Below, piece after piece: positions 1-64,000 of a stretch of DNA of 64,000 nucleotides. A program made the position numbers and the translations under genes. The notes beneath the pieces were generated by a model. It was not told where the DNA came from. It was given only the letters and a program-made list of their open reading frames with translations, and ran no database searches. Numbering within the stretch: the first letter of the stretch is position 1; each line of letters starts with the position of its first letter. The DNA is taken from assembly GCA_023301725.1 (NCBI GenBank), contig JALZUD010000037.1, forward strand, positions 1-64,000, given 5' to 3'. This DNA is from Granulosicoccus sp. (lineage in GTDB: Bacteria; Pseudomonadota; Gammaproteobacteria; Granulosicoccales; Granulosicoccaceae).

Positions 1-1486
1 TTCGGCGTTTTGTCCAGCTTCTCGCTGTGGTCAAGCCTGATAGCAGTAACAGTAGTGATAAGTTAACGCTGCCTCCACCACCAGCAGAGCTTTCAGCACT
101 GGCTACTTGCGGCTCAGAACCGGATCCAGAGCCTGTTTCTTCTGCTGGGCTGGTTCCTGTCGTTGTCTCTGTCTCTGTCTCCGTGTCGGGCTGTGTGCCT
201 GAAGCCGCACCGAGTGATGGCGTGTCGTCATCCAGTTCGTAACTAAATGAAGACCATTCAACGTCATCGCCGTTAAATGTGTTGTTGCCAGGTAGTAAAT
301 CAAGCGTTTGTGATGCAACACGTATACTCAGATCATCTCTGTTTGAGTTGTTTAGTTGTACGCTGACAAGCAGGTTTGCTTGCGTACCCTCAATTAGAGA
401 ATCCAATGCGCAGTTTAGCTCGTCACCATCGTTAAAAGTGGCGCATTCCCAAGCGCTGCCTGTCGCTACCTGCCAGACAACGCCTTCGCCAGCTTGCATG
501 GCCATCTCAACGTTGTTAGCACCCAGATCGCCTGTGTTAAAAACGTCGACATCAACTTCCAGCGTATCGCCTCTAAGCTCTGTAATAGGTGTTCCCAATT
601 GCAAATCGGTGGCATACATTGCATTACTGGAGAAAATGTCGATGTCGCTTAGCGCTAAACGTTGGCCGATTGCCGGTGCGGTACTATCGGCAACAATGAT
701 AGTGGGTCTGTCGGGTGAATTACTGAAAAAATGGGTGCCGTAGTGCATGATTGATCCGTAATCATAGTCACCGAAAGTATCGACGAAATCTTCGTCTAGT
801 AGAAAGAAATTGTTCTCTCTGCCGTCAATGATGGCATCAAAATCCACAGTGACGAAACTATCGCGATCAGGGCGTGTGTGTTCATGGAACAAACCAATAG
901 CGTGTCCTATCTCGTGTATTACACTGCCTACCGAACAATTGTCAGACAAAAAGATTTCTTGATCTCCTCCAATCATGCCTACAAACGAACCACAACCACC
1001 TGAGCTAGTAAATACGATGTAGTTGTCGTATTGATCGGCGTTCTCATCAGTACGTTCAATAAATTCCAGTCTTGAATTGTCTGTCCAGTGCTCAATTGCT
1101 TCAGCTATCCGCTGCACCTGGAGGACTGAGTTCTCAGTAATTGTTGGTGCTTGGTAGATGATTTTTCCATCAGGCCAGCGGGAAAAAAATGATTTTTGAC
1201 CAACGCCTCGTGCTTGAAACCTGTCTTGCAGATTACCTTCGGCATCTACCTTGCCTAACAAGATATCGCCTTCGAGTACAGCGACACCTTGCACAATGGC
1301 ATAGTTAAACCCAAGCGATGATCCGGAAGTTGGCAGGCTTGCATTAAAGTCGTTTTGCAATCTTGGGTCTGCAGTGAAAAGCTCGGGCGAATCAGCTCTG
1401 GCACAACTTGTCAGGCTGATTAGCGCGAGGGTCGATAAACGGACAAACAGGCGACGTTTGCCCGCTTCGGCAATAGTTTTACACAT
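1..1486 (-). CDS. Astacin-family (M12A) zinc metalloprotease, lipoprotein with GlyGly-CTERM-like tail; 3' end outside window
   Basis: The minus-strand reading frame opens with ATG at 1486 and is still open at base 1, so the last residues are missing. The N-terminus has a signal peptide ending in the lipobox LTSC (Cys28). Residues 191-208 read HEIGHAIGLFHEHTRPDR, the full astacin zinc signature HExxHxxGxxHE, with Glu192 as catalytic base. A Met-turn SIMHYG follows about 45 residues later. After the catalytic domain comes a beta-rich region (NTGDLGANNVEMAM and similar), which may be a CARDB-like domain. Then comes a Ser/Thr/Glu linker and a tail made of GGGGS, a Leu-rich stretch and a basic TKRR end. 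That tail matches the GlyGly-CTERM sorting pattern removed by rhombosortase. Secretion as an envelope or extracellular peptidase is inferred. The start has no strong ribosome site. Confidence 0.88.
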   Translation of the reverse strand, partial: MCKTIAEAGKRRLFVRLSTLALISLTSCARADSPELFTADPRLQNDFNASLPTSGSSLGFNYAIVQGVAVLEGDILLGKVDAEGNLQDRFQARGVGQKSFFSRWPDGKIIYQAPTITENSVLQVQRIAEAIEHWTDNSRLEFIERTDENADQYDNYIVFTSSGGCGSFVGMIGGDQEIFLSDNCSVGSVIHEIGHAIGLFHEHTRPDRDSFVTVDFDAIIDGRENNFFLLDEDFVDTFGDYDYGSIMHYGTHFFSNSPDRPTIIVADSTAPAIGQRLALSDIDIFSSNAMYATDLQLGTPITELRGDTLEVDVDVFNTGDLGANNVEMAMQAGEGVVWQVATGSAWECATFNDGDELNCALDSLIEGTQANLLVSVQLNNSNRDDLSIRVASQTLDLLPGNNTFNGDDVEWSSFSYELDDDTPSLGAASGTQPDTETETETTTGTSPAEETGSGSGSEPQVASAESSAGGGGSVNLSLLLLLSGLTTARSWTKRR

Positions 1487-2066
1487 GGACTAGCTCACTT
1501 TATTATTATTTTTATGTGATGTGTCGGGTGCACAACTAGCGCACACACAACACAGCCATTGCTTCATGTATCGGTTACCTGGCAGGTTATTTGATTGTGT
1601 GTTTAATGGCTTTGTGAGCGATACAAGCGAATAAACGTGCCTGCTTGGCAAAAGCGGGGATAGTTGAGTTGCCAGTCACACTGGCAATGGTAATTATTGT
1701 TAACTGTTACGCTCAGGGTTTCTCAATCTCTTGAATTATGTAGCCAAGGGACGACGCGGTTTAGCGGTCATCGGCGTCAGCTTGCTGGAGGCTGTATTAA
1801 GACATGTATGGTACCAACATGTTGTGGGGTAGATTGGGACACATGCGGCAATGAGTGAGAAAAGGTCGTGTGCTCTTCGAGAAGATACATTCGTCTTTGG
1901 TGTCGTTGAGTACAAACATACGAGATTGGTCGATGCGCATCAACGTCAATAGTGATCATGCAACCTTTGCGGGTATGCGCCAGCGCTTGGATTGTTTGAT
2001 CAACCATGTGTAGTGGCAGAAACTACCGGAAGCTTTGCTATGATGAATGTTTTGCGCAGGAGCAAA
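1487..2066. other. Intergenic region between divergent genes
   Basis: This is the upstream region of the astacin gene on one side and of the unknown gene at 2067 on the other. The 70 bases before the astacin start are AT-rich (ATAAAAATAATAATAAAG on the minus strand) and could hold its promoter. Open frames here are short and look random. I see no RNA gene or mobile element. Confidence 0.4.
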
Positions 2067-2579
2067 ATGATGGATAATGATGAGTTGGCGAAAAAGGAAG
2101 ATGACATTCAGCTAGGTATCAAGGGCGAGGGGCCTTTAACGCAGAGACATGAACGTCTGAGTCAGCATGATGTGTACCGGGAATCCACTGATGTATTTTT
2201 GGCCTACGTTGAGCTGGCAGAAGCTGGCGACTTAGAGGCAACAAAGAGAGTTTTATTTTATACCTGGTATCAAATGTCCGAGCCTAATCCATCGAGCGGT
2301 ATACCAGTGCTAGACGATGTGCCAGTTTTCAAAATACTGACAATAGTTAATCAGATTGCTAAAGAAGATCTTCTGGATAAGGAGCTTAAATATATGCTGC
2401 CATACTATTACGCTGTGGCCTGTTTTTATTTTGAACGATTTGATGGCTTGGACGATTTGCTAGTTGCGAGTGTGCGTAATGAAAGTCGCTATGCTTACCG
2501 AGCAAAGGTATATGACTATACAAATCGTGGGCAAATGGGATATTACTGGCGTACTAAAAAGGTCGACTACATGTCTTAA
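2067..2579 (+). CDS. Hypothetical protein, soluble, about 170 residues
   Basis: I do not recognise this protein. Two adjacent ATG codons (2067 and 2070) follow AGGAG at 2058-2062, so the start is placed there rather than at an in-frame ATG at 1992 with no ribosome site. The protein is acidic and helical, with a Lys/Asp/Glu-rich N-terminus and a Tyr-rich middle (the YYYAVACFYFERF stretch). It has no signal peptide and no clear membrane segment. The helix pattern around AYVELAEAGDLEATKRVLF could be TPR- or Sel1-like, but this is weak. No neighbour on the same strand is close enough to imply an operon. Confidence 0.5.
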   Translation: MMDNDELAKKEDDIQLGIKGEGPLTQRHERLSQHDVYRESTDVFLAYVELAEAGDLEATKRVLFYTWYQMSEPNPSSGIPVLDDVPVFKILTIVNQIAKEDLLDKELKYMLPYYYAVACFYFERFDGLDDLLVASVRNESRYAYRAKVYDYTNRGQMGYYWRTKKVDYMS

Positions 2580-3068
2580 GTGCAACTCAGTAGCCTGAGC
2601 GTGTAAAGAGGCAAGCTGCGATGCATGTCTATCAATCGTTCCGGCAGCAGTGAGTTGCGCCAATTCTTGTTCCAACTGTTGGTATTGTTCCTGGTGGTGG
2701 CGATACGGGTAACGATAGAGTATTCAACGTAAGTGGATCTGACAGTCCCATATGGCAAGGATTCAATAACTTTTGAGGTGGTACTCGAATTGTGCACAGG
2801 CGCGTTGGATTACGTGAAGCGCGATGCGAATGAGCTTAATGGCTATTAAGCTTTGATACAGGTGTTGTTTTTTACAATGCCGAAGGAGGACGGTGTTGAG
2901 GTTTGTGCAACCTTATTAAACACACGATTTTTTTATCCGCGAGGTGATACCGCAAAAAATGCAACTACTGCCAGAAGGAGGGTTAGTTGGTCGTATTTAA
3001 GTGGTCCGCACGGCAAGCTCAATGCAATATAATATTAAATTCAATAAACGAACGGAGGCGCAGTAATT
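2580..3068. other. 489-bp gap with two unsupported short frames
   Basis: Two short plus-strand frames are present. One at 2625-2732 (35 residues) has a hydrophobic stretch that could be one membrane segment. Another at 2877-3032 encodes 51 residues. Neither has a convincing ribosome site or a family match that I know. In another frame, 2686-2780 reads like a piece of a longer protein and then hits a stop. The region could be a decayed gene. Confidence 0.3.
3028..3033 (+). promoter_or_regulatory. Possible sigma-70 -10 box
   Basis: The hexamer TATAAT lies 35 bases before the start of the membrane-protein gene at 3069. No good -35 box is found 16-18 bases upstream, so this is only a candidate. 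A GGAGG ribosome site lies at 3054-3058, ten bases before the ATG. Confidence 0.3.
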
Positions 3069-4052
3069 ATGTGGGATTTTAACCTTTCAGCCATCATCGG
3101 TCTTATGCGTAAGACCTATCCTTTTCTGATTTTTCGTTTTCTGGTGTATGCCGCCATTACGGGCATCGCTTTAGCAATTACTGGAGGCGGGGCAGGTGTC
3201 GGTTGGATAGGCGGAGCCATATTGGGTGATGCATCAAAAGGTGGTGCCTATGGCGGCATGGCAGGTGCTGCAGGGGCGTATGGTTTCCTCTATTACATCC
3301 GAGAATATGTTCTCTATCAAGTTAAGGCTGGACACATTGCGTTGTTAGTCAAGTTTTTGCACAACGAGCCTGTGCCTGAAGGTAAAGGCATGGTCGAATA
3401 CGCCAGCGCACAAGTAAAGGAGCACTTTAAAGAGTCAAGCGTGCTGTTTGCGGTAGACCAACTCATAAAAGGTGTGCTCAAAGCTATTTCTCGTTTGTTT
3501 AATACTGTTGCAACCGCAATTCCGATACCAGGGCTAGCAGTGGTTATCAGCATAATTAGTAAAATAGTCTCCATGTCTTTGTCTTATGTTGATGAAATCA
3601 TTCTGGCGTACTACATGAAAAACGGTGCGAAAAATATTTGGGCTGATAGCGCTGAAGGGCTGGTGTTTTACACACAAAACTATCGCAAAATGTTGAAAAA
3701 TGCGTTTTGGGTAAGCTTGTTGGTGTGGGGCCTAACCTTTGTCGTGTTTCTATTGGTTTTAGGACCATTTGCGGTAGTTACCACGCTCATTCCTTCGTTG
3801 GCTGGCCCGGTGACTTTTGCCATTGCTGCACTTTTTGCTTGGGGCATAAAGTCCGCAGTGATCGATCCCATTGCTATGACGGCACTAATGCAGGTGTATT
3901 TCAAAGCGATAGAGGGCCAAAGCCCCAGGGCAGATCTGGAGCAAAAGCTTGAGCAAGTGTCAGATAAGTTCAAAACATTGAAGGAAAAAGGCAAGGAGCT
4001 CGCTGGCATGGCTCCCAACCCGTTTGGGCAAACTGACCGGAGTGCCTCTTAG
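3069..4052 (+). CDS. Multi-pass membrane protein of unknown function
   Basis: The 327-residue product has no family that I recognise. It has Gly/Ala-rich hydrophobic segments near residues 20-45, 50-75, 155-175, 215-240 and 245-275, so four to six membrane passes are likely. The C-terminal 50 residues are charged and helical (LEQKLEQVSDKFKTLKEKG) and should be cytoplasmic, possibly a coiled coil. GGAGG at 3054-3058 gives a ribosome site with rather long spacing. The gene stands alone. It lies between an unknown gene and a caspase-like gene, but the 324-base gap and the hairpin after it argue against co-transcription with the latter. Confidence 0.7.
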   Translation: MWDFNLSAIIGLMRKTYPFLIFRFLVYAAITGIALAITGGGAGVGWIGGAILGDASKGGAYGGMAGAAGAYGFLYYIREYVLYQVKAGHIALLVKFLHNEPVPEGKGMVEYASAQVKEHFKESSVLFAVDQLIKGVLKAISRLFNTVATAIPIPGLAVVISIISKIVSMSLSYVDEIILAYYMKNGAKNIWADSAEGLVFYTQNYRKMLKNAFWVSLLVWGLTFVVFLLVLGPFAVVTTLIPSLAGPVTFAIAALFAWGIKSAVIDPIAMTALMQVYFKAIEGQSPRADLEQKLEQVSDKFKTLKEKGKELAGMAPNPFGQTDRSAS

Positions 4053-4070
4053 CAAAGGATCCTATCGGGC

Positions 4071-4095
4071 GATAAGCCTCGTGCGCGGGGCTATC
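4071..4095 (+). terminator. Stem-loop after the membrane-protein gene
   Basis: The sequence can fold as GATA-(A bulge)-GCCTC pairing with GGGGC and TATC around a GTGCGC loop, including one G-T pair. It starts 18 bases after the stop codon. No T-run follows, so it is at best a weak or factor-assisted terminator. Confidence 0.3.
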
Positions 4096-4376
4096 CACCT
4101 ACCAGCTCAATTGGCCGCAAGGAAGAGGCTGAGGTGGTTCACATTTCGCTCAACATTTGCGCAGAGTGTTGTTGAGAGTGTTAATATTTGACACAATCAC
4201 GACACCCAGCACGTGTACCTCTGACGAACCTGAGTTCTGAAGCGCAACTGGGTATATACGGAAGTGCAGAGTTAGCGTGGACTGTAATTGTGGAAAGTGC
4301 TAATTTTGCGTGTGAAGCTTTGTTTCTGGTTCTAGGCGCAGAGCGTCAGTCGACTGAGGGCCTACAGGGATATAGG

Positions 4377-5972
4377 ATGGTTGAGCAGCATGAATTTTTT
4401 GGTAGCGACAAGGACAGCGGCTTCACGGCAAGGCTGACTGGGTTTATGCTCGGTCAGGCTGCGTTTTTGGACTCGGCTCAGGCCAAGAACCTCCGCTATT
4501 CACCGAGAGCTGGCGTCGTAGGACAGCTGTTCGCGGCCACCCTTTGCCTCGCGCTGCTAATGAATCTCGCTCACGCCGAAGCTACTGACCGAGGCTGGAA
4601 CCGTGTTGACCGGTCGATACCGGTATCTCAGGAAGAAATTCAACCCCTATACAAGCGGAGTTTTGCTCTACTGATAGGCGCCAGCACTTATGAGACTTGG
4701 CCCAGTTTGTCAAGTATCCCAGCTGAGCTGGATGAAGTACAAACAACGCTTGAAGCGCAGCAGTTTGAAGTGGAACGGCTAGTCGACCCCGATGCGAAGC
4801 AGCTGGCGCGGGGCGTTGAAAATTTCATTGATGAATATGGATATGACCCCGAAAACCGGCTCCTGATCTTTTTCTCCGGTCACGGGCACAGTATCGGTAG
4901 CAAGGGTTTCATATTACCGGTTGATACGCCGTTGCCAAGCGAGACAACATCTTTTCGCCGCAAAGCGTTGCCAATGACGCAAGTAATGGCTTGGGCACGA
5001 GACATTGAATCTAAGCACGTATTGTTTGTGTTCGACAGTTGCTTCTCTGGAACTGTCTTCAGCAGCAAGAGCATTCCGTCAATTGGTGACCGGTATATCA
5101 GGAAAGCAACTAGCGAACCTGTGCGTCAATTCATAACAGCGGGTGGCGAGAACGACGAAGTTCCTGCGAAAAGCACCTTTACGCCCATGTTCGTTAAAGC
5201 GTTGCAAGGCGAGGGTGACTTGAATGGAGATGGATATATCACAGGCTCTGAACTGGGAGTACACCTTGCGCAGCAGGTACCCCGCTACGTGGATCAGACA
5301 CCGCAGTACGGAAAGATTCGCGATTACAATCTGTCACAAGGCGATTTTGTTTTTAAAGTGAACAACACTAGGTCGATCAGCCGCGAAGTCAGGCCGTCGA
5401 CCAGCGGCAGTGAAATTCCGAACAATGCGGCTCTCAACAGAGATTCTGAGTTTGAATTGGAGCTTTGGAGGAGTGCCAAGGAATTTAACGGCAGAGAGCA
5501 CTATGAGGCTTACCTGGCTAAGTACCCGGAGGGGAATTTTGCGGGGATCGCTAAAGTTAAAATAGCGTCTTATCAAAAACAAAATGCAACAAGCGAGCAG
5601 AAGGTAGCAAGTAAGCGGAAAGCACCAAGCGAGCAAAAGGCGCCCAGCACGAAGAAATTAGCAAGCACGCCAAAAAGAGTAAGGACGCCGAAAACTGTGA
5701 TTAATCAGAATTTAGCCGGTACACGAAAATCGCCAATAACTGAGCTGCAGCTTCCGCGTGTTGCTCCGAAAATCGAAGTTGTGAAATCCACCAAGGTAGT
5801 TGAGGAACCTGTACGTTGGAATTCGATTCCTGCTAAATCTATCGTGCAAAACGAGGCTGCGCTTGTCAGATCATCGCCAGCTGATCAGGGGTGGAAAAAG
5901 ATTGAATCCGACGTTGAATATGGTTCGACAATCGCCGAGCCGGACAATGACGGCTGGCTGGAGATCAAGTAG
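4377..5972 (+). CDS. Caspase-like (peptidase C14 / metacaspase-type) exported or membrane-anchored protein
   Basis: The caspase fold is shown by FFSGHGHS (catalytic His about residue 169) and VFDSCFSGT (catalytic Cys about 222), the usual His-Cys dyad. A calcium-loop motif DLNGDGYITGSEL follows, as often seen after bacterial caspase-like domains. Residues about 45-67 are hydrophobic and end in NLAHA, so the protein is probably exported or anchored with the caspase domain outside the cytoplasm. The C-terminal third is Lys/Ser-rich with repeated SEQK-type units. A D-x-G-W motif occurs just after the signal segment (DRGWNRVD) and twice near the C-terminus (DQGWKKIE, DNDGWLEIK). ATG 4377 is preferred because AGGGA precedes it by six bases. 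The frame is open back to a TTG at 4188, and ATG 4446 is another possible start. Confidence 0.8.
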   Translation: MVEQHEFFGSDKDSGFTARLTGFMLGQAAFLDSAQAKNLRYSPRAGVVGQLFAATLCLALLMNLAHAEATDRGWNRVDRSIPVSQEEIQPLYKRSFALLIGASTYETWPSLSSIPAELDEVQTTLEAQQFEVERLVDPDAKQLARGVENFIDEYGYDPENRLLIFFSGHGHSIGSKGFILPVDTPLPSETTSFRRKALPMTQVMAWARDIESKHVLFVFDSCFSGTVFSSKSIPSIGDRYIRKATSEPVRQFITAGGENDEVPAKSTFTPMFVKALQGEGDLNGDGYITGSELGVHLAQQVPRYVDQTPQYGKIRDYNLSQGDFVFKVNNTRSISREVRPSTSGSEIPNNAALNRDSEFELELWRSAKEFNGREHYEAYLAKYPEGNFAGIAKVKIASYQKQNATSEQKVASKRKAPSEQKAPSTKKLASTPKRVRTPKTVINQNLAGTRKSPITELQLPRVAPKIEVVKSTKVVEEPVRWNSIPAKSIVQNEAALVRSSPADQGWKKIESDVEYGSTIAEPDNDGWLEIK

Positions 5973-6060
5973 TTAGAAATCCTGTATTGTCTGATAGATT
6001 CGCGATAACATTGATCTTGTAGCGCTGCTATTGAAACTACCAATCGTCACGCTGTTATAT

Positions 6061-6116
6061 CCTCACTTCTCCTCACTTCTCCTCACTTCTCCTCACTTCT
6101 CCTCACTTCTCCTCAC
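6061..6116. repeat. Tandem decamer repeat (CCTCACTTCT)n
   Basis: Five exact copies of CCTCACTTCT are followed by a partial sixth (CCTCAC). The array is directly followed by a second, unrelated 11-base array. Such short perfect repeats are prone to slip-strand length change. Confidence 0.95.
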
Positions 6117-6119
6117 AAT

Positions 6120-6174
6120 CCATTCTCGATCCATTCTCGATCCATTCTCGATCCATTCTCGATCCATTCTCGAT
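6120..6174. repeat. Tandem 11-mer repeat (CCATTCTCGAT)n
   Basis: Five exact copies of CCATTCTCGAT are followed by CCTGGAG. Eleven is not a multiple of three, so any copy change shifts the frame of whatever is read through the array. The frame from 6031 passes through both arrays and into coding-like sequence. Confidence 0.95.
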
Positions 6175-6598
6175 CCTGGAGAGAGCGCGTTAGGAGAGGA
6201 TACTTGGTCCAACACACCAGAAGGCTTTGCAACTTTCAATAGCATTCAGGTTCAACTTTGTGATTGGAAACCAGAAATTGATCGGCGCATTGATATTGCT
6301 ACAGACCCTGTGAAAGTTGAGTTTGTAGAGTACTCAGGCGGATCAAAACCTAAGGTTCATCTCCGCTTGACTAGCAATTCTGAAGGCACCATATATGGTG
6401 CTAATGCGGGTTTATGCGAAGGTGGGAAATCTTATCCTAAGCACGGCAATTGCCCGATTTAATGGTACTGACAATATTGCTTCTGGTCAGGTTTTTGAAG
6501 ATGTTGGACATTTCTATAATCTCGATGCGTTGGACAGTTTTGAATCTAGTGCGGTTGATAGCTCGAATCTTAATTGCGAGTACTTTAAACGTAGTTAA
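6175..6598 (+). pseudogene. Hypothetical gene with probable frameshift, downstream of tandem repeats
   Basis: From 6178 the frame reads like ordinary protein (ALGEDTWSNTPEGFATFN and on through GLCEGGKSYPKHGNC) and stops at 6462. The neighbouring frame then reads ARFNGTDNIASGQVFEDVGH to a stop at 6598 and also looks coding. The two halves overlap near 6400-6460, so one frameshift there would join them. The mix of Cys, Trp and polar residues suggests a secreted beta-rich protein, but I recognise no family. The only upstream start is a TTG at 6031, before the repeats. The gene is either broken or read in two pieces. Confidence 0.45.
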
Positions 6599-6803
6599 TA
6601 GCCACTCCATTCCCTGCCAAGTATTTTGATCAGAACCCACTTTCGTACCATCGCTTCTAATAGACAGGTGGTGTGTGCCGTGATGCTGTATTTATGTTCA
6701 GTCGAAACGTTCTTATGGGCGGCTTCGATGTTTTGAATCTCATGGAAGCTGTTAGTTTGGTAAGTAACATTAATTCGTCACTACCAAGGCTACTTTCATC
6801 ACC

Positions 6804-7199
6804 ATGTTAAATACAGGTGCAGCACAAAAACTCTCGACTGCTATCAACATTATCTCATCCGGCAAAATTGTTTTACAAGCCTTTGAAGCCAAGACCTTTT
6901 ATGCCCGCTTGCGAGGGCTACATGCCGTTTGGCCATTGGCTGAAGACGAAGCATTGATCATTGCTCCTTGCAACGCTATACACACGCTGACAATGAGCTC
7001 CCCAATTGATGTGGCCTTTATTGATGCAGAAGGAGTGGTTCTGAAAGCTGAAACGCTGGCACGATACAGATGCAGGCGCTGTGCAAAGGCCGAATCTGTC
7101 ATTGAAATGACGGAGGGAACACTACAGCGAGTAGGTATTCACGTTGGTGATGTGCTAAACATTAGAAATAAGTCTAAACGCAAATCATCAATCGCTTGA
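6804..7199 (+). CDS. DUF192 family protein
   Basis: The 131-residue product matches the DUF192 pattern. An early ARLRGL motif is followed by IIAPCNAIHTLTM, SPIDVAFIDAEGVV and a closing GIHVGDVLNI. This belongs to the subgroup with a PCN-IHT motif in place of the GM-F-FWMKNT block. No signal peptide is visible, whereas many DUF192 proteins are exported. The biochemical role of the family is not established. The gene stands alone between a broken gene and the OmpA-like lipoproteins. Confidence 0.75.
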   Translation: MLNTGAAQKLSTAINIISSGKIVLQAFEAKTFYARLRGLHAVWPLAEDEALIIAPCNAIHTLTMSSPIDVAFIDAEGVVLKAETLARYRCRRCAKAESVIEMTEGTLQRVGIHVGDVLNIRNKSKRKSSIA

Positions 7200-7532
7200 T
7201 TCAACAGCCGATTACAACTTATCTCGCTGGGAGAAGAGGGTGAGTTCGGTATGGCTGCTCATCAGGTTTTCTCGTTTTTTGAACCCAAGGTTGTACAAAA
7301 AATGCCATATTCCTGCTTTGTGAATTGGTGGCTTGGGCTGCGCTACTTACGTCTTCGAAACAAGTGGTCTCAGCTGGCGATATAGAGATGAAAATAGAGT
7401 CTGATCGTGGTAATGTTTTGGGTCGGGATTCTGATGATGCTAGAGGTAGCTTAACTGCATTCAGTAAACAGTTTAAGTAAGCACTCATCGGTTATCAATA
7501 CGTTTGGGATGAACAGGACAGCAACGCCAACC
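7200..7532. other. Gap upstream of the first OmpA-like lipoprotein; shares sequence with the region before the second
   Basis: The stretch around 7386-7416 (ATGAAAATAGAGTCTGATC and on) closely matches 9258-9288 upstream of the paralogue at 9404. The bases just before each lipoprotein start (AGGACAG...CCAACC) also match. The duplication unit therefore includes upstream DNA and probably the expression signals. Confidence 0.6.
7325..7480 (+). CDS. Possible small exported peptide gene (low support)
   Basis: A plus-strand frame with TTG/GTG starts at 7325/7328 encodes about 51 residues. It begins with a short hydrophobic stretch (LVAWAALLTSS) and continues DIEMKIESDRGNVLGRD. A related reading (NVQMKTQSDHGNVL) occurs at the same place before the second paralogue, which suggests a conserved small protein that has decayed in the second copy. 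No ATG start and no clear ribosome site are seen, so it may be non-coding. Confidence 0.2.
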   Translation: MVAWAALLTSSKQVVSAGDIEMKIESDRGNVLGRDSDDARGSLTAFSKQFK

Positions 7533-8720
7533 ATGAAGTTGATATTGGATATTCGCCGTGTACTCGCGATTTCATTAGTGGCGTCTCTAGTGGGTGGTTG
7601 TTCAACCAGTGTTCTCAAATCATGGACACCCACACCCACACCCACACCCACACCCACACCCACATCCACATCCACATCGAGCTCATCAGCCCGTTTTGAT
7701 CAGCTGGTTGCCAAAGATGTTGTTTCTGTCTTCATGCAAGTGGATTGGCTGTCGCCAGCTACCACCACGTTAGGTACATCGGCTATGAACCCGGATGATG
7801 ATGCATTCGCCAAGGCATTGAACAACGAATTTCAGGAAGCGGGATATGCAATCCGATCAGTGGGTGCAGGACCTGGAACCATACCCCTAAGTTTTCAGGT
7901 GGAATCAGCTAATCAGATTCAAACGTCACAAACGTCCAGAACGGTCACTGTTACCGTGGGCAATGTAGGCGTTAGGCGAGAATATGTTGCCAGCGCTGAT
8001 GGCAAGATATCACCAGTGGGCGCCATGTTTGTGCAAAATGCAGATGCTGACAGTTTGCAGCTTAATGACGAAATATTTGCAACACTAGACAGTGAAGATG
8101 ATTCCAGCGATACACCTGATTCGTCTTGGATGGAAATAGCCCCGAATCAACAGATTGCCAGCTCCGGTGTATTACCACCCGTGCCTGCAGATGCCGCTGT
8201 GAATGAGCTGCAACCGCGCTCTCAACCCTCGGCTAACCTATCTGCAGCATTACCTCTCAAATCCACTATTGTCGCACCTTCCGTCGGTAGGTCTCAATCG
8301 GCTGAGGCATTCACAACACTGGCAGAAAAAGGCACACGGAATATCTTAGATTTAGAGCAGTCGAATTTCGAATCAGTGTTCAGTGAGATGGGTATCGTAA
8401 ACGAGAAAGTGCTGACATTTTCTGCAGACTCTACTCGGGTGGATGACGCTAGCAAGGCCCGATTGCTCGAGCTCATTCAAAACTTTGATCCTGCGCGCGA
8501 CATCTTTTCCGTTACTGGTTGCTCTCTTGGGCCGACTGAGCATTCTGGAGGACAGGAATTTCTTGCCCGTGGTCGGGCTGAGCGAGTAAAAGAAGAGCTG
8601 ATTTTCGCCGGCGTACCCTCGAGCCAAATACTTGCAGAGGGCTGCTGGGCTGAGGAAACGTTCGACGAACGGATGCCAAGGAGTGGAGCTGTTGTGACAC
8701 TCAAACGTCCGATTACCTAG
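7533..8720 (+). CDS. OmpA-like lipoprotein, copy 1
   Basis: The product has a lipoprotein signal (VASLVGGC, Cys about 23). A Thr/Pro then Thr/Ser linker coded by hexamer repeats follows, then a domain with FDQLVAKDVVSVFMQ and SRTVTVTVGNVGVRREY. The C-terminal 110 residues form a divergent OmpA-like peptidoglycan-binding domain (ADSTRVDDASKARL, GGQEFLARGRAERVKEEL, EGCWAEETFDERMPR). ATG 7533 is chosen over 7509 because it aligns with the paralogue at 9404, including the AGGACAG leader. It is likely anchored in the outer membrane and bound to the wall. The ending GCWA...MP(R)RG-VV-LKR reminds me of OmpA-like proteins near conjugative-element genes, but this is from memory and tentative. Confidence 0.75.
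   Translation: MKLILDIRRVLAISLVASLVGGCSTSVLKSWTPTPTPTPTPTPTSTSTSSSSARFDQLVAKDVVSVFMQVDWLSPATTTLGTSAMNPDDDAFAKALNNEFQEAGYAIRSVGAGPGTIPLSFQVESANQIQTSQTSRTVTVTVGNVGVRREYVASADGKISPVGAMFVQNADADSLQLNDEIFATLDSEDDSSDTPDSSWMEIAPNQQIASSGVLPPVPADAAVNELQPRSQPSANLSAALPLKSTIVAPSVGRSQSAEAFTTLAEKGTRNILDLEQSNFESVFSEMGIVNEKVLTFSADSTRVDDASKARLLELIQNFDPARDIFSVTGCSLGPTEHSGGQEFLARGRAERVKEELIFAGVPSSQILAEGCWAEETFDERMPRSGAVVTLKRPIT
7626..7679. repeat. Hexamer repeats coding a Thr-Pro/Thr-Ser linker
   Basis: Six copies of ACACCC are followed by two ACATCC and one ACATCG. The unit is a multiple of three, so copy change alters linker length without breaking the frame. The paralogue at 9404 has a related but more diverged stretch at 9498-9542. 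Confidence 0.9.
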
Positions 8721-9403
8721 GCCTTAAAAGCACACAACAGAACTATGGGTTCGTAGTGCGCTCAGTCTGCCACTGGTCGTTGACTCGCGTAGGTTGCCTC
8801 ATCCTTCTTCTGCGGTTTGCAGTATCAATTATGCAAAAAGTATTTGTGGAGCCGTATTCTCATCAGATGCCGCGAACTTTACCGTCAATAGAAGGTGATA
8901 CGCAACAGCGATAACGAGTCGTTTTACAGATTCTATGAATAGTAAGTTTGGCTCATGTCTCTTGATCAAACGCTATCAAAAAAAGAGATTAGTCAATTAT
9001 GAGAACTGATCGAAATTTTTAAAGTATAAATGTGCTGCACATCACATTTTAAGGGCAGCAGTTTTTCCAAACACGATAGTAGGCGTATTGCTGAATCCTG
9101 AAACTCATGTACAGGTAATAGATGCAGGCAGTTTTCAAAGTCTCAAGCGTCTATAAAAACTTTCAATCTAGCCAGCACGTGGTGTAGTGATGCGATAAGC
9201 GCGTAAAGCCATTTACTCGAAAATAGCCACGCACCAAGCCTTAAACGACAATGTTCAGATGAAAACACAGTCTGATCATGGTAATGTTTTAGTGTCGAAC
9301 TTCAGACGGTGTCACAAAAACCTAAACGCCAACAGGGTGGCGTCTTTAGGAATGCCCGTCTAAAGAACAGTACTTCTGGAATAAAAGGACAGGAACTCCA
9401 ACC
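8721..9403. other. 683-bp gap between the paralogous lipoprotein genes
   Basis: No gene is supported here. The part from about 9250 matches the upstream region of copy 1. The rest is AT-rich with short frames only. A stem-loop lies at 9321-9350 and AAAGGACAGG precedes the next start. Confidence 0.5.
9321..9350 (+). promoter_or_regulatory. Stem-loop upstream of the second OmpA-like lipoprotein
   Basis: CCTAAA pairs with TTTAGG and CGCCA with TGGCG around an ACAGGG loop, with a two-base bulge. This gives eleven base pairs ending 53 bases before the start codon. It is absent before copy 1. It could be a leader structure or a terminator, but there is no T-run. Confidence 0.35.
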
Positions 9404-10618
9404 ATGAATTCAATATTGGGTATTCGCTGGGTAATCGCGATTTCGTTAGGTGTATCTTTTATCAGCGGTTGCTCAAGCGGTCTTCTCAAGCCGTGGACAC
9501 CCACATCAGCATCCGCATCCACATCCTCATCTACACCCACACCGAACTCATCAACCCAATTTGATCAGCTGGTTTCCAAAGATATTGTTTCTGTCTTCAT
9601 GCAGGTGAATCGGCTATCACCAGCGACCACCACTTTGGGTACATCAGCTATGGGCTCGGATAATGATGCATTCGCCGAAGCACTGAACAACGCATTTCAG
9701 GACGCGGGATATGCAATACGGTCAGTGGGGGCAAGTCCTGCAACCATACCTCTAAGCTTCCAACTGGAATCACCCGACCAGAGTCAAGCCTCTACAGCAT
9801 CGCAAACGTCCAGAACGGTCACTGTTACCGTAGGCGATGTCGCCGTTAGACGAGAGTATGTCACTGATGCTAACGGCCAGATTACGCCTGTGGGCGGTAT
9901 GGAAGTGAAAGGTGTAGTGGACGAAAAGTTGCAACTTAACGACCAAATATTTGCAACTCCTAGCGGCAAAGATGAACCCGATGATTCGCCTGCACCATTC
10001 ACTGAGGAGGTGGCTCCGAGACAACAGATTGCTGACTCTGGTGCGCTGCCATCGACACGGCCTTATGCTCGTCCTTTGAGTAGTCTGCAACAGAATTCTC
10101 AGCCCCTAGCGTATCTATCAGCGGCCTTACCGAGTGAGAGCAATCGTCCTCTATTAGATATCCCCGCACCGTCAATTGCCATTGCCGAACCTCTATCACA
10201 GAGTGCGTTTGCGTCATTGGCTGAAAAAGACACGGAAAACATGATAGACCTTCAACAGTCGAACTTTGACTCGTTGTTCAATGAATTGGGTATTGTTGAC
10301 GAGAAAATTCTCACGTTTGCCAACGATTCCACGCGAATGGGTTCTGTCAGCAAAGCGCGCATACGAGAGCTGGTCAATGACTTCGACCCTGCACAGGACA
10401 TCTTCTCTGTGGTCGGCTGCTCTCTTGGGCCCACTGGTTACTCTGGAGGGCAGGAAGGTCTGGCTCGCGGTCGGGCTGAGCGTGTAAAAGAAGAGCTGCT
10501 ATACGCTGGTGTGCCTTCCGACCAGATACTGGCAGAGGGCTGCTGGGCCGAGGACGCTTTCGATGAGCGGATGCCAAGGCGCGGTGTAGTGGTGAGTCTG
10601 AAACGGCCAGTTACTTAG
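9404..10618 (+). CDS. OmpA-like lipoprotein, copy 2
   Basis: This protein is homologous along its whole length to the one at 7533. It has the same lipobox type (SFISGC), a Ser/Thr/Pro linker, the domain FDQLVSKDIVSVFMQ and SRTVTVTVGDVAVRREY, and the divergent OmpA-like C-terminus with GGQEGLARGRAERVKEEL and EGCWAEDAFDERMPRRG. The variable middle (residues about 190-280) differs most. AAAGGACAGG lies before the ATG. The pair arose by tandem duplication. Divergence in the linker and middle suggests different partners or surface exposure, which is inference. Confidence 0.75.
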   Translation: MNSILGIRWVIAISLGVSFISGCSSGLLKPWTPTSASASTSSSTPTPNSSTQFDQLVSKDIVSVFMQVNRLSPATTTLGTSAMGSDNDAFAEALNNAFQDAGYAIRSVGASPATIPLSFQLESPDQSQASTASQTSRTVTVTVGDVAVRREYVTDANGQITPVGGMEVKGVVDEKLQLNDQIFATPSGKDEPDDSPAPFTEEVAPRQQIADSGALPSTRPYARPLSSLQQNSQPLAYLSAALPSESNRPLLDIPAPSIAIAEPLSQSAFASLAEKDTENMIDLQQSNFDSLFNELGIVDEKILTFANDSTRMGSVSKARIRELVNDFDPAQDIFSVVGCSLGPTGYSGGQEGLARGRAERVKEELLYAGVPSDQILAEGCWAEDAFDERMPRRGVVVSLKRPVT

Positions 10619-10669
10619 GCTAAAGACCCTTTGAACAATCGGGGGTTGAGAGTGCAGTTCAGCTGGCTG

Positions 10670-11107
10670 CTAGCGATTAACCCGCATGGGTTGTCTCATT
10701 CCTTTAGTGCTCGCTCTGATTCGTAGGTCATAGATGTTGCCAGTTTGTAGACCGATGAATTCGACAGATTGCCTGGTGTATGTCCGCGTTGGGTAGAACG
10801 CAACGATATTGTCGTTGATGATAATTTCACAGCCCGGCAAGTTCTGATTGGGGTTGCGCAGTGCAACAGGCTCAGGAAGAACGATGGCACGCTCGTATCC
10901 TGTTCGCAAATGAACCAAAATAGGACTGCCACTGAACCTTGCTTCTCTGTATTCGAGCCATTGGCCCATGGGAGCAACGGTTCCGTTTCGCAATGCCTCT
11001 TGAGAAAGAGCCGCCGTGCTGATCGTTGCGCAGACAAGTAGAGTGGTGACGGCTAGTGTTGTCCCGACTTTGTGGTGTGGGCTGTTTGTTTTTTTCGGCA
11101 CTTTCAT
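10670..11107 (-). CDS. Small exported protein, possibly DUF3438 / conjugative-element (TraK-like) type
   Basis: The 145-residue product has a signal peptide (about residues 16-36, ending TAALSQ). The mature part reads as short beta strands: VHLRTGYERAIVLPEPVAL, then IIINDNIVAFYPTRTY and IYDLRIRAS. The GYERAIVLPEPV motif and overall pattern resemble DUF3438 (TIGR03749) proteins of integrating conjugative elements, but this one is shorter than usual. No other conjugation genes lie next to it, so it may be a remnant or a co-opted envelope protein. It points away from the vWA genes and shares an intergenic region with them. Confidence 0.45.
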   Translation of the reverse strand: MKVPKKTNSPHHKVGTTLAVTTLLVCATISTAALSQEALRNGTVAPMGQWLEYREARFSGSPILVHLRTGYERAIVLPEPVALRNPNQNLPGCEIIINDNIVAFYPTRTYTRQSVEFIGLQTGNIYDLRIRASTKGMRQPMRVNR

Positions 11108-11223
11108 GATTATTCCAGTCTTTTGTCATCCACATTGAGCTTACAGGCTTCGCCAGAATTGTGCATTATATCAAGCGAAGTTGTCTGGACGGCAGCCGAG
11201 TAGACACCACGATCATGCCCAAG

Positions 11224-11252
11224 TTCGCAATGAAAATTCCAACCGTTATACT
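11224..11252 (+). promoter_or_regulatory. Putative sigma-70 promoter of the vWA/PP2C/kinase operon
   Basis: TTCGCA (-35, 11224-11229) and TATACT (-10, 11247-11252) are separated by 17 bases. They lie about 50 bases before the first gene of the operon. Confidence 0.45.
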
Positions 11253-11304
11253 GTATCTGGCGTTGCCACTAACGTAGTAGAGCCATTAATAAGAGGCTAA
11301 GTGT

Positions 11305-11943
11305 ATGAGACGACTACCTGTATACCTTCTCGTGGATACCTCAGGTTCGATGCGGGGCGAACCGATAGAGGCTGTTAACAACGGCATAAAGAGTCTTATC
11401 GCCACCTTACGTCAGGATCCACAGGCACTGGAAAGCGTCTACATGTCCATCATCACTTTTGATGCAAAGGTTAAGGCGGTGTGCGAACTGACGCCTCTTG
11501 AGAGCTTCAATCCGCCGTCTATAACAACGCCAGATTCTGGCCCCACTCATTTGGGCGAGGCGATCAGGATGGTGGCACAAACTGTTGCCAACGATGTTCG
11601 AAAATCAACAGATACGCAAAAAGGTGATTGGGCTCCCATGCTGTTCGTGCTCTCGGATGGCAAAGCCAGCGATTTGCAGGAATTCAAGGAGGCCACGCCA
11701 TTAATACGCGCTGCAGGCTTTGCCAGTATTGTTGGTCTTGCTGCTGGCCCAAAGGCGAATCCTGCAGACCTGAAAACATTCTGCGATCACGTGGCTACTA
11801 TGGAAACCATGGATAGTCAAAGCTTCGCTAAATTCTTCCAGTGGGTATCTGAAGCTATTAATACCGGTACCAAAAGAACCAATACAGACAATAAAAAAGA
11901 CTCATTGTCGACACCACCAGACGAGATCGATTTTCAGTTCTAA
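11305..11943 (+). CDS. TerY/YegL-like vWA domain protein, copy 1
   Basis: The 212-residue protein is almost entirely a von Willebrand factor A domain. The metal-ion site DTSGSM is near residue 11 (DxSxS), a Thr follows in DSGPTHLGEA, and the strand LFVLSDGKASD carries the late Asp. This is the TerY / E. coli YegL type found with a PP2C phosphatase and a kinase. It lacks the C-terminal zinc domain of the next gene. AGAGG precedes the ATG. It is the first gene of a four-gene set and is paralogous to the gene 51 bases downstream. A scaffold or substrate-binding role in phospho-signalling is inferred. Confidence 0.85.
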   Translation: MRRLPVYLLVDTSGSMRGEPIEAVNNGIKSLIATLRQDPQALESVYMSIITFDAKVKAVCELTPLESFNPPSITTPDSGPTHLGEAIRMVAQTVANDVRKSTDTQKGDWAPMLFVLSDGKASDLQEFKEATPLIRAAGFASIVGLAAGPKANPADLKTFCDHVATMETMDSQSFAKFFQWVSEAINTGTKRTNTDNKKDSLSTPPDEIDFQF

Positions 11944-11994
11944 CGCGTTTTAGTCGTTATATCTATCGCTTGTGATCACACAGGAAACCTTCGA

Positions 11995-13041
11995 ATGAGA
12001 AAACTCCCCGTATTCCTCGTTATCGATGTATCGGAATCCGTAGCAGGGCCTTTGCAGCAGTCCATTACACAAGGCATGAAAACGATTGTCTCTGGTTTGA
12101 GGACGGATCCACAGGCACTGGAGTCGGTGCACATGTCAGTCATCGTGTTTGCCGGGAAGGCTCAGGTGTTGGTTAGTATGGTTGAGTTGGCTAACTTCTA
12201 CCTGCCTTCTCTACCCATTGGCGGTGGTACCTCTTTGAATGCTGCACTGACCACATTGATGGGTGAGATAGATACTCACGTGGTTAAAGGCTCAAGTACC
12301 CAGAGAAGTGACTGGAAGCCGATGGTGTTCCTGATCACTGATGGTGTGCCTACAGACAGTCGCACTGATGCTATCGACAAATGGCAAGCGCAATACGCCA
12401 GTAAGGCAACGCTTGTGTCGGTGTCTATTGGTGGTGGCGCTGATCATTCCCTTTTGCGCAAACTCAGTGACGATATCGTCGTGCTGGCCAATGCATCTGA
12501 GGACACCTTGGTGAAGTTCTTTCAATGGATCAGTCAGTCGGTGTCTATTCAGAGTAATGCCGTTGCAAATAGAAAACCTGCCGATGGTGTTGACCTATCG
12601 AAGAACCTACCCTCGGGTGCTGTATCGCTGGCCAAGAGTGATGACGACGGTGTGCCGCAATCTGTGGACGATAGACTGGCGATTTTTGTCGCACGCTGCC
12701 AGCGCACGGAAGCCCCTTATCTGATGCGTTTTGAACGCCAGGGGCCAACAGGTGATAATGCTCGCTATGCCTTGAGACAAACATTACCACTCACCGATGA
12801 CTACTTCGAACTGTGTGATGAACATGCCTCTGGTAGTGCGAAAATCAGCACTTCCCAGCTTGAAGGGTTTCCGGGATGCCCGCACTGCGGAACTCACATT
12901 GCCATGGTCGAATGCACTTGTCGGAAGATGCATTGCATCGATGGGCCGGGCATGGCCACATGCCCGTGGTGCGGTAGTAGCCAGAATTTTGTGGCTGCCG
13001 AAAAAGGTTCGTCGATTGATTTTTCCAGAGGCTTAGGGTGA
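11995..13041 (+). CDS. TerY/YegL-like vWA protein with C-terminal zinc-ribbon, copy 2
   Basis: The N-terminal about 190 residues are a vWA domain with metal site DVSESV and the strand VFLITDGVPTDS. It is homologous to the preceding gene (both share LRxDPQALESVxMS). The C-terminal 110 residues carry Cys pairs (CPHCG, CTCRKMHC, CPWCG), a TerY-C-like zinc-binding module. AGGAAA lies before the ATG. The stop overlaps the start of the phosphatase gene by four bases (GTGA), which implies translational coupling. E. coli has a single YegL, so two here is unusual. Confidence 0.85.
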   Translation: MRKLPVFLVIDVSESVAGPLQQSITQGMKTIVSGLRTDPQALESVHMSVIVFAGKAQVLVSMVELANFYLPSLPIGGGTSLNAALTTLMGEIDTHVVKGSSTQRSDWKPMVFLITDGVPTDSRTDAIDKWQAQYASKATLVSVSIGGGADHSLLRKLSDDIVVLANASEDTLVKFFQWISQSVSIQSNAVANRKPADGVDLSKNLPSGAVSLAKSDDDGVPQSVDDRLAIFVARCQRTEAPYLMRFERQGPTGDNARYALRQTLPLTDDYFELCDEHASGSAKISTSQLEGFPGCPHCGTHIAMVECTCRKMHCIDGPGMATCPWCGSSQNFVAAEKGSSIDFSRGLG

Positions 13042-14264
13042 CCACAAGTGATAAGCAAAGCTATTCCTCAGTGCCTAAAGAGCTTTGGCAGCATGGGCAC
13101 TGTGTTAAGGCCGCTCGTGTTGGAACCGCTTTTGACAGCGAGCTGTCTCTGCCTGCAGACTTCGTCATACACAGCTCAGAGGGTTTAGCAGTACTTGATT
13201 TAGAGTTGGACAAAGAAAAGCAAGTGGTTAGCGGCGTGCCAAACAAAGCGGGTGAATTCGATATTCTTTTGCACGGTACATCGGGAACAAACAAAAAGCC
13301 TGCAACCGTTGTACTCACCGTGAATGTCAACCCTGATCCGCTGACACTATGGAAGGATATTCCAAGTGACCCAGACGGCCAGTATGCGCGACCAGACACG
13401 TGGCACAGCACGATGAATGGTAGTGATGGCATGCGTGTTATCGCTGCTAGCCGCCGTGGGCGTCGTCATGCGCACAAGGGTGATTACCGTGATGACGCCG
13501 CCTCAATGCGCTATTGCCAAGATACCGGCTGGTGGGTGATTGCCGTAGCTGATGGCGCTGGCAGTGCTCCATTATCTCGACAAGGCGCGCAGGTTGCGGT
13601 TAAGACCATGACTGACGTACTCCCGGAGCGTCTGTCGACACTCGACGGCAGCGTCTTCGTGCCTCGTAACGAAACCTTGTGCGAATGTATGGTTAGTGTG
13701 GCCGCCGATGCCGCTAGAAAAATTGAAGAAGATGCTATTTTTAGCGGTAGCAAGGTAACAGATTTTTCAACTACATTAATCGCCACTGCTATTAAACGTG
13801 TTGATGATGAATGGCTGTGCGTATCGTTCTCTATTGGTGATGGCGGTTGTGTCATCTGGGATGCTCCAACATCCAGTGTCGTACCCATGAGCCTTGCAGA
13901 TAGCGGGGAGTTCGCAGGCGAGACGCGATTTCTTGATAGCAAAATACTGAACGATGCCGAGCAATGCCTCGATCGATTGTTTGTGCATAGAGCGCCTTCC
14001 TTCACTGCGCTGTTTCTGATGACTGATGGCGTCTCCGATCCTTGGTTCGAAACTGAGACCTCATTGCAGAACGCCGATAAATGGAAAGGATTCTGGGCTG
14101 AGCAGCTGGAGCCAATTTTTGCCGAAGCTAACTTGGCTAAAGGTACTGATGGCACATCAAAGCGTCTACTGATGTGGCTGGAATTCTTTATTGCTGGCGA
14201 GCACGATGATCGCACAATCGCCGCATGTGTCCCCTGTGTGATATCTGATACCAAAGGCACATAA
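13038..14264 (+). CDS. PP2C-family Ser/Thr phosphatase with N-terminal Ig-like domain (YegK/PphC-like)
   Basis: Residues about 130-400 form a PP2C domain: KGDYRDDAAS, VIAVADGAGSAPLSRQGA, FSTTLIATAI, FSIGDGGCVIWD, LFLMTDGVSDPW and HDDRTIAACV. The metal-binding Asp residues of ADGAG, TDGVSD and DDR are in place, so activity is likely. The first about 100 residues look like an Ig-like repeat (VSGVPNKAGEFDI is the usual 'G-P-AG-Y' turn) and could bind a partner. The GTG start overlaps the vWA stop. The neighbouring kinase makes it the phosphatase of a TerY-P triad, presumably reversing that kinase's phosphorylation. Confidence 0.88.
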   Translation: MTTSDKQSYSSVPKELWQHGHCVKAARVGTAFDSELSLPADFVIHSSEGLAVLDLELDKEKQVVSGVPNKAGEFDILLHGTSGTNKKPATVVLTVNVNPDPLTLWKDIPSDPDGQYARPDTWHSTMNGSDGMRVIAASRRGRRHAHKGDYRDDAASMRYCQDTGWWVIAVADGAGSAPLSRQGAQVAVKTMTDVLPERLSTLDGSVFVPRNETLCECMVSVAADAARKIEEDAIFSGSKVTDFSTTLIATAIKRVDDEWLCVSFSIGDGGCVIWDAPTSSVVPMSLADSGEFAGETRFLDSKILNDAEQCLDRLFVHRAPSFTALFLMTDGVSDPWFETETSLQNADKWKGFWAEQLEPIFAEANLAKGTDGTSKRLLMWLEFFIAGEHDDRTIAACVPCVISDTKGT

Positions 14265-14279
14265 GGAGGTACAAACCAC

Positions 14280-15773
14280 ATGCAAACCATCGTGACCGAT
14301 CGTGGTGTATCCATCAATGTAGAAGATGAGCCATTTGCCTCCGGCACCATGAAAGACGTCTACCGCATAGAGGGTGGGCGAGATGTGCTAGCGGTGTTCC
14401 GTGAGCCACTCAATGCACAGGGTGCAGACCGATTGAAAGCGCTGGTAGACACCTATCGTGCAAGGATTGTCGATGGCCCCGGTGGCAATGAATTGTCTAG
14501 CCTCTACCGCTGGCCAAGCGATACGGCCACGTTCAACGGCAAGAGCGCGGTGCTTGTACCGATGTTTGAATCAAAATACTTGTTTTCGCATGGCTCGGTT
14601 GATAACGACAAACTGTTTATACGTGGCAAAGAGAAGCAAGGTAAGTGGTTTACCTCTGCCTACCATCGCAACACGTTTTTGCATCCTGCAGAGCATGGCA
14701 AATGGACTGACGCATTATCTATTTGTCGACGCTTGGCTCAGGCAGTTAGGCGTTTGCATGCAGGTGGGCTTGCACATAGCGATTTGAGTTACCGCAACGT
14801 GTTGGTTGATCCAGGCACCGGGTCCGCTTGCCTGATCGATATTGACGGACTAGTAGTGCCCGGCAAGTTTGCACCGGATGTCACGGGCACGCCCGATTTC
14901 ATAGCGCCCGAAGTGGTGCGCACAAGAGACCTGAACATTGATGATCCTGAACGCATTCATCCCAGCATGGAAACTGACCGGCATGCGTTAGCGGTTTTAA
15001 TCTATCTCTATCTCACTGGTCGACATCCGCTTCGTGGCAAAAAGATACATGACGCACATGATGCTGACAGAGATGAAAGCTTGGCCATGGGAAATGGCGC
15101 ACTATGGATAGAGCATCCTGACGATCCATCCAATCGCACAGACAGTGAAGATGCACGTGCGGCTGAGTTACCGTGGGTTGATGAATTGAAACTACCTAGC
15201 AGCGTATTGTGTGGCCCATTACTATATGCGCTTTTTCAGCGGGCGTTTATTGATGGTCTGCACACGCCACATAGCAGGCCCACATCGGAAGAGTGGGAGC
15301 GTGCGCTGGTGCTTACACAAGACTTGCTCTTGCCGTGTTCAAACCATGAATGCTTCATGGGGCACTACGTGTTTTTGAACAGGGATAAACCTGCGTGCCC
15401 TATTTGCCATACCCGGTACGCGCACAGTATTCCGGTGTTGACTTTTTACACAAAGAGAGCAGGCAGTAGCTTCAGACCCGAAGGCCATACCATGGCCCTT
15501 GTTGATAATAAAGAAATACAAGTGTGGCAAGCAGACCGCTTTTCGTTTGATAACGAACGATTGGAAGACGACAAGAAGGCCGTGCTTGCGCGTGTAGAGA
15601 GGGCAGGTGATGACTGGATACTGATCAACGCATCTGGTGATGAGATGGTCGATGCATCAACTTCACAAGCGGTTGCCATTGGCGATAGGTTTAAGCTGGA
15701 GGAAGGTGCAAAGCTTTTGTTGTCTAAAGTGGACGGGTGTCGGCTGGCTTATGTGCAGATTGTTAATGGTTGA
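14280..15773 (+). CDS. Protein kinase-like protein of the TerY-P triad (YegI-like)
   Basis: The 497-residue protein has a Ser/Thr-kinase fold: a glycine-poor loop near SGTMKDVYRI, catalytic loop HSDLSYRN (166-173, Asp168) in place of HRDLKxxN, LIDIDG (186-190) at the metal site, and TPDFIAPE as the activation-segment end. Residues about 345-385 hold two Cys pairs with His (CSNHEC, CPICH), a zinc-ribbon. The last 80 residues (WILINASGDEMVDAS, GDRFKLEEGAKLLL) look like a degenerate FHA domain. A perfect ribosome site AAGGAGGT (14263-14270) lies nine bases before the ATG. It is the last gene of the operon. Confidence 0.87.
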   Translation: MQTIVTDRGVSINVEDEPFASGTMKDVYRIEGGRDVLAVFREPLNAQGADRLKALVDTYRARIVDGPGGNELSSLYRWPSDTATFNGKSAVLVPMFESKYLFSHGSVDNDKLFIRGKEKQGKWFTSAYHRNTFLHPAEHGKWTDALSICRRLAQAVRRLHAGGLAHSDLSYRNVLVDPGTGSACLIDIDGLVVPGKFAPDVTGTPDFIAPEVVRTRDLNIDDPERIHPSMETDRHALAVLIYLYLTGRHPLRGKKIHDAHDADRDESLAMGNGALWIEHPDDPSNRTDSEDARAAELPWVDELKLPSSVLCGPLLYALFQRAFIDGLHTPHSRPTSEEWERALVLTQDLLLPCSNHECFMGHYVFLNRDKPACPICHTRYAHSIPVLTFYTKRAGSSFRPEGHTMALVDNKEIQVWQADRFSFDNERLEDDKKAVLARVERAGDDWILINASGDEMVDASTSQAVAIGDRFKLEEGAKLLLSKVDGCRLAYVQIVNG

Positions 15774-15782
15774 ACTATTCAG

Positions 15783-15802
15783 GGTCTCATAGACTTGAGA
15801 TC
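15783..15802. terminator. Short stem-loop between convergent genes
   Basis: GGTCTCA and TGAGATC pair over seven bases (one G-T pair) around a TAGACT loop. It sits ten bases after the kinase stop and touches the stop of the convergent gene. It could end both transcripts, but no T-run is present. Confidence 0.35.
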
Positions 15803-16301
15803 AGCTCTCTTCAGTCTTCATCCGGTATCTAAAATCACAATGGCTTGCACCCTTCATCAGAGTTTGTGTGCGTGTCAGCTCCATGTTGGGGTTGTAGCCA
15901 ATACAAAAATCGCCATCGCGATTGCATGAGAGTAGGTGTCCGATATCGCCTAGGCCCATCTCGCGATACATCTCTGAATAACGGCAGCGTGTCACGTTGA
16001 ATGCCATCGTCTCTTCAGTGGTTCCCAATTGTTCGATAGTGAGTGCATCTTCGCGTGTCCAGGCAGGCAAAATTTCCTGGAAGTCCTTGAAACCCGGCGT
16101 ACGCCCCAGTGCCTCGGCCAGTTGCTGACCTTGCTCAATAGCTGATCGTGAGCAGCTCTCGCCGATAACGGCTTCTGCTTCTTCGCGTCCACTTCGCTCG
16201 CTGATCACTTCAAGCACATGTTTGAGAAGCATGGCTTCAATACGTCGCCTCAGCAAGATGGGCATGTTGTTAATGTCCATGACGTCTTCAGTGTTGCTCA
16301 T
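15801..16301 (-). CDS. L-2-amino-thiazoline-4-carboxylate (ATC) hydrolase family protein
   Basis: The 166-residue product matches the ATC hydrolase family (PF14196 type). The conserved C-terminal half reads RCRYSEMYREMGLGDIG, LLSCNRDGDFCIGY, LTRTQTLMKGASHCDFRY. Known members open the thiazoline ring of ATC on the way to L-cysteine, but most family members are untested. Conserved Cys and His residues in CNRD and SHCDF are likely catalytic or metal ligands. It is last in the same-strand block with an ABC importer, 34 bases after the ATPase gene. A role on the imported compound is therefore plausible. Confidence 0.82.
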   Translation of the reverse strand: MSNTEDVMDINNMPILLRRRIEAMLLKHVLEVISERSGREEAEAVIGESCSRSAIEQGQQLAEALGRTPGFKDFQEILPAWTREDALTIEQLGTTEETMAFNVTRCRYSEMYREMGLGDIGHLLSCNRDGDFCIGYNPNMELTRTQTLMKGASHCDFRYRMKTEES

Positions 16302-16335
16302 AGTTATCCCTTTGAATGTGGTCTTTGTTTGGTGC

Positions 16336-17985
16336 TTACGCCTTAGCTGAGTCGCTTAGCTGTTTAGCCGTGGGTGGGGTCCAGGATTTACCGGGAATAG
16401 AATTCATGAGTTTGCGTGTGTAAGCATGTTGAGGGTTGGCGAAAACCTCGGCTGTCGGGCCGCTTTCAACGATCGCACCGCTTTGCATGACAATCACGTT
16501 GTCGCACAGTTGCGCAGCTACTCTTAAGTCATGTGTAACGAACAACAGGGACAGCTGCATCTTGTCACGCAGCTCAACCAATAACTTGAGCACCTGTGAC
16601 TGTACGCTAACGTCCAGAGCTGATACCGGCTCATCAGCCACGATTACCTTGGGTTCCAGCGCCAATGCTCTAGCGATACCAATGCGCTGGCGCTGCCCAC
16701 CTGAAAACTCATGTGGAAAGCGATCTGCGGCTGCAGGCGAAAGCTCCACCAGTGCTAATAAATCTCTCGCACGAGCGCGAGCCTCTGCAGGGTTTTCACC
16801 ATGTACGATCGGACCTTGAGCAATCAGATCTATAACCCTTTTGCGAGGGTTCAAGGATGCCATAGGGTCCTGAAAAATTACCTGTATACGCTTGCGATGA
16901 GCTCGCATCTGGCGTGCACTGCAACTCAATAGGTCAGTGCCCTCAAGTTCAACCGAGCCGCTATCTGCTTCTAGTAGTCGAGTGACGATGCGCGACACAG
17001 TGGTTTTACCAGAGCCGCTTTCACCCACTACCCCTAAGGTTTGCCCACTGCGTAGTTCGAACGATACATCTTTCACGGCCTTCACTGCATTGCGTCTACC
17101 TGAGAGAAGACCTCCTCGCGCGATGAATGATTTGTTTAGTGCTGAACCACGCAGCACCACTGGTGCATCATCCAGTAACGTTGCTGGCGGTGGCGTTAAG
17201 TCGGGAACAGCAGCAATCAGCGACTGGGTATAAGGATGTTTGGGTGCGTTTAGTACCTGTGTAGCTGTGCCGGTCTCTACCATCTGGCCATGCTGAAGCA
17301 CGACAACTCTGTCAGCAATTTCAGCCACAACACCGAAGTCGTGCGTGATGAAAAGTACGCCTGCACCGTTCTCACTTTGCAGATCAGCAATGAGCTTTAG
17401 CACTTGCAACTGAGTGGTGACATCGAGTGCCGTGGTGGGTTCGTCAGCAATAATGAGGCGTGGCGATAACGACAAGGCCATAGCGATCATTACCCTTTGC
17501 CGTTGCCCACCTGATATCTGGTGAGGGTAGGCGTGATAGGCCGAGTCAGGCTCTGGAATATGCACCCGCTGTAGCATTGATAACGCATGTGCTCGGCGTT
17601 CTTTGCGCGAGGCTTTCATGTGTAACCGCAACACCTCATCCAGCTGCCAACCCACTGTTTTCTGTGGGTTCAGCGCGGTCATCGGCTCTTGGAAAATCAT
17701 AGACATGGCGTTGCCGCGCAGTGCACGCATTTGAGATTCGGATTTTGCCAGGACATCCTCGCCATCAAACAACACTTGGCCGCTTGCCACATGCACATGA
17801 GGCTCTGGCAGCAAGCGCATTACAGCACCTGCTGTTAGAGATTTTCCTGAACCAGATTCGCCCACTAGGCACACGATCTCACCAGAATTTACTTGTAGGT
17901 TTAAAGCGTCCAACGCGAGAGCTCTGTCCGAACCTTTGGGCAGCGCAATACTCAAGCCCTTGATATCGAGAATAGGCGTGCTCAC
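16336..17985 (-). CDS. Peptide/opine-type ABC transporter, fused double ATP-binding protein
   Basis: The 549 residues hold two ABC ATPases in tandem (DppD-DppF / GsiA / YejF style). Each has a Walker A ([10 protein letters not shown] near 40; [10 protein letters not shown] near 320), an ABC signature SGGQRQR, and Walker B ([24 protein letters not shown]). It powers import through the two permeases upstream. Its start overlaps the permease stop by four bases. It belongs to the operon that begins with a solute-binding protein and ends with the ATC-hydrolase gene. Confidence 0.93.
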
Positions 17986-18920
17986 TTTTTTTGTCTCGGA
18001 TTCAGCGCATCGTTCAGTCCTTCACCCACTAAGGAAAACGACAGCACGGTTAACACGATGACCATGCCTGGAATCGCGGCACAGTACCAGGCCGTGCGAA
18101 GCACAGCGCGTCCTTGGCCAATCATGTTGCCCCAACTTGCATAGTTTGGATCGCCTAGCCCAAGGAACGCTAATGCGCTTTCCAACAAGATCGCCAGCGC
18201 CATAATCACTGATGCATAAACGATAATAGGCGGTAGGGCGTTGGGGAGAATTTCGCGGAAAATAAGCGATGTGTTGGACACCCCCAAATTACGCGCGGCA
18301 TCGACAAACTCGCGATTACGCAAGGACATAAATTCTGCGCGTACCATCCGTGCTGGAGCTGTCCAGCTGACGATGCCAATGGCCACAGTAATCCATTCTA
18401 TCCGCGAGCCCAGTATGGCCACTAGCGTGAGCAACAGGATGAAGTTAGGGATGGTTTGAAATGCTTCAGTGATACGCATGAGTACATCGTCAATCCAGCC
18501 ACCAAAGAAGCCTGCCAATGCCCCCACTACTACACCGATGGCAATAGCGACAAGTGTGGCAACTACGCCCACCAAAAGGGATACGCGTGAGCCGTAGAGA
18601 ATGCCGGCAAAAATATCGCGGCCCAGTTGGTCCGTACCCAACAAATTAGCTGAGTTTACAAACGGGGCTGTTAATGGATCACCCGCTCTACGAAGTGGAT
18701 CTCCTGGCGCTATAAAGTCGGCGGTTAATGCCATTAGCAAGACGATAATAAACAGGCCTAGACCTAACAGCGCCGCTCGGTTGCGTCGGTAGCGATGCCA
18801 GAACACCTTTGAACGTGAGGGTTCAGCAGGCGGCAATGCTGACATGCCGCTATCAGTAACGCTGACACCTGCAGTGTTAGGCTCGTTGGTCATCGCTGAA
18901 GACTCGGCTGCACGGCTCAT
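17982..18920 (-). CDS. ABC transporter permease, DppC/OppC type
   Basis: The 312-residue integral membrane protein has an N-terminal cytoplasmic tail followed by RNRAALLGLGLFIIVLL and about six membrane segments. The family motif GTDQLGRDIFAGILYG and the EAA loop (EFVDAARNLGVSNTSLIFREILPN) are present and would contact the ATPase. It overlaps both neighbours by four bases, a sign of translational coupling. The substrate cannot be read from the permease. Confidence 0.93.
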   Translation of the reverse strand: MSRAAESSAMTNEPNTAGVSVTDSGMSALPPAEPSRSKVFWHRYRRNRAALLGLGLFIIVLLMALTADFIAPGDPLRRAGDPLTAPFVNSANLLGTDQLGRDIFAGILYGSRVSLLVGVVATLVAIAIGVVVGALAGFFGGWIDDVLMRITEAFQTIPNFILLLTLVAILGSRIEWITVAIGIVSWTAPARMVRAEFMSLRNREFVDAARNLGVSNTSLIFREILPNALPPIIVYASVIMALAILLESALAFLGLGDPNYASWGNMIGQGRAVLRTAWYCAAIPGMVIVLTVLSFSLVGEGLNDALNPRQKK

Positions 18921-19912
18921 GTCAGTTCAATCCGACTGTCAAGACGTGCATAGAGCAGGTCGGTCATAAAATTGATAACGATAACCAGTATTGAGGATAG
19001 AAAAATAATACCCATCAAGGTGTTCATGTCTCTCTGTATTACCGCCTTGTAGGCAAGATTACCTAGCCCCGGCAAGCTGAAGATAGTTTCAACAACCACT
19101 GAACCACCCAATACTGTGGAAAATTGCAAGCCGAGCAGCGTGACCACGGGCAACAAGGCGTTGCGCATAATGTGGTGAATCATGAGGCGGCTTTCACCGG
19201 CACCTTTGGCGCGAGCGGTGCGTACATAATCCAACTCTGCCACCTCCATCACTGATGCGCGCATCAGCCTCAGGTAGAACGCCAAGTAAATCAACGACAA
19301 GGCAGCAGTGGGCATGATCAGATGCTTAGCCACGTCCCGAACGTGTTCCCATCCCGTGTAAAAACCGGCAATGGTTTTGATTCCACCGACAGGTAACCAG
19401 CCAAGCTTGACTGAGAACAGCAACATCATCATCAGCGATAAAAAGAAACTGGGCGTGGCGTAGAACACGAGACCTAAGGTTGAAATTACCGTGTCTGTCC
19501 ATGAGTAAGCACGTCTTGCGGCAATGGCACCGAGCAAAGTGCCGACAGCGAAGGCCAGGCTCAGGGACGTGGCCATCAGCAGTAAGGTAGTTCCTAGTCT
19601 GTCCATTAACACCGTGGACACGGGTTGTTCATAAACAAACGACCAGCCAAAATCAAACATGGCAAGCTTCGACATATAGCGCCACAGTTGCACCCAGACG
19701 GGCTGGTCTAATCCGTATTCGGTGCGCAGACGCGCAATGAATGCCGCATCTGCTCCACCCATGTCGCCCACTAATGCGTCTACCGTATCGCCAGGTGCCA
19801 GTTGTAGCAGTAAGAAGGTACCGATCATGATCAAAATAATGACCGGTACCGCCTGCAGCAAACGACGTAAAGCGTAACCGAGTACGGCGAAGCCGGGAAG
19901 AAACTTCAGCAT
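18917..19912 (-). CDS. ABC transporter permease, DppB/OppB type
   Basis: This is the second permease of the importer. It starts with the typical LRRLLQAVPVIILIMIGTF segment, followed by LAPGDTVDALVG and an EAA loop (DYVRTARAKGAGESRLMIHH). About six membrane segments are visible, at 331 residues. ATG 19912 is preferred. An in-frame ATG at 19945 would overlap the binding-protein gene and add 11 residues without family support. Neither start has a strong ribosome site, so coupling to the upstream gene is likely. Confidence 0.92.
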   Translation of the reverse strand: MLKFLPGFAVLGYALRRLLQAVPVIILIMIGTFLLLQLAPGDTVDALVGDMGGADAAFIARLRTEYGLDQPVWVQLWRYMSKLAMFDFGWSFVYEQPVSTVLMDRLGTTLLLMATSLSLAFAVGTLLGAIAARRAYSWTDTVISTLGLVFYATPSFFLSLMMMLLFSVKLGWLPVGGIKTIAGFYTGWEHVRDVAKHLIMPTAALSLIYLAFYLRLMRASVMEVAELDYVRTARAKGAGESRLMIHHIMRNALLPVVTLLGLQFSTVLGGSVVVETIFSLPGLGNLAYKAVIQRDMNTLMGIIFLSSILVIVINFMTDLLYARLDSRIELT

Positions 19913-19922
19913 AGCGTTTGAG

Positions 19923-21533
19923 CTACCCGTCGATCCACAGGTCATACCAGCTGGATGAATTCCAGCGAGGTGTGTTGTGGTGATTTTGCAATTTCTTATT
20001 GGTCACCGAAATGAATGGGTGCTCAATAGCAAAGATGACAGGTAGTTGTTCCATGGAGCGCGCCTGGATCTGGTGATACAGGTCGGAGCGTTTGGTGGCA
20101 TCCAGCTCAGATGCTGCATCGTCAATCAGCTGATCAACTTGTGCGTCAAGCCAGCCAAACTGGTTGGTCCACGGTGTGCCTGCTGCCTGACCCGAACGAA
20201 GCCAGACCATGGTGGATACGGCAGGGTCAGAACGGAACTGGTGCCAACCATTGGCTGTATCAAAGTCGTAGTCACGGTAAACGCCGCTAAGAAAGCCTGG
20301 CGCATCATTGGTCAGTATGTCTACGTCAATGCCGATCTCTTTCATGGCTTGCGCAAAATACTCTCCCCATAACTGGGTGTACTCGCCCCAAGGCGCTGGC
20401 CGGTGACGTAATGTAAAACGCACGCCGTCGTCATCCTCAGGATAGCCTGCCTCATCCAGTATGCTTTTGGCCATTTCGACATCATAGGGGTAGGTTGGTA
20501 CATCAGCGGTATAGTTCGCTTCACCCGCCTGTGGGATCGGTCCTCTACCGGGTGCGGCAAAACCACCCATGATATTGTCGATGGCAAACTCGATGTCCAG
20601 TCCGTGATGAATGGCCTGACGCACTTTTAAATTTGCAAGGATTGGGTTGCGATGATTGAATTCAATCGTGCTGTGCGCAACGTTGTTCTCGTAGCCTTGG
20701 GTGCCTACAGTAAATCGATCGTCTTCGGCCAAACGTTGTATGTCTGCCATGGACACACCTAAATACCCCGACTCATGAATTTCACCGGATTCAAGTGCTG
20801 CTGCAGCTGCTGATTTATCGCTGATGAAGCGCCACACAACGCGGTCAAGGTAGGGGTATCCTTCGCGCCAGTAATTCTTGTTCTTTATCGCCATGACATA
20901 TTGGCCACGCTCGTACTCGACAAACTTGAACGGACCCGTACCTATAGGTGCGGTGTTGTACTTGCTTTTAAGAATGTCTGTTCCTTCATACAAATGTTTT
21001 GGAACAGGGTGGCCAAGATCGGGCATTGCTGCCAGAAACAAGTCTAATGGCATGGGTTTGGAATAATTGAATATAGCCGTGTAGTCGTCACTGCAATCAA
21101 CTGATGTCAGATTGGCCTGCAGAGCTGACGAATAGTTCAGCAACTCCTTCCACATAGACATAGCTGTGTAAGCCACATCGTCGCAGGTGAATGCCTCACC
21201 GTCATGCCAGTTGACTCCCTCGCGCAGCTGCACTGTGATGCTCAATCCATCATCAGATCCTGACCACGCCGTGGCAAGCACTGGCTCATAGCCTTCGTAG
21301 GATTTGTCGATCAGCGGTTCAATTATTTTGCCAGATATGTAGTAGACACCGGTTGAGGCGCGTAATGCGGGATTGAGCGTGCGCTGCTCAGATGTCATGT
21401 GAACGACCAGTGTGCCACCGCGTTTGACCTCCTGAGCCATTAAGGTGCTACTGAAGCTACTGACGAGCATCGTACTGCTGAGCGCAGCGACGCTCAATGC
21501 TGTGGAGCTAATACTCTTGAATCGGTTTTTCAT
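19923..21533 (-). CDS. Periplasmic solute-binding protein, family 5 (peptide/nickel/opine type)
   Basis: The 536-residue protein has a signal peptide (hydrophobic segment about 10-32, cleaved near LMAQEV). It has the SBP_bac_5 features: TLNPALRASTGVYYISGKIIEPL, GLSITVQLREGVNWHDGEAFT, and GTGPFKFVEYERGQYV. It delivers ligand to the two permeases. As first gene of the operon it presumably follows the promoter within 21534-21836. The family binds peptides, opines or other polar compounds. The ATC-hydrolase gene at the operon end hints at a sulfur-containing or cyclic amino-acid-like ligand, which is inference. Confidence 0.93.
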   Translation of the reverse strand: MKNRFKSISSTALSVAALSSTMLVSSFSSTLMAQEVKRGGTLVVHMTSEQRTLNPALRASTGVYYISGKIIEPLIDKSYEGYEPVLATAWSGSDDGLSITVQLREGVNWHDGEAFTCDDVAYTAMSMWKELLNYSSALQANLTSVDCSDDYTAIFNYSKPMPLDLFLAAMPDLGHPVPKHLYEGTDILKSKYNTAPIGTGPFKFVEYERGQYVMAIKNKNYWREGYPYLDRVVWRFISDKSAAAAALESGEIHESGYLGVSMADIQRLAEDDRFTVGTQGYENNVAHSTIEFNHRNPILANLKVRQAIHHGLDIEFAIDNIMGGFAAPGRGPIPQAGEANYTADVPTYPYDVEMAKSILDEAGYPEDDDGVRFTLRHRPAPWGEYTQLWGEYFAQAMKEIGIDVDILTNDAPGFLSGVYRDYDFDTANGWHQFRSDPAVSTMVWLRSGQAAGTPWTNQFGWLDAQVDQLIDDAASELDATKRSDLYHQIQARSMEQLPVIFAIEHPFISVTNKKLQNHHNTPRWNSSSWYDLWIDG

Positions 21534-21836
21534 GATCGTTTGTTGTTCTCCGCTCTGCGTTTTGTGTAAGTACCGATTTTATAGGTTATCAGGAATGTAA
21601 CCATCGTTAATAAATAACAGACGCGCTTTTGTTGGCAGTTCTTTCTAACGCAACTAATTATGGATACGTCAAAACATGGAAATTGGAGAGTTAATGCGGA
21701 TATACAGAGGCTATTTGCGCTGGAAAGTAGATATAATTTATGAGCTTAATCCCATTGAAACGGGGCTGGATCGGTTTTTAATGTGAATGCCACGTGCTTA
21801 TACAATGCACAACATACGCTCGTCAGATCATAATTT
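21534..21836. other. Divergent intergenic region (ABC operon / Nudix gene)
   Basis: The region is AT-rich and should carry the promoters for both divergent genes. On the minus strand a TATAAA hexamer occurs about 45 bases before the binding-protein start, without a clear -35 box. I see no RNA gene or repeat. Confidence 0.4.
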
Positions 21837-22379
21837 ATGCGACTCATAAAAACGGCTTTTCATCCTGATGTGTCTCTGGCAGATATTGCCCCAACCAGTG
21901 AGCGAATACTCATGGTGCGGCACTCTACACGTGGGATCGTGATCAAAGGTGAGGACATCCTATTACTTTACACAGAGCGCTATCACGATTACAGTCTGCC
22001 GGGTGGTGGCCTTGATGAAGGCGAGGATAAAATCGCAGGCTTGATTCGTGAAATACAGGAAGAGACAGGAGCGCAGGGTGTGCGCAACGTTCAACCGTTT
22101 GTACGCTATGACGAATACCGCCCTTGGTACAAAGATGACGCGGATATCATCCACATGATCTCGTATTGCTACGTGTGCGATATTGATGAACAGTTAGGTG
22201 AGACAACGCTAGAATCGTATGAAGCAAAAAACGGCATGTCAGCAAAGTGGATGAACATATACGAAGCCATATTGCACAATGAAGCTGTGATTGCCAGTAG
22301 TGATAAGAAAGGTCTTTCGGTTGAGAGAGAGACCTTTTTGCTGAAAGCGATTGTGCAGGAGTTAGTAGAAGCGCGCTAG
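21837..22379 (+). CDS. Nudix hydrolase
   Basis: The 180-residue protein contains a full Nudix box starting GGGLDEGED and ending REIQEETG, which matches G-x5-E-x7-REUxEExGU with the catalytic Glu residues present. It should hydrolyse a nucleoside diphosphate linked to another group. The substrate cannot be told from sequence. A long C-terminal helical extension follows the domain. It is convergent with the reductase gene downstream. Confidence 0.9.
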   Translation: MRLIKTAFHPDVSLADIAPTSERILMVRHSTRGIVIKGEDILLLYTERYHDYSLPGGGLDEGEDKIAGLIREIQEETGAQGVRNVQPFVRYDEYRPWYKDDADIIHMISYCYVCDIDEQLGETTLESYEAKNGMSAKWMNIYEAILHNEAVIASSDKKGLSVERETFLLKAIVQELVEAR

Positions 22380-22386
22380 CGGTGGG

Positions 22387-22515
22387 TCAATCACGCGCGG
22401 TGAATACACCACCTAATTCCCTCGCTTTACTCGCTAGTGCGTCCACCTCAGTCTCAGGTGCTTGCAATCGCAACATGACGCTATTTCCAAACGCGCGATC
22501 TTCGATGTGATCCAT
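22387..22515 (-). pseudogene. Possible C-terminal gene fragment (42+ codons)
   Basis: A minus-strand frame reads MDHIEDRAFGNSVMLRLQ and so on to VFTARD and a stop. The frame is open further upstream and overlaps the end of the reductase gene in another frame. The composition is protein-like (LRLQAPETEVDALASKARELGG), but I recognise no family and see no start or ribosome site. It may be a remnant or chance. Confidence 0.2.
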
Positions 22516-22558
22516 GTATAGAGCCGAATGCCTCGTCAAACGCTGGGCTATGTGCTGG

Positions 22559-23539
22559 CTATGTCTTAACGGCAGCCGCCGCTTTCATTGCATCCTCACC
22601 TTTTTTCCAGAGGTTGCCTTGCCACAATTCATCTAGGCCTGATTCGCCACTAGCACCTTGTGTTGTCAGGTAGTCGTAATATGCAGTGGGTTTTCGTCCG
22701 GTCAGATTAAAGAAATCAGGACTGCATCGGCAGTAAAAACCGTTTGTCAGGTACTCAAAAAATTCTGCCCGTGTGCTGCCAAAATCGTTTTCAAAATCGA
22801 CCATGCTCTGTGCGCGATATTCCAGCTTTTTACCCATCGCACGGCCAAGATCTAAAGCAATTTCATCCATGTTCTGGGGTTGTGGACCAGTGAGATCGTA
22901 AAACTTGTTAGCATGTTTCTCGGGGCCTTCGCTCAGTATGACGGCTGCTGCGGATGCGATATCACGTGTAGCGACGAACGAGTTACGAGCCGTGCCTAAA
23001 GGATTGCTGAACCAGCCCTCAGATTCGATGTTGTCACAATCTGTCTTTAGTAAATGGTTCATGAAGAAGTTGTTTCGCAGTACGCTAACTGCCAGGCCTG
23101 CATCTATTAGCGCTTTCTCGCCCCACCAGTAATGTTGCAACATAAGAGGGATCGCAGCACCGTAACGTGAGGCATGCATGTCAGGGTCGTAGGATGCAGT
23201 GTTGGTGTCGGCTCCCATACAGCTGATACGAACCACGTGTTTGATCTGCTCAGATCGTTTGCCCAACTCCTCGCTAAAGGCGAGATGGCCTTCTAGCATA
23301 GGATCTAGAGAGGCGGAGTAAATAGCACTGACGCCATCTAGCGCTGCGTCACATGTGGTTTTGTCGTTCAGGTCAAATTTGACCACCTCGTTCGCACCCA
23401 GTGCGCGCAGTACGTTAGCCTTTTCCATGCTGAAACAGCAAGCCCGTACCGTGAATTTTCCCTCTTTTGAGAGTAACGCCACAAGCTCCTTACCAATGCG
23501 ACCTGAGGCAGACGTGATGAGAACGATAGGTTTTTCCAT
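22559..23539 (-). CDS. NmrA-like / atypical short-chain NAD(P)-binding protein
   Basis: The 326-residue protein begins with a Rossmann fold (VLITSASGRIGKELVALL, a variant of GxxGxxG) and continues VVKFDLNDKTTCDAALDGVSAIYSAS, typical of the NmrA/SDR-a5 group. No Tyr-x3-Lys catalytic pair of classical SDR enzymes is seen at the usual place. NmrA-like proteins either reduce small substrates or sense the NADP redox state. The C-terminal tail (about 290-326) is extra. It is a single gene, convergent with the Nudix gene. Confidence 0.83.
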   Translation of the reverse strand: MEKPIVLITSASGRIGKELVALLSKEGKFTVRACCFSMEKANVLRALGANEVVKFDLNDKTTCDAALDGVSAIYSASLDPMLEGHLAFSEELGKRSEQIKHVVRISCMGADTNTASYDPDMHASRYGAAIPLMLQHYWWGEKALIDAGLAVSVLRNNFFMNHLLKTDCDNIESEGWFSNPLGTARNSFVATRDIASAAAVILSEGPEKHANKFYDLTGPQPQNMDEIALDLGRAMGKKLEYRAQSMVDFENDFGSTRAEFFEYLTNGFYCRCSPDFFNLTGRKPTAYYDYLTTQGASGESGLDELWQGNLWKKGEDAMKAAAAVKT

Positions 23540-24061
23540 GAGGAGCTCCGAAGGGGATAGGTTGTAGAGTTGTCAATGATAGCGGTTTGTCCGGTAATCC
23601 TGACAATGGATAGTATCTTGAAGGGCCGTGGCGCGATAAGTGCTGTTTACACAGATTAACGATGTATTGCGGCCGTAGCTATCGTTTGCGCATCTGTCAA
23701 TTGAACAACGTGCGAAAGCAAGCGTCGAGATTGGGTGTTTGTGATGAAATTTGCGCCAACAAGATGAAATTCATCAGTATTGCATCGTGATGTTTTATGG
23801 TTGTCCAGAGGCTTACGGCTGGAACATCGCTAATATTTCGTCTATATAACTAAACTGGGTGTACTGTAATTGTATTTTTTGCTTGGCGAAGATTGGGGTT
23901 ACAGTTCCATCTTAAGAAGTCCAAGCCGCGCCGCTAATATGTGCCAAGTGTAGTGTTTTCCAGCGTCCTCTCCAGCGCATAACAGAACGTAAGCTGATCC
24001 TTTGCACACTTAGTAAGATCATAGGACTGAAGATTTGTGACAAAAATATTGGATAGTTTAA
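23540..24061. other. 522-bp divergent intergenic region
   Basis: No gene is supported. The 13-base interrupted palindrome GATGAAATTCATC lies at 23763-23775, with a half-copy GATGAAAT at 23743-23750. Together they could form a regulator site for the reductase gene or the pqi operon. The 200 bases before the pqi start are AT-rich. Confidence 0.35.
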
Positions 24062-24730
24062 GTGGCAGCTGACTCGCATGCTCACAATGGCACAGAGGTA
24101 CATGTAGCGTGTCTAATGTGTGATGCGTTGGTTGAGATACCTGAACTTGGGCCGGGCGAACAGGGGGCATGTACTGGGTGCGGAGCGGTATTGTCTGCGC
24201 GCTCAACTTACGGCCCGGGATTGTCACTGGCCTGTGCGCTAGCTTCTCTAGTGATGCTAGCGTTAGCGTATCTGTATCCTTTTTTAACCCTTGAGTCCAG
24301 CGGGTTAGGCCACCAGCTATCGTTGATAACCTTGCCAGAGACGATGTTAGCATTTGGCCGTCCTGAGCTTGCAGTGAGCCTTGTATTGCTCACGCTTGTT
24401 TTTCCAACGATACTGACGTTACTCAATATCTCTGTACTGATTCCATTCCATTTTGGTCAGGCTGCCCCACGTTATGCGATACCCGTACTCAGGTGGAGTC
24501 ATCACCTTTCGAGCTGGAGTATGGTTGACGTATTTGTTATCGGAGTGCTAGCGAGCTTGACGAAAATAATCAGTCTGGCTGACATAACATTGGGAATTGG
24601 TTTTTGGGCCTACATGGCTTTTGCTTTGCTGGGGCTGGTCTCACTTTGGCATTTTGACCGTTCACCACTGTGGCATTGGACCGAACCTCATATCAGGCAT
24701 GGCGAACACAAAGCGGGTATTGCCAAATGA
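24062..24730 (+). CDS. pqiA: PqiA-like membrane protein, first half-size protein
   Basis: The product has one zinc-ribbon-like CxxC pair set (CLMC, CTGC) followed by four membrane segments and the family motif WSMVDVFVIGVLASLTKI. E. coli PqiA is a single protein of about 417 residues with two such units. Here they are two separate genes. The GTG start at 24062 is the only one near the Cys motif. The next gene starts inside its stop (ATGA). With PqiB and PqiC it forms an envelope-spanning MCE lipid-transport system. Confidence 0.88.
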   Translation: MAADSHAHNGTEVHVACLMCDALVEIPELGPGEQGACTGCGAVLSARSTYGPGLSLACALASLVMLALAYLYPFLTLESSGLGHQLSLITLPETMLAFGRPELAVSLVLLTLVFPTILTLLNISVLIPFHFGQAAPRYAIPVLRWSHHLSSWSMVDVFVIGVLASLTKIISLADITLGIGFWAYMAFALLGLVSLWHFDRSPLWHWTEPHIRHGEHKAGIAK

Positions 24731-25359
24731 GCGGTGATGCGCCTAAGAAAGCATGGGAAGAAGGGCTCCAAGCTTGCCACGTGTGCCAACGTCTGGAGCC
24801 CATAGGACTAGAGCGATGTGGTCGCTGTCATACCGTGCTGCGTGTGCGCATGGAGGATAGTCGCCAGCGCACGTTGGCATTGACGTTCACGGCTACTTTG
24901 TTAATGGTACCTGCGCATATATTACCCATCATGACGACAGAAACTCTGGGTAGTGCAGAAGGCAGCACCATTGTGGGTGGGGTCGTGACTCTATGGCACC
25001 ACGGCTCTTACCCTATCGCATTGGTCATTTTTATCGCAAGCGTAGTCGTGCCAATAGCTAAATTGATTGCGCTGTATTGGGTCGTTCTAGGGCGAATGGG
25101 TATTGACCTCGACAGTGCGGTACGCCGCAGTTTTTTGTTCCGGATGTCACACATGGTGGGCCCCTGGTCAATGATAGATGTGTTTGTAGTCGCAATTCTA
25201 GTGGGGCTAGTGCAGTTGGTCGGGGTGATACAAATTTACCCCGGGTTTGCAGTTGTTTCTTTTGCAGCAATGGTTGTGGTAACAATGTTAGCGGCCAATT
25301 CATTTGATGAGCGGCTAATCTGGGACAGGGTGGACAAGTCAATGGAAAACAACGGGTAA
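24727..25359 (+). CDS. pqiA: PqiA-like membrane protein, second half-size protein
   Basis: This is the second PqiA unit (210 residues): zinc-ribbon CHVC and CGRC, four membrane segments, and the motif WSMIDVFVVAILVGLVQL. ATG 24727 overlaps the previous stop by four bases and is preferred over an in-frame ATG at 24670 that would overlap by 60 bases. The stop directly abuts the pqiB start. Confidence 0.88.
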   Translation: MSGDAPKKAWEEGLQACHVCQRLEPIGLERCGRCHTVLRVRMEDSRQRTLALTFTATLLMVPAHILPIMTTETLGSAEGSTIVGGVVTLWHHGSYPIALVIFIASVVVPIAKLIALYWVVLGRMGIDLDSAVRRSFLFRMSHMVGPWSMIDVFVVAILVGLVQLVGVIQIYPGFAVVSFAAMVVVTMLAANSFDERLIWDRVDKSMENNG

Positions 25360-26928
25360 ATGGCAAACAACGATCAAAAAGCAAAGGTATCAAAGCGAAA
25401 GCGCGTATCAGCGGTATGGCTTATACCGATCTTTGCAATGATGGTGGGTGCATGGTTTGTGTATTCCGACTATAAGCAGCAAGGTACTGAGATTGTGTTG
25501 CATTTCCAGAGTGCGGAGGGCATTGTCGCTGGCAAAACCAAGATCAGGCATCTGAGCATTAATGTGGGAGAGGTTACAGATGTAGAGCTTAACGGAACGC
25601 TGGATGGCGTAGAGGTGCGCGCTCGTATGCACCCTGATGTCGTGCCGCTGCTACAGGAAGATACCCGCTTTTGGGTGGTGCGACCACGTATTGGTGCCAG
25701 TGGCATTTCTGGATTAGGCACATTACTTAGCGGTGCGTATATCAACTTTAACCGCGGTGTGGGTGACACACCGACCCGCGATTTTATTGGTGAGGAAGAA
25801 CCTCCAGTGTCGCCAGCTTCGGCTGACGGGTTACGTGTTCGATTACGCAGTGACAGTGGTAGCGCTATGCACGTTGGGCAACCAGTGTTGTACAAGAATT
25901 ATCGCGTAGGCCAAGTAGAAAGCGTACATTTCGATCACGAGTCCGAGCAATTGATGGCACAGCTATTCATTGAGTCGCCGTATCACACACTGCTTAATAG
26001 TCAATCGCGCTTCTGGAATGTCAGTGGAGTAAGAATCAAGTCTCGCGCTTCAGGATTTGAAGTTGAGACGGGCTCGCTTGAGTCAATGTTAGTTGGGGGC
26101 GTATCTTTTGATGAGCCGGAGGGCTCAGAGGAGGGAGAAGGGATTGCTGATAATGCAATTTTTGATCTGTACCCAGATCGTGAAAGTATTGATCAAAATA
26201 CTTATGAATACTCGTTTGATCTCGTGATGTTGTACACAGGATCATTGCGGGGATTGCTCGTTGGTGCGCCGGTTGAGTTTCGTGGACTACAAATTGGAAA
26301 TGTTATTGATTTCGGGTTTGAAATTTTCGATAAAGTGCAGATGGCGGAGTTATCTGAAGGGGAGGAGGAGAGAACAGTCCCAATCTTATTGCGAATCGAG
26401 CCGGCGCGCCTCATTGGTGAAGACACGCAGGCAAATATCGATCGTGCCATGAATGGGATCACTGAGTCTGTAAAGCGTGGCTTACGCGCCACATTGCGTC
26501 AGGGAAGCCTTATTACAGGTGCTCAGTACGTATCATTTGAAGAGCTTGCAGGTGATGGCGAAGGTCAGATTGAGCAAATCGGTAGTGCCTTGATCATACC
26601 GTCACAGTCTAGTGGCATTGGTTTATTAACGAGCAAGGTTGGCGAGACTCTAGACAATTTGAATAAAATGCCTGTTGATGCTGTTGTTGCTGAAGTGATG
26701 GAAACAATGAATTCTACCCAACGCACATTACGCCAGCTGAATACAACACTGGCAGATGTATCTGCCGACTCTGCGTTATATGGTTCAGTGCAAGATTCAT
26801 TGAGGCAGTTGCAGACAACATTAAAAACTGTTGATCAGCTGGCTGGTTCTCTAAAAGAAAAGCCAAGTCAACTCATCTTTGCGAGCCCGAAAACAGCCGA
26901 CAGAATTCCCCGAGGGTCTAACAGGTGA
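25360..26928 (+). CDS. pqiB: PqiB, MCE-domain protein (intermembrane lipid transport)
   Basis: The 522-residue protein has one N-terminal membrane helix (about 17-37, VSAVWLIPIFAMMVGAWFVY). Three MCE domains follow, near residues 45-135 (IVAGKTKIRHLSINVGEV), 160-220 (MHVGQPVLYKNYRVGQVE) and 285-385 (LLVGAPVEFRGLQIGNV). A C-terminal helical region follows (DNLNKMPVDAVVAEVMETM). Three MCE domains and this length fit PqiB, which forms a hexameric tube across the periplasm. It lies between pqiA and pqiC in a tight operon. Confidence 0.93.
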   Translation: MANNDQKAKVSKRKRVSAVWLIPIFAMMVGAWFVYSDYKQQGTEIVLHFQSAEGIVAGKTKIRHLSINVGEVTDVELNGTLDGVEVRARMHPDVVPLLQEDTRFWVVRPRIGASGISGLGTLLSGAYINFNRGVGDTPTRDFIGEEEPPVSPASADGLRVRLRSDSGSAMHVGQPVLYKNYRVGQVESVHFDHESEQLMAQLFIESPYHTLLNSQSRFWNVSGVRIKSRASGFEVETGSLESMLVGGVSFDEPEGSEEGEGIADNAIFDLYPDRESIDQNTYEYSFDLVMLYTGSLRGLLVGAPVEFRGLQIGNVIDFGFEIFDKVQMAELSEGEEERTVPILLRIEPARLIGEDTQANIDRAMNGITESVKRGLRATLRQGSLITGAQYVSFEELAGDGEGQIEQIGSALIIPSQSSGIGLLTSKVGETLDNLNKMPVDAVVAEVMETMNSTQRTLRQLNTTLADVSADSALYGSVQDSLRQLQTTLKTVDQLAGSLKEKPSQLIFASPKTADRIPRGSNR

Positions 26929-27512
26929 TTTACAAGAGCCGGCGAATTTCGTCATTTAAATCTGTGTGCGCTAAGCTCAGTGCTATTTTGATGTTGGTTT
27001 TGGTAGCAAGTTGTGCATCAAAGCAAGTAACAACACAGTTCTATACAATGCAGGCAGTAGCGTCCGAACAGGAGGCAGTGAAGGGCAGTGTGGGATTGGC
27101 TAAAGCTAATATACGCATAAGCGATGTTTCAACTGCAGCTTTCTTAGCGCAAACTGGCATCATAACCGCTGATGCAGATGGCATGATCTACCCCGCTAAC
27201 TATCATTTGTGGGCGGAGTTGCCAGAGGTGGCTATCAAGCGCCGATTGGAACGCTGTTTCTTGCAAGACACAAACAGCGAACGCAAACCACTTCTGATCG
27301 GACTTGAAGTTCATAGCTTCCAAGGCGACGGCGACGGCGGTGTTGTTTTCGGAGGTGTCTGGACCAGCGCGTCGCAGAGTACACGAGCTGACAAAGATAC
27401 CTTCTTGTTCGAATACCGTGAAAGGCAGATAGGTGATGGCTATGGACCGCTGGTGGCCGCGCTATCGCAGACCGTACAGCAACTCTGTGTTGATATACTC
27501 GATGAGGTTTGA
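26925..27512 (+). CDS. pqiC: PqiC, outer-membrane lipoprotein of the Pqi system
   Basis: The 195-residue product has a lipoprotein signal with lipobox LVASC (Cys30). Its mature part is of the ABC-type transport auxiliary lipoprotein family (DUF330): TQFYTMQAV, then VGLAKANIRISDVST and LWAELPEVAIKRRLE. It should sit under the outer membrane as the dock for the PqiB tube. The GTG start overlaps the pqiB stop (GTGA). A short stem-loop and T-run follow. Confidence 0.9.
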   Translation: MIYKSRRISSFKSVCAKLSAILMLVLVASCASKQVTTQFYTMQAVASEQEAVKGSVGLAKANIRISDVSTAAFLAQTGIITADADGMIYPANYHLWAELPEVAIKRRLERCFLQDTNSERKPLLIGLEVHSFQGDGDGGVVFGGVWTSASQSTRADKDTFLFEYRERQIGDGYGPLVAALSQTVQQLCVDILDEV

Positions 27513-27535
27513 GCTACTTAGGTTGAGCTCTTTTT
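27511..27535 (+). terminator. Probable intrinsic terminator of the pqi operon
   Basis: GAGCT (27511-27515) pairs with AGCTC (27526-27530) and is followed by TTTTT. The stem is short (five pairs) with a ten-base loop, so strength is uncertain. Confidence 0.4.
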
Positions 27536-27703
27536 GCACCGAAGTAAATGTTAGCATTCAAGATTCCCGTTTACGCGAGAATGCAGGTTAGTCAGTTTTC
27601 TGGCAACAGCGTTGGGCACGAGTTGCTTTATGTTGAAACAACTAAGCCTCTATAAAAGATAGCACTACATCGAGCTGCCTTACCTGCTCGCTAACGGTAG
27701 CCT

Positions 27704-27738
27704 GCGTTGTGCGTTGTGCGTTGTGCGTTGTGCGTTGA
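27704..27738. repeat. Tandem heptamer repeat (GCGTTGT)n
   Basis: Four exact copies of GCGTTGT are followed by one variant GCGTTGA. The array lies in the gap between pqiC and the OmpA remnant. No frame runs through it. Confidence 0.9.
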
Positions 27739-27781
27739 GCAAGAGCACTAGTAGCAAACGCAATGCTGAAAAAAACCACGA

Positions 27782-28018
27782 ATTAACAATCCTATAAACG
27801 CCAATCTAGTTGGCTACACCGATATTGTAGGTTCTCCACGTCACAACAAAGTATTGTCTGAACGGCGAGTGAACTCAGTGATGGACGTACTTTTGCAAAT
27901 GGATATTGACAGAAAACGCATAGGTGCTCTTGGAACGGGCGAGACGCTACCCGCTGCGCCGAACGACTCTGTTGAAGGACGGCAGCTGAACCGACGTGTG
28001 CGCATTACGCTGGACTAA
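27782..28018 (+). pseudogene. Remnant of an OmpA-family C-terminal domain
   Basis: The frame reads INANLVGYTDIVGSPRHNKV, then LSERRVNSVMDVLLQMDID, GTGETLPAAPNDSVEGRQLN and RRVRITLD before a stop. This is the second half of an OmpA/MotB peptidoglycan-binding domain, with the diagnostic LSxxRAxxV and GRxxNRRVxI motifs. No ATG start or signal peptide is present and the frame is closed upstream (TGA near 27767). The first half of the domain and the rest of the gene are gone. It is not closely similar to the OmpA-like lipoproteins at 7.5-10.6 kb. Confidence 0.7.
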
Positions 28019-28165
28019 GGGGCTGCGCGGTTATTGGCTTGCGCGGCGCGGGCATCAATTTCAAGTAACACTACATAGCGACAACGCTAGAATACGATTT
28101 CGGATTAAGGACGATTTTTCATAGCCGATAGTACCAAAGATGTCCTTAGAACTCCGACGCTCCCA

Positions 28166-31100
28166 ATGAGCAATGAAATTGATACGTTGTGGCTAATACT
28201 GGCAACGATACTAGTGCTCTCGATGCAAGCAGGTTTCTTGATGCTTGAGGGTGGACGTGTCCGCTCAAAAAATTCAATTAACGTCGCCCAAAAAAATATC
28301 ACTGATTTATTAGTCGTTTGGGCTGTATTTTTCAGTGGCGGAAGTCTACTGATGTTTGGTGTGTCTATCAGCGCATTGGTCGATAATGCAGTAGCAACAA
28401 GCGAAGTCCTCGACCAACATGTAACGCCGTTACACTTCATCTACCAAGTCGCATTTTGCAGCACTGCTGCCACCATTTTATCCGGCGCTGTAGCCGAACG
28501 TTTTTCCTTCCGTGCGTACATGGTGCTTGTGGCGGTTATCGCGGGGTTTATCTATCCTGTGGTGGGGCGGATGGTCTGGGGAGACTTGTATAACCCAGAT
28601 GTTAACGCTTGGCTGGCGGATATTGGCTTTATAGATTTTGCAGGATCAACCGTTGTGCATGGAGTAGGTGCTTGGGTAGGCTTGGTTGCCATCATCATGG
28701 TGGGGCCACGAGTTGGCCGATTTGATAAGCACGGAAAACCCCGAGTTATGGCAGCACATAATGCTGTGATTGCATTATTCGGGGTTTTTGTATTGATTAT
28801 TGGCTGGCTGGGCTTTAATGGTGGCTCACTATCGCCCAGTGACCCTCGTCTAACTGCTGTGTTGTTTAACACAATAACATCCGCTGTCTTTGGTGGTTGT
28901 GCAGGAATGATTGTTGGTGCGATTGTAGACAAGGGTGTCTGCAATCCTACACGCGTGACCAGTGGATTACTTGGCGGTCTGGTTGCCTGCACCGCAGGTG
29001 TCGTGTACATGAGTATGCATGAGGCCATTATCGTGGGCATAGCGGGCGGTGTTACTGCGACCTACGGCTCGCACCTGATGCTTTGCCGCTTTAAGCTGGA
29101 CGATCCTTTGGATGTTGTATCAACCCATGGTGCGGCAGGCGTTGTAGGGACGTTGAGCGTTGCTTTTGTTATGCCAGTGAGCGCCATGGTATCGCAATCT
29201 CGTCTTACTCAGTTAGGGGTGCAAGGTATTGGAATTCTTGTAGTCGGTGTATTTACTGTAGTAGCCACTTGGCTTGCGCTCACATTGATAGGGCGATTCA
29301 TGGAAATTCGTGTATCTAGTGAAGCTGAACAACTCGGGCTTAACTACACAGAACACGGTGAGTCGATTGGTATAACGAGACTACAGAGCGCTTTAGATAA
29401 AAACCTAGATGACAACACGTCGTTTGCCAGTGGCATGTCTGCAAACAGTGATGATGAACATTCTGAAATTGCTGCAACACTGACAAAAGTTATCAATCGC
29501 TATGAATTGGCTAGCGAGCAATTACTCTTTGCGCAAAAGCGATTTCAACAGTTTGCGGAGACTGCCTCCGATTGGTTGTGGGAATCTGATGTTAATCTGT
29601 GCATCACGTTTATCCATGCCAATTCCCAAGATGATAGACAAACAATACAACTAGATAGGCTTAAAGGCTGCAACTTACTCGATACGCTGCATTTTGAAGA
29701 GGCTGAGCTAGAAAAATTTACTGCCCACTTAAATCGCAATGAGCGTACCCCGGCTATGGAGGCAAAACTTATAATTGACGATCGTAGTGCCACTTTTTCT
29801 CACTTGGAAGTACGCGCCGTCCCTAGTTATGATGAAAATAATCATCTTATAGGCTTTCGCGGTACGCTTACTGATATCTCATTGCAGAAGGCGGCTGAAG
29901 ATAAGGTAACCTTCTTGGCTATGCATGATGAATTAACCGGGTTGCCGAATCGTCGAGCATTGTCCATCGATTTAGCAAGTGTTATTGAGCACGCCAAAAT
30001 TTCCAATCATACAGTTGTCGTTGCAGGCATGGATCTAGATGGTTTTAAGGCTGTTAATGATGCTTACGGTCATCAAATTGGCGATGATTTATTGGTGAAG
30101 GTTGCCTCACGTCTAAAACGTTTCTTGCGTCCGTTTGACCGAGCCTATCGAACTGGTGGTGATGAATTTATCATTCTATTTGATAAGGTGGGTTCGCGCA
30201 GTGCTGCGGTTATTAGTGAATCTGTTACAACACGTCTTATTGAGCAGATAAGCAAGGAATACGATGTGCGAGATCTGCAGGTTCGAATTGGCTGCAGTAT
30301 GGGTTTGTCACACTTTCCTCAAGATCATGCTAGTGCTGATGAATTATTGCGTATGGCTGATCTAGCGCTGTATGCAGCGAAAGACTCAGGTAAAGGTTGC
30401 GTGGTGAGTTTTGAACCCAACCACGACAAAGAGGCCGAGCAACAGCGCGAAATGGAGCAAGACCTGCACAGGGCGCTGCGTGACGATGAATTCTATCTGA
30501 TGTATCAGCCTAAGATTGACACAACCACTGAGCGTGTTATCGGATACGAGGCGCTTATTCGCTGGAAGCATCCTCAGCGCGGTGAGTTATCACCGGCACA
30601 ATTTATACCTGTGGCTGAGAAGCTTAAACTAATGAGCAACATAGGTCAGTATGTTCTAGACAGTGCCTGTGGCTTTGCAGCTACATGGCATTCGCCTTTG
30701 GGTGAACCCTTGCCAACGGTTTCAGTAAATGTGTCACCTCAACAATTTAGTAACGCTGGCTTTTTCACTATGGTTATGGAAACCTTAGTTCGTCATAAAC
30801 TCGATCCTAAACGTCTGGAGTTAGAGATCACGGAAGATATGTTGATTAACGATTTTCATGCAGTGTCTGCCACGTTACAACAGCTTTGCGATGCTGGCGT
30901 ATCCATAGCGATCGATGATTTTGGTAGTGGTCAGACATCACTGAGATATCTTAATCAATTTCCATTAACCACTATTAAGATTGATCGTTCGTTTATCAGT
31001 AACTTGGGCAGTAGTGAAAAAACTGCAGAGATTATTCAAACGATTATATTGCTGGCAAAAAGACTAGGAATTAATGTTATTGCTGAGGGCGTTGAGCAAA

Positions 31101-31237
31101 ACGATCAACTTGCTTTACTCAAAGAATGGAAGTGCGACCAGATACAAGGCTTTCTATTTTCGCGGCCTATGCTCAGTAAGGATGTTACCCAGTGGATGCA
31201 TGATCAGACAGCTAGTGACCGTCAAAGTCTGGGCTAG
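28166..31237 (+). CDS. Ammonium transporter (Amt) fused to PAS-GGDEF-EAL
   Basis: Residues 1-385 are a full Amt channel with eleven predicted membrane segments. The pore twin histidines are His165 (STVVHGVGAW) and His321 (VSTHGAAGVVG). A linker and helix (about 430-460) lead to a PAS domain (about 460-575). Next is a GGDEF domain (GGDEF at 664-668) with an intact inhibitory I-site RPFD (655-658), then an EAL domain (EAL 795-797; NVSPQQF, EITED, IDDFGSG, AEGVE all present). Both c-di-GMP synthesis and breakdown motifs are intact. The protein should couple ammonium binding or flux to c-di-GMP level. Amt fusions to GGDEF or kinase modules are known. Which activity dominates cannot be told. Confidence 0.93.
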   Translation: MSNEIDTLWLILATILVLSMQAGFLMLEGGRVRSKNSINVAQKNITDLLVVWAVFFSGGSLLMFGVSISALVDNAVATSEVLDQHVTPLHFIYQVAFCSTAATILSGAVAERFSFRAYMVLVAVIAGFIYPVVGRMVWGDLYNPDVNAWLADIGFIDFAGSTVVHGVGAWVGLVAIIMVGPRVGRFDKHGKPRVMAAHNAVIALFGVFVLIIGWLGFNGGSLSPSDPRLTAVLFNTITSAVFGGCAGMIVGAIVDKGVCNPTRVTSGLLGGLVACTAGVVYMSMHEAIIVGIAGGVTATYGSHLMLCRFKLDDPLDVVSTHGAAGVVGTLSVAFVMPVSAMVSQSRLTQLGVQGIGILVVGVFTVVATWLALTLIGRFMEIRVSSEAEQLGLNYTEHGESIGITRLQSALDKNLDDNTSFASGMSANSDDEHSEIAATLTKVINRYELASEQLLFAQKRFQQFAETASDWLWESDVNLCITFIHANSQDDRQTIQLDRLKGCNLLDTLHFEEAELEKFTAHLNRNERTPAMEAKLIIDDRSATFSHLEVRAVPSYDENNHLIGFRGTLTDISLQKAAEDKVTFLAMHDELTGLPNRRALSIDLASVIEHAKISNHTVVVAGMDLDGFKAVNDAYGHQIGDDLLVKVASRLKRFLRPFDRAYRTGGDEFIILFDKVGSRSAAVISESVTTRLIEQISKEYDVRDLQVRIGCSMGLSHFPQDHASADELLRMADLALYAAKDSGKGCVVSFEPNHDKEAEQQREMEQDLHRALRDDEFYLMYQPKIDTTTERVIGYEALIRWKHPQRGELSPAQFIPVAEKLKLMSNIGQYVLDSACGFAATWHSPLGEPLPTVSVNVSPQQFSNAGFFTMVMETLVRHKLDPKRLELEITEDMLINDFHAVSATLQQLCDAGVSIAIDDFGSGQTSLRYLNQFPLTTIKIDRSFISNLGSSEKTAEIIQTIILLAKRLGINVIAEGVEQNDQLALLKEWKCDQIQGFLFSRPMLSKDVTQWMHDQTASDRQSLG

Positions 31238-31405
31238 TGCCGTTTGAATATCAAGTGCCACAGCAACAACTGAGAGAAAATTTACACTAGTGCAATACTG
31301 TAACGTTGATCGTCACTGAACAAGAAAATGAAAAAATTTAAGAAACAAAAATAGCACGTAACTGTTTCTGCTGATAGTCTGATAAAAAGCGCTTTGGAAT
31401 CTAAG

Positions 31406-32686
31406 ATGAATACGCTATCGCCAGCCCCTTTAGCAAGCAGCGACGTATTGGCAACGCTACTGCAAGATGATGTTGTGCCCATGTCAACGTTGCACAATAG
31501 GTATGGGCCATTGCTGGAGTTGGTTCGAGTGCTTATTGGGGTGGTTCCCAACTGCGATACCTACCTGGAGATCTGGCCACCGGCGTTTCGAACGTACAAT
31601 ATCCTTGTGCCCAATTTTTTAAATCTACCTTTTTCTATCTTTGGAATGGGCGGAGCACCGAAGGACATTGTAGGGCTCGGCATGTATGTATCAAGCCGAT
31701 CGGCCGAATGTCCGTACTGTTCTGCCCACACTTGCTCTTTTGCGCTCAGACGTGGCGCATCTCCTGAAAAGGTTGCCCAGGCTTTGGTGGGGGGCGATCA
31801 ATTCAGCGCGAAAGAGTTAGCAACCATTGCCGTTGCCGGCTGACTGTCACGCGTACCCTGTGAACTAACCCCAGCAGATCGACAAGCTCTTGAAGATAAT
31901 TTTGGGCCAGTCGAGGCAGAGTGGGTAGTGCTGGGTATAGTGATGATGGGTTTTTTAAATAAATTTATGGACGCCATCAGCGTAGAGCTTGAATCATCTA
32001 CCGTTGCTGAAACCACATCCATCATGGGAGCAAACTGGAGCTCTGGAAAATCTGGTAGAAATCTGGAGTCTGGTAGTAGCCACACGGCACCTCCTGAATC
32101 TGATTCACTGTGGACCAAATTGTCAGTAATTCGTTATGCGCCAACAGCCTTGCGATTAGACAAGCAATGGCAACAGGGTGTGCCAGATACCTGGCCTGCT
32201 GTTGGCGAATTTTTACAGCAAACCACGGGTCACAATTTTCCTGTACTTGCACGTATGAAGACCAAGCGGGGCATAAGAGCTGTGGCTTCGGCGTTACGTG
32301 AAAACCTCAACTCGGACTACTCAGTAATCGTTCTGCCAACGAAGGTATTGGCTGGAGTGGTGTTTGCAACGATAGTCGAAGATGCTCCTTTGACAAAAGA
32401 GCTCAAAATCCTTGGGTTACACAACGGGTTGACTCAGCTGCAACTGGATAACGTCACTCATTTCGCAACAGAATCAGAAACGCAAGCAACGTCTACTGAT
32501 AAAAAACAACAAGCCGTGTTGCTGCTGGCGCGAGCAGCGTCACCAAGCCCTGCAGAGATTACTTCAGGTGTGTTAGATGACTGTCTTCAGGCTCAGTTGT
32601 CATCTGCCGCTATTTTAGAGCTGATTACCTGGTTATCGGTGTTACAGATGCTGCACCGTCTTTCCAGTTACCTTGCTGAAGATTAG
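31406..32686 (+). pseudogene. Carboxymuconolactone decarboxylase / AhpD-like gene with in-frame UGA
   Basis: One frame runs from ATG 31406 to 32686 and is interrupted only by TGA at 31841-31843. Before it, residues carry the AhpD-like redox motif CPYCSAHTCSFALRRGAS. After it the frame continues LSRVPCELTPADRQALEDNF and EAEWVVLGIVMMGFLNKF, as expected for the same family. The second part has a further helical domain (about 280 residues downstream of the stop). Both flanks read as real protein in one frame, so this is a single gene with a nonsense codon. Readthrough or selenocysteine is possible but unsupported: the CxxC is intact, and only a four-pair stem follows the UGA. A sequencing error is also possible. 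Confidence 0.7.
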
Positions 32687-32901
32687 TCTGGAAAGTTCGC
32701 CCTCCTGCAAGCTATTCTAAGCTTGAGAATCAGGTGCTTGCAATGAGTACACTATCGCCTTGCCTGTAACTTCGCCATTAGGAAGTTTATTCTTTAGCCG
32801 CTAAAAGGGTCTGCGAGTGAATAGATTTAATAATTCATAGGTAGTGTGTTACCGCAGATTCATAAAAACCGTATTTGGTGGTGGCAGGCGCTTAACACAA
32901 C

Positions 32902-35451
32902 ATGAATTCAGCATTCACAATAAGAGGCACATTGTTGGCGGAACACCTGAGTGTGTTTCGGAGAATCTATGCACCTATTGATGTGATAAAAACAACCATT
33001 GTGATGACTACACTGGTTCTTGCACTATCAACTTCTGTTTTAGCAGCTGACCTTCTCAGTGTAACAAGCCCTACAGTAACCGGCGATGAGGACACAGCAA
33101 TACCGCTTGGGTTAAACGTGAACACTCAAGGTGGTGCGCAGTTAAATATCCTTAGTACGGCCACAGGATTCAAAGATGCTTCAACCGGTTCTACGCCAAC
33201 ACTATTTACGATTCCGCCGACCACCACACACATAAAGCTTACTGCACTGGGAGGCTCAGATAATAGTGCGTTTAGCGAGGATGATGAGGACTTCCAACTA
33301 GTGAGTCTTACGGTGGATCTGGCTTCACAAACTTATTCAGGGCATGTGGGGTATTCGGTGGATCTGTCTACCGATAATGGCAACTATACATTCATGGATG
33401 TGCCGCTTGGTTCTAGTTCGGTACGTGGGTCGGTGACCGGATATGTTGGCCGTGGGAGCCTCTTATTACCTAGTGTGGAGGATGATCAGTTTTCGTTAAT
33501 CTCATCTACAAATCTTGCGGATCAAGCCTACATAGTTGAGTTTTTATCTAATGAAACCACATCCGCGCACTTCATTGGCGGTGTTAGTGCCTTGATGGAG
33601 CCGGGCGTGACAGCCGATACCATCTCACTAGAAAATGCGTCTGAGCTTGCAGATTTCGTCAGAGTGTCACTGTCAACTGCACCCAGAGGTGATAATGCGG
33701 CTGACGAGAAAAAGGGTATGGCTACCCTTATTATCGATATGAATACGTTAACCGCCAGTGGTGTTATTTTCAATCACACAGGAGCTGGCGCGAACCAAGT
33801 GGCTAGTTATGCATTCTCCAACTATGACTTAACCAGTGGCAATCGAATACTGCAAAGTTCTGCCAGCATCGTGGGCGATGATAGCGCTAGTGTCATTGTG
33901 AATCCTATATTGTCCTTGTCGGGTACAAACCTGACTATTTCGCGAAGCACAGCAATCGCAGCTGAATACACTGGATTGTTGAGTGCTGAGTTATACACTC
34001 GAGAATCGTCTGGGTCTGCAGCGACGCTACTAGGTGCATCTTCAGCCTATGAAAAGTACGCACCTACCGCGACACCAACAGTTTGGAACCTGGACATTCC
34101 AATAGGTGCTGAGTTTGGCACAGCTACACTTGTGATGACGTCTGACGTGACTGCGACCAGTACATCAGGTGAAAATTTAGGAGTAGCCAGATTTGCGATC
34201 GATTTGATTAACCAAACTACAAATGGTTCGTACTTGACCATGCGCTCTACTGTCCCAGATGCTATCTCATGGCACGGATTACCTTTTGGCACGCGTATTT
34301 TTGATGGTGATTCCACGGTATCGAATAGAGCTGGGGTTACGAATTTTCTCGACGAAATATCCGCTGTAATGACATTCGATGTCGATGACGATGTTATTGG
34401 GCGTGATACTGACAGAGACGACATTCCAGATTCAATTGATAGTGATGCAGACGGCGATGGCATTCCAGATATCGTTGAAGGCTCTGGTGATGCTGATGGC
34501 GATGGTGTTGCGAATAATCTGGACACCGATTCAGATAATGATGGTATCCCAGACATGCTTGATGGCGCTGTCGACGATGATGGTGACGGCATAGCGAACT
34601 ACTTAGATCTTGATTCTGATAACGATGGTATCGCTGATCTGATAGAGGCTGGTGGTAGTGATATAAACAGAGATGGGCGAGTCGATAATTTTTTCGATAT
34701 CGATGGTGACGGTCTTGATGATAGTGTTCAAGCGTTACCTCTGCAGCTCCCTGATACTGATGCTGATGGTATACGGGACTACCTCGACCTCGATGCTGAT
34801 AATGATGGTGTCTCTGATACCCTCGAAACTCCCAATACAGAGCTGGATGCAAACGGTGATGGTTTGATTGACAACACCGTTGATACTAATGGCGACGGCT
34901 GGTCAGATAGTGCCGCTGGCAAAGGGGTGTTAGATACTGATGAAGACGGCGTGCCGAATTATCAGGATCTTGACAGTGATGGAGACGGCTTCAGTGATCT
35001 ACTTGAATCAGGTGGAGTTGATACCAATGCTGATGGTGTTATCGATGGCTGGGCAGATGTTGATGGAGATGGTATCTCTGACAATGTTGATGCGGATCAA
35101 CTCTCAGCTACTGACGTTGATGGCGATGGCATAGCCGATTTTGCCGATGCTGATTTTCTGACTGAGGATGACAGTGATGGAGATGGCATTGTGGATCGCT
35201 TTGACACTGATCCGTTCGCGGATGGTTTTGCAAGAGCATCAAATGGTGAACCGCTCTTAGGTGCAGTGTTGCCGGATACTGATGGGGATGGCACACCCGA
35301 TATGCTACAAGCAACTGCGGTGACAGGCAGGCCAGATGGTTTTTTCCGTACTGGGGTGAGTGGCGGTTCGATGGGTCCGTGGGGCTTGATGTTGTTGAGT
35401 GTGTTCGGATTGCTGTTGGTGTTTAGACGCTGGCAGGCATTGCAGCCTTAG
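32902..35451 (+). CDS. Exported thrombospondin type-3 repeat protein with GlyGly-CTERM tail
   Basis: The 849-residue protein has an N-terminal extension, then a signal segment (about 29-49, TTIVMTTLVLALSTSVLAA). A beta-rich region of about 430 residues is unrecognised. About 300 residues of Asp-rich calcium-binding repeats follow (pattern DxDxDGIPDxxD, for example [12 protein letters not shown]). It ends with RTGVSGGSMGPWG, a hydrophobic stretch and FRRW, which is a GlyGly-CTERM sorting tail for rhombosortase. It is likely displayed on or shed from the outer surface in a calcium-dependent fold. It is a single gene. The region before it (32687-32901) has no clear promoter. Confidence 0.87.
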   Translation: MNSAFTIRGTLLAEHLSVFRRIYAPIDVIKTTIVMTTLVLALSTSVLAADLLSVTSPTVTGDEDTAIPLGLNVNTQGGAQLNILSTATGFKDASTGSTPTLFTIPPTTTHIKLTALGGSDNSAFSEDDEDFQLVSLTVDLASQTYSGHVGYSVDLSTDNGNYTFMDVPLGSSSVRGSVTGYVGRGSLLLPSVEDDQFSLISSTNLADQAYIVEFLSNETTSAHFIGGVSALMEPGVTADTISLENASELADFVRVSLSTAPRGDNAADEKKGMATLIIDMNTLTASGVIFNHTGAGANQVASYAFSNYDLTSGNRILQSSASIVGDDSASVIVNPILSLSGTNLTISRSTAIAAEYTGLLSAELYTRESSGSAATLLGASSAYEKYAPTATPTVWNLDIPIGAEFGTATLVMTSDVTATSTSGENLGVARFAIDLINQTTNGSYLTMRSTVPDAISWHGLPFGTRIFDGDSTVSNRAGVTNFLDEISAVMTFDVDDDVIGRDTDRDDIPDSIDSDADGDGIPDIVEGSGDADGDGVANNLDTDSDNDGIPDMLDGAVDDDGDGIANYLDLDSDNDGIADLIEAGGSDINRDGRVDNFFDIDGDGLDDSVQALPLQLPDTDADGIRDYLDLDADNDGVSDTLETPNTELDANGDGLIDNTVDTNGDGWSDSAAGKGVLDTDEDGVPNYQDLDSDGDGFSDLLESGGVDTNADGVIDGWADVDGDGISDNVDADQLSATDVDGDGIADFADADFLTEDDSDGDGIVDRFDTDPFADGFARASNGEPLLGAVLPDTDGDGTPDMLQATAVTGRPDGFFRTGVSGGSMGPWGLMLLSVFGLLLVFRRWQALQP

Positions 35452-35680
35452 CTAGGACTCATACGGTGAGCTTTTCTAACGCAGCATTGGCGGCGCTGGG
35501 GACAAAATGTGTTGACGAATTAACCGCGTGGCCCCCTAGGACTCTTTGAAGACGTTTAGTTCGGGTTTGTCCTGCGAGCTTTTGATGATGAAATATTTAC
35601 AATACAAGAGGCTTAAACGACCTATACAAGGTTAATCGGTCGTACAGTAGAAAACTCGTAAACACTCGGAGCACTAGCTC

Positions 35681-36061
35681 ATGACACGCCAACTTATTTC
35701 CCAAGGTTCCCCTTTCGAGAAAAACATTGGATATTCAAGAGCCGTAGTTCAAGGCGATTGGGTGTTTGTAGCTGGAACAACAGGCTATGACTATTCCACC
35801 ATGACGATATCAAGTGATGTTGCCGAGCAGACAAGACAATGTTTAAAAAATATTGAATGGGCGTTGGTGGAGGCAGGTGCGAAGCTAACTGACATCGTCC
35901 GTGTTAACTACATCCTCCCGAATGCCAATGATTGGGAAGCTTGCTGGACGCCACTACGGGAAGTTTTTGGCGATATTAGGCCGGCAGCTACTATGTTCGT
36001 AGCGGGGCTTGCAGAACCTGCGATGAAGATCGAAATTGAAGTTACTGCGCTTAAATGCTGA
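35681..36061 (+). CDS. RidA family (YjgF/YER057c/UK114) protein
   Basis: The 126-residue protein matches the RidA fold: SRAVVQGDWVFVAGTTGYD, NIEWALVEAGAKLTDIVRVN, and PAATMFVAGLAEPAMKIEIE. It has MFVAGLA and KIEIE where RidA has the Arg105/Glu120 active-site strands. The catalytic Arg is not in the usual R-x-x-V position, so imine deaminase activity is uncertain. A perfect 14-pair stem-loop starts at its stop codon. Confidence 0.88.
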   Translation: MTRQLISQGSPFEKNIGYSRAVVQGDWVFVAGTTGYDYSTMTISSDVAEQTRQCLKNIEWALVEAGAKLTDIVRVNYILPNANDWEACWTPLREVFGDIRPAATMFVAGLAEPAMKIEIEVTALKC

Positions 36062-36092
36062 TTGAGTCTTCTACGAAGGTAGAAGACTCAAT
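36061..36092. terminator. Perfect 14-bp stem-loop after the RidA gene
   Basis: ATTGAGTCTTCTAC pairs perfectly with GTAGAAGACTCAAT around a GAAG loop. It begins in the last base of the RidA stop codon, between two convergent genes. There is no T-run on either strand, so it may act as a bidirectional block, a 3'-end protector or a protein site. Confidence 0.6.
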
Positions 36093-36117
36093 ATCGACAG
36101 CGCAAACATGACTACCG

Positions 36118-36163
36118 CAAAAAACTGTTCTGCAAAAAACTATTCCGCAAAAAATGATTACTG
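36118..36163. repeat. Three imperfect 15-16 bp direct repeats
   Basis: GCAAAAAACTGTTCT, GCAAAAAACTATTCC and GCAAAAAATGATTACT follow one another. The third overlaps the stop codon of the GH20 gene (minus strand). The A-runs read as T-runs on the minus strand, downstream of that gene, and could help end its transcript. Confidence 0.6.
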
Positions 36164-39079
36164 CGGGAAGCTATCAGCGCGTCCCGTGCGACTAGCCGCA
36201 GGGGTTGTGGCGCGAACGGCTGTAACTGCACCAGCTGTGTTGCCGGGTATGAAATCACTAAACGTGTTTCCATCTGTGCTGAACTGGAGAGGTAGGCCAG
36301 GTAGTGAAGAATTCATGACTAGCGTGCCATTCTCGCTTACGGCACCAGGTACTGGAATGCGGTAACGAATGTTGGCAGCATCCAGCTTTGGTAATTCTTT
36401 TAAAGCCAAGGCTTGGGCAAAGGTGGCGAAATCCTGATTCAACACATCTTTGTTGACCAAGTTTGTGCTTCCTGAGAACGTGACGCCTGCTTGATAATCA
36501 AGCTCCCAATCGCCCTTACTCCAAGCACGCTCTGCGAGTGCAAACAGGCGAGGGAACACCATGTATTCCATTTGCTCAGCTGTGCGAACGGTTTCACCCC
36601 ACAAGTGGCCTTGCATGCCGATAAATCCTTGGTATGCGCCGGATCCGGTTGCACTCCAAGCTCGGCCCTCACGGTTAACCGACGTTTCAGCATTTTGCGG
36701 TAAGTTCTCTGGGGCAAAGCTGAACACTTTGCGGGCATCGGTAAAGCGTGTTGCCCAATAGAAACCGCGTTCTGAAGGATCAACTTCCTGAGCGAAATCA
36801 AAATACAGAAAATCAGGTACCGCTACTACGGTTTCGAAACCACGGTCGGTAAGATCATTGGCGTTATTAACACCATTTCCCGATGTAATGGGTTCCCAGA
36901 ACGCCACACCTGCTCGTGAGGTTGCTAATGAAGAGGCTTGAATGGTGTCGTAGATATCCTGATAGGCATACATAGCCGGAATACCTGCATCGGCCAAGAT
37001 TTGCGCCACTTGTCGTACAAAGTAGATTTGTAAGTCGTCGCGAGAAGACACCTCAGGTGTATTGGCTATGAAGCTGGCACAGGCAGGGGAGGCTTCCCAC
37101 GGAAAATCCCATGCGTTTACATCAATGTTTTCAGCCTGAAAACCTGAGCCCTTGAATACGTTGTTGGCCTCGTCGCCACCCATGTGCCAGACATCCAGTG
37201 GTTGACCAGCTTGTGTGTACATCGATTGAACGTCATTGACCACGCTTGAAATCAGGTTGTAGGTGCCCGGGATGCAAGGGTTGATAATGTTGTCGTTGTA
37301 ATGCTGGATGGTCAGATAGCGAGAGGTGTCGTCAGGGTCATCAATACGCACATTGGTATCCAGTGCATCACCCAGGTTTACCGCACGTACACGCATGGCG
37401 ATAACCGCTGCGCGGGCATGTGCTGGCATATCAAATTCAGGAATAATGCTGATCTGTCTGTCCCCTGCATACTGCAGTAGATCGACGAATTCGGCTTGCG
37501 TAAAAAATCCGCTACCCTGATTGTTACTCTCTGGCCCTGAGCCCAGTTGCGGCATAAGCCCCGCAATTTCAGTGACCTGACCCTCGCTGTCGAGTTGAAA
37601 TTTGCGAACTGCACCAACGCTTGTCAGCTCCGGTATAGACGGTATTTCCAAGCGCCAGCCTTCGTCATCGCTTAAATGCAAATGCAGTTGGTTCAGTTTG
37701 TAAGCAGCCATCTGATCGAGCAGCATTTTCACAGACGCAACCGATTGGAAGTTTCTGGCAACATCCAAATGCATGCCACGATAAGTAAAGCGAGGGCTAT
37801 CTTCGATAGTAAAAGTAGGAATACTACCAATGCCTATTTGCACCGCCCCAAGCAGCGACTGAGCACCGTTGAACAAAGCTTCTTGATCGGAACCGGTCAG
37901 AGTGATTGCATTTGACGCAACATCTAGCCGGTAGGCATTAGCCCCCAAATTTGTGTCGATGGTGGCACTCAGTGGTATGCCTGTACCTATTGGCATAATC
38001 AAACGTTGTCGCGCTTCCAATGCTGCCACGCTACCTGCGTTTAGAGCGGTGCCAGCAAAAGAGAACCCACCTGAAATATCTGCTACAGCACCTTCGAGTC
38101 CATTAACAATACTTCTTGGAGCCGGGATGATGCGCCGTTGTAAATCAGCAGAGCTCAGAGGTGAACTGTCGACTAAGTTCTGAACTGCTTGATTTTTGGC
38201 AAAGCGAGTGGCTGCGGTAGCCAACGGTGCCTGTTCTCCGTTGAATTGCAGTTGGTTGTCACCTGTTATTGCCAGAGAATACTGCGACTCATCAGTGTCA
38301 TCGTCGGTGTTTGACAGTAATTCAACCTCTCCATTGCCGCGTGCTATCCAGTAGCGTGGCATGAAGTCCGACTCTATAAGATGGTTGAACTCAGTAACTA
38401 GGCCGATGTTCTTGACACTGCTTTGTGAGAAGCCTGTGAATTCACTGGTGGGTTCAAGAACATTCAGATCACCGTTGACATGGGACACACTGAACTCTGT
38501 GCTATCCACTCTCAAAATACGGCGAATGCTGTGGAAGTAGAGTTTCCAGTCACCTTGGTCGAGTGTGCCGCTGGTGTCTTTGATATGCAGATTGACTGCG
38601 CTGCACGAATTGAACTGGGCACCCAGCGTTGCGCAGGTGTTGCCGTCACTTCCATTAAAGACATCACCGCCGTGGTTATCGACAACGCTAAAAACAACCC
38701 CTGTCGGTTGCGTTAAGCTTGCCGCCTTTTGTTGTCCATCTGCAGAGAATCGATTAGTGGTGGTGATGTCCACAGCTAATTGACTCACAGGCGTTACTGA
38801 GCGGCTTAGCGTAGACGCTCCAGCGTTGCCACCTGGGTTGTTGTCCGTGTTGCCAGGGGGGGTGCTGTCAGGATTGTTATCTGTGTTGTTATCGGGATTG
38901 CCATTGCCGGTGTTATCAGGGTTTTCAGTACCGGTGTTGCCTGTGTTTGGGTTGTCTCCCTCTGTGCTGGAATTGTTGTCGGAGTTAATGGGCGAGGTAC
39001 TTGACGATCCACACCCCGCCGCAAGTGCTGCCACTGCGGTGATCAGGCACAACACTCGAAATTTTGAAGTAAAGCGCAT
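36158..39079 (-). CDS. GH20 beta-N-acetylhexosaminidase (chitobiase type) lipoprotein
   Basis: The 973-residue protein starts with a lipoprotein signal (lipobox LAAGC, Cys23) and an Asn/Asp/Thr/Gly/Pro-rich linker (24-90). A chitobiase N-terminal carbohydrate-binding domain follows (about 100-290), then a GH20b domain (about 310-425) and the GH20 barrel (from 430). The barrel carries RGMHLDVARNF, LHLHLSDDEGWR and WHMGGDE, with catalytic Asp636-Glu637. The C-terminal domain (about 905-973) is the chitobiase Ig-like end. It should release N-acetylglucosamine from chitin oligosaccharides at the outer membrane. No other chitin genes are seen here. Confidence 0.92.
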   Translation of the reverse strand: MRFTSKFRVLCLITAVAALAAGCGSSSTSPINSDNNSSTEGDNPNTGNTGTENPDNTGNGNPDNNTDNNPDSTPPGNTDNNPGGNAGASTLSRSVTPVSQLAVDITTTNRFSADGQQKAASLTQPTGVVFSVVDNHGGDVFNGSDGNTCATLGAQFNSCSAVNLHIKDTSGTLDQGDWKLYFHSIRRILRVDSTEFSVSHVNGDLNVLEPTSEFTGFSQSSVKNIGLVTEFNHLIESDFMPRYWIARGNGEVELLSNTDDDTDESQYSLAITGDNQLQFNGEQAPLATAATRFAKNQAVQNLVDSSPLSSADLQRRIIPAPRSIVNGLEGAVADISGGFSFAGTALNAGSVAALEARQRLIMPIGTGIPLSATIDTNLGANAYRLDVASNAITLTGSDQEALFNGAQSLLGAVQIGIGSIPTFTIEDSPRFTYRGMHLDVARNFQSVASVKMLLDQMAAYKLNQLHLHLSDDEGWRLEIPSIPELTSVGAVRKFQLDSEGQVTEIAGLMPQLGSGPESNNQGSGFFTQAEFVDLLQYAGDRQISIIPEFDMPAHARAAVIAMRVRAVNLGDALDTNVRIDDPDDTSRYLTIQHYNDNIINPCIPGTYNLISSVVNDVQSMYTQAGQPLDVWHMGGDEANNVFKGSGFQAENIDVNAWDFPWEASPACASFIANTPEVSSRDDLQIYFVRQVAQILADAGIPAMYAYQDIYDTIQASSLATSRAGVAFWEPITSGNGVNNANDLTDRGFETVVAVPDFLYFDFAQEVDPSERGFYWATRFTDARKVFSFAPENLPQNAETSVNREGRAWSATGSGAYQGFIGMQGHLWGETVRTAEQMEYMVFPRLFALAERAWSKGDWELDYQAGVTFSGSTNLVNKDVLNQDFATFAQALALKELPKLDAANIRYRIPVPGAVSENGTLVMNSSLPGLPLQFSTDGNTFSDFIPGNTAGAVTAVRATTPAASRTGRADSFPQ

Positions 39080-39155
39080 TATTTAAAGACCTAGCATGTA
39101 GAGGCTGTCATTATGCCTGCCCCTGAGTACGATTTGATGAGATCTAATACCCACC

Positions 39156-40055
39156 TTGCAAGAACACAATGAAATACGTGAACCCGTTCTGGGGGATTAT
39201 TGTCGTCTATTGACCGCTTCGGCAATCTGGGGTTCAACCTTCTTGAGCAATGGAATTGCATTAGTAGACTTCTCGCCAGTGGCAATTTCGGCTTATCGCA
39301 TCATAGGCGCTGCCATCATACTGTTGACCATCGGTCACTGGCTAGGCAGGAGCCTGAGTCTGGATCAGGGCAGCTGGTGGCTAGTAGCGGGTATCGGTGT
39401 GCTGAACAGTGTGGTGCCGTTCACACTGATCGGTTGGGGTCAACTCACAGTGGACAGTTCAACTACCGGAATATTGCTTGCCACCTCGCCCTTTGTTACT
39501 TTGGTGTTGTCACATTTTTTAACACGCGACGACCGATTTTCCTGGAATAAATTGCTCGGCCTGATGTTGGGTTTTAGTGGTGTTTTGGTGCTTTTAGGGC
39601 AGGGATTGAAGGTGGATGGTGGTCCAGTGTCAGGCATGTTTCTCATCATGCTGGCAGCATGCTGCTATGCGGTGTCTTCGATTCTTATTCGTCGTCTGGG
39701 TAAGGTATCCAGTTTTGCACTTGCTGCCAGCACATTAGTGGTCAGTGCCTTGATCATGTTGCCTTTATTGTTGGCATTGGATCCGCCGTGGCAACAAGGC
39801 TATCGAGCAAGCTCTCTGGCTGCGTTAGTTTATTTAGCCGCTGGCCCAACAGCATTGGGGTATGTGCTGCGCACACAGATCGTCAAAAACAACGGTGCGG
39901 TTTTCATGTCAAATGTAGGCTACTTGATACCTTTGTTCGCGGTTTTCTGGGGTTGGCAATTACTGGGCAATACGCCAACTTCCAGCATGTTTATTGCATT
40001 ATCGCTGATCCTGACTGGCATCGCTGTTGGTCAAAACAGGCTAAAAAAACGCTAG
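39156..40055 (+). CDS. EamA/DMT-superfamily transporter (RhaT/YdcZ-like drug/metabolite exporter)
   Basis: The 299-residue protein has ten membrane segments as two EamA repeats (about 15-135 and 150-290). Motifs include ASAIWGSTFLSNGIAL at the start and LGLMLGFSGVLVLLGQGL at the end of the first repeat. The start is TTG 39156, the only start before the first helix in this frame; a stop lies just upstream. The substrate is unknown. It is divergent from the GH20 gene, with 76 bases between. Confidence 0.88.
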   Translation: MQEHNEIREPVLGDYCRLLTASAIWGSTFLSNGIALVDFSPVAISAYRIIGAAIILLTIGHWLGRSLSLDQGSWWLVAGIGVLNSVVPFTLIGWGQLTVDSSTTGILLATSPFVTLVLSHFLTRDDRFSWNKLLGLMLGFSGVLVLLGQGLKVDGGPVSGMFLIMLAACCYAVSSILIRRLGKVSSFALAASTLVVSALIMLPLLLALDPPWQQGYRASSLAALVYLAAGPTALGYVLRTQIVKNNGAVFMSNVGYLIPLFAVFWGWQLLGNTPTSSMFIALSLILTGIAVGQNRLKKR

Positions 40056-40265
40056 TCTTTATTCTTTATCTACGCCGTTCCTCCGTCGCTATAGTGAGAC
40101 ACGATCTTGCTGGGTGCCTGAATTTTGGCGAAGACGTCCTCTACTGTAAATTTCATACTCTACAGCGCAGAGTTATTGCAAAAGTCGTGGCACCCAAACG
40201 TCGGAACAAGCCTGTCGCACGTAGGTATACTTAGACAATTCACTCTTCATCAGAGCTAAAGCCTC

Positions 40266-41525
40266 ATGACCAATGCAAAACCTTGGGTAAACACCATGCC
40301 CGACGATCAATTTGAGTTAATGCGCGATATCCTTGCAGCCCCGAGTCCCATTGGGTTGGAATCAGCTATGACGCTGGGTGTGCTCAAACCACATTTCGAA
40401 AGCTTCATGCCCGATAGTTGGGAGATGCGACAATTTGTGGGTAACGCAGGTGTTGTCTGGGACTCTCATCCCGGTGAGGAAGATCGCTTCAGTATCATGC
40501 TGGTGGGCCATGCAGACAAAATTCGTATGCAGGTGAGAAAAATTGGTGCTGACGGTAAGGTTTTTATCAACAGTGACTCATTCTTGCCATGCACGCTCAT
40601 TGGCCATGAGGTCACTGTGTTCAGTGAAGACCCAGATGTTCCAGGGCAATATCGCTCGTTGAGTGGCGGTACCATTGAGGCCATGGGGGCAATACATTTC
40701 TCCGACCCTGCACAGCGAACTGGGGACAAGGGTATTCGCCCTAATTCGCTCTACCTGGATTTGCAAATTCATGGTGAGAACAAGGCTGACCAGATCAAAC
40801 GTCTTGGCCTGAAGCCGGGTGACAGCATCCTGCTCGACAGACCTATCAAGCGCGGTTTTAGTCCAGACACGTTTTATGGCGCCTACCTGGATAACGGTCT
40901 GGGTTGTTTTGTAACGGCTGAGGTGGCTCGTCTTGTGGTGGAAGCGGGTGGCACCGATAACGTGCGTGTGCTGTATGCCATCGCATCGCATGAGGAGATT
41001 GGCCGATTTGGAAGTCGAGTTTTAGCCGGTGAGATGGCGCCAGACGTGCTTATTGCCATCGACGTGAATCATGACTATGTCGCCGCACCAGGAATAGGCG
41101 ACCGAAACATGCAACCTTTGGAGATGGGCAAAGGCTTCACATTAACCACAGGTGCTATTGTGAGTGAACAGCTCAATGCTCGAATCAAGCGTGCAGCAAC
41201 GTCGCTCGAAATTCCTATGCAGATCGATGTTAGTGGTCGTGACACTGGTACTGACGGTATGGCTGCTGTGCTTGCCAGTGTAGATAGCGCCGCAACGTCA
41301 GTTGGTTTCCCCACTCGGAACATGCACACCATTTCAGAGTCTGGGCATACCGGTGATGTACTGGCGGCAATTCACGCATTGACTGCCACTATTCTTGCTA
41401 TGGACAAAGAAAAAGTGACGGCAGAGTCTTTTCAAAACTCGCATCCGCGGCTTGATCAAGTTACTCCCATTACGCATCAGGGTTTTGCCAAGATCGAGAA
41501 GAGCAAAGGCGAAGACAAAGCCTGA
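40266..41525 (+). CDS. M42-family metallopeptidase (glutamyl aminopeptidase / endoglucanase-M type)
   Basis: The 419-residue protein has the M42 metal ligands in order: GHADKI (His), GAYLDNGLG (bridging Asp), ASHEEIGRFGS (Glu pair with the catalytic base), AIDVNH (Asp) and a late His in MHTISESGH. The inserted PDZ-like or lid domain (about 85-200) is typical. It is a cytoplasmic aminopeptidase with two zinc or cobalt ions and probably forms a large cage. It is a single gene followed by imperfect repeats and a tRNA. Confidence 0.88.
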   Translation: MTNAKPWVNTMPDDQFELMRDILAAPSPIGLESAMTLGVLKPHFESFMPDSWEMRQFVGNAGVVWDSHPGEEDRFSIMLVGHADKIRMQVRKIGADGKVFINSDSFLPCTLIGHEVTVFSEDPDVPGQYRSLSGGTIEAMGAIHFSDPAQRTGDKGIRPNSLYLDLQIHGENKADQIKRLGLKPGDSILLDRPIKRGFSPDTFYGAYLDNGLGCFVTAEVARLVVEAGGTDNVRVLYAIASHEEIGRFGSRVLAGEMAPDVLIAIDVNHDYVAAPGIGDRNMQPLEMGKGFTLTTGAIVSEQLNARIKRAATSLEIPMQIDVSGRDTGTDGMAAVLASVDSAATSVGFPTRNMHTISESGHTGDVLAAIHALTATILAMDKEKVTAESFQNSHPRLDQVTPITHQGFAKIEKSKGEDKA

Positions 41526-41539
41526 AGCTATTGTTAGCG

Positions 41540-41675
41540 ACTGATTGGTTAGCTACCAATTGGTCAGCTTCTAATAGGTCAGTTACTAATAGGTCAGTTA
41601 CTATCAGTTACCAATAGGGTATCTACCGATTAGTCAGCTGATAATGGGTTAGCTATCACTGTGGTAGCTACCACT
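41540..41675. repeat. Degenerate ~15-bp tandem repeat array
   Basis: The core has two exact tandem copies of TAATAGGTCAGTTAC (41572-41601). Diverged copies flank it on both sides (GGTCAGCT, GATTAGTCAGCTGATAAT, GGGTTAGCTATC, GGTAGCTACC). It fills the gap between the M42 gene and the tRNA. It is not a CRISPR: there are no spacers. Confidence 0.75.
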
Positions 41676-41682
41676 TGGAGAG

Positions 41683-41759
<77 letters not shown>

Positions 41760-41861
41760 TTAACGCACAAACAGAGTATAGCGAATTACTCTGTTGAGAA
41801 CACTCGGCACGAGTCGTGCGTGTTTGAATAATAGTTACACTGGACCGCAAAAGGCACCACT

Positions 41862-42431
41862 ATGCAGGATACCCAAGACGACGCGCCCTTTGGAGCGGGC
41901 AATGACAGACGCCGTTTTGTGCGTGTGCAGGATGCGCTTGGCCTGCACGTGCAGCGTTTGGTAGAGCTCCCTGCTGCAGGGCAGCCTTTCAGTGTCAGTG
42001 AGCGCACACAGGTGCGTAAGCGTGATAAATATGCCATTCCTGGCTACGCCGAGGTGAGGCGAGATTTTCCTCAAGTCGCGCAATACATAACCGATCTGGA
42101 AGAGCGCATACGCGAACTACTGCTAGACGGTGAGCCCGTGCCTGCTAAACCCACACACAAAGTGAGTTTGTCAGCGGGTGGTGTCTGCTTCTCGGCGCAA
42201 CAACTTTACGTTCCGGGAGAAGTGGTCAGCATGACACTAACGTTGTTTCCCTCAGGAAGGCGTATTGGCACCGATGCCATCATTGTTGCTGCCAATGAGG
42301 CAGATGAGGTGATGCATAAAGATCACCCGACCTATCACTCTGAATTTATCCGTATATCAGACGCTGACAGAGCGGCGATAGTGGAGCAAGTTACGCGGTT
42401 GTTGAGCAAACGGGCTTTGTTAGAGGACTAA
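41862..42431 (+). CDS. PilZ domain protein (c-di-GMP-binding candidate)
   Basis: The 189-residue product has an early DRRRFVRV motif and later KVSLSAGGVCFSAQQ, which match the RxxxR and [DN]xSxxG signatures of PilZ domains. A helix (about 70-95) separates them, so the two halves of the binding site are farther apart than in a minimal PilZ protein. It could be a divergent effector of c-di-GMP, and the window encodes a GGDEF-EAL protein at 28.2 kb. No genetic link between the two is shown. Confidence 0.7.
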   Translation: MQDTQDDAPFGAGNDRRRFVRVQDALGLHVQRLVELPAAGQPFSVSERTQVRKRDKYAIPGYAEVRRDFPQVAQYITDLEERIRELLLDGEPVPAKPTHKVSLSAGGVCFSAQQLYVPGEVVSMTLTLFPSGRRIGTDAIIVAANEADEVMHKDHPTYHSEFIRISDADRAAIVEQVTRLLSKRALLED

Positions 42432-42590
42432 TACGTCATTCTCTAATCACGTTGTTCTAGGGATCTTGCTATCCCCACGAAAATGGTGCTCCATGCTTCG
42501 ATACAGTTCGATTCCCGCCTTCGCGAAAGTGACGTTTTTTTTTGGTGAGAATGACAGTCCATATTTGTGGGAATGACGACTTAGCTAGTT

Positions 42591-42623
42591 GCAGAAACAC
42601 CGCGATCCTTACGCTGTTTCTGC
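42591..42623 (-). terminator. Stem-loop downstream of aceA
   Basis: GCAGAAACA pairs with TGTTTCTGC and an inner GCG pairs with CGC, with a two-base bulge and a seven-base loop. It lies 17 bases past the aceA stop on the minus strand. There is no strong T-run, but the stem is long enough to be a terminator or 3'-end stabiliser. Confidence 0.5.
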
Positions 42624-42639
42624 GCTCAACTAACGGCGA

Positions 42640-44238
42640 TCAACCAAACTGATTCATCGTGTTGTCTTTTCCTGAAGCCTTTAACGCTTGGGCACCGGAA
42701 AAGTACTCTTTGTGGTCGTCGCCGATATTGGATCCGGACATGTCCTGATGCTTGACACAAGCTAGGCCTTCACGAATTTCACGTCGTTGCACATCGCGCA
42801 CATAAGCGAGCATACCTTGTTCCCCAAAGTAGTTCTTGGCCAAGGCGTCGGTGGACTGTGCGGCGGTGTGGTAGGTCGGTAGTGTTATCAGATGATGAAA
42901 GATACCAGCGCGTCGTGATGCATCAGCTTGGAACGCCTGAATACGCGCATCGGCCTCTTGCGACAGCTCTGTATCATCATATTTTGCATCCATCAGCTCA
43001 TCCCGAGAGTAGGCGCTAAGATCCTTTTTCTCAGTCGTCCAGGCATCAAACACCTGCTGACGAAAACTCAATGTCCAGTTGAAGGACGGGCTGTTGTTAT
43101 AAACGAGCTTGGCGTTGGGCACCTGCTCGCGGATAGCATCCACCATGCTGGCAATCTGGCCAACGTGTGGTTTCTCTGTTTCAATCCAGAGCATATCCGC
43201 ACCGTTTTTCAAGGCAGTTATGCAATCAAGGACGCAACGCTCAGCACCCGTACCTGCGCGAAATTGCACAAGTCCGTTAGGCAGTCGGTTGGGCTTGATT
43301 AACTTGTCACCTTGGCGAATCGCTATTTCTCCAGCTTGAATATCGTCCATTGAAGTTATAGTTTCACCAGCAATAAATGCGTTGTATTGATCAGCGAGAT
43401 CGCCTGGCTCTCGTGACACGGGGATTTTTTGTGTAAGGCCTGCACCTAACGAATCTGTGCGTGCAACGATGAGACCCTCTTCAACGCCTAACTCAAGGAA
43501 TGCGTAACGAATGGCATTGATCTTGGCCAGAAATTCTTCGTGAGGCACGGTGACCTTGCCATCCTGGTGACCACATTGCTTAACATCTGACACTTGATTT
43601 TCAATTTGTAAACAGCATGCGCCTGCCTCAATCATTTTCTTGGCAAGTAGGTATGTGGCTTCTTCGTTACCAAAGCCTGCATCGATATCAGCGATGATAG
43701 GCACTACGTGTGTCTGGAAATTATCAATTTTATCGAACGCCGCTTTTTCAGCAACTTGATTGCCTGCCTCGCGAGCTGCATCCAGTTCTGTAAACAGGTG
43801 CCTAAGCTCCCGTGCATCTGCTTGCTTGAGGAAGGTATAAAGCTCTTCAATAAGTGCAGGTACTGATGTTTTCTCATGAATGGACTGATCCGGTAATGGT
43901 CCAAATTCGGATCGAAGCGCAGCGATCATCCAGCCAGAGAGATAGAGGTAGCAACCTTGGGTAGTACCAAAGTGCTTTTTCATCGATATCAGCTTTTGCT
44001 GTCCGATAAACCCGTGCCAGCAACCCAAAGACTGCGTGTATTTGGTGGAGTCTTTGTCGTAGGCTGCCATGTCCTCGCGCATGATGGTGGCCGTGTAGCG
44101 CGCGATATCTAGACCGGTATGAAAGCGATTCTGCAGCTGCATGCGAGCAACAGACTCTGGATTGATCGCAGACCATGCGCTGCCTTGGCTGGCAATGGTA
44201 TCGGCGGCGTTGGATGTTAATGTTCGGTACTGATTCAT
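42640..44238 (-). CDS. aceA: Isocitrate lyase, large (Pseudomonas-type) form
   Basis: The 532-residue protein splits isocitrate into glyoxylate and succinate, the entry of the glyoxylate shunt. The catalytic motif is KQCGH (Cys about 222) within SDVKQCGHQDGKVTVP. Metal and substrate residues in IIADIDAGFG and NNSPSFNW are present. The length and the KQCGH variant match the long Pseudomonas/Acinetobacter type rather than the 434-residue E. coli enzyme. ATG 44238 is chosen because AGGA lies seven bases upstream and it fits the family start. An ATG at 44274 is also in frame. No malate synthase gene is nearby. Confidence 0.95.
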   Translation of the reverse strand: MNQYRTLTSNAADTIASQGSAWSAINPESVARMQLQNRFHTGLDIARYTATIMREDMAAYDKDSTKYTQSLGCWHGFIGQQKLISMKKHFGTTQGCYLYLSGWMIAALRSEFGPLPDQSIHEKTSVPALIEELYTFLKQADARELRHLFTELDAAREAGNQVAEKAAFDKIDNFQTHVVPIIADIDAGFGNEEATYLLAKKMIEAGACCLQIENQVSDVKQCGHQDGKVTVPHEEFLAKINAIRYAFLELGVEEGLIVARTDSLGAGLTQKIPVSREPGDLADQYNAFIAGETITSMDDIQAGEIAIRQGDKLIKPNRLPNGLVQFRAGTGAERCVLDCITALKNGADMLWIETEKPHVGQIASMVDAIREQVPNAKLVYNNSPSFNWTLSFRQQVFDAWTTEKKDLSAYSRDELMDAKYDDTELSQEADARIQAFQADASRRAGIFHHLITLPTYHTAAQSTDALAKNYFGEQGMLAYVRDVQRREIREGLACVKHQDMSGSNIGDDHKEYFSGAQALKASGKDNTMNQFG

Positions 44239-44282
44239 GAGAGATTCCTGAGTTGATGCTCTGTGTGTCGGCACCAGTGTAA

Positions 44283-44325
44283 GTAATTTTTAGTGAAAAT
44301 TTCACAAAGAAAATTACACAGTGTG
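44283..44325 (-). promoter_or_regulatory. Nested inverted repeats upstream of aceA (operator candidate)
   Basis: GTAATTTT (44283-44290) is an inverted match to AAAATTAC (44310-44317). Between them lies the palindrome GTGAAAATTTCAC (44293-44305). CACAGTGTG follows at 44317-44325. The block is 45-87 bases before the aceA start, where a repressor or activator of the glyoxylate shunt would bind. The regulator is not identified. Confidence 0.5.
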
Positions 44326-44426
44326 AATTTGACAAAAAAGTATTGTGCAAAATCGAGCCGCAGTGCACATTGCCAGCTTCAGGAAGGTTGCTACTTGAAT
44401 CTAATGACGAACGTTTTTCGGCATTT

Positions 44427-45398
44427 TTAAAGACCGATTGAGCTCGACAGCAATTGAGCTACGTGGTCATCCAGCCAGCGGTGAGTTCTGAAGCGATTGT
44501 TTGGGTGGCGTCCAAGAAAACCAACGTGACCGCCGTGAGATGACACTTCAAGCGTGACGTTTTCAGGCAGTTCGTCGCTAGTGGGGATAATGGCAGGTGT
44601 GAAAAAGGGATCGTCGCGCGAACAGAGGATATGCGTTTTTATGGCTATGCTCGGAATGAATTGTCTGGCGCTGCACTTCTTATAGTAATCGTTAACGCCC
44701 TCGAAGCCGTGCACCGTTGCTGTTATGGCGTCGTCAAACTTCCAGAAGCTGTCAAGCTCTGAGGACGCTTTTGGTATACCAAGTTCTGGATACAGCTGGC
44801 GTTTGCGTTCGCTCTGCCCACGAAGCAACTTCAATAAGTATCGCTGATAATTACGAGCTACTCCTGTGTTGAGTTGTGTCGCGCCCTCAGATAGCACCAG
44901 AGGGGGGCAGACCGCTACCGCGCTTTTTAAGGGACAACTTGCACCTGTCTCGCCCAGATACTTAAGGAGCGCATTTGCACCCAGAGAATAACCCAGTGCA
45001 TGAATTGGCCTGCCGGGAAAGCGTTCAGATAGGTGCTTTATAAACCAGTCAATCTCATCGCTGACACCCGAATGATAGGAACGTGCCAGCCGATTCGGTT
45101 CGCCGCTACAGCCGCGCCAATGCATCAAAGCAGGGGAGAACCCAGTGCTCTGCAGGGCAGCAAATGCACCTTGTACATAACTGCTTTGAACACAGCCTGC
45201 CAAGCCGTGAAAGATGGCTACCAGATCACCATCTTGCTCAATACTGAAATTTACATCAATAAAATCACCGTCATCGAGCTCAATTCTCTCGCTTTTGGTG
45301 GGGACTGAATCGGGTTTACAAACCTTGCTAGCAAGAATTGTCTGCAAATGTGGGTTGCTTAACCACCAACTCGGTCTAAATTCACTGTCTACAATCAC
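44427..45398 (-). CDS. YheT-family alpha/beta hydrolase
   Basis: The 323-residue protein begins FRPSWWLSNPHLQTI, the family hallmark. It has the oxyanion strand AIFHGLAG, the nucleophile elbow GYSLGANALLKYLG (Ser), a late Asp in CSRDDPF and a His in SSHGGHVGFLG. The natural substrate is unknown, possibly an ester or lipid. The start is GTG 45398, only 26 bases from the divergent surE ATG. A later start would remove the conserved N-terminus. Confidence 0.9.
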   Translation of the reverse strand: MIVDSEFRPSWWLSNPHLQTILASKVCKPDSVPTKSERIELDDGDFIDVNFSIEQDGDLVAIFHGLAGCVQSSYVQGAFAALQSTGFSPALMHWRGCSGEPNRLARSYHSGVSDEIDWFIKHLSERFPGRPIHALGYSLGANALLKYLGETGASCPLKSAVAVCPPLVLSEGATQLNTGVARNYQRYLLKLLRGQSERKRQLYPELGIPKASSELDSFWKFDDAITATVHGFEGVNDYYKKCSARQFIPSIAIKTHILCSRDDPFFTPAIIPTSDELPENVTLEVSSHGGHVGFLGRHPNNRFRTHRWLDDHVAQLLSSSIGL

Positions 45399-45424
45399 AA
45401 CTTTGTATTTTCCGGGCTTGCCTT

Positions 45425-46174
45425 ATGCGTATTCTCATCGCCAATGACGACGGTTACCTGTCTGAGGGTATCCGTGCCTTGTACGAGGCGATGCAATCAT
45501 TGGGAACGGCAACCATTGTAGCGCCTGATCGCAATCGTAGCGGTGCCAGTCACTCGCTGACCTTGTCTCATCCGATTTTTGTAAAACAGCACGAGCCGAC
45601 TATCTATTCATTGGAGGGGACTCCAACTGACTGTGTTAACGTGGCGTTAAGTGGATTGCTCGACGAGGAGCAAGACATGGTGGTTAGTGGTATCAACGAT
45701 GGACCGAACATGGGCGATGATGTGTTGTACTCAGGAACGATCGCCGCCGCCATCGAGGGGCGTCATCTTGGGCACCCTGCCATAGCGGTATCGATGGCAT
45801 CTCACGAGCCACAGCATTATGCAACCGCGGCCCATGTGACGCATAAATTAGTGTCACATCTGCGCACAGTCCCATTGCCAGCCGACACTATTCTGAATAT
45901 CAACGTACCGGATGTGCCTTTGTCGCAGATTAAGGGTATGCGCTCAACGCGACTCGGCACTCGCCATCCGTCGCAAAATTCGATAAAGATGATGAGCCCT
46001 CGTGGAGACACTCTCTACTGGATTGGCGCGGCAGGTGATATCGCTGACGATAGACCAGGAACTGACTTTGGCGCAGTGAAGGAAAACTACGTTTCGGTTA
46101 CACCTTTGCAAATCGATCTGACACGAAAAGATACAGTTGATCCGATAGCGCAGTGGCTTGAGCGTTTGTCATGA
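45425..46174 (+). CDS. surE: 5'-nucleotidase SurE
   Basis: The 249-residue protein starts MRILIANDDGY with the SurE metal motif NDDG, followed by APDRNRSGASHSLTL and VSGINDGPNMGDDVLYSGT. SurE removes phosphate from nucleoside monophosphates and short polyphosphate. It is first in surE-pcm-nlpD-rpoS, an arrangement common in Gammaproteobacteria. Its stop overlaps the pcm start (ATGA). Confidence 0.96.
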   Translation: MRILIANDDGYLSEGIRALYEAMQSLGTATIVAPDRNRSGASHSLTLSHPIFVKQHEPTIYSLEGTPTDCVNVALSGLLDEEQDMVVSGINDGPNMGDDVLYSGTIAAAIEGRHLGHPAIAVSMASHEPQHYATAAHVTHKLVSHLRTVPLPADTILNINVPDVPLSQIKGMRSTRLGTRHPSQNSIKMMSPRGDTLYWIGAAGDIADDRPGTDFGAVKENYVSVTPLQIDLTRKDTVDPIAQWLERLS

Positions 46175-46842
46175 TAGCTACAGCACAACAAATAGCCGGT
46201 ATCGGGTTTACCTCGCAACGCACCCGTACCCGTATGGTTTGTCGACTGATGGATCGGGGCATTGAAAACGAAGATGTTCTGACGGTGCTCAATACAGTTC
46301 CCAGACACTTGTTCGTCGATGAAGCTATCGCTTCCCGTGCTTACGAAGACGTTGCCTTGCCTATTGGCGAAGGCCAGACAATTTCGCAACCCTATGCTGT
46401 TGCCAGAATGAGTGAAATTCTCATGCAAGATGGGCCGCTGGGTAAAGTACTCGAAGTTGGCACCGGTTCTGGTTATCAGGCTGCTGTTTTATCGCGGTTG
46501 GCTGATCAGGTATTTAGTGTAGAGCGAATTCAGAGCCTGCTCGACAAAGCACGTCTTAGGTTTCAGGCTTTGCAGTACAGAAACATTAGAACGCGTTATA
46601 GCGACGGCGGATGGGGATGGGAAAGTCATGGGCCCTATGACGGCATCATGGTAACCGCCGCACCGCGCAGCATTCCCAAGCCTTTGCTCCAACAATTAGC
46701 GGTAGGTGGCAGAATGATAATACCGGTGGGAGACCAGTCTAGCGAACAAAGTCTCACGATCATTACAAGGACCTCAGCGGGTTTTGCGTCGCGTGAAGAG
46801 AGTAATGTCAGTTTTGTTCCATTTCTTACTGGTAAGTCCTGA
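46171..46842 (+). CDS. pcm: Protein-L-isoaspartate O-methyltransferase
   Basis: The 223-residue protein carries EDVALPIGEGQTISQPYAVA and the SAM-binding motif VLEVGTGSGYQAAVLS, then ITAAP-like MVTAAPRSIPKPLLQQL. It repairs isoaspartyl residues that build up in aged proteins, in keeping with its place beside rpoS. It overlaps surE by four bases. nlpD follows after 85 bases. Confidence 0.96.
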   Translation: MIATAQQIAGIGFTSQRTRTRMVCRLMDRGIENEDVLTVLNTVPRHLFVDEAIASRAYEDVALPIGEGQTISQPYAVARMSEILMQDGPLGKVLEVGTGSGYQAAVLSRLADQVFSVERIQSLLDKARLRFQALQYRNIRTRYSDGGWGWESHGPYDGIMVTAAPRSIPKPLLQQLAVGGRMIIPVGDQSSEQSLTIITRTSAGFASREESNVSFVPFLTGKS

Positions 46843-46927
46843 ATAACCGTCTACACTAATTTACAGTGTAAGTTTATTGACGCCTTCGGCGCGTCTTAAT
46901 AGAAACTCGGTTAACCGGACTACGTTG

Positions 46928-47908
46928 ATGAAGCTATTGTTTCGAGTGAGTGCTTTGTGTGTATTGCCTCTGGCGTTGGCAGCTTGCCAATCCTCGCCTT
47001 TACAGGGTCTTCAGTCTGGTCTGAGTTCACTGGACGCCAATTTAAGTGGTAGCACCTATGTGGTGCGCGCTGGCGAAACGCTCGAAACCATCGCGTTTAG
47101 ATACAACACTAGCGTGGATACACTGGCGCAGTTAAATCCTCAAGCCACACAAGGTGTTTACTCGGGAATGCATTTGGTGGTGCGTGAGCCAAAAAATCAA
47201 GCTACGGCTGCACGTACCAGAGTGGCGGTCGCTGAAACACCGGCCATAGCCCCGGTGCAACAGCCCAGTATTACAGGCAGAACATCGCCGACACAAATTA
47301 ATCAAGCCATACCTCTACCCACGGCCTCTGGCGACGATTACCTGCTCAATTCGGAGCAGCCGTTGCGTGCAGTGCGTAACGAAAGGCAGGCTGGGCCTGC
47401 TTTCCCGCAGGTCGTGAGAGCGCCCGCAACAGGCTATGTGGAACAACCAGGGTATCCGGTTGAAGAAGTCATCGATGATGAAAATTTCAGGTTGCCAACA
47501 AATGCTGCGGGCGTGACAAGCGAGTTGGCAGCTATGGTGGACCGATGGAAGTGGCCTATGTCAGGCCAACTGGCGCGTGCCTATGACCCGCAACGCCCTA
47601 ATGGTCGAGGTATAGAAATAGTCGGATTGCCAGGTCAACAAGTGTATGCGGCCAGAGATGGCGTAGTGGATCTTGTGGCTCGTTCACCCGACGGTGTAGG
47701 TAAGGTTGTCATAGTCAGGCACCCGGACAACTACCTCAGTGTGTACTCTAATGCACGAGATCTGTTTGTGGCGGTTCAGGACACTGTTCGTCAAGGTGAT
47801 CCAATAGCTAGCCTCGGAGCAAACGTAAATGACGAGCCCTTGTTGCGATTTGAAATTAGCAAGGATGGTAAGTTGTTGAATCCAATGAATTTTTTAACTC
47901 CCTTGTAA
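46928..47908 (+). CDS. nlpD: NlpD-like lipoprotein, LysM plus degenerate LytM (M23) domain
   Basis: The 326-residue lipoprotein (lipobox LALAACQ, Cys about 22) has a LysM domain (about 43-90, TYVVRAGETLETIAFRYNT) that binds peptidoglycan. A flexible middle follows, then a C-terminal M23 fold (about 205-326). Zinc ligands are missing: GIEIVG replaces GIDI, YLSVYSNAR replaces the YxHN strand and LLRFEI replaces LHFEI. It therefore cannot be an active endopeptidase. NlpD of E. coli is also non-catalytic and activates the amidase AmiC. ATG 46928 gives the proper signal peptide; the frame is open upstream to a TTG at 46877. Confidence 0.92.
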   Translation: MKLLFRVSALCVLPLALAACQSSPLQGLQSGLSSLDANLSGSTYVVRAGETLETIAFRYNTSVDTLAQLNPQATQGVYSGMHLVVREPKNQATAARTRVAVAETPAIAPVQQPSITGRTSPTQINQAIPLPTASGDDYLLNSEQPLRAVRNERQAGPAFPQVVRAPATGYVEQPGYPVEEVIDDENFRLPTNAAGVTSELAAMVDRWKWPMSGQLARAYDPQRPNGRGIEIVGLPGQQVYAARDGVVDLVARSPDGVGKVVIVRHPDNYLSVYSNARDLFVAVQDTVRQGDPIASLGANVNDEPLLRFEISKDGKLLNPMNFLTPL

Positions 47909-48071
47909 CGCAGTATTCTACGTAGCGTAGCTACTAACCTCTCTGTGAAGCGCCCCCAGGTAACACTAACTTGAAAAATAAATTGTTAAACTGTCAAATT
48001 GCATTAGCAAGTTGCGCTAAGTTCCTTTAATATCTACAAAAATTCCTGCAGAAACACGAGAGACAGCTCCT

Positions 48072-49058
48072 ATGGCACAGCATTGGGGAAATTTTACGAT
48101 GACCACCGACAACCGTGATGGTTGGAACAAGGGTGGCGTCGACTCTGCAAATAATGCCGAGGCGGACGACAACGAACCCAGGGAAAAAATCACCGCCAGC
48201 AAATTGAAAGATTTGTCGCGCAAGGAAATGGACGCAACTCGTCTGTATCTCAAGGAAATTGAGCATTCAGAACTTCTGACGGCGGATGAGGAGAAAATGT
48301 ACACCCGAAAGGCTCAGGCTGGGTGTGAAAAATCTCGCGCTAGAATGATCGAGTGCAACCTTCGCTTGGTGGTGAAAATAGCCCGCCGTTACATGAATCG
48401 CGGTCTGGCACTGTTAGACCTCATAGAAGAGGGCAACCTCGGGCTTATACACTCAGTCGAAAAGTTCGACCCTGAGCGTGGGTTCCGATTCTCAACCTAC
48501 GCCACTTGGTGGATCCGACAGACCATTGAACGCGGCTTAATGAACCAGACGCGCACCATTCGCTTGCCCATACATGTCGTTAAGGAAATGAACGTGTACA
48601 TCAAGGCTGAGCGACGGCTACAACAGTCCCTGGATAGAGAGCCAACGGCTGAGGACATCGCTTTCGCAACGGAGCGTCCAGTAGAAGACGTCATCAAATT
48701 ACTGGGGCTACGAGATCGCGTAACGTCAGTAGATGTTGCTATAGGTAAAGATGGCGAGCGTCCTTTGCTTGACATCATTCCTGACGAAAACAATGTCGAC
48801 CCCTCCGTCGTATTGCAAGACGAGAGTGTGAACTCCAATATCAATAATTGGCTGGAAAAGCTCGAGTGCAAGCAGCGTGAAGTGCTTGTTAGACGCTTTG
48901 GTTTGGATGGGCACGAAAAGAGCACACTCGAAGAGGTTGGTCTGGAGTTGGGTGTTACCCGCGAACGTGTGCGCCAGATTCAGATGGAAGCTTTGAAGCG
49001 TCTACGACGCATTCTTGAAAGCAGTGGGTACACAGCAGACACCTTGTTCCTGGCTTGA
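48072..49058 (+). CDS. rpoS: RNA polymerase sigma factor RpoS
   Basis: The 328-residue protein has sigma-70 regions 1.2 to 4.2. Region 1.2 is [21 protein letters not shown]. Region 2 contains [40 protein letters not shown] and [16 protein letters not shown]. Region 4.2 carries the helix-turn-helix [19 protein letters not shown]. It directs the stationary-phase and stress response. The 163-base gap after nlpD includes the leader. ATG 48072 is listed, but an in-frame ATG at 48099 has the better GGGGA ribosome site. In E. coli an rpoS promoter lies inside nlpD. Confidence 0.95.
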
Positions 49059-49084
49059 TTCGCAAGTGTCAGTCTCAAATTGCT

Positions 49085-49657
49085 TCATATAGTTGAGTAC
49101 TGATATTTTTCGTTAAAATCTAAGCGGCTTGGGCGGGCATCCTTTAATGGGGATGCTTGCGTTCCAAACAGAAGCTTACCGGCTTTGCCCACATGAACAA
49201 TGTTGAAGTGCTTGAAGTCGCTCTTTATCGTTGAGCCCATTAGGGTGTCGGAAGTCATGTCCAAGTGCACAACGGGCAAGCCTTCATTTGTCTCAACGCT
49301 TTCGCCCAATTCATAAGTGCCAGAGTTGTAAACTGAATTGTATGGCAATAAGCCCACTTGTTTGAGTGGCTCGCCAGAACAACCGCTGTTGGGCTCGAAG
49401 TACGCAAAGTATTGATCAAAACGATACTCGTCGAAAACAAAGGTTGTGCTGCGGCCTTCATTTGCGCAGTGAGTCCAGCTTCCGACTAACGTGCCTGCTA
49501 TCGGATGGTCTTGAGCTAGGTTAGTATCAACGTACGCGTTGCTGCTTGCCACGGCATCGCAGGCAATAAAAGCAATGGATATACAGCTTGCAAATAGTAC
49601 TCTGCATAGCTTCGATGTTGAATTGCCTTGGTTTAGTTCGTTTGATGAATTGGCCAC
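49085..49657 (-). CDS. Hypothetical exported protein
   Basis: I do not recognise this 190-residue protein. A signal segment (about 18-42) ends near AVASSNA. A Cys within it (IAFIAC) could also be a lipobox. The mature part is short beta strands with paired Cys residues (WTHCANEG, NSGCSGEP), as in a lipocalin-like or small binding fold: GTLVGSWTHC opens a 'G-W' strand. It is convergent with rpoS and only 26 bases from its stop, so both genes must end in that short stretch. Confidence 0.6.
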   Translation of the reverse strand: MANSSNELNQGNSTSKLCRVLFASCISIAFIACDAVASSNAYVDTNLAQDHPIAGTLVGSWTHCANEGRSTTFVFDEYRFDQYFAYFEPNSGCSGEPLKQVGLLPYNSVYNSGTYELGESVETNEGLPVVHLDMTSDTLMGSTIKSDFKHFNIVHVGKAGKLLFGTQASPLKDARPSRLDFNEKYQYSTI

Positions 49658-49946
49658 AATACGTACTCCTGTTTTAATCTTTGTTCACTTGGTTGTGAAT
49701 CTCATGCGAAGCAGGTTACCAATAACCATTCGATTCATACGTTAAGCGGAGCACAGTTTTTCAGCTTTAGCACAATGGCTGCTTATGATCTTAGAGTAAG
49801 TCTCATTTCTGGAATTTCTATTCCAACTAACTCGCCCACTCACAGGTTCAAGGACGGGCGCAAGAACGCAAACAAGCGCGCCTTGCAATAAGGGACTTGA
49901 TTGTGCGAACTCAACCTTAAGTCAAGTACATAGCTTGCCCCGGCAT

Positions 49947-52571
49947 TTACTGACGTTCGCCAATTCGAAAAACTGCAGCAAGTTGAACATAACGCACGTC
50001 AGTGTCGAAACTGATAACCTCAGCGCGCAAGCTCAAGCCTTTTTTACCCGCGTACTCCACACCAGCTCCAAATATTGCATGGTTGGTATTGTCTCTGCTG
50101 AATTGGACGCTGCTATCGCTTTCATCGTTATCCAAGTGCCCGAAACCTAGCCGCCCGTAAGCATTCAGGCCTTGTCGTTTAAAGCGTTTTCGATTCTTGC
50201 TCACATAGAACAGTCCACTCGCACCAAAGGTCCTGTAGCTGATGGAGCTACCATTGGAAAGGTCTGCATCGCCAAGTTCGGCAATGTGCACTTCAAGTGA
50301 TAACCATCTGTTGGCGTCCCAGCCTACGGTCAACTGAGCCGCGGCTTCATTGTTGTCCTCTGCATCAACGGAACTCACCTCGCTAGAATCCGGCTCAAGC
50401 CTGCTGACCCCGACCCCGAATCCTGTGTAGAAGTGCTGCTTGAAGCCTGGTTGAACGTCCACACTTGGGTCGTTAACATTTACGGCTTCTGCGGATGGCA
50501 CGGGCTCATCCGCTGCCATGGCTGGGTTTGTGATCGTACCCAGGGTAACTAAACTTAACGTCGCTGTTGCTAGCAAATATACTGTGTGTTTTGCACGTTG
50601 TCGAAGTGCCAGCATCAGAGCAGTAAAGCCTAGTAAAGGTAACAGGGGGTCTAATGGTTCTGTGCTGCTCACTGAACTACTGATTGAACAACCCGAGCCA
50701 GACAGCCCAGTGCGAATTCTTCCCGCGTTGCCAGTAAAACCAACGCCGGGTTCATTGATATCCGCAATACCATTGCCGTTGCTGTCGGGAAGCTCGCTTA
50801 GGTTAGGCGAGCCTGAGCCATTACTTTGAAAGTCAGAAAAACCATCGCCATCAGCATCTGGGTCACGTTCGTCAATAACGCCATCCCCATCACGAAAGTC
50901 TGCAATGCCATCGCTATCAGAGTCGATGGAGCCTTCCAGAATATCTGGAATGCCATCGTTGTCTGAGTCGCGGTCGAGAAAATCAGGTAGACCGTCGTTG
51001 TCGGTGTCGGTCTCATTACCGCCTTCAATAGTATTGCTGATGCCATCGTTGTCGGAGTCATCATCCAGATAATCAGGTGTGCCGTCACCATCAGCATCGC
51101 CATCAGCTTCTTCTGAATCATCAATGCCGTCGTTATCTGAATCGGTGTCAAGGTAGTTTGGTGTGTTATCAGAGTCTGTGTCAGCGCCACTCTCGTCACT
51201 GTCTGAAATACCATCGCCATCAGAATCGGTGTCCACGTAGTTGGGTACTGTGTCGTTATCGGCATCGTCGTTGCCTTCAACACTGTCGCTAATGCCGTCG
51301 TTATCAGAGTCTGAATCAAGATGGTTGTTGATACCATCGCCGTCTGTGTCGGTTGGCTCTAGTGCATCGTCAAAGCCGTTGCCATTATTATCAAAGCCAC
51401 CAGTTTGATCGGCATCAAAAACATCATCAATGCCATCTGAGTCGGTATCAACTCCAGATGCATCTGGCATGGTGGTGTCCTCTTCACTATCGAGGATGCC
51501 ATCGCCGTCGGAGTCTGTATCTAAGTAGTCAGGAATAGTGTCGCCATCGGTGTCGCCAGTACCTTCAAAAATATCGGGAATGGAATCGCCATCGCTATCG
51601 GTATCTTCTTTATCACTTAAACCGTCACTGTCAGAATCTGCATCGCCCTCTACCAGATCACATACTCTGTCGTTATCTTGATCGCCAATAGCACAGGCAG
51701 TTAATGAGTCTGAGTTGTACGCAATGAACGGTGGGTCTGCGGCAGGGGGGAGATTCACTTCCAAACGAACAGCGCTGCTTAGCTGTGTAGCGTCAATACC
51801 AAAGTCTGCCAGACTTAGAGTAAAGCCCTGCACGCTTATGATTTGATTTGCATGCACATTTTGGAAGGGGCTAGTTGTCCTAAAGCGATCATTGCTGACT
51901 GTAGCTATGCTTGGGTGGCTATTTTCAGCACTGCTGGCAGTAATCCCGATTTGTTCGTCTGCTGAATTGAATAGTTTAAATTCAACGGCTGAGGCTGATG
52001 GAGCTGCGTTGTTGTAGTACATGAACTCTGGTACATCGTCGTCTAAAGCATTTATATTGATGTTGCTTAAATTGAAATTAGTTGTTGAGGCAACATTGTT
52101 GCCAAATGTAGAGAACCCAAGCCCATTGGTACCGTCAGTCAGGTAAGCGGTAATATCTCGGTTCTCTATTGGGAAAAGGAGGTCAGTTCCATCGGAGGCA
52201 TTACCGTCGTCTAAAGAGCCTTGACCTACTAAAGCTGAGGTGAATTCAAAAGGTACGAGCGCCTTGAACGTTGCTGAAGTAAACGTGATGTCGTTTTCTG
52301 TAAGCCGTTGATCGTTGACGCCGGTACTGAAGGTGGTTCCATTTTGCTGGAAGCCCAGTAAATTGTTTGCCGAGTCAAGCTCTATCGGTGAGACGTTGCC
52401 TTCATACGATTCGTAGAAGCCACCAAAGTCAGTAAGTACTCCTGTTATCGACTCTTCGGCGTACACACTGTTCGCCATTGCACTAAGTGCTACGGTGACA
52501 AGTGTTGTTGTAATCTTAGGAGCGTAAGGCAAAAGGCTCCTTCCTGATATCAACGTTGGATTTATCGGCAT
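49947..52571 (-). CDS. Thrombospondin-repeat protein with internal CTERM-like tail fused to an OmpA-like beta-barrel
   Basis: The 874-residue protein has a signal peptide (to about SVYAEES) and a beta-rich domain (40-300). Calcium-binding thrombospondin type-3 repeats follow (about 305-605, DxDxDGxxD). Residues about 624-660 look like a complete C-terminal sorting tail: SGSGCSISS, then [16 protein letters not shown], then a basic RQRAKH. The protein does not end there. A second signal-like segment (661-687, ending PAMAA) leads to about 187 residues of alternating strands ([38 protein letters not shown]), an eight-stranded OmpA-like barrel. It looks like two exported proteins merged by loss of a stop codon, or a deliberate display device. 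The frame is unbroken. Confidence 0.85.
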
Positions 52572-53041
52572 AAATTAATTTCTCAGAAAATATTAGGTGC
52601 TTTTCCTTTTTTACCAGCTTAAAGAAAACCAAGAATTGCTGAGATAGCAACTACCTGTCCATATCTGAGATATTAATAATACAACTATGGCACTTTTCTA
52701 AAGTAAATCGTAAGTGATTGTATTTTATGAGAATGACAAGCTTCGCATGTACGTACGTAGCTTACTTGAAATGAGTGAAATCACGCTCGCATCTACGTAC
52801 GTAGTTTACGTGTAATGAGTGGGATCACATCGAATTCGCGAGTAGTTTGACAGTTGTAGCCAATCTTTGCTAGCTGATGCGTGCTTGCAGATCATCGCCA
52901 ACAAAAAGCTGAATAGGTGAGTTTTGAGTGCCTCAATAGAGTCTATTTTTAAGGCTAATAACAAGCTATTGACCGCTGGCTAGAACAGCAGCTAGAACAG
53001 CAGCCAGAACGAAGGGTGTGGTTCTAGCAATTTTCAAAGTA
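52572..53041. other. 470-bp gap upstream of the TSP3-barrel gene
   Basis: No gene is supported. The region holds a 44-base direct duplication with palindromes (52744-52831). A 12-base tandem pair (GCTAGAACAGCA at 52979-52990 and 52991-53002) with a partial third copy lies near the end of the convergent gene's 3' side. Confidence 0.5.
52744..52831. repeat. Two 44-bp direct repeats, each with a TACGTACGTA palindrome
   Basis: Unit 1 (52744-52787) and unit 2 (52788-52831) share CGCAT-TACGTACGTAG-TTAC and ATGAGTG-ATCAC. The core of unit 2 is the 12-base perfect palindrome CTACGTACGTAG. The pair lies 170-260 bases upstream of the gene at 49947-52571 (minus) and could bind a regulator, two dimers per site. 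Confidence 0.8.
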
Positions 53042-53434
53042 TCAGCCATCGCTATCAATCTGTATCAGCGCTGCAGCCACTGGTCTAAATTCGCTAACAA
53101 GCACACTGTAAGTACGACAGGCTGCTCGCGTGTTCATCACTTCCAATGCGATGCCACGCTTTCGCAACTCAGCCATTAGAGCAAAATCTGGAAAGACGTG
53201 TTCGGAGCCGGTGCCCAACAGGACGATTTCGGGAGATTCTGACTCTTTGCCATCGAAGAGTGGCTCGAAATGCGCCATCGATAGCTCATTCAGTGCACCG
53301 CTAAACCAGTTCTCAATCACGCGGCTCTTTGTGATCAGCAGGTTAGTTTGGTAATCCTGGCCGTTGACGCTCAACACACCATTTCCATAATTACTGATCA
53401 GCTTTTGATCAGAAGACTCAAGTTGCATTTTCAT
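53042..53434 (-). CDS. Mth938-like domain protein (DUF498 / NDUFAF3 family)
   Basis: The 130-residue protein fits the Mth938 family: ISNYGNGVLSVNGQDYQTNLLI, EIVLLGTGSEHVFPD and IALEVMNTRAACRTYSVLVSE. The human relative NDUFAF3 helps assemble complex I, but bacterial members have no settled role. It lies divergent to the homoserine dehydrogenase gene with 91 bases between. Confidence 0.88.
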   Translation of the reverse strand: MKMQLESSDQKLISNYGNGVLSVNGQDYQTNLLITKSRVIENWFSGALNELSMAHFEPLFDGKESESPEIVLLGTGSEHVFPDFALMAELRKRGIALEVMNTRAACRTYSVLVSEFRPVAAALIQIDSDG

Positions 53435-53525
53435 AGCGCTATAATAGCCAGCTTTGTAGTGATTCGTTACTACCTAGCTACATTTTGCCGCAAATGATTA
53501 TGAAACACACATTAAGGATTCCACT

Positions 53526-54851
53526 ATGAAACCAATCAAGATCGGTCTGCTGGGTCTTGGTACTGTAGGCCAAGGTGTTGCGAACATACTAACTCGCAAC
53601 GCTGCTGAAATTGAACGCAGAACCGGCCGGCCTGTGCAGGTTGTTAGTGCTGCAGTGCGCAATCAGGGTAAGGCTGAGGCATTGCAACTTGGCTTGCAAG
53701 TGACTACCGATGCTGCTTCGGTGGTTAACGATCCTCAGATCGACATTATTTGCGAAGCGATTGGCGGTGATGACCCCACGCTTGGCCTTATCGAACAAGC
53801 CCTGTCAAATGGCAAACACGTAATCACCGCTAACAAGGCGCTGGTTGCCGTGCATGGCAACTCGCTATTGAAGCTTGCTCGCGAAAACAATGTGGTTTTA
53901 GCTTTTGAGTCGTCGGTGGCGGGCGGAATTCCAATCATTAAAGCGCTGCGTGAGGGTCTTGCCGCCAATCAGATCGAATGGATTGCTGGAATTATCAACG
54001 GCACAGGTAACTTTATTTTGTCTGAGATGGCTGAAAAGGGCAGAGATTTTGCCGATGTGCTGCAAGAAGCCCAAGAACTCGGTTACGCGGAGGCTGATCC
54101 AACCTTTGACGTTGAAGGCATTGATGCGGCTCATAAGCTCACTATCATGGCATCTATCGCGTTTGGTATGCCGTTGCAATTCGATGCGGTGTACACAGAG
54201 GGCATCAGTGGTGTCACTCGTGAAGATGTCGGTTTTGCAGAAGAGCTCGGGTACCGAATTAAACATCTCGGTGTTGCACGCAAACGCAGCGATGGCATTG
54301 AAATGCGTGTGCACCCAACACTTATTCCTGAAAAACGACTGTTAGCTAACGTCAATGGTGTGATGAACGCCGTACTGGTTAGTGGCGATGCTGTTGGGCC
54401 GACCTTGTACTACGGCCCAGGTGCTGGCTCTGAACCCACCGGATCCTCGCTGGTTGCTGACATCATTGATGTGGTGCGAGCATTCGACGCAAAGCCTGCC
54501 CATCGCGTGCCAGCGCTTGGATTCCAGCATGATGCTTTGAATAACTACACCATGCTCGATACTTCTAACTATCAGTCAGCGTATTACCTGCGGCTGCAAG
54601 TACTTGATCAGCCGGGTGTGATGGCCAATGTGACGAGTATTTTTGGCGAATTGGGCATCAGCATTGAAGCTATCTTGCAGAAAGAACCTGAAGCGGGTCA
54701 TGACACGGCGTCTGATGCTGTAGAGGTCCCTATTATCTTGCTCACAAGGCGCGTACGGGAAGGGCTAATTGAGCAGGCGATTGAGCGAGTGCAGGCTTTA
54801 GAGAGTCTTGTACAGCCGGTGGTGCGCCTGCGAGTCGAATCTTTATCCTGA
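53526..54851 (+). CDS. hom: Homoserine dehydrogenase
   Basis: The 441-residue protein reduces aspartate semialdehyde to homoserine for Thr and Met synthesis. It has the N-terminal NAD(P) motif GLLGLGTVGQGVANIL, the catalytic region (GIINGTGNFILSEM, EAQELGYAEADPTFDVEG) and a C-terminal ACT domain (about 350-440, LDQPGVMANVTSIFGELGISI) for feedback control. It is the stand-alone form, not fused to aspartokinase. AAGGA precedes the ATG. A weak stem-loop GGAGC/GCTCC lies at 54897-54914 after it. Confidence 0.96.
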   Translation: MKPIKIGLLGLGTVGQGVANILTRNAAEIERRTGRPVQVVSAAVRNQGKAEALQLGLQVTTDAASVVNDPQIDIICEAIGGDDPTLGLIEQALSNGKHVITANKALVAVHGNSLLKLARENNVVLAFESSVAGGIPIIKALREGLAANQIEWIAGIINGTGNFILSEMAEKGRDFADVLQEAQELGYAEADPTFDVEGIDAAHKLTIMASIAFGMPLQFDAVYTEGISGVTREDVGFAEELGYRIKHLGVARKRSDGIEMRVHPTLIPEKRLLANVNGVMNAVLVSGDAVGPTLYYGPGAGSEPTGSSLVADIIDVVRAFDAKPAHRVPALGFQHDALNNYTMLDTSNYQSAYYLRLQVLDQPGVMANVTSIFGELGISIEAILQKEPEAGHDTASDAVEVPIILLTRRVREGLIEQAIERVQALESLVQPVVRLRVESLS

Positions 54852-54922
54852 ATATTTTCGCTGTAGGAGCACGCAGCCGTTTCTATTGATGGGCGTGGAG
54901 CTTGGTAAGGCTCCCGTTCATC

Positions 54923-55630
54923 TTAGCTAGCTGCAGGCTGGATCCAATTATCAGCTGGTTCCTGATACGCGTCGTCGAAGTTGCCATACTGATTCAGTAG
55001 TTCGATGTAACTCTCTCGACTGACGGTAGTGGCACCCATGCTGTCCAGATGTTCTGTTTGCAACTGGCAATCAATGAGCTCGTATTTGCCGCACTGCGCC
55101 AGATGCGCAAGCGCCACTTTGGAGGCGTCACGTTCTAGGGAGAACATCGATTCGCCGACGAACACCTTGCCCATTTCAATACCGTACAGTCCGCCAACCA
55201 GTCTGTGGCCTTTCCAGACTTCCAGCGAGCGCGCAATGCCCATCTCATTCAGTGTGCAATAAGCCTCCAGCATCTCGTCAGTAACCCAAGTGCCCGTGCT
55301 GCCTTTGCGAGGCGCACCACATTGTTTCATCACTTCCCGGTAGGCCAGGTTTTCAGTGACTTCAAATTGGCCACTGCGAATAGTTTTACCCAGACTACGC
55401 GTGACGCGCAGTTCTGCTGGCCAAATGATGCATCGTGGGTCTGGAGACCACCACAAGACAGGCTCTCCCGCCTCGTACCAAGGAAAAATTCCGGCTCTGT
55501 ATGCTGCCCGCAGCCGCCTAGGTCGGAGGTTTCCACCGGCCATAAGCAAGCCATTGGGCTCGCTCAGTGCTGTGCTCACCGATGGGAAGGGCGTCAAGTT
55601 GTCATCGGGCGCCACGAACGGAATAGGCAT
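54923..55630 (-). CDS. aat: Leucyl/phenylalanyl-tRNA-protein transferase
   Basis: The 235-residue protein adds Leu or Phe to proteins with N-terminal Lys or Arg, marking them for ClpAP. It shows the family motifs GLLMAGGNLRPRRLRAAYRAGIF-PWY, LWWSPDPRCII and VGGLYGIEMGKVFVGESMF-S. It is followed upstream on the same strand by the FemAB-like gene, 14 bases away, so both likely form one operon. Confidence 0.95.
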   Translation of the reverse strand: MPIPFVAPDDNLTPFPSVSTALSEPNGLLMAGGNLRPRRLRAAYRAGIFPWYEAGEPVLWWSPDPRCIIWPAELRVTRSLGKTIRSGQFEVTENLAYREVMKQCGAPRKGSTGTWVTDEMLEAYCTLNEMGIARSLEVWKGHRLVGGLYGIEMGKVFVGESMFSLERDASKVALAHLAQCGKYELIDCQLQTEHLDSMGATTVSRESYIELLNQYGNFDDAYQEPADNWIQPAAS

Positions 55631-55644
55631 TATGAGTCGCTAGT

Positions 55645-56946
55645 TTACTTCTCGTGACTGAAAGGTAACAAATCCGAGAGCCCAATGCACCTTTGTTCTA
55701 CATGAGATGTCTCTTGTAATAAGAAATTTGCTATAGCGTCACGAAACTGTGGGTGGCGAATGTAGTGGGCAGAGCGCGTAATGGTAGGTTCAAATCCGCG
55801 CGTTATCTTGTGTTCTCCTTGAGCACCGGGTTCAAAATTTGTGATGTGGTTGGCAATACAGAACTCAATCCCTTGATAGTAGCAGGCTTCGAAATGCAGA
55901 CAGTGGTGCTCAGCTCTGCAGCCCCAGAAACGTCCGTAGAGTGTATTTGCCCCGATAAACATGATTGAGCAGGCCACTGGCCAGTCAGAATTTTCATCGC
56001 TGGGGTCGTAGGCGAAGACGATGAGTACCTGATCGCCCATTAATCGGCCGATGGTTTCGAAGAATTTCAAGGTTAATGAGGGGTTGCCCCACTTGCGATC
56101 GAACGTGGAGCAATAAAATTCATGCACCCAAGCCCACTCTTCAACGCTCAAGGAGCTGCCTCTGCGTTGTTCTAGTCGGAGCTGGGCATCGCTCACATAA
56201 CGTCGCTCACGACGGATAGTTTTACGGCGTTTGGCGGTGCAACGAGCCAGAAAGTCGTCAAAATCGGCGTAATCGCGGTTGTGCCAATGATATTGGCAGT
56301 CAAGGCGGGCCAGATGATCAGTGGCGGGCTGAGCGCGATTGATCTCTTCTAATTCTGCGTCCGCGTCTGAATTCGTGTCGACATCTGTATCTTCTTCGTC
56401 TGTGTCGGCCCGATCAGCACGCTTGGCTTTCACTGCCGGCGCATTGGCGCATAAAACACGGCTTTCGTCTTCAGTGACAAAAAGGAAATGTGCGCCAGAA
56501 AATTCTTGGCTATCGGCGTATTGCCGAATGGCTGTGGCTAATAATTCAACAGTGGCCTTGAAGGGTTGGTCGGCTCGGCTTAGAAGTCGCCTCCCGGTTA
56601 CTGGCGTGAAAGGAATGCTGGACACCAGCTTAGGGTAATAGTCCATTTGGTGTCGTTCGTAGGCTTCTGCCCAGGACCAGTCAAAAACGAATTCACCACG
56701 AGAATTCGTTTTAATGTAGGTCGGAGCCGCGCCCACAAGCTCTTTAGTCTTGTCTGGGTTTATCTGCCACAGCAAAAAGTAGCGAGGATACCAACCCGTG
56801 TAGTCACCTAGACATCCACACACATCAAGTGTGTGCAGAAATTCGTGGCGCAGAAACGGGTTGCCATCGTCGTTAAGGCCATTCCAGCTGGTCGCGGACA
56901 CCTCCGACAGGCTATCGGTGACTTCAATTTGCAGCTCAACATTCAT
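55645..56946 (-). CDS. FemAB/GNAT-like protein (PF04339 type) with acidic insert
   Basis: The product is about 433 residues. Motifs LNDDGNPFLRHEFLHTLD near the start, HWHNRDYADFDDFLARC, RKTIRRERRYV and the end GLxFEACYYQGIEFCI-type block FEACYYQGIEFCIANH-I with FEPGAQGEHK fit the FemAB-like acyltransferase family of Gammaproteobacteria. Activity is untested in most members. Around residues 180-205 there is an acidic Asp/Glu/Thr-rich insert (TDEEDTDVDTNSDADAELEE). ATG 56946 is chosen over 56967 by family start, though neither ribosome site is strong. It precedes aat in an operon. Confidence 0.85.
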   Translation of the reverse strand: MNVELQIEVTDSLSEVSATSWNGLNDDGNPFLRHEFLHTLDVCGCLGDYTGWYPRYFLLWQINPDKTKELVGAAPTYIKTNSRGEFVFDWSWAEAYERHQMDYYPKLVSSIPFTPVTGRRLLSRADQPFKATVELLATAIRQYADSQEFSGAHFLFVTEDESRVLCANAPAVKAKRADRADTDEEDTDVDTNSDADAELEEINRAQPATDHLARLDCQYHWHNRDYADFDDFLARCTAKRRKTIRRERRYVSDAQLRLEQRRGSSLSVEEWAWVHEFYCSTFDRKWGNPSLTLKFFETIGRLMGDQVLIVFAYDPSDENSDWPVACSIMFIGANTLYGRFWGCRAEHHCLHFEACYYQGIEFCIANHITNFEPGAQGEHKITRGFEPTITRSAHYIRHPQFRDAIANFLLQETSHVEQRCIGLSDLLPFSHEK

Positions 56947-57044
56947 GGCGATTCTTACGACAGGCAAGCCAGAACGGCCTGCCTGTTTACACGTTCATTC
57001 ACAAATAAACGATTGTCTGGCAATTCATTGATTCTCAAGCTGAT

Positions 57045-58100
<1,056 letters not shown>

Positions 58101-58149
58101 TTAGTTCGTCCAAGTCATACGCTGTATCAATTCTACCCGGGACAGTTTT

Positions 58150-61089
58150 TTGCCTCAAGCCACCAAAAAGCGTGCAGCGACAGCGCGTCGTAAAAAAGCA
58201 CCAGTTGCGCGTAAAGCCACCGCAGCCAACAACAGCTCGAGTCGGGTCGCCAGTAGACGCGCCAAGGCGAGCAAGCGTGCGCCTGCTGCTGTGAAAAATT
58301 CTTTGAGCGCCCGTGAACAGGCTGCTGCAAATCTGGTACGAACCGCATCTTTGGGCCACATGGCCAGATTGTTTCGCGAAGTGGCTGGCATTATTTTATT
58401 GTTTGGTGCCTTGATTGCCGTTCTGTCTCTGCTCAGTTTCAACCCAAACGATCCCGGTTGGTCACAAACGGGTGGGGGTAGTGATGTACAAAACAGCATG
58501 GGGCGTGTTGGTGCCTGGTTCGCTGATGTCAGCATGTACCTGTTCGGATTTATGGCGTACCTGATACCGATGGTGCTGGGTGTTGCAGGTTGGCTCTTGT
58601 TTCGAAACCATCGCCGTTCTACCGATGCTTACCGTCCTTTCGTGTTTGTGCGTTTCATCGGCGTAGCTCTGATGCTCATCAGTGCCAGTGCCTTAGCTGA
58701 TTTGCATTTTGGTGTGCCTGAGGGTGCGTTGCCTAACGGGTCGTTTGGTGGGGGAGTGATGGGGACGGCGGTTGCGTGGCGTCTTGTGCCGTTTTTGCAA
58801 CATCTTGGCACCACGTTGACTTTGCTGGCGTTGTTTTTCAGCAGCATGACGCTGGCTTTTGGAACCTCTTGGCTACAGTTAATCGAATGGATAGGTGGGG
58901 CAGTGGTGCGAGTTATTGATGGCATCAAAAGGCGCTTCGCAGCACTAACAGAGGCCCATGATGAACACAGCCGAATGCTGGCTGCTGATCGGGAGCGTAA
59001 GGCGCACCTGAAGGCAAAGACCTTAGAGGCTACTCGGCCTTTCACGCGGAAGCCGGCTAATAAAGCCACAGCGCGGAACGCGAAAAAGAAATCGCTGGCA
59101 GCTGATCCCTTGCTGGATATTGAAGCTGAGACTGAGGCTGTAGATGACGCCACTTTAGACCTACCTGGTATGGGTGCAGCGCTTGCCATGGCACGTGAAA
59201 AGGCATTAGACAAAGCCAGATTGCCGCAGGAGCTGGTGGGTAAGGCGGCGACCAAAGTGAGCAAGGTCGCCCGAGGCGTTGACAAGCTTGACGTGCTGGG
59301 TGAGTCGGTTGGCGATGCTGATGCCTTACTGGACAACGAATTCGATCAAACGGTTCAGATCGATCGCGAGACATTAGACGCTCTGCAATCGATTCATAAG
59401 CCGCTCGAAGTGAAAGATGAAAAGCTCGCTGGCAAAAGCCTTGCTAAACAGGCCGCCCAAAAAACAGATAGTGACAAGATTGAGCATGAGGTCATCCTGC
59501 CCACTATTGATCCAACGGCTCCTAAAAAGAAAATCGCCATCAAGCCTCGTGTTGCAGATCAGAAGCAAGCCAAGCTCTACCTGGATGTTCCCGATTCTGA
59601 TCTACCGCCTTTGTCCTTGTTAGATACACCAGCACCGCAGCGGCCCGGCTTCTCTGAAGCTGATCTTGAAGCCTTGTCTCGATTGCTGGAAGAAAAACTG
59701 GCAGAGTTCAGAATTCAGGTAGAGGTTGTTGCTGTGCATCCTGGTCCTGTCATTACCCGATTCGAGATGGAACTGGCTCCGGGCATCAAAGCGAGTCGCA
59801 TTACCGGGCTTTCTCAAGATATTGCGCGTTCCATGTCGCTAACCAGTGTTCGTGTCGTTGAAGTTATTGCGGGTAAGTCGACCATTGGTATTGAGGTGCC
59901 AAACGATCATCGCGAAATTGTTCAGCTCACAGAGATGCTGCAATCAGATCAGTACCTTGAAAAGCAATCGCCCCTAACGTTGGCTCTGGGTAAGGACATC
60001 AGTGGAACATCGGTCACTGCTGATTTGGGTCGAATGCCGCATCTACTGGTGGCTGGTACAACGGGCTCTGGTAAATCTGTCGCCGTCAACTCCATGTTAA
60101 TCAGTCTTTTATACAAGGCGACGGCCAAGGATGTTCGCTTGATCCTTATTGACCCGAAAATGCTTGAGCTCAATGTCTACGACGGCATTCCTCATTTGCT
60201 CACGCCGGTGGTCACTGATATGAAGGAGGCTGCAAATGCGTTGCGCTGGTGTGTAGGTGAGATGGAAAGGCGCTACACGGTTATGGCTGCGTTGAAAGTA
60301 CGCAACATTGCTGGTTACAACAAAAAAGTGAATGAGGCTATCGAGAAAGGCACGCCTCTTGTCGATCCTTTATGGGAAGCAGAACTATCACTGAACCCAT
60401 CAGGACCGCCGCCTACGCTCGAACCCATGCCGTTCATTGTGGTTGTGGTGGATGAGTTCGCAGACATGATGATGCAGGTGGGCAAAAAGGCAGAAGAGCT
60501 CATAGCGCGAATTGCGCAAAAAGCGCGCGCCGCTGGTATTCATCTTATTCTGGCTACACAGCGCCCATCGGTCGACGTCATCACCGGTTTGATCAAAGCC
60601 AATGTGCCAACGCGTATCGCTTTTCAGGTGTCCTCAAAGATCGACTCACGCACCATCCTCGATCAGGGTGGTGCCGAATCATTGCTCGGTAACGGCGACA
60701 TGTTGTATTTGCCGCCGGGTACAGCGCTGCCCGTGCGAGTTCATGGCGCTTTCGTCGATGACCATGAAGTGCAAAACGTTATCGCGCACATTAAGGAGAC
60801 TGGAGAGCCTAATTACATTGATGAAATTCTGCAGGAGAGTCAGGTCGCAATTCCAGGTATCTCAGGTGGTGAGTCCGAAGGTGGTGGTGGCGAGTCAGAT
60901 GCGTTGTACGACCAAGCTGTGGGCATTGTGCTTGAATCACGCAAGGCGTCAATTTCCTACGTGCAGCGACGCTTGAAGATCGGTTATAACCGCGCAGCAC
61001 GTATGATTGAAGAGATGGAAGCTGCAGGCGTTGTCAGTACGGTACAAGGTAGTGGCACCCGAGAAGTTCTGGCACCACCACCTGGATAA
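58150..61089 (+). CDS. ftsK: DNA translocase FtsK
   Basis: The 979-residue protein starts with a basic Lys/Arg/Ala-rich tail. Four to five membrane helices follow (about 70-235), then a charged linker (about 250-490) and the motor (about 500-880). The motor has Walker [13 protein letters not shown] and Walker [14 protein letters not shown]. The C-terminal winged-helix gamma domain (about 915-975, [23 protein letters not shown]) reads KOPS. It pumps chromosome DNA at the division septum. The start is TTG 58150; no ATG precedes the basic tail. It is followed by lolA after one base. Confidence 0.95.
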
Positions 61090-61090
61090 A

Positions 61091-61756
61091 ATGAAAATGA
61101 TGACTCCGTGTTTTGTTTACCGCTCTGGAATAGCACTTCTGGCTTGTTTAGTGCTTTGCGGTTCGTTGCTCTTTGGTTCTGCACGTGCGGATGAAGCGGC
61201 CGTTGCCACGCTTGAGCAATTCATTCAATCGTTGGAGACTTTTGAAGCCACTTTTGAGCAAACGCTCTATAGCGAGAACGGGGAAGAACTCAAGTCTTCT
61301 ACCGGCAGTATTCAGCTTAAGCGTCCTGCACGTTTTGTCTGGATATACGACGCCCCAGAGCCACAGCGAATTGTTGCAGATGGGCAGCGTGTCTGGCTGT
61401 ACGATCCTGATCTTGAACAAGTCACGGTCAACGAGATTGACAACCGGATCAACGGCACACCGTTGCAGATCCTAATGAATGCTGACCCTTTATCGGAGGG
61501 TTTTAAGGTTGAATCCTTGGGCGAGTCAGACAATATCGAGTGGTTTTCATTAACGCCGCTTACCGAAGCCTCGGATTTTGAGCAGGTGTTCATCGGCCTG
61601 CAGGGTGATGCGCTGGCTGCTATGGAATTACGCGACAGCTTTGGCCAAGCTACACAGATAGTTCTGGACAATTTCACTACAGAAATTGAGTTAGACGATG
61701 CTTTGTTTGAATTTGTTGTGCCTGAGGGTGTGGATGTCATAGGCCTGGATGAATAG
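61091..61756 (+). CDS. lolA: Outer-membrane lipoprotein chaperone LolA
   Basis: The 221-residue product has a signal peptide (about 1-31, ending SARADE) and the LolA fold: FEATFEQTLYSENGEEL, GSIQLKRPARFVWIYDAPEPQ, DGQRVWLYDPDLEQVTV. It carries lipoproteins from the LolCDE complex to LolB. ATG 61091 follows the ftsK stop by one base, and the stop overlaps rarA by eight bases. The frame is open further upstream inside ftsK, but that would remove the signal peptide from the N-terminus. Confidence 0.94.
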   Translation: MKMMTPCFVYRSGIALLACLVLCGSLLFGSARADEAAVATLEQFIQSLETFEATFEQTLYSENGEELKSSTGSIQLKRPARFVWIYDAPEPQRIVADGQRVWLYDPDLEQVTVNEIDNRINGTPLQILMNADPLSEGFKVESLGESDNIEWFSLTPLTEASDFEQVFIGLQGDALAAMELRDSFGQATQIVLDNFTTEIELDDALFEFVVPEGVDVIGLDE

Positions 61757-63095
61757 TTCGCTCGAACTGTTCGGTGCTGATGATTCGGTTAGGCCGCTAG
61801 CTGATAGGTTGAGGCCCAAGTGCCTTGACGAATTCGTTGGGCAGGCTCATTTGCTGGGTCCCGACAGCACATTGCGTCAGGCGATTGAACGTAATCGTTT
61901 GCACTCAATGATTTTCTGGGGGCCGCCTGGCACCGGTAAAACTACGTTGGCCCGCATGATTGCTCATCGCTGTGATGCCCATTTTATGAGTATTTCCGCT
62001 GTATTGGCAGGGGTTAAAGATATTCGCGAAAAAGTGGCCGAGGCGCGTGAACGCCTCAATGGCAATGGGCAACGAAGCGTTTTATTCGTAGATGAAGTAC
62101 ATCGGTTTAATAAATCTCAACAAGATGCGTTTTTACCGCATATAGAAGATGGCACCTTGTTCTTTGTTGGAGCCACGACTGAAAATCCGTCATTCGAGCT
62201 CAACAATGCCTTGCTGTCCAGAGTGCGGGTTTACGTGCTCAAACACCTTGAAAAAACAGATTTACGGCAAGTAATAGATAGAGCATTGCAAGATAGTGAG
62301 CACGGACTTGGGCAACGATCGTTGAAAATGCATGAGGAATACAGAGATCTACTGGCGGCCACAGCTGATGGTGATGCAAGGCATGCGTTAGTGTTGCTTG
62401 AGCTTGCATCTGATTGTGCTCGCCAAGAAGGGGATCATCACGTCATTGATGAGGCCGTTATCAAGGAAGTTACGCGAGATAGCTTTCGCCAGTTCGATAA
62501 GGGCGGGGATCATTTCTACGATCAGATTTCGGCCTTGCACAAGAGTATGCGTGGCTCTGATCCCGACGCTGCCCTTTACTGGTTCTGTCGCATGCTCGAT
62601 GGTGGCTGTGACCCTCTTTATATCGCTCGCCGTGTTTTACGTTTTGCGTCGGAGGATATTGGCAATGCTGATCCCCGGGCAGCACAATACGCTTTGTACG
62701 CCTGGGATACTTATCAGCGTTTGGGCAGTCCTGAAGGCGATTTGGCCATCGCACATGCCATCGTGTTTATGAGTTGTGCGCCGAAGAGTAACGCGGTGTA
62801 CGTGGCGTTTAAAGAAGCGATGAAGTTTGTACGCGAGCAAGGCAATCAGCCTGTGCCCGTGAGCTTACGCAACGCGCCCACCAAGCTTATGAAGGAGTTA
62901 GGACACGGTGAGGGCTATCGTTACGCGCACGATGAAGTGGACGGGTTTGCAGCAGGTGCTCATTATTTCCCCGATACTCTGCCTGCACAACAGTTTTACG
63001 AGCCACAAGCAAAGGGTCTGGAAATTAAAATCGGTGAGCGCTTGGCTGAACTTCGTAAACGTAATTTGCATTCTTCTAACAATGAGAACGGATAA
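61749..63095 (+). CDS. rarA: Replication-associated recombination protein RarA (MgsA)
   Basis: The 448-residue AAA+ ATPase has Walker A WGPPGTGKTTLARM, Walker B VLFVDEVHRFNKSQQD and sensor 1 FVGATTENPSFELN, all typical of RarA/WRNIP1. The C-terminal half (FYDQISALHKSMRGSDPDAA, RRVLRFASEDIGNAD) is the tetramerisation domain. It acts at stalled forks with SSB. The order ftsK-lolA-rarA matches many Gammaproteobacteria. The gene overlaps lolA by eight bases. Confidence 0.95.
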   Translation: MNSSLELFGADDSVRPLADRLRPKCLDEFVGQAHLLGPDSTLRQAIERNRLHSMIFWGPPGTGKTTLARMIAHRCDAHFMSISAVLAGVKDIREKVAEARERLNGNGQRSVLFVDEVHRFNKSQQDAFLPHIEDGTLFFVGATTENPSFELNNALLSRVRVYVLKHLEKTDLRQVIDRALQDSEHGLGQRSLKMHEEYRDLLAATADGDARHALVLLELASDCARQEGDHHVIDEAVIKEVTRDSFRQFDKGGDHFYDQISALHKSMRGSDPDAALYWFCRMLDGGCDPLYIARRVLRFASEDIGNADPRAAQYALYAWDTYQRLGSPEGDLAIAHAIVFMSCAPKSNAVYVAFKEAMKFVREQGNQPVPVSLRNAPTKLMKELGHGEGYRYAHDEVDGFAAGAHYFPDTLPAQQFYEPQAKGLEIKIGERLAELRKRNLHSSNNENG

Positions 63096-63100
63096 GAACA

Positions 63101-63607
63101 ATGATTGAATTCGCTCTGGCTGACTGGGACAATCGTGACGACCGCGTCGCGGTGGTGCAACTACTGCAAGCCTATGCCATGCACCCTATGGGTGGTGCTG
63201 AACCATTGAACGATTATGCGTCTTTGAATTTACCAGATGCAATGGCTGCTATGCCGGGTGCATTCTCAGTTATCGGTTGGCAAATCGAGGATGATGGGGA
63301 TCGGCGGCCAGTGGCACTAGCGAACTGTTTCACAGCAATGTCTACATTTGCTTGTCAGCCACTAATCAATATTCATGACCTGTACGTTGCTGACGTTGCC
63401 AGAGGTACTGGCGCCGGACAGGGGATACTGAATTTTGTTGAAAGCGAGGCCGGTAAACGCAAGTGTTGCAAAATCACGTTAGAGGTACTCACTGGCAACG
63501 ACGTAGCACTTAGTGCCTATGAACGCTTTGGCTTTGAAAAATACACAATGAATGATACATCCGGGCACGCTCTTTTTATGCACAAGAAAATTGCTGAGCC
63601 TACATGA
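63101..63607 (+). CDS. GNAT-family N-acetyltransferase
   Basis: The 168-residue protein has the GNAT acetyl-CoA motif variant HDLYVADVARGTGAGQGILN, then CCKITLEVLTGNDVALSAYERFGF. The V/I-x-x-x-x-R-x-x-G-x-G/A pattern is recognisable. The acceptor substrate is unknown. It starts five bases after the rarA stop, so it is likely the last gene of the ftsK operon. Confidence 0.85.
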   Translation: MIEFALADWDNRDDRVAVVQLLQAYAMHPMGGAEPLNDYASLNLPDAMAAMPGAFSVIGWQIEDDGDRRPVALANCFTAMSTFACQPLINIHDLYVADVARGTGAGQGILNFVESEAGKRKCCKITLEVLTGNDVALSAYERFGFEKYTMNDTSGHALFMHKKIAEPT

Positions 63608-63637
63608 ATCAATTCAGTTCTTAAGGACAGTTTATCA

Positions 63638-64000
63638 ATGAAAAATTTTATTACTGAACTTCAATGGCGTGGCATGGTTCACGATGCTATGCCGGGCACA
63701 GAAGAGCATCTCATGGAGCAGATGCGCTGTGCTTATATTGGATTTGATCCAACGGCAGATTCGCTGCATATCGGTAATCTGGTCCCCATCATGTTGCTGG
63801 CACATTTTCAACGGGCAGGGCACAAGCCTTACGCCTTAGTGGGTGGTGCAACTGGCATGATTGGCGATCCATCAGGCAAGTCTGATGAACGTAATTTGCT
63901 GGATGAGCCTACGCTCAGGCATAACCAGGAAGCGGTAAAAAAACAGCTAGGTCAGTTTCTGGATTTTTCTGGAAACACCGACAATTCTGCTGTACTTGTG
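63638..64000 (+). CDS. tyrS: Tyrosine-tRNA ligase, 5' part only
   Basis: The first 121 residues are visible. The frame is open at the window end. The class I signature is LHIGNLVP, preceded by [10 protein letters not shown], with [20 protein letters not shown] following, as in tyrosyl-tRNA synthetase. The full enzyme would be about 400 residues. AAGGA lies before ATG 63638. Confidence 0.95.

Follow-up and report, generated by a model that had tools for sequence, protein, structure and literature searches.

A sorting tag in mid-chain, followed by a second signal peptide and an OmpA-type barrel, points to secreted polyproteins in Granulosicoccus and related Gammaproteobacteria

The window, a stretch of 64,000 nucleotides from a Granulosicoccus sp. 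genome, carries a frame of 874 codons (52571..49947, minus strand) that is open throughout, with no stop between a JDVT-CTERM-like sorting tag, a second signal peptide and an outer-membrane barrel. We consider it probable (about 0.7) that this frame encodes a single secreted polyprotein, which the protease MrtJ cuts at the tag and signal peptidase cuts at the second signal to give an adhesin and a barrel partner; single-chain translation, both cuts, the lipidation, the surface location and the partnership are all steps that we infer. The odds seem slightly better than even that such Gram-negative secreted polyproteins form a class-wide family, in which the basic end of the tag is also the start of the next signal so that no stop is needed, the unrelated intramembrane proteases MrtJ and rhombosortase cut the internal tags so that surface adhesin and barrel partner come apart, and fused and split forms interchange. 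The window gene is organized as follows:

52458..52571, minus strand: first signal peptide, residues 1-38, with a predicted signal peptidase I site between VYA and EE (motif reading)
51690..52457, minus strand: N-terminal domain of unknown fold, residues 39-294, without a Pfam match
50736..51689, minus strand: aspartate-rich repeats, residues ~295-612, with 17 DxDxD-type pattern matches
50592..50729, minus strand: internal JDVT-CTERM-like sorting tag, residues 615-660 (sub-cut-off NF033191 match; end of the homologue L251)
50690-50688, minus strand: codon of the tag cysteine, Cys628 (sequence)
50514..50591, minus strand: second signal peptide, residues 661-686, with predicted cleavage between AMA and ADE, after Ala686
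50442..50513, minus strand: linker between second signal and barrel, residues 687-710 (sequence)
49947..50441, minus strand: OmpA-type eight-stranded barrel, residues 711-874, and stop (Pfam, AlphaFold, Foldseek)

Within the adhesin part, the N-terminal domain has matches in 6 of the 48 genomes of the window's family, the window's own among them, and a single-sequence structure model of it was useless (pLDDT 33). The aspartate-rich repeats, which presumably bind calcium and which we take to be of the thrombospondin type 3 kind, gave no match in a Pfam scan. Around the junction, Cys628 is followed by DPLLPLL from residue 641, a hydrophobic stretch (641-656) and a basic loop, RQRAKH (657-662), after which a second hydrophobic segment starts at 663 and leads to the AMA at 684-686. 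The tag's basic residues from 657 onwards would also form the n-region of the second signal peptide.

In the barrel, Pfam OmpA_membrane matches residues 712-851 with 36.2 bits (cut-off 21), and an AlphaFold model of the tag-signal-barrel piece, built on 34 sequences, contains eight barrel strands (ten-residue blocks at pLDDT 75-97) together with a low-confidence tag and signal, modelled in part as one helix (residues 643-676). When this model was compared to solved structures with Foldseek, OmpA barrels ranked first (1bxw, TM 0.73 by target length); a sequence profile search of solved structures gave no match. By its transmembrane domain match and its eight strands the window protein is an OmpA-type barrel, and it ends directly after the barrel, whereas L012 and other relatives continue into an OmpA-like C-terminal domain.

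The tag was identified by NF033191 (JDVT-CTERM), which matches residues 624-657 with 18.3 bits in the whole protein, 20.4 in the junction piece and 23.3 in a scan of the window's own genome, in each case below the curated cut-off of 27 bits. Internal tags of several fused relatives exceed this cut-off (48.1 bits on contig C82 of genome G027, 47.2 on C1 of G020), and 33 of the 43 fused loci in our alignment A1 match JDVT-CTERM at E<=0.01. The window tag shares the cysteine, hydrophobic stretch and basic end of JDVT-CTERM tags, and departs from them in not being at the extreme C-terminus, with 212 residues beyond the loop. The cysteine is kept in 42 of 45 fused family loci (L030, L058 and L061 are without it). 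Two other proteins of the same genome carry the tag at their strict C-terminus, and a 1065-aa homologue of window residues 25-294 (L251 in genome G034, 64% identity) ends with a Cys-DP-hydrophobic-RRR tag and then a stop, with no barrel in the 1.4 kb to the contig end and the next gene on the other strand. Two further homologues of the N-terminal part, in G015, end with Cys-less tags. As judged from these sequences, region 624-660 is the place where such proteins end, and no ordinary linker, because L251 ends exactly with this tag. The sequence-only reading of this DNA, which had taken 624-660 for a full C-terminal sorting tail, is thus borne out by the NF033191 match, sub-cut-off as it is, and by L251; of the tag models with which it wanted the tail compared, JDVT-CTERM gave this sub-cut-off match and GlyGly-CTERM (TIGR03501) none up to E 10.

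To evaluate how often this arrangement recurs, we searched the 48 family genomes, which are mostly drafts, with the tag-signal-barrel piece. Matches were found in all 48, with at least 45 in-frame tag-signal-barrel junctions in at least 27 of them, including three fused loci in the single-contig genome G020. The window's own genome holds a second fused gene (on contig C15) as well as a split version on C54, where a lipoprotein-type barrel gene, read in another frame, shares 22 nt with the end of a tag-ended repeat protein. The loci fetched were the 30 first given plus 40 picked among the matches listed, and the 45 fused loci among 79 barrel frames examined are no frequency since the picks favour long frames; the 45 were chosen by hand for two hydrophobic segments before the barrel. 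In alignment A1 (43 fused loci, L059 and L060 being left out), the other 42 are 30-47% identical to the window. Separately, the region 8000-27000 of C54 (L019) contains three separate family barrel genes within ~8 kb.

Beyond the family, a sample of 369 gammaproteobacterial genomes included 52 matching the tag-signal-barrel profile, 4 of them from the window's family, and we read 26 further fused loci in 22 genomes outside it (with L183, whose barrel is too short for the tree, counted as fused by reading), 23 of which have a Cys-less tag. A first scan of a named genome collection with the window piece gave no match; the relatives in that collection are Granulosicoccaceae, Granulosicoccus and Chromatiales MAGs. 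Overall, the earlier claim that a tag, a second signal-like segment and an OmpA-like barrel lie in one open frame holds on the Pfam, AlphaFold and profile matches and on this recurrence, and the proposed search of homologues for split versus fused forms returned both. The claim that a mid-chain sorting tail is unusual stands for the literature covered here and fails for this family, with its at least 45 loci. As for the outcomes that were to speak against that reading, a stop or frameshift at the junction or a plain linker in place of the tag, 45 loci keep the junction open, and the tag is terminal in L251.

The second hydrophobic segment reads as a true signal peptide across the fused loci; that of the window is of the AxA type, the weaker motif, rather than a lipobox. 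A lipobox is present in 26 of 45 second signals, with its cysteine 12-17 residues after the hydrophobic start, as compared to a mean of 2.3 and a maximum of 7 in 1000 rounds of shuffling (the same 36 letters permuted), and in 0 of 45 tag hydrophobic segments. Two lipobox counts under slightly different rules both gave 26, with L057 scored by the first rule alone and L058 by the second alone; L065, scored by both, may be of the signal peptidase I type. When any signal-peptidase site is allowed, AxA-type included, 44 of 45 second signals have one (shuffles: mean 29, maximum 37), the one without a recognisable site being L060. Among 31 split barrels whose own signals were measured, 19 have a lipobox, 9 an AxA-type site and 3 neither. 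The lipoboxes would be hard to explain without cutting at this position, and no other single observation hints as strongly at processing. In all 45 fused loci the loop that joins the two hydrophobic segments has a net charge of +3 to +8, its positive start being by construction as charge was counted from the first basic residue; such a positive loop is the charge expected of a cytoplasmic hairpin.

Fused and split forms were compared on a quickly built tree that places 70 fused and 56 split barrels (126 in all) and has several long branches for which the stars carry a warning. The tree required 24 label changes, 10 of them forced by starred branches, as compared to a mean of 41.6 when labels were shuffled (0 of 500 shuffles as low as 24). 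The fused or split label is partly inherited over stretches of the tree, since it is more clustered than in any of the 500 shuffles. Some labels were set by hand (L087 to split, L064 and L186 to fused), L154 was dropped as a copy of L073, and loci L203-L242, which include copies of loci already in the set, were left out. Right behind a tag-ended frame stand 25 of the 56 split barrels (a script flagged 29, from which L034, L155, L184 and one L019 row were rejected; the tag frame was taken by reading in L172, L179 and L181), and for the other 31 no such frame was found in front. The gap, measured for 22 pairs, is within 30 nt in 20; in 8 of the 22 the two frames overlap, with overlaps ranging from 1 to 22 nt and equal to 4 nt in three pairs. 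Close kin can differ in form, L037 and L048 being fused and L051 and L092 split with overlaps of 8 and 4 nt. Judging from these loci, one form seems able to stand in for the other, which would be expected of a chain that is cut in any case. Near to the fused form are three loci in which the tag and barrel share a frame with stops between them (one in L072 and L077, two in L079).

The proteases that the polyprotein reading calls for are present. In the window genome, MrtJ (NF033192) scores 111.4 bits (cut-off 75) and is accompanied by a rhombosortase and a type II secretion secretin; across the family, 44 of 48 genomes have an MrtJ that passes its cut-off, including all 28 genomes with completeness of at least 90% and contamination of at most 5%. 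A barrel gene of the family lies in front of MrtJ on the same strand in 21 of the 30 MrtJ loci examined (of 46 matches), its frame ending 134 to 294 nt before the EExxFR motif, and no barrel gene was found in the remaining 9 of the 30. On contig C61 of the window's genome, the barrel-OmpA gene preceding MrtJ (L015, 3-1349) has a long PExAQLP-type repeat array between the barrel and the OmpA-like end.

Outside the family, MrtJ is over cut-off in 6 of 22 genomes, namely 4 of the 4 in which a Cys tag was seen and 2 of the 18 others (Fisher 0.002; the genomes in this and the next test are not independent). The four are G122, G258 and G225, with fused loci, and G358, with the split pair L157; the test covered fetched loci only and left out the Cys-tag split-pair genomes G090, G111, G124, G148, G230, G309, G352 and G363. 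Within a single genus (g81), G122 has MrtJ and a Cys tag, and G249 lacks MrtJ and has a related fused protein that is Cys-less. Rhombosortase is over cut-off in 22 of 22 outside genomes, as compared to 5 of 19 barrel-negative genomes (3.3e-7; these controls were the first genomes without a barrel match in the 369-genome sample, two of them <80% complete, with the 0.4-Mb G065 left out), and in 6 of 6 family genomes tested. Its presence singles out no tag type, because it is also found in Cys-tag genomes. When ten outside tags were scanned against GlyGly-CTERM, L185 passed (19.6 bits, cut-off 15.5), L187 was just under (14.0), and the other eight gave no match.

Taken as a polyprotein, the window chain might be handled in the following way. 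Sec would export its first part behind signal peptide 1 until the tag's hydrophobic segment stops transfer and leaves the basic end in the cytoplasm, where that stretch could double as the n-region of signal peptide 2. The hydrophobic core of signal peptide 2 would then re-enter the membrane and lead the barrel across as well; signal peptidase (I or II) would release the barrel, and the BAM machinery would put it into the outer membrane. Cys628 would presumably be lipidated first, with MrtJ cutting the tag beside it, and type II secretion would probably take the adhesin to the cell surface; the lipidation and type II secretion steps come from a published model of which the passages used here mark some steps as speculative (PMC11980579). 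Each chain would yield one repeat adhesin, anchored by its lipid, and one barrel partner, so that both are made in equal numbers, and the two would work together as TraA and TraB do, which are encoded separately; outside the family rhombosortase would probably cut in place of MrtJ. With such a topology, the barrel would not get to the outer membrane unless signal peptidase, at the least, cuts the chain. The partnership of adhesin and barrel is not obligatory, given the 31 of 56 split barrels without a tag-ended frame and the barrel-less, tagged L251, and the polyprotein reading is weakened by a window tag under the JDVT-CTERM cut-off and by the weak motifs that AxA sites are.

The barrel could also be made separately from an in-frame internal start (Met653 in the window), the long chain being a by-product, which we regard as unlikely. 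Some ATG, GTG or TTG does occur in the tag or loop of all 45 fused loci, and Met653 would give a plausible n-region. However, in anti-Shine-Dalgarno pairing (44 fused loci, L060 left out; best of several candidates on both sides), the best internal ATGs of fused loci do no better than internal ATGs elsewhere (29 vs. 115, p 0.93), while the starts of split barrels beat internal ATGs (26 vs. 115, p 0.0008). With all start codons allowed, 24% of fused loci reach -4 kcal/mol, as compared to 33% of random draws of three and 50% of split starts, and the window's Met653 ATG, at -2.4 kcal/mol, equals background (median -2.5). Three of 44 fused loci (L067, L070 and L071) lack any start codon 2-25 residues before the hydrophobic core, and with no stop in the way the ribosome would still produce the long chain. 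Strong Shine-Dalgarno sequences do exist in nine fused loci (-5 kcal/mol or better), at an ATG in L063, L081, L061, L066 and L085 and at a TTG in L033, L069, L086 and L073, the strongest being L063 (-11.5 kcal/mol) and L081 (-8.4). These nine may follow a mixed mode, with an internal start as well as the long chain; in general, internal starts in fused loci are not favoured by these comparisons.

The remaining alternatives concern the fate of the long chain itself. The sequence-only reading had left two options open, a cut inside the protein, which the relatives favour, and a barrel that anchors the repeats. For the latter, in which the chain would stay whole with 624-690 as an inert linker and the outer-membrane barrel holding the repeat stalk at the surface, one can cite the continuous frame, the existence of barrel-anchored passengers (autotransporters) and the Foldseek result, where the autotransporter EstA appears at rank 21. 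We nonetheless set covalent anchoring aside as quite improbable, since a signal-peptidase site, in many loci a lipobox, is retained in the second signal and the genes switch between fused and split forms; the tag is moreover terminal in L251, and two hydrophobic segments with a positive loop between them would be expected to hold an uncut chain in the inner membrane. Marginally more improbable still is a chain cut only at the second signal, its mid-chain tag unprocessed and the adhesin staying in the inner membrane or being freed by other proteases. The window tag's score below the JDVT-CTERM cut-off and the three fused loci without a tag cysteine would fit this, but the cysteine is otherwise conserved, MrtJ co-occurs, and the genomes of the Cys-less loci (G022 and G024) have a rhombosortase. 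That the junction is an artefact of assembly or sequencing, or a gene fusion in decay, is scarcely credible even for a window from a 148-contig assembly; sequencing error was dropped since the junction recurs in relatives, including the single-contig G020.

The closest described counterpart of the polyprotein layout is MXAN_5598 of Myxococcus xanthus, tabulated among vesicle proteins as an OmpA domain protein (PMC4158809, as excerpted here), in which an internal MYXO-CTERM is followed by barrel and OmpA domains (PMC11980579). In the passages of that paper used here, internal motifs are said to occur in rare cases, and MXAN_5598 is called atypical, possibly a gene fusion, and likened to TraA plus TraB, with processing and anchoring of its N-terminal part being proposed. 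Like the window protein, MXAN_5598 as described there has a large adhesin part, an internal Cys sorting tag and then an outer-membrane barrel; unlike it, the tag is a MYXO-CTERM paired with MrtX. The likeness is drawn from the published description. A second signal peptide, which the window protein has, is not mentioned for MXAN_5598 in these passages, and the layout is described there for one myxobacterial protein, whereas we find it at many loci.

TraA and TraB of M. xanthus likewise pair an adhesin that is tagged and at the surface with a protein that has an OmpA-like domain, and their frames overlap by four bases (PMC3325183, in the part used here), much as frames overlap in some of our split pairs. 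They differ in being two genes with other adhesin domains and in having a known role, outer-membrane exchange, in the sources as excerpted, whereas the window family is known from sequence alone; the window protein also lacks a TraB-like C-terminal OmpA peptidoglycan-binding domain. With the JDVT-CTERM/MrtJ system, the window genome has both tag family and protease in common, although JDVT-CTERM is by name a C-terminal tag and that of the window precedes a signal peptide and a barrel. The GlyGly-CTERM/rhombosortase system (TIGR03501, TIGR03902) is the counterpart for other Gammaproteobacteria, where internal tags are mostly Cys-less and the genomes have rhombosortase; the words internal, fusion, OmpA, downstream and barrel are absent from the text of the paper on it (PMC3237569). 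Among the papers searched, one mentions JDVT-CTERM. A literature search on bacterial polyproteins found no matching papers, nor did our searches find in print the breadth of the layout, the lipobox second signal, the fused/split interchange or the match of tag type to protease. In print, one protein of this layout, MXAN_5598, is called atypical; in the genomes read here the layout is widespread.

Sorting tags and signal peptides usually work at the ends of chains, and here both appear to act in mid-chain, repeatedly, and perhaps with two kinds of protease. If this is true, envelope polyproteins would be a regular bacterial device rather than an oddity, and the JDVT-CTERM system, probably along with GlyGly-CTERM, would be tied to an OmpA-type barrel partner. 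It is tempting to see in this link a handle on how tagged adhesins get to, or remain at, the surface, and the dozens of natural fused and split forms offer material on which a requirement of MrtJ and rhombosortase for a free C-terminus could be tested.

Some smaller features were noted along the way. A promoter-like site at the junction (50604-50576, minus strand) was rejected, as the region holds 4 such sites against a shuffle mean of 4.8 and thus no excess. The fused frame of L084 (contig C70 of G002) has a listed length of 12,049 codons, and a KLTQG-type repeat separates its tag cysteine from the hydrophobic stretch. Finally, upstream of the window gene, an intergenic 42-nt direct repeat is present in two copies (52743-52828, 86% alike) with the palindrome TACGTACGTA, and this pair is a possible operator.
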